DNA from: Lachnospiraceae bacterium
GTDB lineage: Bacteria > Bacillota > Clostridia > Lachnospirales > Lachnospiraceae
NCBI GenBank assembly: GCA_017520425.1
Contig: JAFXFO010000035.1
Coordinates: forward strand, 1-32,363
DNA: 32,363 nt
Direction: 5' to 3'
Shown here: positions 1 through 32,363 of the stretch, one piece after another
Layout of the letters: every line of letters starts with the position of its first letter
How positions within the stretch are numbered: the first letter of the stretch is position 1
Made by a program: the position numbers and the translations under genes
Notes under the pieces: model-generated
Seen by the model: the letters and a program-made list of their open reading frames with translations, nothing else
Databases searched by the model: none
What the model was told of the DNA's origin: nothing

Positions 1-221
1 AAAAGAGCTAAAAGCTCATCCCAAAACCCAGAAAAGTTAAAAAGTGGCTTAACTTTTGGGACTACAAGGTCAGAAAAAGAGCTAAAAGCTCATCCCAAAA
101 CCCAGAAAAGTTAAAAAGTGGCTTAACTTTTGGAACAACAAGGCCAGAAAAAGAGCTAAAAGCTCATCCCAAAATGAAGAAAAGCAAAAAGTGGCTTAAT
201 TTTTGGGACAGCTAGGCTAGG
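1..221. repeat. Three tandem 74-bp repeat units, each with hairpins
   Basis: Units begin at 1, 75 and 149 (period 74; the last is 73 bp and more diverged). Each opens with the small palindrome GAGCT-AAA-AGCTC, followed by an interrupted palindrome with arms TCCCAAAA and TTTTGGGA, at 19-61, 93-135 (one mismatch) and 167-208. Units 1 and 2 also hold a nested perfect inverted repeat, AAAAGTTAA/TTAACTTTT, which would compete with the outer stem. The array touches the window edge, so more copies may lie upstream. It precedes the Nudix-led gene run. The 42-43 nt hairpin span matches the other arrays in this window. Confidence 0.9.
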
Positions 222-227
222 AAAAGA

Positions 228-252
228 CATATGGACATTTTCTGCCCATATG
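228..252. repeat. Interrupted palindrome upstream of the first gene
   Basis: CATATGG at 228-234 and CCATATG at 246-252 form a perfect 7-bp inverted repeat with an 11-nt loop. It lies between the 74-bp repeats and the ribosome binding site of the Nudix gene, so it would sit in the 5' leader of that transcript. It could be an operator or an RNA hairpin; sequence alone does not decide. Confidence 0.6.
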
Positions 253-277
253 ACTCATGGACAGAAAAGGAGGAACC

Positions 278-742
278 ATGACCAGACAAATTCGAACTTC
301 GGCAAAGGCACTAATCATCAAGGATGGTAAGATGCTTGCCATCAAAATCAAAGATGGTGAGGAAGAGTGGTTTATCATGCCCGGCGGCGGTCAGGAGGCA
401 GAGGAAACATTGCCGGAGACCTTAAAACGGGAAGTGCTGGAGGAAATGGGTGTCCTGGTGGAGGTAAAAGACTTGATGTTCGTCATAGAGGGCGTACATG
501 GAGAAGACTTTCACCGGGTGGATATGGTGTTTTTATGTGAGTATCTGGGGCAGCAGGAGGATGTTGAGCGCATCTGTGATACCAACCAAGCAGGTTTTGA
601 ATGGTTGGACATCAGCACCCTGAATACTACTCCCTTATACCCTTCCAAGCTACGCAGGCAGATTATGAACCTGCAGGAAGGGAAACCCTACAAGGTGTAT
701 TTAGGAAATGAGGAAATCGGAGACCCGGAGGTGACGGATTAG
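278..742 (+). CDS. Nudix hydrolase
   Basis: A 154-residue stand-alone Nudix (MutT-type) pyrophosphohydrolase. The Nudix box runs from about G37 to V59 and fits GX5EX7REUXEEXGU, including REVLEE. The family cleaves nucleoside diphosphates linked to another moiety, such as ADP-ribose, oxidised dNTPs or dinucleotide polyphosphates; substrate cannot be read from the sequence. I start at the ATG preceded by AAAGGAGGAACC with 5-nt spacing, rather than the in-frame ATG at 257, which lacks such a site. It is followed one base later by a PARG-type glycohydrolase and then a 2H phosphoesterase. That context makes an ADP-ribose-type substrate attractive, but this is inference. Confidence 0.9.
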   Translation: MTRQIRTSAKALIIKDGKMLAIKIKDGEEEWFIMPGGGQEAEETLPETLKREVLEEMGVLVEVKDLMFVIEGVHGEDFHRVDMVFLCEYLGQQEDVERICDTNQAGFEWLDISTLNTTPLYPSKLRRQIMNLQEGKPYKVYLGNEEIGDPEVTD

Positions 743-743
743 T

Positions 744-1565
744 ATGGGAATCAGAACAATTATTAAGCAGACCTTGCAGATTAACAAGGAAAAAGAATAC
801 CAACTGGAAGGTGAGACCATTTACCTACCCCAGAAGGATTATGAGCAGGTGGAAGTCTATTCGCCGCAAGCCGGTAAGGAGCTACTGGAGTGGGATATGA
901 CGGAAGCGTACAGGGATGGATTCTGCAAGATATCTGTAAGGAACGCGGATTCCTACCAGGCGGCAAGAGAGCTTAAGAATCCGTTGGTAATGAACTTTGC
1001 CAATGCCCACAATCCGGGCGGCGGTTTTCTTATGGGTGCCAACGCCCAGGAAGAAGCCCTATGCAGATGTAGTACCCTCTATGAATCTATTTCTTCAAAA
1101 AAAGCATCTGAAATGTATCGATACAACAATACCCATCTGAGCAACGTGGAGTCAGATTATATGCTATTGTCTCCGGCGGTTTGCGTATTCCGTGATGAAA
1201 AGCTTGAACTATTTAAGGAGCCGGTGGAGGTAGGGGTGATTACCCTTCCTGCACCCAACCGCTTCGGAGCGGCTCTGTTTGCCTCAAACAAAACCATAGA
1301 AGAGGCCATGACCCGCAGAATTCGTATCATGCTTCGGATTGCTGCGAAAAAGGGGTATCGGAATCTGGTGCTGGGTGCCTGGGGATGCGGAGCCTTCGGT
1401 AATAAGCCCGAGGAAGTGTCAAAGTATTTTAGAAAAGTGTTGGTGAAGGAATCCTACGGAAGATGCTTTGATGAGGTGTGTTTTGCTATTTACGGCAAGA
1501 CGGATAGCAGGAATATACAAGCCTTTCGGGAGACCTTTCAGAAGGAAATATTGCATGAGGGATAA
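744..1565 (+). CDS. PARG-type macro-domain protein (TIGR02452/DUF2263 family)
   Basis: A 273-residue protein of the microbial poly(ADP-ribose) glycohydrolase-like family. It carries the PARG signature GGG-X7-QEE (GGG at 92-94, QEE at 102-104) after the substrate-loop sequence NFANAHNPGG, and a C-terminal macro-fold stretch with GAWGCGAFG. Known members bind or release ADP-ribose from proteins or nucleic acids. No secretion signal is seen, so it should act in the cytosol. The start lies just after the Nudix stop with GGAGGTG upstream, suggesting co-translation with that gene. Family assignment is firm; the physiological substrate is not known from sequence. Confidence 0.93.
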   Translation: MGIRTIIKQTLQINKEKEYQLEGETIYLPQKDYEQVEVYSPQAGKELLEWDMTEAYRDGFCKISVRNADSYQAARELKNPLVMNFANAHNPGGGFLMGANAQEEALCRCSTLYESISSKKASEMYRYNNTHLSNVESDYMLLSPAVCVFRDEKLELFKEPVEVGVITLPAPNRFGAALFASNKTIEEAMTRRIRIMLRIAAKKGYRNLVLGAWGCGAFGNKPEEVSKYFRKVLVKESYGRCFDEVCFAIYGKTDSRNIQAFRETFQKEILHEG

Positions 1566-1568
1566 GGG

Positions 1569-2090
1569 ATGAAAAGAGAAAAATTTATCACAGTAATGGC
1601 TATTTTTGACGGTGAGACCCAGAAGAAGTTAGAAGATCTGAATGTACTGATGAAAGAGAAATTTGGTGAGGATGGCAAGACACAGGGCATCCCCTATCAT
1701 ATTAGCTTGGGAAGCTATGCACCGGAAGATACGGAGATGATTGTGGAGCGTATCAAGCAGGTCGCCGGAGAGACCAAAAGCTTCCCAGTCATCTTTGAGG
1801 GACTGCAGCATTTTGGTAATGTGGTGCGCTTTATAAAGCCGCAGATGAGTGAAGAGCTGATGAATCTGCACCTGCATTTTGATTCTGACTATGCCAACGG
1901 TTATTCGGAATGGGCTGCCCATGCCACCGTGTTTATCCATAAGGAGCCGACAGAGTTGGAGCTGACGGATGCCTTACAGGAGAAGCTGGAAGCCTTGAAG
2001 GAAGCAAGAATCGTAGGAATCGAGCTGGGAGAATTTTTCCCGGCCAAGTTTATTGTACGGGAGTTGTTTGAGGGGGAAGAGTGGTGCTAA
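1569..2090 (+). CDS. 2H phosphoesterase (2'-5' RNA ligase/LigT-like)
   Basis: A 173-residue protein with the two HxT/S motifs that define the 2H superfamily: H44-I-S46 and H118-A-T120. The family includes LigT/ThpR cyclic phosphodiesterases and the yeast and plant enzymes that open ADP-ribose 1'',2''-cyclic phosphate. It starts three bases after the PARG stop, so the three genes form a tight cassette. Family knowledge supports phosphodiester chemistry on 2',3'- or 1'',2''-cyclic phosphates; the link to ADP-ribose metabolism is inferred from neighbours. The last codons overlap the next gene. Confidence 0.87.
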   Translation: MKREKFITVMAIFDGETQKKLEDLNVLMKEKFGEDGKTQGIPYHISLGSYAPEDTEMIVERIKQVAGETKSFPVIFEGLQHFGNVVRFIKPQMSEELMNLHLHFDSDYANGYSEWAAHATVFIHKEPTELELTDALQEKLEALKEARIVGIELGEFFPAKFIVRELFEGEEWC

Positions 2091-2608
2091 AGCTAATCAA
2101 ACGATGCCCGGAGTATGTAGCGGGCTACAAAGAATTTTGTCAGGAATTATACGACCATAATATCGTCTACTTCAGGCCCACCAGACCGGAGAATATCGAT
2201 GCGGACTGGTGGGCCCGCACCAAGGAATGGTACGAGAAAAAGGAGCAAGGTCTCATAGAAGGTCAATCCCCCAGCCTGCACTTTTGGGCAGTGGATGGAG
2301 AGCAGTTCATCGGTGAGTTCCAGCTTCGTACCCAGTTTACGGAGAAGGTGCTTACGGATATCGGAAGCATCGGCTATGGAGTGAAAGTGTCCCAGTGGGG
2401 AAAGGGCTACGGAACAGAAATCCTTCGTTTAGGCTTAGCCATAGCCAAAGGGCTGGGTATGGAAAAGGTCTTGTTCACCATCAACGAAAAGAATGCTAGG
2501 TCCATCCACGTATGCGAAAAGCTGGGTGGTAAATTAGCAGACATCATAGATGCCTATAACGAGGCAGAAGGGCAGCATCGGTTGAGAAGGTATTGGATTG
2601 AGCTGTAA
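2084..2608 (+). CDS. GNAT family N-acetyltransferase
   Basis: A 174-residue GNAT with the acetyl-CoA loop QWGKGYG at about residue 104-110 after strand 4 (SIGYGVKVS), and the motif B region NEKNARSIHVCEKLGG. It resembles the larger COG3981-type GNATs with a long N-terminal segment. There is no ATG: two adjacent GTG codons (2081, 2084) are possible and I prefer 2084, six bases from the GGGGGA run. The start overlaps the previous stop by a few bases, implying translational coupling. Acceptor substrate unknown. Confidence 0.87.
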   Translation: MLKLIKRCPEYVAGYKEFCQELYDHNIVYFRPTRPENIDADWWARTKEWYEKKEQGLIEGQSPSLHFWAVDGEQFIGEFQLRTQFTEKVLTDIGSIGYGVKVSQWGKGYGTEILRLGLAIAKGLGMEKVLFTINEKNARSIHVCEKLGGKLADIIDAYNEAEGQHRLRRYWIEL

Positions 2609-2630
2609 GTGAGTGAGCGGAGAAAAATTT

Positions 2631-3080
2631 ATGCTGAAAAAATACAAGATAGGTTTTGAGATATGGGGACTAATCCTCTTTTTAGTGATTATGATACCTA
2701 ATTTTATATGGTTTGTAGTACCTGCGCCAAATGATATTCTGAGGGTCGAGTCTGTTACAAAAGTGGCAGATGCAATAGGTTCTGTCAGTCAGGTATTAAT
2801 GGTGTTTGCTTTGTGTGTATTCATTCACCGGGACCGTAAAAGATTACATTTTACAACTTTCATCATTGCTACCATCGTTTGTTGTCTGGCGTATTTTCTA
2901 TGTTGGATATTTTATTACTCAGGAATGACCGGATCGCTTGTGATATTAGGATTGACAATTTTTCCCTGTTTGGCGTTTTTATGCTTTGCGATTGATAGAA
3001 AGAATATGATTGCGGTTCTTCTGATATCAGTATTTACCATATGTCACTTTATATATGGGTTGGTGAATTTTGTTGTTTAG
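2631..3080 (+). CDS. Small polytopic membrane protein
   Basis: A 149-residue hydrophobic protein with about five predicted membrane segments near residues 11-30, 50-66, 75-95, 102-121 and 126-146, joined by short basic loops (HRDRKR at 66-71). I do not recognise a family. ATG 2631 is chosen over the upstream GTG 2613 because GGAG lies eight bases before it. It is the only obvious integral membrane protein in the window and is more AT-rich than its neighbours, which suggests a separate origin. Confidence 0.7.
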   Translation: MLKKYKIGFEIWGLILFLVIMIPNFIWFVVPAPNDILRVESVTKVADAIGSVSQVLMVFALCVFIHRDRKRLHFTTFIIATIVCCLAYFLCWIFYYSGMTGSLVILGLTIFPCLAFLCFAIDRKNMIAVLLISVFTICHFIYGLVNFVV

Positions 3081-3098
3081 AAGTAGATGGAGCATGTT

Positions 3099-3860
3099 AT
3101 GAACTTAGAAAAAATATACAAAGAAGAGGACTTGTTCCCCAGAGAGATAACAAACTGGGAAGAGCGGGAATATGGTGTTCTGTTCTATAACGAAGCTAAT
3201 AAGGACTCCTATGATTCTAACCATGGGGTCATCTTCAAAAACAGAATAAAGGATTTGGAACAGGTGCTTGCGGATATCATAGAGTTTTATGTCGGGAAAG
3301 GCATGAGGCCTATTATATACCAGTCCATTTCGGATGAGGGTTACTTTGAAGAAATCAAGGATGTGCTTGCGGAGTATGGTTTTGATAGCTGGTCGGAAGA
3401 ACAGAAGTATATGATTCTGTCGGAAGAAAACAAGATTGTCCCTAATCCGGAGATTGTGGTTTCTAAAGTGTCTGAGTGGCAGGATGAATATGCATCAGAG
3501 ATTTTTGAGAAGGCGGGAGAGCCTTGGGAAATTGCGGTAGCCAGAAAATCCTTAGCTAATGAAAATACTCTGTTTTTTGTAGCATATGCGGAAGGAAAGC
3601 CGGTGGGCATGACCTATGCCCATGTTCGGGACGGCGTATGCAGAGTGAACTATTTGTTGGTTTCTAAAGAACACAGAAGGTTGGGAGTGGGCAGAGCACT
3701 AATAAGTAGCTTTGTGGAATACTGCACGACCCATCAGATTGAAAATTGCTTCCTGTGGCCTGACGGAGAAACCGCGGAAAAGATATATTACGAAGCCGGT
3801 TTTCGCCATGTAGAAACCAAGCAGGCAGGACGGGCGTCGTACAGTAAAGAAATATTGTGA
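3099..3860 (+). CDS. GNAT family N-acetyltransferase with N-terminal extra domain
   Basis: A 253-residue protein. The C-terminal half is a GNAT domain with RRLGVG at 193-198 and a closing AEKIYYEAGF motif. The N-terminal half (about 1-115) looks like a diverged, inactive GNAT-like lobe, as in tandem-GNAT proteins of Clostridia. ATG 3099 has GGAG six bases upstream; ATG 3087 is an alternative that adds four residues. The stop codon lies inside a perfect palindrome (3857-3879). Substrate unknown. Confidence 0.85.
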   Translation: MNLEKIYKEEDLFPREITNWEEREYGVLFYNEANKDSYDSNHGVIFKNRIKDLEQVLADIIEFYVGKGMRPIIYQSISDEGYFEEIKDVLAEYGFDSWSEEQKYMILSEENKIVPNPEIVVSKVSEWQDEYASEIFEKAGEPWEIAVARKSLANENTLFFVAYAEGKPVGMTYAHVRDGVCRVNYLLVSKEHRRLGVGRALISSFVEYCTTHQIENCFLWPDGETAEKIYYEAGFRHVETKQAGRASYSKEIL

Positions 3861-3879
3861 AAAATCAATGATTTTTCAC
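3857..3879. terminator. Perfect AT-rich palindrome overlapping a stop codon
   Basis: GTGAAAAATCA and TGATTTTTCAC are perfect 11-bp reverse complements around a single central A, followed by TTTCTATTTT. The TGA stop of the upstream GNAT lies inside the left arm. The symmetry and following T-rich run allow a weak, possibly bidirectional, terminator, but the stem is poor in GC and an operator is equally possible. Confidence 0.4.
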
Positions 3880-3894
3880 TTTCTATTTTGGCAG

Positions 3895-3917
3895 TACCAC
3901 AAGCATGGCTTGTGGTA
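3895..3917. repeat. Perfect 10-bp-stem hairpin before a GNAT gene
   Basis: TACCACAAGC and GCTTGTGGTA are perfect reverse complements around the loop ATG. The element is 23 nt, exactly as long as the palindrome 15 bp upstream. It ends 24 bp before the next start codon, so it would form in the mRNA leader just ahead of the AAAGGAGAAG ribosome binding site. It may control initiation or be an operator. Confidence 0.65.
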
Positions 3918-3941
3918 TGCACGGGAATAAAGGAGAAGACC

Positions 3942-4676
3942 ATGATTTCGGCTTTGAAAGAACAGCTGGCAATAGATTTAAACGCTGTAAAAGAGAATTT
4001 TGAGCAGGAAGAAAATGTTGTTACGATACTTACACCCAATCTTTTAAAGCGCCGCAACATAGATGATGACTTATTGCTTTTTATGGCTTGCTTCGGAAAG
4101 GCTGCTGTAGCGGCGGTCCGACCGGAGTTGGAGCCGTTTATGACCGATTATATAGCAAATATGGACGGTTTCCGGTGCTTTGATATGCCCCTGAATATTT
4201 TGGAGCAGGAGTTAAAGAAGCACGGAGCTGTTATAAGTGAAATCGAAGAATTTTACCTGCCAGACAGGAGAGAAATCCAGCCGGTAAATCCTGCTTTTGA
4301 GTTTGAAATCCTGGAGGGTGAGGCGATAAAAAAGCTATACGGTGACCACAGATTTCACATGGCACTGGGATACTCTCAAGAAAGTGACCGTAGGGATATG
4401 CTGGCAGTGGTAGCCTATAAAAAGGGCGAAATACTGGGTGTGGCTGCAGCAAGTAATGATACTGATGATATTTGGCAAATCGGTATTGACGTAGTACCGG
4501 AGAGTCAACAGCATCATGTTGCAACGGACTTAGTTAGAATCATCTCCAAAGAAGTGTTAAAGAGAAAGAGAATACCCTACTACGGAACGGCATGGTCAAA
4601 TATTGCATCAAAAAGAGTTGCCATGAATGCAGGATATAAACCGGTATGGGTAGAATTGAAGGCGATGAGGATTTGA
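3942..4676 (+). CDS. Two-lobed GNAT-like protein with degenerate acetyl-CoA loop
   Basis: A 244-residue paralogue of the gene at 25901: both share an N-terminal lobe, an EYFLPD/EFYLPD linker and a C-terminal GNAT domain with WQIG-DV and AWSNI motifs. Here the pyrophosphate-binding loop, RRQGIA in the paralogue, reads QQHHVA (189-194), so the conserved glycine is gone. Acetyl-CoA binding may be lost or altered. ATG 3942 follows AAAGGAGAAGACC; the frame stays open upstream into the hairpin region, but without a better site. Confidence 0.8.
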   Translation: MISALKEQLAIDLNAVKENFEQEENVVTILTPNLLKRRNIDDDLLLFMACFGKAAVAAVRPELEPFMTDYIANMDGFRCFDMPLNILEQELKKHGAVISEIEEFYLPDRREIQPVNPAFEFEILEGEAIKKLYGDHRFHMALGYSQESDRRDMLAVVAYKKGEILGVAAASNDTDDIWQIGIDVVPESQQHHVATDLVRIISKEVLKRKRIPYYGTAWSNIASKRVAMNAGYKPVWVELKAMRI

Positions 4677-4723
4677 TTATCGAGGTAATGGATTCCCGGG
4701 AAATCAGAGGAGGAATAACAGAC

Positions 4724-5272
4724 ATGAACAAAGCATTATTTTGGGATTTGCAAGGTACTTTAGGCGGAGAAGCCGTGGCAAGTATTGAATTCTTTGAAGC
4801 TTATCCTTTTTCGAAAGAGGCCTTGAAGTTAGCAAAGGACAATGGTTTTAAGAATATTGTTATTACCAATCAAAGCCGAATCGGCAAAGGATTATTGCCC
4901 ATGGAAGTATATAAACGGGAGGAAGAGCGCATATTAAGCTTTTTCAATTTCGAAGAGCCACTGATTGAGGAAATATTCTGTTGTCCTCATCTTACCAGTG
5001 ATAACTGCCGGTGTAAAAAGCCGAAAATCGGCTTTATAGAGGATTCCATAGAAAAATACGGATTGGATATAAAGGATTGTTTCGTAATCGGCGACATGGG
5101 CATGAACGAAATCGTGATGGCCCATAATGCCGGCTGCAAGGGGATTTTGGTACTGACCGGCGGAGGCCAGGGAAGCCTTGGAGAATTCCGTGATACCTGG
5201 GCAGGGTACGAAGCAGATATAATTGCAGAGAATGCTTTGGAAGCGGTGAAGGCGATAATAGAAGAGAGGTAA
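4724..5272 (+). CDS. HAD-IIIA phosphatase, GmhB/HisB-N-like, zinc-loop type
   Basis: A 182-residue HAD phosphatase. Motif I is D8-LQGT12, motif II T48 in ITNQS, motif III K98/K99, and motif IV GD124. A zinc loop C87-P-H89 ... C95-x-C97 matches D,D-heptose bisphosphate phosphatase and HisB-N relatives. The second motif I aspartate (general acid/base in DxDxT) is Q10, and motif IV lacks the second aspartate, so catalysis may be weak or altered. ATG 4724 has AGAGGAGG upstream. It sits next to an APH-type phosphotransferase, which is suggestive but not proof of a kinase/phosphatase pair. Confidence 0.85.
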   Translation: MNKALFWDLQGTLGGEAVASIEFFEAYPFSKEALKLAKDNGFKNIVITNQSRIGKGLLPMEVYKREEERILSFFNFEEPLIEEIFCCPHLTSDNCRCKKPKIGFIEDSIEKYGLDIKDCFVIGDMGMNEIVMAHNAGCKGILVLTGGGQGSLGEFRDTWAGYEADIIAENALEAVKAIIEER

Positions 5273-5277
5273 TAGTT

Positions 5278-6174
5278 ATGTTTAAAGATATCCCCGCAGC
5301 ATCCACCTTTTCGGTAGTGAAAGAGGTAAAGGACGGAATGTCCGGCGACAGAAAATATTATATCGAAACCGTGGACGGACAGAAGCTTTTATTGCGTATT
5401 TCAGAGGCGGCTAATATAGATATAAAAAAGAAGGATTATGACTTTCTGACCTCTTTGAATAAGGCAAATCTGCCGGTTCCTCAGGCCATAGATTTTGGAT
5501 TGTGTGAAGAGGGGCAGTCTGTTTATATGCTTTTAGAGTGGATGGAAGGCGAAGAGGCCGAGAAGATATTGCCGGACATGCCTAAGGACAAGCAGTATGG
5601 GCTGGGAGTAAAGGCAGGACAGATATTAAGGGGCATTCATGAAAATGCGGCCATAAAAAGTACAGAGCAGGATTGGTATGACAGGTATTTTGATGTGATT
5701 ACCCCAAGGATAGATGCCTATAAAAACGAAGGAATCCCCTTTGAGGGCGCGGAAGAGATTCTGACTTTTATTGAGGAAAACAAGCATCTGTTGCACGATA
5801 GAAATCAATGCAATATTCATGGAGATTATCATCTGGGTAACTTGATTATCGCCGGCGAGGAGTTATTTGTGATAGATTGGCAGACTGTGGATTTTGATGG
5901 GGTTGCCGACCCATGGGTGGATTTTAAAAGTATCGGTGTAGAGCATACTGCATTTGCAGTAGGGCAGATTGACGGATACTTTGATTCTCAGGTGCCGGAA
6001 GAGTTTTGGCGCATACTGGCTTTGTATTTAGCTACCAGTGCCATCACTTCTATCGTATGGGCGAAGTACTTCGCACCGGATTGTCTGGATAGTATCATGG
6101 AACTGAATCGAAATGTAGTGAAATGGTACGACAAGATGAAGCAGGTTATACCGACCTGGTATAGGGAATTTTAA
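5278..6174 (+). CDS. APH-family phosphotransferase
   Basis: A 298-residue aminoglycoside-phosphotransferase/choline-kinase-fold protein. The catalytic loop is H181-G-D183-YHLG-N188 and the metal-binding aspartate is D200 in VIDW. The N-lobe (1-90) carries the ATP-binding region with LLRIS. The family phosphorylates hydroxyls of small molecules (aminoglycosides, macrolides, choline, fructosamine, homoserine). Nothing in the sequence fixes the substrate, so I do not call it a resistance gene. It starts five bases after the HAD stop with GAGAGGT upstream. Confidence 0.88.
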   Translation: MFKDIPAASTFSVVKEVKDGMSGDRKYYIETVDGQKLLLRISEAANIDIKKKDYDFLTSLNKANLPVPQAIDFGLCEEGQSVYMLLEWMEGEEAEKILPDMPKDKQYGLGVKAGQILRGIHENAAIKSTEQDWYDRYFDVITPRIDAYKNEGIPFEGAEEILTFIEENKHLLHDRNQCNIHGDYHLGNLIIAGEELFVIDWQTVDFDGVADPWVDFKSIGVEHTAFAVGQIDGYFDSQVPEEFWRILALYLATSAITSIVWAKYFAPDCLDSIMELNRNVVKWYDKMKQVIPTWYREF

Positions 6175-6187
6175 GGAGAAGACCTTT

Positions 6188-6718
6188 ATGGAAAACGCAA
6201 CAAAAGAAAAATTGGTAAAAATTGCAAGAGAGAAAGCAGAAATGCCTTTTCATGGATATTTGGGAGGGAAAGAGTCAAACATTGAGCCTATTATCAAACA
6301 TTTCCCCAAATGGAACATTAAGGATGCTGACAGACTGTGGTGTGCGGCATTTGTTTACTATTGTTGTATGGAGGCCGGGTTTCAGTTTCCATATAGCCCC
6401 AACGAATGTGTAACCTGTAGTTTGGCCGGTTGTGGCGGTTGGGAAGAATATGCAATGGGTGATAGTCGTATTGAATATCATAGAAGAAATGAAAACTTTG
6501 TTCCCAAGCCCGGCGATATTGTAATTTATGATAGAGTTTTTATCAATCAGGAACATGACCATATAGGCATCATATTAGAAGTGAAAGATAATACAATCAT
6601 TGTAGCAGAGGGCAATACCTTCAACGATAATATATCGAGAGTAATTGAACGTCCCATAGATGACCATATAAGGTCATATATTAGAATTCCTGACGGTTAC
6701 AGATATTTGGAGAATTAG
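6188..6718 (+). CDS. CHAP/NlpC-P60-like cysteine amidohydrolase, cytosolic
   Basis: A 176-residue protein with a papain-like CHAP arrangement: C52 in LWCAAFV, H125 in EHDHIGIIL, and an acidic or polar residue at about E141/N143 in VAEGNT. The loop KPGDIVIYD is typical of CHAP domains. Most CHAP enzymes cleave peptidoglycan outside the cell, but this one has no signal peptide, membrane segment or wall-binding repeat. It may be cytosolic, acting on glutathionylspermidine-like or peptide amides, or be released by lysis. AAGGAGAAGACC precedes the ATG. Confidence 0.75.
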   Translation: MENATKEKLVKIAREKAEMPFHGYLGGKESNIEPIIKHFPKWNIKDADRLWCAAFVYYCCMEAGFQFPYSPNECVTCSLAGCGGWEEYAMGDSRIEYHRRNENFVPKPGDIVIYDRVFINQEHDHIGIILEVKDNTIIVAEGNTFNDNISRVIERPIDDHIRSYIRIPDGYRYLEN

Positions 6719-6721
6719 TTA

Positions 6722-7450
6722 ATGAACATATTTGAACAAGTAGAAAAAAACATAAACAAACTGGTAGAAAACAATGTAAATTGGTCTGCCTGTGCCACAG
6801 CTGAGGAAATGCAGCGAGCCAGAGAGGGTAGGCTTTCCATAAAGTTTTTTGATAAGGAAGTACCAGCGGACTGGTTGAAAGGTATCAAAGGGAAAAAGGT
6901 TCTGTGTCTGGCAGGAGCAGGAGGCTTACAGGCGCCACTAATTGCCTGTGCGGGAGCAGAGGTGACGGTTTTAGACCTTTCCGAGAAGATGCTGGAGAAG
7001 GACAGGGAAATAGCGGAAAAGGAACAGCTGAATATCCGCATTGAAAAAGGGAATATGTGCGATTTGTCACGCTTTGCGGATGGCAGTTTTGATTGCATAT
7101 TAAACCCTACTTCTCTGATGTATGTACCGGATGTAAGGCCGGTATTTCAGGAAGTCAGTCGAGTACTAAAGGTGGGCGGAAGCTTTATCATGATGGCACC
7201 CAATCCCATCAACTATCTGTGCGACTTCGTGGAGGACGAAACCGGCGGATATTATAAGGCGGTGAACAGGATGCCTTACTGCTCTTCGAACCACGACGGC
7301 ATGAGTGATTGGGTAGAATATGGCCACACCATGGAAGATTATATCGGTGGGCAGATCGAATGCGGCCTGGTAATCAACGGTTATGTGGAATGCCAGTTGG
7401 AGGATATCACGGAATTACACTTTTTAACCAGGGCGATCAAGCAGGGATAG
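6722..7450 (+). CDS. Class I SAM-dependent methyltransferase
   Basis: A 242-residue Rossmann methyltransferase. Motif I is LCLAGAGG (61-68) rather than the common DLGCGxG, the acidic ribose-binding residue is D85 (VTVLDLS), and SRVLKVGG is the post-IV motif. The C-terminal part carries the DYIGGQIECG stretch seen in UbiE/Methyltransf_11-like small-molecule enzymes. It starts three bases after the CHAP gene. Substrate not inferable. Confidence 0.88.
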   Translation: MNIFEQVEKNINKLVENNVNWSACATAEEMQRAREGRLSIKFFDKEVPADWLKGIKGKKVLCLAGAGGLQAPLIACAGAEVTVLDLSEKMLEKDREIAEKEQLNIRIEKGNMCDLSRFADGSFDCILNPTSLMYVPDVRPVFQEVSRVLKVGGSFIMMAPNPINYLCDFVEDETGGYYKAVNRMPYCSSNHDGMSDWVEYGHTMEDYIGGQIECGLVINGYVECQLEDITELHFLTRAIKQG

Positions 7451-7475
7451 TGAAAACAGCAGAAGGGGGTTGGGT

Positions 7476-7811
7476 ATGTATAGCTATTTTTACATAAAAA
7501 CAGATTGTCGTTCCAATACATGGGATACCATCGAGATTCTGGATTATTTACGGTCATTTACCATGCTTGAAGAAAGAGACAATGGGATTTTTGTCAGCAA
7601 GAAGCCTTTTCTTGATATTTCGCTTATGAAGGTGAAGGATTTAAATAGTTGGAGCAGTCTGGATTTTGATAAAGACGAAACAAACTATGTGTCGATTGTT
7701 ACCAGTGACTTTAGTGAAGAGGATATAGAAGTGAAAAAGTTGCTAAAGGGCTTGGAGCAATTATTGGGATTTAGAATCTGCGTTGATAACTGCGAAAGGG
7801 AAGTGTGGTAA
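7476..7811 (+). CDS. Hypothetical protein, 111 aa
   Basis: A 111-residue acidic protein that I do not recognise. It starts at ATG 7476 behind AAGGGGG; a TTG two codons upstream is less likely. No transmembrane segment, signal peptide or cysteine motif is seen. The C-terminal KKLLKGLEQLLGF is probably helical and the middle looks beta-rich, in the style of small immunity-like proteins, but that is only an impression. It is the last gene before the AT-rich hairpin array. Confidence 0.6.
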   Translation: MYSYFYIKTDCRSNTWDTIEILDYLRSFTMLEERDNGIFVSKKPFLDISLMKVKDLNSWSSLDFDKDETNYVSIVTSDFSEEDIEVKKLLKGLEQLLGFRICVDNCEREVW

Positions 7812-8348
7812 TACAAAGGGATGACTTTATAGTGGTGTAAAAGCATATATAAATATCAAATTTTTATAATATATCTGTTAAACAACCGGAACAAAATTTG
7901 TTGGTGACAGATAGATGTTTACAAAATGCAATATATATACGCTTAAAAAACTCTTCTGAAATGGAACTGGCAGATATAAGGTAATAAAAACTAAAATCTA
8001 TATGTCATATTTTTACTTGAATTATATTTTTCAGCAGATAGATTTGTAAATATGAACAGTGCTATCTGTCAAAGCGAAGACAACCAGCAAAAATATAACG
8101 GATAGATTTAGAGAATAGTAAATTTATATCCGTCGTATAAGTTGCATTTAAGAATTTTGAGCATATATATTCTAGATTTTATTAAAAAATATCTGTCTCA
8201 AGTGTATTTTGAACACGTATTTTGACGGATAGATTATAAGTTATTTCTGTTTATATAGGTATATGCAACAATTTGAAGCTGTAGGAAATATTTAGTCATG
8301 TGGAAAGAATGAAGGCTCGCAAATATTTTAATTTATGGAGACGAAATT
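7812..8348. repeat. Five-hairpin intergenic array, word GACAGATA/TATCTGTC
   Basis: No credible ORF lies in these 537 AT-rich bases. Five interrupted palindromes are visible: 7872-7913 (TATCTGT/ACAGATA), 7968-8007 (TGGC..ATATA with TATAT-GTCA, imperfect), 8034-8069 (GCAGATAG/CTATCTGT), 8098-8133 (ACGGATA/TATCCGT) and 8190-8231 (TATCTGTC/GACGGATA). Linkers are about 54, 26, 28 and 56 nt, a long-short-short-long layout. Mismatches in arms are mostly G-T, which would remain paired in RNA. I cannot place a convincing promoter. It separates the upstream gene run from the GNAT at 8349. Confidence 0.8.
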
Positions 8349-8819
8349 ATGGAATTAAGAATGGCACAGGAAAAAGATTATATGCAGTTAGCAGAGATGA
8401 AATGGTTACATTGTGAAGAAGATGATGCAGATTATCATACATCACGGTTGGCTGGAGTAGATAAGGACAAATTTCTGGAAGAATTTATAGCGTTTTTAAA
8501 GGAACATAAAGAATATAAAGCTTTTGTGGCGAGTGAAGGCGATTTGATTATTTCTTCCATGTTTGTATATGTAATACCCAAAACACCTAAGCCAAATAGA
8601 AAACAAAAATATATTTCTTATTTGACCAATGTTTATACATTAAAGGAATATCGTAATAAGACAATAGGAACAGAGTTATTAACATATATTAAAGATTATT
8701 TGGCAAAAGAAGATTGTGAATTGATGTTTGTATGGCCAAGTGCCAATTCTGTTAATTGGTATTCCAGAAATGATTTCAAACAAGAGAATGAAATTTTTGA
8801 GTGTTCTTTAGAAAATTAG
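8349..8819 (+). CDS. GNAT family N-acetyltransferase
   Basis: A 156-residue GNAT. The loop region YRNKTIGTEL (101-110) has T where the first glycine of RxxGxG is usual, and the C-terminal WYSRNDF motif is recognisable. The gene is clearly more AT-rich than most neighbours, like the array before it, suggesting a different recent origin. GGAG lies eight bases before the ATG. Acceptor unknown; altered acetyl-CoA binding is possible. Confidence 0.82.
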   Translation: MELRMAQEKDYMQLAEMKWLHCEEDDADYHTSRLAGVDKDKFLEEFIAFLKEHKEYKAFVASEGDLIISSMFVYVIPKTPKPNRKQKYISYLTNVYTLKEYRNKTIGTELLTYIKDYLAKEDCELMFVWPSANSVNWYSRNDFKQENEIFECSLEN

Positions 8820-8829
8820 GGGAAAATGA

Positions 8830-9066
8830 ATGTCACATAGCAAACACACAAAACGGGATTACTCCATTTATATTGAAAAATGGGACAAATCAGCAAAAAA
8901 ATACATCCATACCTGCGCAATATGCGGGCATAAAGGTTACAGCCCGGTAGTTGAAGCGGAAGACTTTGACAAGGTGATTTTCAAAGAATTGTCGAAAACC
9001 TTGCGTAAGCTGGAGTTGGATGAGTATGGAAGATGTACTTATTGTGCGAAGGTGCAGGGGGACTAA
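8830..9066 (+). CDS. Small zinc-ribbon protein, 78 aa
   Basis: A 78-residue protein with two CxxC knuckles, C29-AI-C32 and C69-TY-C72, separated by a helical segment (DFDKVIFKELSKTLRKLELDE). This would bind one structural zinc. The N-terminus is basic. The ATG follows AGGGGAA by six bases; an out-of-frame ATG lies four bases earlier. I do not recognise the family. It sits between a GNAT and a histidine phosphatase and ends one base before the latter starts. Confidence 0.7.
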   Translation: MSHSKHTKRDYSIYIEKWDKSAKKYIHTCAICGHKGYSPVVEAEDFDKVIFKELSKTLRKLELDEYGRCTYCAKVQGD

Positions 9067-9067
9067 T

Positions 9068-9604
9068 ATGATTTATTTAATGCGACATGGGGCTGACCCA
9101 ACCGATCGTTACGGTGGGTGGAGTACCTATGGATTGACTGAAAAGGGTAGGGAACAGGTTAATAATGCCAAGGGATTCCTACGCAATAAGGGTATTTCGC
9201 AGATCTATTCCAGTGATTTAGCCAGGGCAAAGGAAACCGCTGAAATTGTGGCAAAGGAGCTTGCTTTGGAAGTCACATATCTGCCTCAATTTCGGGAAGC
9301 GAATAATGGTTTATTGGCCGGTATGCTGAAAACAGAAGCTGCAGAGAAATATCCGGGAATGTATTGGAATGCGCTTGATTGGACAGAAAGCTGGCCGGAG
9401 GGAGAAAGCCCCGAGCAGTTCTTTCAGAGGATTCAAACGGCATGGCAGGAATTCAAGTGCCGGGTAGGCGAGGACAATGTATTGTTGGTGTCCCACGGAG
9501 GTGTCATGAACATCATTTTATGTTTGGAAAACGGAATACCTTATACGAACAAGGAGACACGCTTTCCGATGAAAGATGCAGAGATTGTGCAGGTAAATAT
9601 ATAA
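9068..9604 (+). CDS. Histidine phosphatase superfamily protein
   Basis: A 178-residue phosphoglycerate-mutase-like phosphatase. The RHG motif has nucleophile H7, R53 lies in LARAKET, E77 is a candidate general acid and H143 is in VSHGG. The family removes phosphate from phospho-sugars, nucleotides (CobC-type) or proteins through phosphohistidine. I start at ATG 9068 with GCAGGGGG upstream; the frame extends further 5' but would overlap the zinc-ribbon gene by nearly 50 bp. Substrate unknown. Confidence 0.9.
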   Translation: MIYLMRHGADPTDRYGGWSTYGLTEKGREQVNNAKGFLRNKGISQIYSSDLARAKETAEIVAKELALEVTYLPQFREANNGLLAGMLKTEAAEKYPGMYWNALDWTESWPEGESPEQFFQRIQTAWQEFKCRVGEDNVLLVSHGGVMNIILCLENGIPYTNKETRFPMKDAEIVQVNI

Positions 9605-9628
9605 AGCTGATAAGGTTGGTGAAGTATT

Positions 9629-9967
9629 ATGTTAAAAAAGCAGTGCGAAAAATGTGGCTTTGAATACGAATATGAAGGATTTGCGAATCTGATGGTTTTC
9701 TGTCCTTGCTGTAATGAGTTTGACTATTTGTCATGTGAATACGGCTTCGGACCGGTGGTACCCTGTCGGATTTATCATGGAAAAAATGTGGTAGGGATGG
9801 TTTCTTATAATGATGCTTCTGAACGTGTTTATAGGATAGACTCGGAAACTTACAACATCCATGAAGTGTTACAACGTAAATATTTAGAGGCACTATATGA
9901 AGCGAAAGATATTATTTCGGAATTTGTGAAGAACGATAAGTTTGAAGTTGATAGTAAGTTAGGATAA
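9629..9967 (+). CDS. Small zinc-ribbon protein, 112 aa
   Basis: A 112-residue protein with an N-terminal zinc ribbon (C6, C9 and C25, C27/C28 in CPCC) followed by a beta-rich middle and a helical tail (LEALYEAKDIISEFVKN). I do not recognise it beyond the ribbon. It is AT-rich like the preceding GNAT. It lies between two phosphatases and ends three bases before the metallophosphoesterase. It may be an adaptor or nucleic-acid-binding protein, but there is no direct evidence. Confidence 0.65.
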   Translation: MLKKQCEKCGFEYEYEGFANLMVFCPCCNEFDYLSCEYGFGPVVPCRIYHGKNVVGMVSYNDASERVYRIDSETYNIHEVLQRKYLEALYEAKDIISEFVKNDKFEVDSKLG

Positions 9968-9970
9968 ATT

Positions 9971-10576
9971 ATGAAAATAGCAGTATTTTCCGATATTCAC
10001 GGAAATCTGAAAGCATTGAAAGCAGTGCTTGAACAGATAAAGGAAAAAAATGTAGATTTGACAGTGTTTTTGGGTGATATTTTTCAAGGCGGGCATGAAG
10101 AGATAGAGTGTCTGGAACTCTTAAAGGACAGTGAAATAGTCTGTTTAAAAGGCAATTGTGAGCTTTATATGCAATATGGCGTTGATATCGATCCGGATGT
10201 GGAGTATTTGAGGGATTATTATGACGAAACCAGAAAAAAGCTTACAAGTGAGCATATGCAGTTCATCAGGGAGATGTCGCTATTTTATGAAAGTGAATGT
10301 AACGGTCATAAAATACATTTTTCACATTTTTTGTTTTCGGATATCCATGCCGCTTATCCTTTTTTCCAGCTGTCAGACTTGAAAAACGGCGTGTTTGATA
10401 AGGCTTGTGAAAGTGAAGACGTGACAAAATATGAACTGTCTGTAATCGGCCATTGTCATCAGAATTTCGTGAAAGGAAATGTGGTTTCTGTTTCCGCTTC
10501 CGGGTTGGAAGGGGCGTCCTTCCTTTTGATTGATGATAATGAGGAAGGGGTTAACTTTGAGCATATTGGCATTTAG
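9971..10576 (+). CDS. Calcineurin-like metallophosphoesterase
   Basis: A 201-residue YfcE/MJ0936-type metallophosphoesterase. Metal ligands follow the family order: D8 and H10 (FSDIHGN), D36 (LGD), N62 (GNC), H119 (SHF) and H161/H163 (GHCH). The usual GNH is GNC here, which occurs in the YfcE-like branch. Members hydrolyse phosphodiesters, including cyclic nucleotides. The start follows the zinc-ribbon gene by three bases, so the two are probably co-translated. Confidence 0.9.
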   Translation: MKIAVFSDIHGNLKALKAVLEQIKEKNVDLTVFLGDIFQGGHEEIECLELLKDSEIVCLKGNCELYMQYGVDIDPDVEYLRDYYDETRKKLTSEHMQFIREMSLFYESECNGHKIHFSHFLFSDIHAAYPFFQLSDLKNGVFDKACESEDVTKYELSVIGHCHQNFVKGNVVSVSASGLEGASFLLIDDNEEGVNFEHIGI

Positions 10577-10604
10577 TTTGCCAAATCCATGAGGTGACAA
10601 AACC

Positions 10605-11060
10605 ATGAAAATAGAACTACGAACCATAGATGATACCAATAAGGATGATGTAGTATTGCTGGAAGTGTGGGACGCGCAAAAGGAATTTATTGCAGCGAAT
10701 CAGGTTTCCTTAGAAACTGCACGGAGTGAAGAATATAGGGAAATAGCACGACCCTTCGCCATATATGCGGATGATAAGCCGGTAGGCTTTACCATGTTTG
10801 CCTTTGAGCTGGATTCAAATGACCCCAATGACAGATATTGGCTGTGGCGTTTTATGATTGATAAGAAGTTGCAGGGCAATGGCTATGGTTCAGCAGCGCT
10901 GGAAAAGATTATCGATTATTTCAAAAGTCACGGAGCAGACCATATTTTGCTGTCTACCAAGGAGACCAACACAGTAGCCCTTTCTCTGTATCACAAGTAC
11001 CGGTTTGCGGAAACTGGGGAAATGAATGAGGGCGAGATTGTGTTGCGGTTAAGTCTGTAG
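10605..11060 (+). CDS. GNAT acetyltransferase, BltD/polyamine type
   Basis: A 151-residue GNAT resembling BltD-type spermine/spermidine acetyltransferases. The stretch RYWLWRFMIDKKLQGNGYG (78-95) is characteristic, with acetyl-CoA loop QGNGYG, and is followed by LLSTKETNTVALSLYHKYRF. The YWLWRFMID segment is the best substrate clue among the GNATs here and suggests a polyamine or diamine acceptor; this is family-based inference. GAGGTGACAAAACC precedes the ATG. It is the last gene before the TTGGGCAT hairpin array. Confidence 0.87.
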   Translation: MKIELRTIDDTNKDDVVLLEVWDAQKEFIAANQVSLETARSEEYREIARPFAIYADDKPVGFTMFAFELDSNDPNDRYWLWRFMIDKKLQGNGYGSAALEKIIDYFKSHGADHILLSTKETNTVALSLYHKYRFAETGEMNEGEIVLRLSL

Positions 11061-11376
11061 TTGCCGGATTTTAAGGTATTTTAGGGCTATTGGGCATGCA
11101 AAGGACTTTCGTAGCTTCCATGCCCAATAAAATGGCAGTTTTGGTGGAAAATAGCAGTGAAAATGGCTTGTTTGGGTATAGGTGGCGCCGATGCATAGTC
11201 TTATGCCCAAAGAGAGGGCACTATTTTGGGCAGGGTTAAGGGATTTGATTTCGGTATGCCCAAACGGTCCAATTATTATAAGATAATGTAGCAATGGAAG
11301 TAATTTCTTGGGCATAAATGAGGCCTTTCTTGAACCTCTGCCCAATTTAGAGACTTACGTGAAGGAGAAGTCAATT
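11061..11376. repeat. Four-hairpin intergenic array, word TTGGGCAT/ATGCCCAA
   Basis: Four interrupted palindromes: 11088-11129 (TATTGGGCAT/ATGCCCAATA, perfect 10 bp), 11171-11211 (TTTGGGTATA/TATGCCCAAA, one G-T pair), 11225-11264 (TTTGGGCA/TGCCCAAA, perfect) and 11308-11345 (TTGGGCA/TGCCCAA, perfect). Hairpin starts are spaced 83, 54 and 83 nt. Linkers are long-short-long (41, 13, 43). An AT-rich stretch with TATAAGATAAT near 11277-11287 could hold a -10 box, but no good -35 pairs with it. An open frame from 11308 into the kinase gene is treated as non-coding. Confidence 0.9.
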
Positions 11377-11937
11377 ATGGCAAATATATATATGATATCC
11401 GGTCCCTGCGGATGTGGAAAATCAACGCTTACGGATGCCTATGCGGAGTATTTGGTGAAGGTAGAGAAGCGGACTTATGTTTATGTGATACATGGGGATG
11501 TGTTTCATCAGGGATTTATAGGAATGTACGAAAAAGATGCCTTTTGTGTGGAATTACAAGAGACGGACCCATTAGCTTGGACACAGGTGTTGAAGTTTAA
11601 CTGGGAATGTATTGTGGATGTGGCAGGAAAGGCTTTGAAGCGAGGCTTGGATGTGGTAATTGATTATGTAGTTGAGGACGAATTGCCACTGTTACAGAAG
11701 CTTGCAAAGGAATATGATGCAAAGCTGTATTATCTGGTACTTACTGCGTCAGAGGAGGCAATCACAAAACGTCTTCAGTCCCGGGGAGATGACGAATTGA
11801 TTGAGAGAGGAATATTCTTAAAGAAGAAGTTTGACAGTCTTCCGGAGAATCAGGGACATCTCTATGACAATACGGAAAAGACAGTGGAAGAGGAAGTGGC
11901 AGAGCTTTCGAAAGATATGGAAAATTTTTTAGTGTAG
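11377..11937 (+). CDS. P-loop small-molecule kinase
   Basis: A 186-residue AAA_33-like kinase with Walker A G9-PCGCG-K15-ST and a C-terminal LID-like region (RLQSRGDDELIERG). Relatives include shikimate/chloramphenicol-type kinases and ATP-binding proteins often annotated by P-loop only. ATG 11377 has GAAGGAGAAG nine bases upstream and codes an immediate beta strand (NIYMISGP). The frame runs 69 bp further upstream into hairpin 4, so I reject the longer form. Phosphoryl acceptor unknown. Confidence 0.88.
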   Translation: MANIYMISGPCGCGKSTLTDAYAEYLVKVEKRTYVYVIHGDVFHQGFIGMYEKDAFCVELQETDPLAWTQVLKFNWECIVDVAGKALKRGLDVVIDYVVEDELPLLQKLAKEYDAKLYYLVLTASEEAITKRLQSRGDDELIERGIFLKKKFDSLPENQGHLYDNTEKTVEEEVAELSKDMENFLV

Positions 11938-11981
11938 TAGTGGATGTAATAGACTACAAGAGAAAAGGAGAAGAACAAAAC

Positions 11982-12698
11982 ATGAATCATTACAGCAATT
12001 ACATTTATATGTTAGAAGATAATGCCCACTTAATCAGCATGGTGCCGGTAGAGGAATTGGTACGCTTCGGCTATGAGATAGGGCTAAATGAAGATATGAA
12101 GGTTCTGGACCTGTGTTGTGGGTATGGAACGCTGTTGAAGGTATGGAGCGAAGCCTTTGGGATAGAAGGCGTCGGTATTGACCTTGTGGATGAGTTCTTA
12201 TCCATCGGAAGAGAACGGCTGAAAAAGTGTCAGATGGATAAGGTTACCCTTATACAGGGGGATGTTACAACATATCAGGATACTTGTAAGTATGATGTTG
12301 TTATTTGCAGTGAGACAATAGGGAGTAGTGCGGATACATTGGCCCTCGGAGAGAAATTTTTGAAGCCGGGTGGAGTGCTGTGCTATCAGAAGCTGTATTC
12401 AAAGGTAATGAATCCGCCTCAGGAACTAATTGATTTTGATGAGGAAGTTTTGCCCTTGTCTGAGTTAAATAGTCTATTCAATCAGCTTGGTTACAGTATG
12501 ACTTCCATGGCAAGTGATACTCAGGGAATGTGGGAGCGCTATGTACTCAATTGGAGCGGTAAGCGTGACCTGCTTCGGTTAAAGGCGGAACCGGATAACG
12601 AGCAATTAAGAAATTGGGTAAATAAGTGGTACAACATGTATTTTGATTATAGGCGACAGTATGAAGGACAGGCATTATTTGGATTACAGCGGTTCTGA
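11982..12698 (+). CDS. Class I SAM-dependent methyltransferase
   Basis: A 238-residue methyltransferase with motif I VLDLCCGYG (41-49), an acidic GVGIDLVDEF strand 2, CSETIGSS as motif IV and a LKPGG loop. The C-terminal third (WERYVLNWSGK onward) resembles small-molecule or SAM-binding regulator types. ATG 11982 follows AAAAGGAGAAG; a GTG at 11940 in the same frame is rejected as it nearly abuts the previous stop. Substrate unknown. Confidence 0.88.
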   Translation: MNHYSNYIYMLEDNAHLISMVPVEELVRFGYEIGLNEDMKVLDLCCGYGTLLKVWSEAFGIEGVGIDLVDEFLSIGRERLKKCQMDKVTLIQGDVTTYQDTCKYDVVICSETIGSSADTLALGEKFLKPGGVLCYQKLYSKVMNPPQELIDFDEEVLPLSELNSLFNQLGYSMTSMASDTQGMWERYVLNWSGKRDLLRLKAEPDNEQLRNWVNKWYNMYFDYRRQYEGQALFGLQRF

Positions 12699-12713
12699 AA
12701 AGGAGAAGAGAAA

Positions 12714-13244
12714 ATGATTTACTACGAAGATGATAGATTACGAATCCGCAACATGGAAGAAGCGGATGATCAAGTTTTTTACGATGAATACACTGCCCAG
12801 GGATGGCACCCGGAAATTGGAGATTGTCTGATGAGACTGAAAGACCAGGCGGAGGGGAAATGCATTACCCTGACGGCGGTATATCAGGGACATCCTGCCG
12901 GTTCCGTGTATGTGTACCTAAATGCCAAGGAAGGTCCCTTCAAAGGGAAGGGGTTGCCGATAATCGTTGATTTCAGCGTGTTGCAAAAGTATCAAAGAAA
13001 GGGAATCGGCAACAAACTGATGGACGTGGCGGAGCAGATTGCAGGGCAGTATGCGGATACGGTTTGCCTGGGCGTAGGGCTTTGCGATGCTTATGGCAGT
13101 GCCCAGAGGATGTATGTGAAGCGCGGATACATTCCGGACGGATCCGGTGTCTGGTATCAGGACAAGCAATGTGTCCAATACGAGACGGTTTGTACCATTG
13201 ACGACGACCTGGTGCTGTACCTTTCCAAGAAGCTGAGGGATTGA
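12714..13244 (+). CDS. GNAT family N-acetyltransferase
   Basis: A 176-residue GNAT with acetyl-CoA loop QRKGIG (94-99) after LPIIVDFSVLQKY, and a motif B region GSAQRMYVKRGY. The C-terminal extension includes WYQDKQCVQYE, seen in GNATs often annotated only as acetyltransferase. AAAAGGAGAAGAG precedes the ATG, nearly identical to the leader of the methyltransferase upstream. Acceptor unknown. Confidence 0.88.
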   Translation: MIYYEDDRLRIRNMEEADDQVFYDEYTAQGWHPEIGDCLMRLKDQAEGKCITLTAVYQGHPAGSVYVYLNAKEGPFKGKGLPIIVDFSVLQKYQRKGIGNKLMDVAEQIAGQYADTVCLGVGLCDAYGSAQRMYVKRGYIPDGSGVWYQDKQCVQYETVCTIDDDLVLYLSKKLRD

Positions 13245-13264
13245 GAAGTTTTAGGAGGAAAATA

Positions 13265-13930
13265 ATGAATGCCAAATTACTGGGATTTTTCAGCGGATTT
13301 CCCACACGCCACTTTACAGACTCCATCGCAGAGGTGCTGAAAGAGGCGCTGGAGGTTCGAGACAGCCTTGTGTTTATCAGCTGTCAGCCGGATAATTATA
13401 CACAAAACGATGAAGATTCACACGGTATGCATAGGATGTTTGCAGAGAGAAATATGCCTTTTGTAAAGCACTATGTGATTGACCATCGGACCAAAGGGTC
13501 GGAGGCTGTAAGGTTAGTCCGTGAGGCCTCTTGCATTTTCCTTATGGGAGGCAATGCAACCCTGCAGTTTCAGCTGATGCGTGAGAAAGGGATCCTTGAT
13601 GAGGTTCGCCGTAGCAGTGCCGTGATACTGGGTGTCAGCGCAGGCGCTATGAACATGGGAGGTCCTACGGTGGATATCTATGAAACCCCTACACCTTATG
13701 AAGGTTTAGGATTTGCAAATATTACAATCAAGGCTCATTATCCTTTAGAGGACGAATGGTTGCAGGCTTTGAAGCAGGTTTCCATGGGGCTGCCGGTGTG
13801 CCTTATGACGGATGAAAGTGCAATTTTTGTGAAAGAAGAAAGAATAACAAAGATAGGGGAAGTTTATCGGTTGGAAAAAGGGGAGATTAGGCCCCTTACG
13901 CGGGAGCAGTTGGAAAGGATGAGGAAGTGA
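13265..13930 (+). CDS. Peptidase S51 (PepE-like) protein
   Basis: A 221-residue class I glutamine-amidotransferase-like serine peptidase. It has the GGN motif at 95-97 (FLMGGNAT), nucleophile S125 in GVSAGAMN and H158 in KAHYP. Peptidase E enzymes cleave Asp-X dipeptides; cyanophycinases are relatives. The TAGGAGGAAAATA leader supports ATG 13265; an in-frame TTG at 13241 lies in the previous gene. The end overlaps the next GNAT in a TGATG arrangement, so translation is coupled. Confidence 0.87.
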   Translation: MNAKLLGFFSGFPTRHFTDSIAEVLKEALEVRDSLVFISCQPDNYTQNDEDSHGMHRMFAERNMPFVKHYVIDHRTKGSEAVRLVREASCIFLMGGNATLQFQLMREKGILDEVRRSSAVILGVSAGAMNMGGPTVDIYETPTPYEGLGFANITIKAHYPLEDEWLQALKQVSMGLPVCLMTDESAIFVKEERITKIGEVYRLEKGEIRPLTREQLERMRK

Positions 13931-14373
13931 TGATAAATATAAGAGTAATGACAATCAATGATTATGACGGAGTATACGATTTGTGGATTAATACGCCCGG
14001 GATGGGCTTAAATACAACCGATGACAGCAGAGAAGGGATTGCAAAGTATTTAAGGCGAAATCCTACCACAAGCTTTGTGGCAGACTGTGAAGGTACTATT
14101 ATTGGAGTGATAATGGCCGGTCACGACGGTAGACGAGGATATATTCATCATACTGCGGTTTTGCCCACTTATAGAAATCAGGGAATTGCTAAAAAGCTTG
14201 TGGATAGCGCGATGTCCGCATTGGATGAAGAAGGTATAAATAAGGTTGCGTTAGTGGCTTTTAAGAAGAATGCGTTAGGCAATGGTTTCTGGGAGAATCG
14301 CGGATTTACGGACAGGGAGGATTTGGTATACAGGAACAAGAATATCCATGCGTTAGATCGGATTGATACCTGA
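13930..14373 (+). CDS. GNAT family N-acetyltransferase
   Basis: A 147-residue compact GNAT with RNQGIA (82-87) after YIHHTAVLPTY and a closing FWENRGF. This is the RimI-like minimal architecture. The ATG shares a base with the TGA of the peptidase gene and uses AGGAAG within it; GTG 13927 would add one residue. Acceptor unknown. Confidence 0.87.
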   Translation: MINIRVMTINDYDGVYDLWINTPGMGLNTTDDSREGIAKYLRRNPTTSFVADCEGTIIGVIMAGHDGRRGYIHHTAVLPTYRNQGIAKKLVDSAMSALDEEGINKVALVAFKKNALGNGFWENRGFTDREDLVYRNKNIHALDRIDT

Positions 14374-14426
14374 TACGAAAGCTAATCGGACGAATAAAGG
14401 ATTGTTTTAGATTTACGGAGGTACAT

Positions 14427-15014
14427 ATGGAATACGAAATTATCCCCTTGCCCAAAAAGGAGTGGAAAGGGGTACCGATTTTGATGCGATACACCACAGA
14501 AGAATATTATGATTTAGAAACAAGGACCGGAAGCGACGGGTTTCAAGTACAGATGGTGAAAAAGAAATTTGACATTCCGGTGACGCATACGCCGGAGGAG
14601 TACGATTTCCCGGATGGTTTGTATCAGGACCATTGGGAAAAGGCGGAAGCCTTTGGAATCGTTTCCGAAAAGGACGGCAAAAAAGAGCTGCTGGCATGCA
14701 TAGAGATTTGTCCGGAGGAGTGGAGTAACCGCCTTATGGTGACAGAGCTTTGGGTGGCGGATGAGCTTCACAGGCAGGGTATCGGTACTCGCTTGATGAA
14801 TGTGGCAAAAGAGCAGGCAAAGAAGCAGGGCAGAAGAGCCATTATCTTAGAAACCCAGTCCTGCAACGTGCGTGCCATCGCCTTTTACTTAAGTCAAGGG
14901 TTCGAATTGATAGGATTTGACTCCTGCTGTTACACCAATATTGATGTGGAGAGACAGGAGGTCCGCTTTAACTTTGGGTACTTTTTGCACAAGCGTGGAG
15001 GAAGATACGAGTAA
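14427..15014 (+). CDS. GNAT acetyltransferase, streptothricin-acetyltransferase-like
   Basis: A 195-residue GNAT whose C-terminal half resembles streptothricin N-acetyltransferases: ELWVADELHRQGIG (107-120), AIILETQSCNVRAIAFY, then a hydrophobic GFELIGFD and a conserved YTNID. The N-terminal 80 residues are longer than in classical Sat proteins. The similarity is by motif pattern only, so a resistance function is not claimed. ACGGAGGT stands six bases from the ATG. Confidence 0.83.
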   Translation: MEYEIIPLPKKEWKGVPILMRYTTEEYYDLETRTGSDGFQVQMVKKKFDIPVTHTPEEYDFPDGLYQDHWEKAEAFGIVSEKDGKKELLACIEICPEEWSNRLMVTELWVADELHRQGIGTRLMNVAKEQAKKQGRRAIILETQSCNVRAIAFYLSQGFELIGFDSCCYTNIDVERQEVRFNFGYFLHKRGGRYE

Positions 15015-15028
15015 TCAGGAGGGGTATC

Positions 15029-15784
15029 ATGAAAGAAATGAAGCACGACAGCTCCACCCTTGCGTGGAGTGCCATGGGAGATGAATGGTTTGAGCTGGCA
15101 CAGACAGGAGAGTCCAGAATCCATTTTATAATGCCTAATATGCTGAAGTTTATGGGAGATGTGGCAGGCCGGAAAATCCTGGATTTAGGCTGTGGAGAAG
15201 GCGGCTATTCCAGGGAGCTGGCGAAAAGAGGAGCGCAGTTGGTTGCGGTGGATTGTTCCGCGAAAGCCATTGAATATGCGACTTCTCTTGCCAAGGAAGA
15301 GAATCTTTCCATAGAGCATTTTGTGAGAAACAGCAATGACTTATTTGACATAGAATCCGAACAGTTTGATGTGGTGCTTTGTTCCATGATGCTTATGGAC
15401 TGCGAGGACTTCGAGGGAACCTTACGTGAGGTGGTACGGGTGTTGAAGCCGGGAGGACGGTTGTTTGCAAGTGTGTTGCATCCCTGCTTTGATGGCAATC
15501 ACGATACCGGCATAGGACGCCAGGGTGTTGGCATCGACCGACAGGTGGTTGTCATGAATTATTTTGAACCCAAGGAGTGGGAGGCGCCTCTCTGGCAAGG
15601 GAAGACGCCTGTGATTTGGAGGCACAGAACCATGGAGGATTATGTGAAGACCTTTATCAAGGTGGGGCTGACCATCGTGGATTTGAACGAGCCCCGGGCT
15701 ACAGACGAGCAGGCCGAAATATCCGTGGCCATGGCATGGCTAAAAAAGATACCGTTGTATTTGTATTGGGAGTTAAAGAAATAA
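15029..15784 (+). CDS. Class I SAM-dependent methyltransferase
   Basis: A 251-residue methyltransferase with a textbook motif I ILDLGCGEGG (50-59), VAVDCS strand 2, FDVVLCSMMLMD motif IV and RVLKPGGRLF. The C-terminal portion (KTPVIWRHRTMEDY) resembles Methyltransf_11/25 enzymes acting on small molecules. An AGGAGGGG ribosome binding site precedes the ATG. Substrate unknown. Confidence 0.9.
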   Translation: MKEMKHDSSTLAWSAMGDEWFELAQTGESRIHFIMPNMLKFMGDVAGRKILDLGCGEGGYSRELAKRGAQLVAVDCSAKAIEYATSLAKEENLSIEHFVRNSNDLFDIESEQFDVVLCSMMLMDCEDFEGTLREVVRVLKPGGRLFASVLHPCFDGNHDTGIGRQGVGIDRQVVVMNYFEPKEWEAPLWQGKTPVIWRHRTMEDYVKTFIKVGLTIVDLNEPRATDEQAEISVAMAWLKKIPLYLYWELKK

Positions 15785-15786
15785 GA

Positions 15787-16392
15787 ATGAAGCTACTACG
15801 GGCAAGCACAGAACATGAAATGATATTGGAATTCCTAAAAGCGGAAAGCACCTCTGAGAGATTCTCTAAGAAACTGGAAAAGGCAATGGTAGACCATGGG
15901 TTTGACGAGGAGATTATTACCAAAGCAGATTTGCAAAGTGAGCTCCAGAATACCCAAAGAAAGAAGCTACTGGGCACATTCCGCGGATATGGAGAGGGCA
16001 GAGAGCTGTTTGAGAGGTTCCCAACACGCTTTACAGAGTGGAGCTTATGCAGTTTTTCGGCATCGGATTTAGAGAAGATCCGATATATCGATTACAGCTA
16101 TTGGAATGAGCTGTCTGCAGGTACCCGCAAGCCTATGGCTGCGGCTGAGACTATCCGGCGCGGGGTACGAATTTTCGAGGTAAGCAATGAAGGATTTTTA
16201 CGTGCAGCGGAGTATATAAAGGACGGTGGCACTTTTCCTAAGCCCTTCTTCATCACAGCCGACTATGAGACCTTTGTCATAGTGGAGGGGCATCAAAGGA
16301 TGACTGCATATGCACTGGTTCCGGAGTGCTTTGAGGAGATAGAGGTCGTCGTGGGCAAGTGTAACGAGGAAGAGCTTCGTTTGTGGATGTGA
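15787..16392 (+). CDS. Unrecognised protein with ParB/Srx-like EGHxR motif
   Basis: A 201-residue protein. The C-terminal part reads FVIVEGHQRMTAYAL (163-177), which resembles the nucleotide-binding GHxR motif of ParB/sulfiredoxin-type domains (E167, H169, R171). The N-terminal 100 residues look helical, with no recognisable domain. ATG 15787 is two bases after the methyltransferase stop; the frame is open far upstream but overlaps that gene in another frame, so the longer version is rejected. The ribosome binding site is weak, consistent with coupled translation. ParB/Srx relationship is tentative. Confidence 0.7.
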   Translation: MKLLRASTEHEMILEFLKAESTSERFSKKLEKAMVDHGFDEEIITKADLQSELQNTQRKKLLGTFRGYGEGRELFERFPTRFTEWSLCSFSASDLEKIRYIDYSYWNELSAGTRKPMAAAETIRRGVRIFEVSNEGFLRAAEYIKDGGTFPKPFFITADYETFVIVEGHQRMTAYALVPECFEEIEVVVGKCNEEELRLWM

Positions 16393-16401
16393 GGAGCAGA
16401 G

Positions 16402-16860
16402 ATGGAAATCATAGCTTATGAAATGCAACTGAATAAAGCTGTAACGGATGAGCCCAACATATCCTGCATACCCTTCCAAATGCAATATTTTGAAGAATAC
16501 AAGCGAATCTACAACGAATGCTTCTACGAAATGCGGAAGGCACTGGACATCGAACCATATAATTTCCTGCAGGCTTATGGGCAGATTGTGGATAAAGCGG
16601 GAGATATCTATTTATTGGTGGATAATGAAGAAATCATTGGGTCCGTGGCCTGCTACGGCAATGAAATAGATGATTTGATCGTAAACCCCGGATTTCGGCG
16701 TCAGGGTTATGGAAAGCAGCTTTTGCTTTGGGGGATTCAGCGTATCCGGGAGAGAAGTGACGAACCGATTACGTTACATGTGGCCGCCTGGAATCAAGGG
16801 GCTGTGGAATTGTATGAGAAGTGCGGGTTTGAGATTGTGAAGAGAGAGAAGGTTAGGTAA
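16402..16860 (+). CDS. GNAT family N-acetyltransferase
   Basis: A 152-residue GNAT with RRQGYG (99-104) after EIDDLIVNPGF and motif B AWNQGAVELYEKCGF. GAGGAGCAGAG precedes the ATG. It ends two bases before the first TTGGACAT arm, so the following hairpin element abuts its stop codon. Confidence 0.88.
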   Translation: MEIIAYEMQLNKAVTDEPNISCIPFQMQYFEEYKRIYNECFYEMRKALDIEPYNFLQAYGQIVDKAGDIYLLVDNEEIIGSVACYGNEIDDLIVNPGFRRQGYGKQLLLWGIQRIRERSDEPITLHVAAWNQGAVELYEKCGFEIVKREKVR

Positions 16861-17035
16861 ATTGGACATATAGAAAATTATAGGCATAAAATGTCCACAA
16901 AATAGGGCAAAACATGGACATCAGAGAGAGATTATTTTGTATATGTCCAAAATGTTTCAAAAAACTTCAAAAATACTATGAAAATGAATGTTTTTTGGAC
17001 ATTACAGGTAGAAAAATCTCTATATGACCAAAGCC
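16861..17035. repeat. Three-hairpin element, word TTGGACAT (copy 1)
   Basis: Three interrupted palindromes: 16862-16897 (TTGGACAT/ATGTCCA), 16915-16949 (TGGACAT/ATGTCCA) and 16995-17030 (TTGGACAT with degenerate ATGACC). Starts are spaced 53 and 80 nt, the same as the last three hairpins of 19103-19272. The two copies align over about 155 bp with roughly 85-90% identity by eye, including an identical stretch from TTTTTTGGACATTACAGG into GTAGAAAAA. They stand as direct repeats about 2.24 kb apart around three genes. Confidence 0.9.
16996..17024 (+). promoter_or_regulatory. Candidate sigma-A promoter inside hairpin element
   Basis: TGGACA (one mismatch from TTGACA) is followed 17 bases later by a poor TCTATA; TATATG at spacing 19 is the alternative -10. 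It lies 38 bp upstream of the GrpB-GNAT start, a sensible leader length. The -35-like box is part of the TTGGACAT repeat word, so a protein binding that word would occlude the promoter. The equivalent site in copy 2 is better. Confidence 0.3.
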
Positions 17036-17061
17036 GCCTATATTTGAGGGGAGAAGGATAA

Positions 17062-18066
17062 ATGACCACAAAACATGTGTTAGTCCAGCCATACAATAAG
17101 GCATGGAAGCAGAATTTTATAGATATCAAAGCTGAAATCAGGGATGCCCTGGGAGAATTGGCCTTGGAGATAGAGCATGTGGGCAGTACTTCGGTGGAAG
17201 GTCTTTCAGCGAAGCCTATCATCGATATCGATGTGGTCATTAAAGAGGAAATGCTGGATGATGTAATCTCGGCGCTTCAGCGAATCGGTTATCGACACGA
17301 GGGAAACCTTGGTATACCCGGTCGGGAAGCGTTTAAGTATGACGAGAAGGAACATTTGCAGAAGCATCATTTATATGTTTGCCCGCAGGATTCTGCGGAG
17401 CTAAGAAGGCATATTGCATTTAGGGATTATTTGCGTTCACATCCTGAAGCAGTGCGTGAGTACAGTCGTATCAAGGAAGAGGGCGCAAGATTATATCCCT
17501 ATGATATAGAGAAGTATATATTGCATAAGTCACCTTTTATAGAGAAAATTTATGGTATAATTCAGCAAGCACAATCTATTACCCATGCAAGTATAATCCT
17601 GGAACAGCTGACCCATGAAAATTACCACCATGCGTGTGAAATCGACAGAGATGATATCCCCGAGGAATGGGTGGATACTGCCGCAACCATAATGGAAACC
17701 AATGATTATGGTGTGGAAAATGGTTTGAAAGGACACACCTTTTTGGCACGAATGGGGGACAAGTACATCGGTCTGATTATGGTGGGTGAGGCACTTCCCT
17801 GGGATACGGATCCTGTGGAAATGCGGGGAATACCGTTTTACAGATTAATGGGCTTCGTGGTGGACAAAGAATACCGTAACAAAGGCCTGGGCGGTGAAAT
17901 TATGGAAAAAGCCATTGCGTTAGTGTATCAGGAATTTGGCAGACGTTCCTTGGCCCTTGGGGTTCATAAGGATAACACACAGGCCGGTCGATTCTACGAG
18001 AAGCATGGTTTTCAGAGAATGGGCGTCTTTGAGGGCGACGATGAATATTATTTGAGATTTCTTTAA
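17062..18066 (+). CDS. GrpB-domain / GNAT fusion protein
   Basis: A 334-residue two-domain protein. Residues 1-168 are a GrpB (UPF0157) nucleotidyltransferase-fold domain with EHVGSTSV (38-45), KPIIDIDVVI and KHHLYVC. Residues 175-334 are a GNAT domain with MGFVVDKEYRNKGLG (263-277) and RFYEKHGF. No in-frame ATG with a ribosome binding site lies at the junction, so the two are permanently fused. In other genomes GrpB occurs alone or fused to CoaE; fusion here suggests both act on the same substrate. GAGGGGAGAAGG precedes the ATG. Confidence 0.92.
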   Translation: MTTKHVLVQPYNKAWKQNFIDIKAEIRDALGELALEIEHVGSTSVEGLSAKPIIDIDVVIKEEMLDDVISALQRIGYRHEGNLGIPGREAFKYDEKEHLQKHHLYVCPQDSAELRRHIAFRDYLRSHPEAVREYSRIKEEGARLYPYDIEKYILHKSPFIEKIYGIIQQAQSITHASIILEQLTHENYHHACEIDRDDIPEEWVDTAATIMETNDYGVENGLKGHTFLARMGDKYIGLIMVGEALPWDTDPVEMRGIPFYRLMGFVVDKEYRNKGLGGEIMEKAIALVYQEFGRRSLALGVHKDNTQAGRFYEKHGFQRMGVFEGDDEYYLRFL

Positions 18067-18077
18067 GGAGGTACAGT

Positions 18078-18524
18078 ATGATAATCCGAAAAGCAAAAGG
18101 TAAGGATGCAAACGAGCTTAAGACACTTTACTTTGAGTATTTGACCCATTTTCCACCCAAGGAAGAGCAGGATATGGAAGTGTGGGAAAATATGCTGGAA
18201 AAGTTTGTACAGGATGAAAATATGTATTTGCTGGTGGCAGAGGAAGAGGGGAAAGTGGTATCTTCCGTACAGATGGCCATTATCGAAGGCCTAACGCACA
18301 ATGTCAGGCCTTTTGCCGTGATTGAAAATGTAGTAACCCACGCAGATTATCGCAACAGAGGCTTTGCTTCAGCATTGTTGGAAAAGGCTTCGGAAATCGC
18401 AAAGGCGCGCAGATGCTACAAGGTATTCCTGGAGACCGGATCCAACAAGGAAAGTACCTTAAACTTTTACAGAAACAACGGCTTTGCCATAGATGAAAAG
18501 CATTCTTGTTTGAAGAGGTTGTAG
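18078..18524 (+). CDS. GNAT family N-acetyltransferase
   Basis: A 148-residue compact GNAT with RNRGFA (92-97) after VIENVVTHADY and FLETGSNKESTLNFYRNNGF. The layout is RimI-like or aminoglycoside-6'-type, without substrate clues. A strong AAGGAGGT lies six bases before the ATG. It is the middle gene of the block flanked by the TTGGACAT elements. Confidence 0.88.
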   Translation: MIIRKAKGKDANELKTLYFEYLTHFPPKEEQDMEVWENMLEKFVQDENMYLLVAEEEGKVVSSVQMAIIEGLTHNVRPFAVIENVVTHADYRNRGFASALLEKASEIAKARRCYKVFLETGSNKESTLNFYRNNGFAIDEKHSCLKRL

Positions 18525-18534
18525 GGGAGAAGAG

Positions 18535-19020
18535 ATGGAGATTCGTATTGACCCCATATTGAGGGAACAAAAGTCTGTTTTTATGCAGATGATGGAATTA
18601 TATATGTACGATTTTTCGGAGTTTTCCGGCGAGGATATTAATGAATACGGATACTTTGGTTACTCTCGGATTGATGATTATTGGAATGAAGAGGGAAGAT
18701 ATCCGTTTTTCATCAGAGTGGACGGAATGCTGGCGGGATTGGTTTTGGTAAGGTCCTGCTGCGAATATAACAATCTGCCTAATCCTCATAATATAGCGGA
18801 ATTTTTCGTAATGAAAAAGTATCGGCGTAAAGGGGTAGGAAAGGCTGCCGCCATGAAGGTTTTTGACATGTTTCCCGGAAGCTGGGAGGTGGCACAGTGG
18901 AAAAGTAATGTGCCTGCTCAGAGCTTTTGGAAACAGGTTATCAGCGAGTATACAAAAGGAAAGTATGATACTTTTGTTGCGAAGGATAAAGAGGCAGTAG
19001 GCTTTACGTTTGACAGATAA
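18535..19020 (+). CDS. GNAT acetyltransferase, COG5628-like
   Basis: A 161-residue GNAT resembling COG5628 predicted acetyltransferases: YDFSEF near the N-terminus, AEFFVMKKYRRKGVG (88-102), MFPGSWEVAQ and a C-terminal FWKQVISEYTKGKY. TAGGGGAGAAGAG precedes the ATG. Its TAA stop is immediately followed by the first TTGGACATAT arm of the second hairpin element. Acceptor unknown. Confidence 0.88.
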   Translation: MEIRIDPILREQKSVFMQMMELYMYDFSEFSGEDINEYGYFGYSRIDDYWNEEGRYPFFIRVDGMLAGLVLVRSCCEYNNLPNPHNIAEFFVMKKYRRKGVGKAAAMKVFDMFPGSWEVAQWKSNVPAQSFWKQVISEYTKGKYDTFVAKDKEAVGFTFDR

Positions 19021-19341
19021 TTGGACATATACATAAAAAATATATCAGTATGTCCAAAAACCCGGTAAAATAAGGCGGATTTTCCCGTCTTTGAGTAAGG
19101 GATTGGACATATGGAAGATTTTAGGTAGAAAATGTCCACGAAATGGGGCAAACCATGGACATCTGAGAGAAATAATTTTGTATATGTCCAAAATGCTTCA
19201 AAAATCTTCCCAAATACTTTGAAAATGGATGTTTTTTGGACATTACAGGTAGAAAAAAATATATATGTCCAAAGTATTGTATTATTGAGGAGAGAAGCGC
19301 AAATAAGCGCAAGTTTGACCTAATTCATTGGGGGGGTATAT
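19021..19341. repeat. Four-hairpin array, word TTGGACAT/ATGTCCAA (copy 2)
   Basis: Four interrupted palindromes: 19021-19057 (TTGGACAT/ATGTCCAA), 19103-19138 (TTGGACAT/ATGTCCA), 19156-19190 (TGGACAT/ATGTCCA) and 19236-19272 (TTGGACAT/ATGTCCAA). Starts are spaced 82, 53 and 80 nt, nearly the same as the differently worded array at 11088-11345 (83, 54, 83). The last three hairpins are a diverged direct repeat of 16862-17030. The remaining bases up to 19341 show an AT-rich leader and the ribosome binding site of the next gene. Confidence 0.92.
19237..19265 (+). promoter_or_regulatory. Candidate sigma-A promoter inside hairpin 4
   Basis: TGGACA (one mismatch to consensus -35) is separated by 17 bp from TATATA (two mismatches to TATAAT). 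Both boxes lie within hairpin 4, so the -35 is the left arm and the -10 touches the right arm of the palindrome. Transcription would begin about 70 bp before the GNAT at 19342. Whether the word is an operator is inference. Confidence 0.4.
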
Positions 19342-19854
19342 ATGAAAGTTGTAAAAGTGAGTAGGGACATATTCCCCGAAATCAATCTGGATGACTTTAA
19401 CCGTCAGCAGAAAATTACGAGGATATATGTTAAAAAAGATGATACATACGTGTTGGAAGCTCAGCCGGGGGTGATGGATTGGAGCATCGATAAAAAACGG
19501 GAGGTTGCTAAAGACCTGACGGACAATGCTTATATTGCCTACCTTGCACTTGAGGAAGAAAGAATTGTGGGCTTTATGAGTCTTGTGAAAGAATTGGTAT
19601 CGGAGCGGATGATTCTGGATTTGATTCAGGTAGACACGGATTTCCGCGGACAGGGAATCGGACGCATGTTATGGGAAAAAGCGGTGGAAGAAGCTCGCTT
19701 AAATGGTGCAAAGGAGTTGTATATTTCCGCCTGTCCGTCGGAGGAGACCATCCATTTTTACAAGGCAATGGGTGCAGAGGTTACGGACAATCCAATTATA
19801 GCTATAGCAAATGATGAGCCTGATGACCTTCAGATGGTTTGTAGGATTGGGTAA
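19342..19854 (+). CDS. GNAT family N-acetyltransferase
   Basis: A 170-residue GNAT with DNAYIAYLALEEERIVGF (61-78), LIQVDTDFRGQGIG (94-107) and HFYKAMGAEV. The long N-terminal stretch (1-60) matches a common Firmicute GNAT subtype of unknown acceptor. A run of seven Gs (GGGGGGG) serves as ribosome binding site. It is the first gene of the longest uninterrupted run in the window. Confidence 0.88.
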   Translation: MKVVKVSRDIFPEINLDDFNRQQKITRIYVKKDDTYVLEAQPGVMDWSIDKKREVAKDLTDNAYIAYLALEEERIVGFMSLVKELVSERMILDLIQVDTDFRGQGIGRMLWEKAVEEARLNGAKELYISACPSEETIHFYKAMGAEVTDNPIIAIANDEPDDLQMVCRIG

Positions 19855-19873
19855 AAATTTGGAGGCAATTATT

Positions 19874-20776
19874 ATGACGAAAGTCCTATTCTTAGATATC
19901 GATGGAGTGCTGAATTCTAATTTCTGGAACGATAACCATCAAAGAGAGATTAGTGATGGTATACTAATTGATGAACAGAAAATTAAGCTATTAGCACAAC
20001 TGGTGAAAAAGACAAAGGCCAAAATAATCCTCCATTCCGGTTGGCGAGTATGGTTTGATGATAAGTTAAATCCAACACGTAAAGAGGCTCAGAGATTGGT
20101 AGAGATGCTTGCAATGGAAGGCTTGGCTATAGATGGAGTTACTCCCGATTTGACCACGGAAGAAATCAGAAGAACCAAGAGATTCAGTATGGTCAAAGCC
20201 GATGAAATCCTTCTGTGGTTGAAGGAACATGAGGATGTATCTGCCTGGGTGGTGCTGGATGATTTGGATTTGCACAATATTCAGGTAGAAGAGTATCAGG
20301 TGAAGCCTGACCAGAGGGTGGGACTAACCATGGATGATGTGAGGTTGGCGGAAGATATTTTATTAGAGGTAAAAATGGACATTAGCAATTTAGAAAAGGG
20401 GCATTTTGAAAGAACAGAAAAGGCGGCAAATTATCTCCTTGGATTGGTTTTGGCGGGGAAGAAAAGAGCTACATCCAGTAGTTTGTGGGCATATGAGATA
20501 GAAGGGGAGGCGGTTCCCAAGGTTGGCGACAGATGTGTTATTACATACTGGGACGGAACACCCGGCTGCGTCATTGAAACCACAAATGTACGGATCATCC
20601 CATACGCTGATATGACTTATGAAATTGCAAGATTAGAGGGTGAGGATGATACTTTGGAATCTTGGCAGAAGACGCATCAGCAATTCTTCACCGAAGAAGG
20701 TAAGGAACTGGGATATACATTTTCTGAAAATATGCCGGTAGTTTTTGAGGAATTTAAAGTGATTGAAGTGCTGTAG
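19874..20776 (+). CDS. HAD phosphatase / ASCH domain fusion
   Basis: A 300-residue two-domain protein. Residues 1-160 form a HAD domain like that of Swiss-army-knife RNA repair proteins (D8-ID10-GVLNS, S55 in LHSGWR, D129/D130). Residues 168-300 form an ASCH domain (GKKRATSSSLWAYE at 196-209, KVGDRCVITYWDG). ASCH domains bind RNA or hydrolyse acylated nucleosides. M168 (ATG at 20375) sits five bases after GAGG, a plausible internal start yielding a free ASCH protein. ATG 19874 follows GGAGGCAATTATT. Pairing of domains suggests RNA-end or modified-nucleotide chemistry. Confidence 0.88.
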   Translation: MTKVLFLDIDGVLNSNFWNDNHQREISDGILIDEQKIKLLAQLVKKTKAKIILHSGWRVWFDDKLNPTRKEAQRLVEMLAMEGLAIDGVTPDLTTEEIRRTKRFSMVKADEILLWLKEHEDVSAWVVLDDLDLHNIQVEEYQVKPDQRVGLTMDDVRLAEDILLEVKMDISNLEKGHFERTEKAANYLLGLVLAGKKRATSSSLWAYEIEGEAVPKVGDRCVITYWDGTPGCVIETTNVRIIPYADMTYEIARLEGEDDTLESWQKTHQQFFTEEGKELGYTFSENMPVVFEEFKVIEVL

Positions 20777-20811
20777 GATAGCTTGCAAGAACACTGGGGG
20801 AGGATGCGATA

Positions 20812-21633
20812 ATGAGCAAAATTCAAATCGATAGAGACTATGTTGAGTCACGGCTGCTTACGTATGTGAATGAGTTGTTTGAACTCCCGGAAATAGGCGG
20901 TGTGAAGCTTCGGGATATTGTGATTCAAAATAATGAGCATAAGGAAGCGAATCTAAAGGAAGCTATAAGCAAAAGCTATCATGATTGCTACAGTGATTCA
21001 GACATAAGCATCATTGTGAATTTACCAACGAATAGTGCAGTCTCTCCCGCAGATTATATGCGACATCCGAGGAGGTTGGGAATTACACCGGATAGGTACT
21101 TAGGCTTTTGTGCAAATCCGGAAGCAAGTATGTACCGCATGGTTTTCAGAGATGGTATACGATACGATTTTGGCTTTGAGTTTCAATATGATGATGAATA
21201 TACACCCGTTGAATTGAATGCTGAACCGGAAAGATATAGTAACCCTGCATGGCCTATGAATAAGGTGGATGAGTTTTGGTTTGTGATGGTACAGGCCTTA
21301 GGGAAACTGTATCGGAAGGATTATCTGATTAGTGCCCATCTGGCGAACATAAATGTAAACGAAACACTTGTCCAGCAGATGATTTTACGTGACATGAAGT
21401 ATGGAACCAATCATCACCGTTATGGATATTGTGAGGAGCTTTGCTATCGCAAATTTGAAAGTGAGAATCCGTTTTTGACGGGTGATGAAACCTTTGACAT
21501 AATAGCTGGTAAGCTATATTCAGCAGCGAGAGCTTATGGTGAGTTGGCGAAGAAATTTTATCCGGAGTATGAACCAAGAAGTGAGGTTTTGTTTGATATT
21601 TGGAGAGGATATCATGAGAACAGCAGGGTGTGA
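20812..21633 (+). CDS. Nucleotidyltransferase-like protein (aminoglycoside adenylyltransferase type)
   Basis: A 273-residue protein with a pol-beta nucleotidyltransferase core: SYHDCYSDSDISIIV (55-69), in which D62 and D64 would bind metal. The canonical GSxxxG before the aspartates is SYHDCY, so the nucleotide-binding turn is atypical. The C-terminal half is helical (FWFVMVQALGKLYRKDYLISAHLAN), as in streptomycin and lincosamide adenylyltransferases. Acceptor unknown. GGGGGAGGATG precedes the ATG. Confidence 0.8.
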   Translation: MSKIQIDRDYVESRLLTYVNELFELPEIGGVKLRDIVIQNNEHKEANLKEAISKSYHDCYSDSDISIIVNLPTNSAVSPADYMRHPRRLGITPDRYLGFCANPEASMYRMVFRDGIRYDFGFEFQYDDEYTPVELNAEPERYSNPAWPMNKVDEFWFVMVQALGKLYRKDYLISAHLANINVNETLVQQMILRDMKYGTNHHRYGYCEELCYRKFESENPFLTGDETFDIIAGKLYSAARAYGELAKKFYPEYEPRSEVLFDIWRGYHENSRV

Positions 21634-21669
21634 TGGATTGACTAGAATATTGGTGAAAGAGGTGTTGAA

Positions 21670-22410
21670 GTGAAAAAACCGGAAATGATTATTTTTGATT
21701 ATGGGCGTACCTTACTATATCAGCCAGGGTTTAGTACTTCAAATGGGAATAAAGCCATTTATCCCTATATAAATCGAAATCCGCGTAATATTTCTTTAGA
21801 AGAATATGATAAAACCATAGTGGAACTATTTGCAAAAATAAAGGCTGAGCGGGGACCCATACTGGAAATCCATGAACATAATTTTTTAAGACTGGCCATG
21901 GAATATATGGATATTTCCTTATCCGTTTCCATAGAAGAAGCGGAAGAGATCATCATGAACGGTATATCGCAAGGCGCTATAATGCCCCATGCAGACAGGT
22001 TAATTGATTATCTTAATGAAAAAGGAATCAGAACAGGCGTAATAAGTAATAATTGCTTTTCAGGTAATGCTTTGAAAAAACTTTTTGACAGACTTCTCCC
22101 AAGAAACAAGTTGGAATTTGTTTTGGCATCAAGTGATTATATTTTTAGGAAACCACATAGCATGATGTTTGATATTGCATTGCAGAAGTCGGGATTGACA
22201 GCTGATAAAGTGTGGTATTGTGGTGATAGTATAGAAGCTGATGTGTATGGAGCAAAGAACGTTGGTATGTTTCCCGTCCTATATGAAGGAAGAACGGATG
22301 ATAACACAAATCCCTTTGCACATCAAAATGATAATTGGATAATAGATTTTGAATATTTACATATTACAGCCTGGAACGAATTAATTGATGTTTTGGAGAG
22401 GATGAGTTGA
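21670..22410 (+). CDS. HAD superfamily hydrolase
   Basis: A 246-residue HAD enzyme with D10-YGRT14 (motif I), S126 in GVISNN (motif II), K161 (motif III), and GD186SIEAD191 (motif IV). The general-acid aspartate of DxDxT is G12, which usually weakens classical phosphatase activity. The cap lies between motifs I and II (about 20-105). It starts with GTG behind AGAGGTG. Substrate unknown. Confidence 0.87.
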   Translation: MKKPEMIIFDYGRTLLYQPGFSTSNGNKAIYPYINRNPRNISLEEYDKTIVELFAKIKAERGPILEIHEHNFLRLAMEYMDISLSVSIEEAEEIIMNGISQGAIMPHADRLIDYLNEKGIRTGVISNNCFSGNALKKLFDRLLPRNKLEFVLASSDYIFRKPHSMMFDIALQKSGLTADKVWYCGDSIEADVYGAKNVGMFPVLYEGRTDDNTNPFAHQNDNWIIDFEYLHITAWNELIDVLERMS

Positions 22411-22449
22411 TATCCCTAAAATCCAACGCAAACACACGGAGGGACATAA

Positions 22450-22890
22450 ATGCGTAACAGAAGTATGGCTTTAGTCGTGCAAGGCGAGAAGATTTTGATG
22501 GTACAGGCCTTGCGGCGGGGAAGATTATTTTGGGAGCTTCCGGGCGGAGGTATTGAAATAGGAGAAACGCCGGAGGAAGCAGCACTAAGAGAATTGCAGG
22601 AAGAATGCGGGCTGACGGGTGTGGTTAACAGACCCCTAAATATATTGTATTGCAAGGACGGAAGTGTAGAATATGTATTTCTGGTAGATGTTTCCAAAGA
22701 GCAGAAGGAAACTGTGGGAGGGGATCCGGAAGCAACAGAACAGACCATTAAAAATGTGAGTTGGAAGAAGCTTACGGAACTTAGTGAGCGGGATAGAGCG
22801 TTTTTGTGGTCGCGAGGTTTAGTGGAAGTAGATGACTTTTTTGAACTGGCGTGGAGCTGGGGAGATGAAATAAGTTATCCGATTGGGTAG
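22450..22890 (+). CDS. Nudix hydrolase
   Basis: A 146-residue Nudix enzyme with a complete box from G32/G33 to L55 (GGGIEIGETPEEAALREL then QEECGL). The preceding WELPGGG and the late EVDDFFELAWS do not fix a substrate. It is not closely similar to the Nudix at 278, arguing against recent duplication. GGAGGGACATAA precedes the ATG. Confidence 0.92.
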   Translation: MRNRSMALVVQGEKILMVQALRRGRLFWELPGGGIEIGETPEEAALRELQEECGLTGVVNRPLNILYCKDGSVEYVFLVDVSKEQKETVGGDPEATEQTIKNVSWKKLTELSERDRAFLWSRGLVEVDDFFELAWSWGDEISYPIG

Positions 22891-22903
22891 GGAGGAAAGG
22901 AAA

Positions 22904-23890
22904 ATGTTAAAGAACAAAACACTAAAGGAACTATTAGAAAACCCTATGATTGCAGATATTGCACCGGATGCCATAAGAGGCCGGGATTTATCCAAGGAAG
23001 AATTTTACCATTGGACTTTGCAGGAGATTGCTGACAAAGTGGGCTGGGGTAATTTGGAAAGGGGCTTTACCAAGTTATTGGAAGTGGCGGCTCCGGGAGG
23101 GTATTATTTTAGCTTGTATTCTGAGGAGGAGTGCTTCAAGGCACCTTCAAAGAAGGGCACAAACATTGTTTATTTCCCGTCCGAGGATGTGGCAGCAAAT
23201 GACAAACCATTTATTATGCTGGTGCCCGGAGGCGGGTTTGTCAATGTCTGGAATTTGACAGAAGGCTGGCCGGTAGCACGGATCTTTAATGAGCTTGGAT
23301 ATCATGTGTTTATCCTTACATATCAGGTGCAAGTGGAAGGCGCTGCAGTCAAAGCCATGGATGACATGGCGCGTGCCATGGAAATCATTGCGTCCCGCAA
23401 GGAGGAATTCCATGTGGATCCGAAAAACTACATTACCTGCGGATTTTCTGCCGGGGGATATATCGTATGTCTTTGGAATACAGAGAAGGGTTACAGGGCA
23501 TTTGACCTTCCCAAACCCAAGGCGTGTTTCCCTATTTATCCGGTAACCTCCTATCGTATTATGGATGCGGACGAATGGGACGAAGGCGAGGACAAGGACG
23601 AGTTCGCACGTGCAGGGCTTGGTTGTACCATGCAGGAAGCGTGTAACAGTTGTTTCGAAATTCCTATGCATGTAGAAGGATTCCCGCCAACTGCCATTTT
23701 CCTGGCAGCAGAGGATGAGCTGGTGGACCCGGAACATTCCAAGAGGCTTGCTGAGGCACTAACCAATGCGGAAATTCCTTGCAAGCTGGAAATCGGTCCC
23801 ACCGGCGGCCACGGATTTGCTGATGGTGCGGGTATGTGTATGGAAGGCTGGCAGGAAAGAGCCATAGAGTGGTTTGAGGTAATGAATTAG
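22904..23890 (+). CDS. Alpha/beta hydrolase, acetyl-esterase/BD-FAE-like
   Basis: A 328-residue alpha/beta hydrolase. PGGGF (108-112) provides the oxyanion hole, GFSAGG has nucleophile S182, D271 lies in AAEDELVD and H303 in GGHGF, a complete triad. No signal peptide, so cytosolic. It is the only clear deacylase in a neighbourhood of acetyltransferases. ATG 22904 follows AGGGAGGAAAGGAA; a TTG at 22883 is rejected. Confidence 0.88.
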   Translation: MLKNKTLKELLENPMIADIAPDAIRGRDLSKEEFYHWTLQEIADKVGWGNLERGFTKLLEVAAPGGYYFSLYSEEECFKAPSKKGTNIVYFPSEDVAANDKPFIMLVPGGGFVNVWNLTEGWPVARIFNELGYHVFILTYQVQVEGAAVKAMDDMARAMEIIASRKEEFHVDPKNYITCGFSAGGYIVCLWNTEKGYRAFDLPKPKACFPIYPVTSYRIMDADEWDEGEDKDEFARAGLGCTMQEACNSCFEIPMHVEGFPPTAIFLAAEDELVDPEHSKRLAEALTNAEIPCKLEIGPTGGHGFADGAGMCMEGWQERAIEWFEVMN

Positions 23891-23924
23891 CTATGGATTT
23901 TGAAGCAGCCGGAGAGGATGAGGA

Positions 23925-24518
23925 ATGAACATTACCGTTAGATTAGAAACAGAAATAGATCACCACCTTGTAGAAGAAGTAACAAGATGTGCATTTGCAT
24001 ATCCGGATAGAATTGAGCGTGGACAGATTGGTTGCCCCTACGAGCATTGGATGGTTCATGAACTGCGAGAAAGAGACGGCGTCTTGGAGCTGAGTTTCGT
24101 AGCTGAGGCAGAAGGAGAGATTGTGGGACACATTATTTGCAGTAAGGCAGAGGTGCGGACTGCAGAGGAAACAATTCCGGTTTTGAACCTGGGTCCCATC
24201 AGTGTTTTGCCTCAGTATCAAAGAAAGGGCGTGGGAAAAGCACTTATAACCCATATGATAGACCAAGCCAAGCATTTAGGCTTTGGAGCGATATTATTTT
24301 TCGGACGACCGGAATATTATCCACAGTTTGGATTTAAGGAAGCTTCGGAATTTGGTGTCACGGACTCAGAAGGGTATAATTATTCGTCCTTCATGGGAAT
24401 GGAATTGGTACCGGGATATTTAAAACCGGCATATGGCGGGAAGTATTTTGAGTCCGATATTTATAATGATGAGCTGAATAGGGAAGCAGTAAGGGAGTTT
24501 GATAGGAGTTTCTCTTAA
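23925..24518 (+). CDS. GNAT acetyltransferase, YhbS/COG3153-like
   Basis: A 197-residue GNAT of the COG3153 type: LNLGPISVLPQYQRKGVG (87-104), then FGRPEYYPQFGFKEAS and a C-terminal LVPGYL. This subfamily commonly has an extended C-terminus as seen here. GGAGAGGATGAGGA lies just before the ATG. Acceptor unknown. Confidence 0.9.
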   Translation: MNITVRLETEIDHHLVEEVTRCAFAYPDRIERGQIGCPYEHWMVHELRERDGVLELSFVAEAEGEIVGHIICSKAEVRTAEETIPVLNLGPISVLPQYQRKGVGKALITHMIDQAKHLGFGAILFFGRPEYYPQFGFKEASEFGVTDSEGYNYSSFMGMELVPGYLKPAYGGKYFESDIYNDELNREAVREFDRSFS

Positions 24519-24542
24519 ATGCACAGGAAAGAGAGGATCAAT

Positions 24543-24869
24543 ATGTCAATAACAATAAACATATATTACAAAGGCGTTGAAGGAAACGCACGGAAATTTG
24601 CGGAAGAGATGATAAGCAGTGGGATTGTTGATGAAATCCGTAAGGAAAGCGGTAATCTTCGTTATGAGTATTTTTTCCCTATGGAAGACGGAGAAACTGT
24701 ACTTTTAATCGACAGTTGGGCAAATCAGGAAGCAATTGATATCCACCATCATTCGCCCATGATGCCTAAAATCATCGAACTTCGCGAAAAGTACGATTTG
24801 CATATGACCGTGGAACGATATACCTCCGAAAGCTTGCCTGATAAAGACAGAGATTATGTGAAGGAGTAG
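24543..24869 (+). CDS. ABM-domain monooxygenase-like protein
   Basis: A 108-residue ferredoxin-fold protein of the antibiotic-biosynthesis-monooxygenase family (YgiN/LsrG-like): NLRYEYFFPMEDGETVLLID (38-57) and WANQEAIDIHHHS (59-71). Such proteins work as dimers on quinones or related small molecules. ATG 24543 follows AGAGAGGATCAAT; ATG 24519 directly abutting the previous stop would add eight residues and is less likely. Confidence 0.85.
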   Translation: MSITINIYYKGVEGNARKFAEEMISSGIVDEIRKESGNLRYEYFFPMEDGETVLLIDSWANQEAIDIHHHSPMMPKIIELREKYDLHMTVERYTSESLPDKDRDYVKE

Positions 24870-24877
24870 GGTGTGTT

Positions 24878-25888
24878 ATGAAATTAGAAGAGCTGATCGA
24901 CAGCAATTTCAGAGGAAATATTTATATCCTGCAAGATGACAAGGTCATCTGCGAGAGCGTGACCGGTTTTGCGGACCTGGCCAATGAGGTGCCAAATGAC
25001 ATAGACACGAAATTTGCCAGTGCATCCGCCGGGAAGGTTTTCGTGGCGGTAGGTATTTTGCAGTTAATCGATCAGGGGAGAGTCAAATTGGATGATACCC
25101 TGGGAGAACTTCTGGATATGGATTTACATAACATTGACAAAGAAGTGACGGTGGAGCAGCTGCTGAACCACACATCGGGAGTGCCGGATTATTTTGATGA
25201 AAGCGTGATGGAGGAGTATGAGGAGTTGTGGGTGGATTACCCCAACTACAAAATCAGGCATAACAAGGATTTGTTTCCCCTATTTCTCCATAAGCCCATG
25301 ATGTATGAAAAAGGCAGCAGGTTTCAGTATAATAATTCAGGCTATGTATTGTTGGCCGCGATTATTGAAAAAGTAACGGGTCTTCATTTTGATAAGTACC
25401 TGAAGAGAAATGTTTTTGACCCTTGCGGCATGCAGTCCACAGGCTATTATGAACTGGACAGACTGCCCCGCAAATGTGCCAATAGTTACATTTATTGTCC
25501 GGAAACGGAGGACTATCGTACCAATATTTATTCTGTGGATGCGAAAGGAACCGGTGCCGGCGGAGCATTTATCACCGTCAAGGACATCGTCAGTTTTTGG
25601 CAGAATCTGTTAAGTGGCAAGCTGATTTCCAAGGAGTTGGTTTCTGCTATGATGAGCAAGCAAAGCGGTGACGGTAGTGACCCGGAGGAAGGCTATTATG
25701 GGTTCGGCATGTGGATTATTGACAATCCGAAGGGCACGGACTTTGCCTATTTTCAGGGCTGTGACCCGGGGGTGAGCTTTTTGTCCGAGTACAATCCGGA
25801 CAAGAATGTCATTTCCGTGCTGGTGAGTAATTATGGAGATAATGTGTGGAAAGAGATGCGGAAAATCAGGGAGTATCTTTACAAGTAG
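24878..25888 (+). CDS. Serine hydrolase, class C beta-lactamase/PBP4*-like
   Basis: A 336-residue class C-like serine hydrolase with S50-AG-K53 (SxxK) and Y151-N-N153 (YxN). A third motif is not obvious. There is no signal peptide, so it is probably a cytosolic esterase or peptidase rather than a beta-lactamase. AAGGAG lies 11 bases from the ATG inside the end of the ABM gene. Substrate unknown. Confidence 0.88.
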   Translation: MKLEELIDSNFRGNIYILQDDKVICESVTGFADLANEVPNDIDTKFASASAGKVFVAVGILQLIDQGRVKLDDTLGELLDMDLHNIDKEVTVEQLLNHTSGVPDYFDESVMEEYEELWVDYPNYKIRHNKDLFPLFLHKPMMYEKGSRFQYNNSGYVLLAAIIEKVTGLHFDKYLKRNVFDPCGMQSTGYYELDRLPRKCANSYIYCPETEDYRTNIYSVDAKGTGAGGAFITVKDIVSFWQNLLSGKLISKELVSAMMSKQSGDGSDPEEGYYGFGMWIIDNPKGTDFAYFQGCDPGVSFLSEYNPDKNVISVLVSNYGDNVWKEMRKIREYLYK

Positions 25889-25900
25889 TGAGGAAATAAT

Positions 25901-26674
25901 ATGAATTTTACAAACAAAATGATAAAGGACATCGCTATGCAGCAATCTGCTTTTGATGCCAATTGTGAGGCGGGCGATTTTACACGCGTCGAAAATGTGA
26001 TTACGATTTCCAAGGAAAACCCATTGGCCAGGAAGTATTTGAAGCTTCCCCATGTGTGCAATCTGATCTCCTATGGGGATAATATTGTGGCTACTATTTC
26101 GGAAGAGTATCGGGAAATCGTGGAGCAGTATATCAACAAGTACCCGGTGGAGCATTGCTTTGAAACGCCCAATATGCATGTTTTGAATGATGCCTTTCAG
26201 AAGTACGGATACCGTGTGTGCTTTATGGCAGAGTATTTCCTGCCGGATTTGGAGGTACTGCGGGAGTTGCCCTGCGAGTATGAGCTACGGGTGTTGGAGG
26301 CGGCGGATTTCAAGGATTTGTATCAGCCGGAGTGGAGCAATGCCTTGTGTGAAAATCGTAAGGAACTGGATGTGCTGGGAGTGGGCGCGTATGATAACGG
26401 CGAATTGATTGGGCTGGCGGCATGTTCCGCCGACTGCGACACCATGTGGCAGATAGGGGTGGATGTGCTTCCCGCATACCGCAGGCAAGGCATCGCGTCA
26501 GCACTAACAAGCCGACTGGCGTTGGAAATCCTGGAAAGAGGCAAGGTGCCTTTTTACTGTTGTGCATGGTCCAATATAAAGTCTGCAAGAAACGCTATCA
26601 AGAGCGGCTTCCGCCCTGCATGGGTGGAGATGACCGTGAAATCTGCGGAGCTGGTGGAGGAGATGAACAAGTAA
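25901..26674 (+). CDS. Two-lobed GNAT acetyltransferase
   Basis: A 257-residue paralogue of the protein at 3942. The N-terminal lobe (1-125) is diverged and the C-terminal GNAT domain has WQIGVDVLPAYRRQGIA (183-199), intact at the acetyl-CoA loop, followed by AWSNIKSARNAIKSGF. The pair lets one see that the other copy has lost the loop. GTGAGGAAATAAT precedes the ATG. Confidence 0.87.
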   Translation: MNFTNKMIKDIAMQQSAFDANCEAGDFTRVENVITISKENPLARKYLKLPHVCNLISYGDNIVATISEEYREIVEQYINKYPVEHCFETPNMHVLNDAFQKYGYRVCFMAEYFLPDLEVLRELPCEYELRVLEAADFKDLYQPEWSNALCENRKELDVLGVGAYDNGELIGLAACSADCDTMWQIGVDVLPAYRRQGIASALTSRLALEILERGKVPFYCCAWSNIKSARNAIKSGFRPAWVEMTVKSAELVEEMNK

Positions 26675-26698
26675 CGGATGGACGAAGGGGGAGAGTCT

Positions 26699-27166
26699 AT
26701 GTGGAAGCATTGTGATAGGACGGATGAATATATCAGCCTGCATGATTGTCATGGGACTAAGATATCCTACGAGAAGGGTGTTTTGACCTTTGGTTTTGAG
26801 GATGGTATCTGGATTTGCCAAGGGCATCCGGATAATAATGTTGATAAGACAGTTCGTACGGATGGGGCTGAGGTAAGATTCTTTTTGGAATCGGCGGATG
26901 AGAGCGATATTACGATATACGTCTTTGAAGAAGAGGGTAAGAAAACGATTCGGAAAGAATGGGACCTTACTAACTTATTGGAGCATGTGAACAACGGGAA
27001 AGGGACCGTTGAATTCTTGTACCAATATAAGGGTTATGGGACTTGGATCATAGAATGCTGGATTTGGTCGAAGAAGAAACCTTATCATAGAGAGTGTGAG
27101 TTGAAGATATCCCTAGCCGAGGTGGAGTATTGCTGGAATGATTTGCATGAAGACAGAGAGTGGTAA
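26699..27166 (+). CDS. Hypothetical protein, 155 aa
   Basis: A 155-residue, beta-rich, acidic protein rich in Trp and Tyr. It has SLHDCHG near the N-terminus and GFEDGIWI in the middle. It resembles in style small hypothetical proteins of Clostridia with an HDC motif, but I cannot name the family. ATG 26699 follows GGGGGAGAG; an ATG at 26678 in frame is rejected. It lies between two GNATs. Confidence 0.65.
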   Translation: MWKHCDRTDEYISLHDCHGTKISYEKGVLTFGFEDGIWICQGHPDNNVDKTVRTDGAEVRFFLESADESDITIYVFEEEGKKTIRKEWDLTNLLEHVNNGKGTVEFLYQYKGYGTWIIECWIWSKKKPYHRECELKISLAEVEYCWNDLHEDREW

Positions 27167-27205
27167 GGGATTATAGCTGCAATAAGCTTCAGAAAGGAAC
27201 AAAAA

Positions 27206-27658
27206 ATGGCAAAATTTCAATATATTACACTGAGAGAAAAAAATGAATTAACGCAGAAGGCGGCGGAGTGGTTCCACAGCAAGTGGGGTGTGCCAACAGA
27301 AGCCTATTTGGAATGTATGGAGGCGTACTTAAGTGGCGATACGGAGTACGGATGGTATCTGTGTCTGGATGGGGAAAGCATCGTCGGTGGCTTGGGTGTC
27401 ATCGAGAATGATTTCCACGATAGAAAGGACTTGGCTCCCAATGTGTGCGCCGTGTATACGGAGGAGGAATACCGCGGTCAGGGTATCGCCGGCAAGCTTC
27501 TTAATCTGGTAGTGGAGGACCAGAAGGCAAAGGGCATTTCGCCCATCTATCTGGTGACAGACCATACAGACTTTTACGAAAGGTATGGTTGGGAGTTCTT
27601 ATGTATGGCCCAGGGCGATGGAGAAGAAGAAATGACCAGAGTGTATGTGCACAAATAG
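27206..27658 (+). CDS. GNAT family N-acetyltransferase
   Basis: A 150-residue GNAT with NVCAVYTEEEYRGQGIA (79-95) and a TDHTDFYERYGWEF ending, typical of a Firmicute subtype of unknown acceptor. AGAAAGGAAC lies before the ATG. It ends 13 bases before the HAD fusion gene, whose ribosome binding site overlaps its stop region. Confidence 0.88.
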   Translation: MAKFQYITLREKNELTQKAAEWFHSKWGVPTEAYLECMEAYLSGDTEYGWYLCLDGESIVGGLGVIENDFHDRKDLAPNVCAVYTEEEYRGQGIAGKLLNLVVEDQKAKGISPIYLVTDHTDFYERYGWEFLCMAQGDGEEEMTRVYVHK

Positions 27659-27671
27659 AAAGGAGTTAACC

Positions 27672-28862
27672 ATGATTAAGGGGATATTCTTTGATTTTGA
27701 TGGTGTCATTACGTTGGAAAAGCAGGGCACACCGCCCACTATTGCATACATAGCAGAGACAACGGGGCTACCCGCGGAAGCCGTGGAAAAGGCTTATCGG
27801 AGACATAACAGAGCATTACTGATGGGCCAGGTGACCCATCCGGAAATGTGGCAGCAGTTCTGTGAGGAGCTGGAGATCGAGATTGACTATGATATTTTAA
27901 AAGGGGCCTTCCTGAATATCACCTTGGACCAGGCGGTAGTTGGCTATATCAGGGAGTTGAAGGAGAAGTACCTCATTGGCATGATTACGGACAATAAGGT
28001 GGACAGGATAGAGACCATCTTGAAGGAAAAGGGTCTGGAGGAGCTGTTTGATGTGGTGGTGATTTCCGCCCAGGTACATAGTGGAAAGACAGAAGAGAAG
28101 ATCTTTGAGGAGGCCTTGAAAAGAAGCGGATTGAAGCCGCAGGAATGTGTCTTTATCGACAATACCGCGCAGAATCTGGAGGTTCCCAGGCAGATGGGCT
28201 TCCGAACAGTTTACTTTGATGATGAGAAGAGAGATTTGGCGGAACTTCGTGAGATATTAAAGGAGAAAAAAGGATGCGGAGGTGTTGGAATGTTTGGAGA
28301 TATCAAAGGTGGTGAAAGTACTTGTCAGGAGCTGACCTTAGTGAATTACTGTCATCCGGACTGTATGCCCCTGTTGAATATTATGCGTCTGCCGGAGGAG
28401 GAAGCCTATGCAAAGGCCTATGAAATGGCGAGGCAGCACCCGGAGACCACAGCATTCTATCGTTTTGCGGATTTTGCAAATTACTATCCCATGCGGATGA
28501 AGCAGGATGCCTTTTTGTATCAGCGTTTCAAAGAGCTGGGCGGAATGCCGGAGGAAGAGCATCCCCTGTCTTTTGTGGTGCAGGGCAGCGATTATTTGAA
28601 GGATTGGTTTGCCAATGGAATAGAAACCCGACTGCTTTTAAAGGATGTAGACCCTTGTCACATCAGCTTTACCATCGGAGACAGCGGTTACGATTTTCAG
28701 CAGAAGGGTAGCGTGGAGCTACTGACGGTGGATGATTTGTATCAGCGCATCGCGGAGCATGGAGATTTTGAGACATTTCTGAAGGCTACGGGAAGAGGCT
28801 ATGTGGAAGTACAGCTGTGGTCGGATGAGTATGTTCGGGAAATAATAAATAAAAATGCTTAG
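27672..28862 (+). CDS. HAD hydrolase fused to an unknown C-terminal domain
   Basis: A 396-residue fusion. Residues 1-200 are a complete HAD phosphatase (D8-F-D10-GVIT, T106, K139, D163). Residues 207-396 form an unrecognised domain with YCHPDCMPLLNIMRLP, FADFANYYPMRM and SFTIGDSGYD motifs. M207 (ATG 28290) is preceded by GGAGGTG with a 5-nt spacer, so it is a likely internal start or the relic of a separate gene whose upstream stop was lost. ATG 27672 follows AAAGGAGTTAACC. Confidence 0.85.
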   Translation: MIKGIFFDFDGVITLEKQGTPPTIAYIAETTGLPAEAVEKAYRRHNRALLMGQVTHPEMWQQFCEELEIEIDYDILKGAFLNITLDQAVVGYIRELKEKYLIGMITDNKVDRIETILKEKGLEELFDVVVISAQVHSGKTEEKIFEEALKRSGLKPQECVFIDNTAQNLEVPRQMGFRTVYFDDEKRDLAELREILKEKKGCGGVGMFGDIKGGESTCQELTLVNYCHPDCMPLLNIMRLPEEEAYAKAYEMARQHPETTAFYRFADFANYYPMRMKQDAFLYQRFKELGGMPEEEHPLSFVVQGSDYLKDWFANGIETRLLLKDVDPCHISFTIGDSGYDFQQKGSVELLTVDDLYQRIAEHGDFETFLKATGRGYVEVQLWSDEYVREIINKNA

Positions 28863-28897
28863 TCGGCAGCAGCTTGGTAGGAAAAAGGAAGAGAACT

Positions 28898-29392
28898 ATG
28901 AAGGTAGAGATTCGTGAGTGGAAAGCAGGGGAGCAGAAGCTTTTAGAAGACTTTTTATACGAGGCGATTTTCATTCCGGAAGGGGTGGAGGCACCCGGTC
29001 GGGACATTATTGGGCTACCGGAGTTGCAGGTTTACATAACAGATTTTGGCGAGCGGCCCGATGATATCTGCTTTCTGGCAGAGGCAGATGAAAAAGTAGC
29101 AGGTGCAGTCTGGGTGCGGGTCATGGAGGATTACGGTCACTTGGAGGACGGAGTCCCTTCCTTTGCCATATCCCTGTACAAGGAGTATCGGGGTATGGGA
29201 ATCGGCACCACACTAATGAAAAGGATGTTACAGGAGCTTTCAGAGAGAGGTTATGAAAAGGCTTCTTTGGCGGTACAAAAGGCTAATTATGCAGTAAGAA
29301 TGTACCAAAAAGTGGGCTTTGATATCGTAGGCGAGAACGAGGAAGAGTATTTGATGATGTGGAGGTCCCCAAATGCTGGAAAAAATGGCTGA
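28898..29392 (+). CDS. GNAT family N-acetyltransferase
   Basis: A 164-residue GNAT with FAISLYKEYRGMGIG (89-103) and SLAVQKANYAVRMYQKVGF. AAAAAGGAAGAGAAC supports ATG 28898; the frame extends eight codons upstream without a site. The last 20 bases overlap the next gene, and GGAGGT for that gene lies within its coding sequence. Confidence 0.88.
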   Translation: MKVEIREWKAGEQKLLEDFLYEAIFIPEGVEAPGRDIIGLPELQVYITDFGERPDDICFLAEADEKVAGAVWVRVMEDYGHLEDGVPSFAISLYKEYRGMGIGTTLMKRMLQELSERGYEKASLAVQKANYAVRMYQKVGFDIVGENEEEYLMMWRSPNAGKNG

Positions 29393-30023
29393 ATTTTTTG
29401 ACAATCGCATAGATGGCTATGAAGAGCATATGCTGACATGTATTGAGTCGGCGGAGGTGTTTTATCCTTTTACGGCGCAGTGCCTACCCATGGCGCCGGG
29501 TGCGATGGTGCTGGATTTGGGTTGCGGAACCGGCTTGGAACTGGAGTACTATTTTCAGCAAAATCCTACTGCAAAGGTGACGGGTATCGACTTGGCACCA
29601 GGCATGCTTCAGGCTTTGAAGAAAAAGTTCCCGGAGAAAGAGTTAGATTTGATACAGGGTTCCTATTTTGATGTGGAGCTTGGGCAGGAAGTCTATGATG
29701 CAGTGGTATCTGTGGAGTCTCTGCATCATTTTACAGGGGAAGAAAAGCTGTCCCTTTATGAAAAGGTAGGTGCGGCTTTGAAACCGGGAGGAGCATTTGT
29801 GCTGACGGATTATTTTTCTTTGTCGGATGAGGAGGAAATATTTCACCGTCAGGAACTTTTACGACTGAAAAAGGAGCAAGGCATCAGGGATGAGGAGTTC
29901 TATCACTATGACACTCCTTTGACGGTGGAGCATGAGACTGAAATTCTTAGGAAAGCCGGCTTTACCAAGGTGGAGGTGCTGAAAAACTGGGGCGCCACAT
30001 ATTGTGTACGTAGTATCAAATAG
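29373..30023 (+). CDS. Class I SAM-dependent methyltransferase
   Basis: A 216-residue methyltransferase with VLDLGCGTG (46-54), VTGIDLAPGM and ALKPGGAFVLTDYF. It resembles small Methyltransf_25-type enzymes. It starts inside the preceding GNAT (20-bp overlap) behind GGAGGT, so translation should be coupled. It is the last gene before the GTATC hairpin region. Confidence 0.9.
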   Translation: MLEKMAEFFDNRIDGYEEHMLTCIESAEVFYPFTAQCLPMAPGAMVLDLGCGTGLELEYYFQQNPTAKVTGIDLAPGMLQALKKKFPEKELDLIQGSYFDVELGQEVYDAVVSVESLHHFTGEEKLSLYEKVGAALKPGGAFVLTDYFSLSDEEEIFHRQELLRLKKEQGIRDEEFYHYDTPLTVEHETEILRKAGFTKVEVLKNWGATYCVRSIK

Positions 30024-30323
30024 GTTTAAATGGTTCCCATGAAATGGGATTGTATCTATATTGGAAAGTTGGCTAAAAAAGTATCCTTAAATAAAAAAAC
30101 GAGTATCTTTTTGGAGGATTAATGACCTATAGATACTTTTGAAGTAGGGATACGAAGAGCACGGGATTATGCAGGATTTGTATCGTTATTATGGTGTACC
30201 CAGGAGGAAATCCGAGGGAAAATTAAGAGGTATCGGGTGAAGGAAGTATCTATGTAGCAGAAGTTTATGTTTTGGATTGCCACTGGACTAGTGTAGAGTA
30301 TTTTAGAAAGGGCAGGTAAGAAG
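30024..30323. repeat. Degenerate hairpin array, word AGTATCT/AGATACT
   Basis: Two interrupted palindromes of 36 nt each, 30102-30137 (AGTATCT/AGATACT, perfect) and 30149-30184 (GATACGAA/TTTGTATC, one G-T pair), plus isolated GTATC half-sites near 30052, 30081, 30230 and 30246. A short hairpin TCCCAT-GAA-ATGGGA stands at 30035-30049. GGAGG followed by ATG at 30122 opens only a six-codon frame, and the downstream bases keep an open but start-less frame with coding-like composition, so a decayed gene is possible. No convincing CDS remains. Confidence 0.65.
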
Positions 30324-30851
30324 ATGAAATACTTATTTCAAACAGAGCATTTGCGCATCAGGCGCTTTGAAGCAGAGGATGCAAGGCAGCTTTATAAGAA
30401 TCATTTGGAGGAGGAAATGAAGCAGTGGATTCCAAACGAGAGCTATGAAAGCTTGGAGGAAGCTGCCGGTGCCATCGCTTTCTATCAGTCTTGTGTGGAT
30501 GAGGGACATTTGCCCTATGTTTTGGCAGTGGAGCACAGGGAAACCGGCGAACTCATAGGAGATACCGGCGTTAATGAAGTAGAAGGCGCACCCGGTGAGG
30601 TAGAAATCGGATACAGCATTTGCCGGAAATACAGTGGTCTGGGATATGCCACGGAGCTTCTGGAAGCCATGACTAGGTTTGTGGGTGAGCTGTTTGGCGT
30701 GCAGGTGTTGTATGGGCGTGTGATGAAAGGAAATGAGGCATCCGTGAAGGTGCTTGAGAAATGCGGATATGTTTTTCTTCGAGAGGAGCATGACGCAGAA
30801 GATGACCCCTACGGACGGGGGATGTTGGTGTATGGGAAAGGATGTTTATGA
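30324..30851 (+). CDS. GNAT acetyltransferase, RimJ/RimL-like
   Basis: A 175-residue GNAT of the Acetyltransf_3 type: TEHLRIRRFEAEDARQLY at the start, EVEIGYSICRKYSGLGYATE (92-111) and NEASVKVLEKCGY. Family members acetylate protein N-termini, spermidine or antibiotics. The usual R/Q before the loop is S104, a minor deviation. GGCAGGTAAGAAG precedes the ATG. Its stop overlaps the next start as ATGA. Confidence 0.88.
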   Translation: MKYLFQTEHLRIRRFEAEDARQLYKNHLEEEMKQWIPNESYESLEEAAGAIAFYQSCVDEGHLPYVLAVEHRETGELIGDTGVNEVEGAPGEVEIGYSICRKYSGLGYATELLEAMTRFVGELFGVQVLYGRVMKGNEASVKVLEKCGYVFLREEHDAEDDPYGRGMLVYGKGCL

Positions 30852-31783
30852 CAATCAACAAAATAGATGATATCTCCTTCAAATTAAATAAACAGCATGA
30901 TTTCAGTTGGTTGAAGAAATACGGGAATGCTTTCTGGGGATTGGACGAAACCGGTTCGGGCTGCATCTGTGTGGGCATGGAAAAGGAAGATGAAAGGTAC
31001 TTCTGTAAGATTGCCGGAGTGGATACTTTGGAGGCGGAGGTTTCGCCTCGGGAGTCCGTTGCCACATTAAAGAATGCTATTCAGATATATAAGGACCTGG
31101 AGCATCCGAACCTGATAAAGCTGATAGAGGCCTATGCGTATCAGGAGCTTTACATAGCGGTGTTTCGATGGGCAGAGGGGGACTGCCTTTTTGACCATTG
31201 GAATTTTGAGGCCTATGAAAAGGATTCCTCTTTGAAAAGTCCCAAGCAGCGACTGAAAGAGCTGCCCATCCGGAAAAAGCTGGATATGGCGGAGGTGTTA
31301 TTTTCTTTCTTGCAACGGGTACAGGAGCAAGGCTATGTGGCAGTGGATTTTTATGACGGAAGCATTATGTATGATTTTGCCACGGACACCACCACCATTT
31401 GCGATATTGATTTTTTTCGTAAGGTGCCGGTTGTGAATGACATGGGAGCAGACTGGTTTGGAACCAAGCGTTTGAAGGCACCGGAGGAATACGAAGAAGG
31501 TGCGGTGATAGATGAGCAGACCAATTTATTTACACTGGGAGCTTTACTATTTGAGTTTTTTGGTACCTTTACCGGAGAGGAAATCGGCCAAAGGTATATG
31601 TGGAACCGGTTTCTGCCCTGTGATATTTCCTGCTGGCAGTTAAGCGAGGAAAGCTATAAGGTAGCATCCAAAGCAGTTGCCCAAAACAGGCATCAGCGGT
31701 ATACTACCATAAAGGAGTTTTGGGAAGCGTGGAACGCGGCAGTGGAGAAGCTGTCCGGAGAGGAGAAAGCATGCAGAAAGTAA
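30848..31783 (+). CDS. Hanks-type Ser/Thr kinase-like protein
   Basis: A 311-residue kinase-fold protein, no transmembrane segment or sensor domain. K54 (YFCKIAG) matches the beta-3 lysine, D167 in VAVDFYDGS is the catalytic-loop aspartate, D188 in DIDFF replaces DFG, and APEE (211-214) matches APE. The catalytic-loop N is S172 and the HRD histidine is V165, so it is an atypical kinase or pseudokinase. AAAGGATG precedes ATG 30848, which overlaps the GNAT stop. Confidence 0.8.
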   Translation: MTINKIDDISFKLNKQHDFSWLKKYGNAFWGLDETGSGCICVGMEKEDERYFCKIAGVDTLEAEVSPRESVATLKNAIQIYKDLEHPNLIKLIEAYAYQELYIAVFRWAEGDCLFDHWNFEAYEKDSSLKSPKQRLKELPIRKKLDMAEVLFSFLQRVQEQGYVAVDFYDGSIMYDFATDTTTICDIDFFRKVPVVNDMGADWFGTKRLKAPEEYEEGAVIDEQTNLFTLGALLFEFFGTFTGEEIGQRYMWNRFLPCDISCWQLSEESYKVASKAVAQNRHQRYTTIKEFWEAWNAAVEKLSGEEKACRK

Positions 31784-32363
31784 TCATCATCGGTTGTCCC
31801 GGCGGAGGGAAAAGCACCTTTGCCCGGGAATTACATAAGCGGACCGAGCTTCCGCTACACCATTTGGATATGATGTATTGGAACCCGGACCGGACGAAAG
31901 TGCCCCGGGAGATTTTTCAGGAAAGACTGGAAGATGCATTAGGTCAGGAGCGTTGGATTATCGACGGGAACTATAACCGAACCATGGAAATGCGTATGCA
32001 GGTCTGCGATACGGTGTTCTTCTTGGATTATCCGGTGGAGGTGTGTCTGGAAGGAGCCCATGCCAGAAAAGGAACTACGCGAACAGACATGCCTTGGGTA
32101 GAGGGGAAAGATGAAGAAGTAGAGGCGGAGTTTTTGGAGTTTATCAGAAGCTTCCGTGAGGAAAGCAGGCCACATATTTTAGAGCTTTTGGAAAAATATG
32201 CGGACAAGAAAATTTATGTATTTAGAAGCCGCGAAGAGGCTAATCGATTTTTGGAAGGATTTCATATGATTCGTGAAGTAGAAGAAAAGGATTTGGAAGA
32301 ATGTGTAGAATTGATTCGGAGTAGCTTTGGTACTGTGGCCAAGCAGTTTGGCTTTACGGAGGA
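31771..32363 (+). CDS. P-loop kinase fused to GNAT (3' truncated by window end)
   Basis: The frame is open to the window end. Residues 1-165 form a FlaR/topology-modulation-like P-loop kinase with GCPGGGKST (8-16), HHLDMMYWNPD and IIDGNY. Residue 166 is Met in the sequence FHMIREVEEKDLEECVELI, a typical GNAT N-terminus. GGAAGGA ends seven bases before this ATG (32266), an internal start candidate. The gene overlaps the kinase-like gene by 13 bases. Whether the GNAT is complete cannot be seen. Confidence 0.82.
   Translation, partial: MQKVIIIGCPGGGKSTFARELHKRTELPLHHLDMMYWNPDRTKVPREIFQERLEDALGQERWIIDGNYNRTMEMRMQVCDTVFFLDYPVEVCLEGAHARKGTTRTDMPWVEGKDEEVEAEFLEFIRSFREESRPHILELLEKYADKKIYVFRSREEANRFLEGFHMIREVEEKDLEECVELIRSSFGTVAKQFGFTE

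Follow-up and report, generated by a model that had tools for sequence, protein, structure and literature searches.

RAYTs, tyrosine transposases of the IS200/IS605 type, are described as always flanked by two REPs, repeats with a GT(A/G)G head whose palindromes are preserved by complementary mutation (PMC2817692, PMC8049555). The arrays of a Lachnospiraceae bacterium that we report resemble the REP/REPIN and RAYT arrangement (PMC2817692, PMC8049555) in that a chromosomal gene lies beside its own repeats, several repeat families occur per genome, repeats alternate in orientation and stand-alone copies are found between genes, but the adjoining gene appears, from its sequence, to encode a nuclease-like domain of another kind. 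They depart further in that the arms lack complementary change, recognition apparently relying instead on half-sites spaced in register with the DNA, and in that strict arrays lie on both sides of only 2 of 30 array-bearing genes (L096 and L148; L128 duplicates L096). Inverted words at fixed distances appear to mark an undescribed nuclease-like family of gut bacteria; each gene appears to have its own word adjacent to it, and copies elsewhere in the genome resemble a tiny mobile element.

Type III toxin-antitoxin systems place a pair-specific repeat array beside a nuclease gene, the repeats acting as RNA and lying upstream. Our arrays likewise adjoin a nuclease-like gene in pair-specific fashion, but their position is mixed (15 array rows downstream of the gene versus 19 upstream) and their arms do not covary. 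We know of no cognate nuclease linked to the BOX and RUP repeats of Streptococcus. BOX and RUP are like our arrays in being small intergenic repeats of a Gram-positive genome (PMC3049150). A title-level search of the open-licence PMC literature, which does not imply absence from print, turned up no publication that links arrays of this kind to a nuclease.

Arrays of inverted words in the window

The window, that is, the whole 32,363-nucleotide stretch that was analysed, has six gaps longer than 200 bp according to its ORF list. An earlier note had placed an array in every such gap, each with one word that differed between arrays; five arrays were confirmed (Table 1), and the sixth, A6, was absent from the output of a word-independent scan, its AGTATCT count being no higher than in shuffled sequence. 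In A1, what the units share is not the proposed word, TCCCAAAA, but AGTGGCTTA, by which they line up with arrays elsewhere.

Table 1. Positions and composition of the arrays, in coordinates of the window.
Array	Position	Strand	Composition	Type
A1	1..222	+	three 74-bp tandem units, shared core AGTGGCTTA; precedes NUDIX gene (257-742)	C-type
A2	7872..8231	.	ACAGATA-type half-sites, symmetric layout, 29/35-bp alternation	D-type
A3	11090..11346	.	four TTGGGCAT units/pairs, 38-39 bp, spacing 82/54/82	B-type
A4	16862..17031	+	three TTGGACAT units, spacing 52/81	A-type
A5	19021..19272	+	four TTGGACAT/ATGTCCAA pairs, 37-bp units, spacing 82/52/81	A-type
A6	30052..30253	.	AGTATCT group (30102-30184) of the earlier note; array not confirmed

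A unit comprises a word, a spacer and the inverted word, together 37–39 bp in the A- and B-types; unit-to-unit distances lie near 52, 63, 72, 82 or 92 bp and are thus quantised by ~10 bp, about one DNA turn. The word-independent scan required at least three pairs with a common word and a common arm distance. Over the window and 20 stretches of its own genome (13 of them picked around matches) it called 21 arrays, and none in shuffles; it recovered A2 partially, with one wrong member included, and an earlier, stricter scan with exact 7-mers had flagged A3 and A5 only. In none of the six arrays did plain word-copy counts exceed those of 60 shuffles, indicating that the signal is one of geometry rather than count.

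Units of A1 align in register with the C-type arrays L093, L045 and L088 (scores 101–134; maxima of 50 shuffles 57–67). Ten of the 11 ACAGATA-like half-sites of A2 are symmetrically placed, and its word and 64-bp lattice are seen again at L038:3173 and next to gene D (L092, at G000:C4); the word and spacing class of A3 are also found beside gene B (L037:12771-13028), and an array with the A5 word adjoins gene A (L037:8627-8877). A4 corresponds to the last three units of the A5 pattern, with the first unit absent and 88% identity, and several BLAST matches of A5 elsewhere start or stop within 2 nt of a word. The window thus holds stand-alone arrays of all four types seen beside this genome's four family genes.

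Complementarity of the arms was 0.88 within a unit and 0.87 between different copies across eight A-type and five B-type elements, with no compensatory changes and with stems that stop at the word; spacers of the non-tandem arrays were near chance (0.37 versus 0.30). Because spacers differ and arms change without compensation, the word looks like a protein-binding half-site and not an RNA stem. Among the readings offered in the earlier note, these data favour the first, that a protein recognises the word, distinct proteins and words being in keeping with four paralogs and four words. Structured RNA fared poorly, the covariation check that the note had suggested between arms being negative, and internal duplication accounts for the tandem arrays of 53 and 74 bp and not for the others; the note's operators of distinct regulators are taken up below as a rival reading.

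Arrays mostly sit between codirectional genes, and 12 of 24 lie within 60 nt of an upstream stop (crude ORF calls, A6 counted in); the neighbouring genes are miscellaneous.

A nuclease-like family beside the arrays

The likely owner of the arrays, judged by sequence, is a 260-aa nuclease-like protein encoded outside the window, where the earlier reader was unable to see it. Four paralogs were found in the same genome, each with an adjacent array (at 92, 353, 138–146 and 115 nt) and together with four different words; going by these words, the four types account for A1–A5.

The protein belongs to no Pfam or NCBIfam family, two paralogs gave only chance matches against Pfam at E≤10, and comparison with PDB sequences yielded no convincing relative. 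All four proteins tested match the C-terminus of PADLOC PDC-S68 (E 1e-27 to 2e-25), and three of the four weakly match a model named PD-DEXK (6e-5 to 5e-3); they thus proved to resemble PDC-S68 instead of Y1 (IS200/IS605-type) tyrosine transposases. The likeness to the PDC-S68 defence candidates, by profile matches only, covers a C-terminal stretch of ~120 aa that is also matched by plasmid genes with AAA ATPase, RecD-like or RecQ annotations, and the PDC-S68 models are 1202–1273 positions long, unlike the 260-aa protein with its different N-terminal half. Among 80 relatives, RSKSE is conserved in all and PDF in 76 (missing in L146, L150, L154 and L160, all at one site); EH.G is also present in all 80, but belongs to the search pattern. 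PD-(D/E)XK enzymes have a conserved catalytic motif of acidic residues and a lysine; here the last nuclease motif lacks its usual lysine. The family is probably an undescribed, nuclease-like one of the PD-(D/E)XK class. Motif-based frame choice took a wrong ORF at 3 of 33 loci (L097, L105 and L115), none of which is part of the protein alignment.

Strict arrays lie within 700 bp of 30 of 102 distinct motif-defined family genes (35 of 112 under looser rules), both counts being deduplicated for the overlap between L094-L122 and L123-L202 (L127=L095, L128=L096); the strict count excludes the array-bearing loci L112, L137, L146, L160 and L229, in which the called ORF overlaps the array or a motif is missing from it. 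Contig ends and decay account for some of the 72 family genes without such an array, not necessarily all. Of 23 arrays near a family gene, one (L184) runs into it. At 80 named-genome loci, we counted 37 chains of at least two units in 91.7 kb near the gene versus 4 in 248.9 kb further away, using spacing classes that were derived from the data and were the same near and far; the best-word count was insensitive, standing at least three above every shuffle at 6 of the 80 loci. Word similarity tracks protein similarity over 30 genes (Mantel r 0.43, 0 of 2000 permutations), which could reflect shared descent, since array and gene are linked. No other family recurs beside the gene at more than 5 of 80 loci.

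Dispersal and presence in relatives

Similar arrays exist elsewhere in the source genome and in relatives. Exact TTGGRCAT pairs number 17 in the source genome and 0 in a reversed control, and among 60 relatives G032 has four and G017 one. Dispersed arrays bear the word of a resident gene in the source genome, G082, G011 and G032; one array, L033:2674 (ATTCTGCC), has no counterpart among the four resident words and so no owner. The eight TTGGGCGT hits of G082 amount to six independent ones, because those on C5 and C27 belong to one duplicated stretch (100% over 3946 bp); single TTGGGCGT matches occur in G068 and G132, genomes without a family hit. Of 138 genomes, three matched CGGGGCTT (1, 1 and 2 times), one single match being in G100, which also lacks a family hit.

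The syntenic sites examined show lineage-specific presence of both gene and arrays. At site A, three related species, and probably one more, lack the nuclease-like gene and its array, the sortase and MSD genes adjoining each other in G087, G082, G008 and probably G030. The two stand-alone array sites examined are array-free in G087, with both flanks matching only at C18.

Array DNA had no match among phage and plasmid records. The protein matched three phage-labelled records (one covered 89% at 30% identity), nine plasmid records with a coverage of only 40–57% in the C-terminal half, and eight viral contigs in the C-terminal half only.

Discussion

On balance, we consider it probable that the arrays are binding platforms for the nuclease-like family and that gene and array form a one-gene mobile unit, a reading based on array geometry, the pairing of gene and word, dispersal, and presence or absence at matching sites of relatives. 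Each nuclease-like protein would recognise its own word, a dimer binding word, spacer and inverted word, and neighbouring units in helical register would allow several dimers to stack on one face of the DNA. We infer that the protein is an active nuclease for which the word is both binding and cutting site. Arrays would then be copied into new intergenic sites by cleavage followed by repair, or by some transfer step as yet unknown, and arrays without a gene would be non-autonomous copies spreading alone. Overall, this would work like RAYT/REPIN with an unrelated enzyme. Against the mobile unit count the many family genes with no strict array nearby, the array without an owner, the missing motif lysine and the flanks, in which no target-site duplication was seen. 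An active nuclease would also have to spare the array adjoining its own gene.

More tentatively, these may be members of a Lachnospiraceae class of mobile elements driven by a stand-alone PD-(D/E)XK-type nuclease that copies helically phased word arrays into intergenic sites without a DDE transposase, HUH enzyme, recombinase or guide RNA, the paired arrays helping to assemble gene-accumulation islands such as the window. To our knowledge, no PD-(D/E)XK enzyme transposes DNA alone. If true, this would extend the short list of proteins spreading their own cognate repeats by one enzyme class, account for one group of the intergenic repeats carried by common gut bacteria, supply dozens of natural protein–word pairs for reading out a DNA-recognition rule, and provide these genomes' gene-accumulation islands with a testable source.

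An unlikely alternative to the mobile unit is that a nuclease-like protein, domesticated as a regulator or as a nucleoid protein, binds operator arrays that selection keeps for the control of neighbouring genes or chromosome structure. Helical phasing suits cooperative binding, and operators could lie where many arrays do, between codirectional genes and close to an upstream stop, but the neighbours are of mixed kinds and, where synteny was examined, gene and arrays alike are confined to particular lineages; the missing motif lysine would permit loss of catalysis, against which stands the conservation of RSKSE and PDF. Very improbable are ordinary MITEs that owe their movement to a conventional transposase from another part of the genome, with the nuclease-like gene as passenger: the dispersed copies do have inverted ends, a 251-bp size and a partly palindromic whole, but every paralog has its own word, the nuclease-like gene, which had served as search query, is the sole partner to recur over 80 loci, and no target-site duplication was noticed by eye in the flanks inspected, which are too diverged to place the junction. 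Structured RNA, such as the RNA that serves as antitoxin to an RNase in type III systems, is likewise very improbable: although the arrays can fold and tandem units beside a nuclease-like gene recall the type III layout, arms do not covary, stems do not extend, spacing follows the DNA turn, arrays occur upstream and downstream of the gene in similar numbers, and the window has no Rfam match at gathering scores. The Rfam search, folding and covariation test lent the RNA reading no support.

By GC skew, A-type arrays run in the leading-strand sense in 8 of 10 cases and in the other sense in 2.

Window arrays and four resident genes

Five of the six window arrays described in the earlier note hold up, while the sixth, near 30100, fails. 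A1 was assigned to type C because it aligns in register with C-type arrays (scores 101-134 vs shuffled maxima of 57-67), and A3 and A5 share a common plan of four units at nearly matching spacings despite their different words. The window is contig C32 of a 2.92-Mb genome in 42 contigs, and about 47 collinear plus-strand reading frames, read from an ORF list without a gene caller, span 257-31783; ten array-side proteins were scanned, giving seven GNAT, one NUDIX and one AAA protein and one without a match. By eye, without a scan, further genes of this island resemble HAD, methyltransferase and kinase genes.

On contig C28 a 258-aa gene without a Pfam match adjoins a TTGGACAT array; searching the own genome gave four such genes, each with an adjacent array and each with a different word. 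One own-genome array, L033:2674-2916 (word ATTCTGCC, spacing 75/127), fits none of these four words. The earlier note had listed protein recognition of the word among its options: the gene-array pairing is well supported, and binding of the array word by the protein is likely.

Window arrays and the own-genome genes with adjacent arrays of the corresponding words
Feature	Position	Type or word	Layout
A1	1-222	C-type	intergenic
A2	7872-8231	D-type	intergenic
A3	11090-11346	B-type	four units, spacing 82/54/82
A4	16862-17031	A-type	intergenic
A5	19021-19272	A-type	four units, spacing 82/52/81
Gene A	C28:27757	TTGGACAT	
Gene B	C28:33327	TTGGGCA	
Gene C	C21:18711	CTTAGTTT	tandem array
Gene D	C4:49342	CAGATAGA	lattice array

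The similar arrays that the note had proposed seeking in the source genome and relatives do occur: TTGGRCAT-N18-26-ATGYCCAA has 17 matches in the own genome, vs none in a reversed control, and two of 60 relatives are positive (G032 with four matches, G017 with one of shorter spacer, the other 58 with zero). Own-genome copies are mostly spaced 80-82/52/81-82 (37-bp units) or 81-83/53/82-83 (38-bp units), with units missing from some. BLAST with A5 found 11 places, A5 itself included, and several matches start or stop within 2 nt of a word. Words within an array change together, as in the copy at L030:17286, which keeps the 37-bp plan and whose six surviving words are all of TTGGGCAT type. Arbitrary own-genome stretches yielded one array by scan in 20 stretches (400 kb) and one (L045) in seven more, whereas the 32-kb window itself, picked for its arrays, has five.

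Array words as probable DNA sites

The note had also offered structured RNA as an explanation, and here the covariation check went against it: among eight A-type and five B-type elements, the arms of one unit were no more complementary to each other than to copies from other elements (0.88 v 0.87; 0.89 v 0.88), and complementarity did not extend inward of the arms (0.27 v 0.31; 0.42 v 0.41). Across 51 non-tandem arrays, between-unit agreement was 0.88 for words, a value inflated by the scan's demand for similar words, and 0.37 for spacers, which that demand does not affect; spacers of different arrays agreed at 0.30. A protein stacked on double-stranded DNA is expected to space its sites in steps of one helical turn. 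Of 169 unit-to-unit spacings, the 143 within 40-100 bp fall at 50-54, 61-66, 69-75, 80-83 and 92-93, with none at 55-60, 67-68, 76-79 or 84-91; for a 10-bp period the Rayleigh R of 94 distinct word-spacing combinations is 0.77, given without a p-value as the sequences are related. On this sequence evidence, the array words look like DNA sites rather than RNA stems.

Genes and arrays across relatives

Matches at E<=1e-4 were found in 51 of 138 genus genomes, at least four of which (G023, G069, G110, G160) match solely via the C-terminal half, which there lies within a long frame. A named-genome scan found 519 relatives, of which the best 80 were retained; their titles are Lachnospiraceae or its genera (Roseburia, Agathobacter, Merdimonas, Tyzzerella, Blautia, Enterocloster and others, which we take to be Lachnospiraceae), save a few whose titles say just Clostridia, Clostridiales or bacterium.

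Strict arrays lay within 360 bp of the gene at 8 of 29 genus loci, and none of 580 shuffled loci had one; among the best 80 named loci, 21 had a strict array within 700 bp. At named loci they numbered 23 in 106 kb near the gene vs 3 in the 249 kb lying more than 1200 bp away. Spacing-aware chains of at least two units stood within 600 bp at 30 of the same 80 loci (37 in 91.7 kb near vs 4 in 248.9 kb). After deduplication, 30 of 102 distinct genes had a strict array (35 of 112 under looser rules), and no other family recurred beside the gene at more than five of the best 80 loci. Words vary among family genes (for example GCGGGGTA, GGGACATA, TAGGTCAT, GAGGGTAT, TTTTGCGT and CAGGCAAG), and word similarity correlates with protein similarity (r 0.43; 0/2000 permutations), to which linkage could contribute. 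Loci L169 and L180 carry, beyond the near zone and some 1.3 kb upstream of the gene, arrays with the word TGTACC.. (135/82; 82/53/83), perhaps belonging to another family member.

Dispersed arrays carry the resident gene's word. In relative G082, whose gene L106 carries a TTGGGCGT array, there are eight TTGGGCGT pairs (six independent); G068, G073 and G132 have one each and the remaining 134 of 138 genomes none, the reversed control giving one match in each of two genomes. In G011, a dispersed CTACGGG array shares its word with gene L219. The result for CGGGGCTT was weak: three of 138 genomes matched, two of them once and one twice. In another species (G081:C175), L249:4470-4738 is a CGGATAAA lattice array (64/63/44/64) with a D-like word, a few kb from EF-G.

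Proposed mobility of genes and arrays

Own-genome contig C28 aligns collinearly with relative G087, save at gene A and its array. Own positions 7443-9009 there stand opposite a gap of about 20 nt separating BLAST matches, and in G087 the sortase and MSD genes that flank the site lie 195 nt from each other. Because these neighbours are also adjacent without gene A in G082, G008 and probably G030 (MSD by DNA match only), gain of gene and array in the own lineage is the simplest reading. Stand-alone arrays were compared with G087 at two sites: the C18 array after EPSP synthase is missing there between matching flanks, and the C8 array beside a histidine kinase is missing with only one flank matching. 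The two genomes also differ at the gene-B site, and no array was seen in the G087 stretch.

A 5-kb contig of relative G073 (C50, L244) is 96-99% identical to the own genome, vs about 80% for G073's own EF-G; it is perhaps a contaminant or, alternatively, a transfer. On this contig array B (99% identical) begins at its outermost word, preceded by about 110 nt of dissimilar DNA, and gene B is disrupted by an internal deletion. A4 and A5, and likewise two C22 arrays, form direct pairs that share a word, lie about 2 kb from each other and enclose a few genes, which hints at composite units. Movement of the arrays by the protein is our best current reading. By analogy the system would work like RAYT/REPIN, but it departs from that family in enzyme, layout and palindrome conservation; listings of open-licence papers yielded no description of the gene-array system. 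The gene following one A-type array (L036:12303-13715) encodes a TIR domain with BspA-type leucine-rich repeats.

A likely PD-(D/E)XK nuclease

The C-terminal half matched the C-terminus of PADLOC PDC-S68 in all four proteins (E 1e-27 to 2e-25), and a model named PD-DEXK matched three of the four (E 6e-5 to 5e-3); weak matches, in one protein each, were to phage 'endonuclease' and 'Holliday junction resolvase' families (0.008 and 0.005, respectively). The four proteins gave only chance matches to NCBIfam families, and no PDB relative was convincing by sequence. The protein is likely a PD-(D/E)XK nuclease; the usual lysine is absent.

In a 15-sequence alignment RSKSE, YE, PDF and E-H-x-G are invariant, some of these motifs having guided the choice of reading frame. 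Among 80 relatives obtained by another route, with a search pattern that included E-H, RSKSE occurs in 80 and PDF in 76. The N-terminal half is more variable (mean column entropy 2.08 vs 1.49 bits in the 15-sequence alignment). Loci L146, L150, L154 and L160 have downstream flanks in common, and all four lack the PDF motif; the L146 and L160 proteins are 0.72 identical in the N-terminal half and 0.91 in the C-terminal half, a divergence consistent with fast change of recognition.
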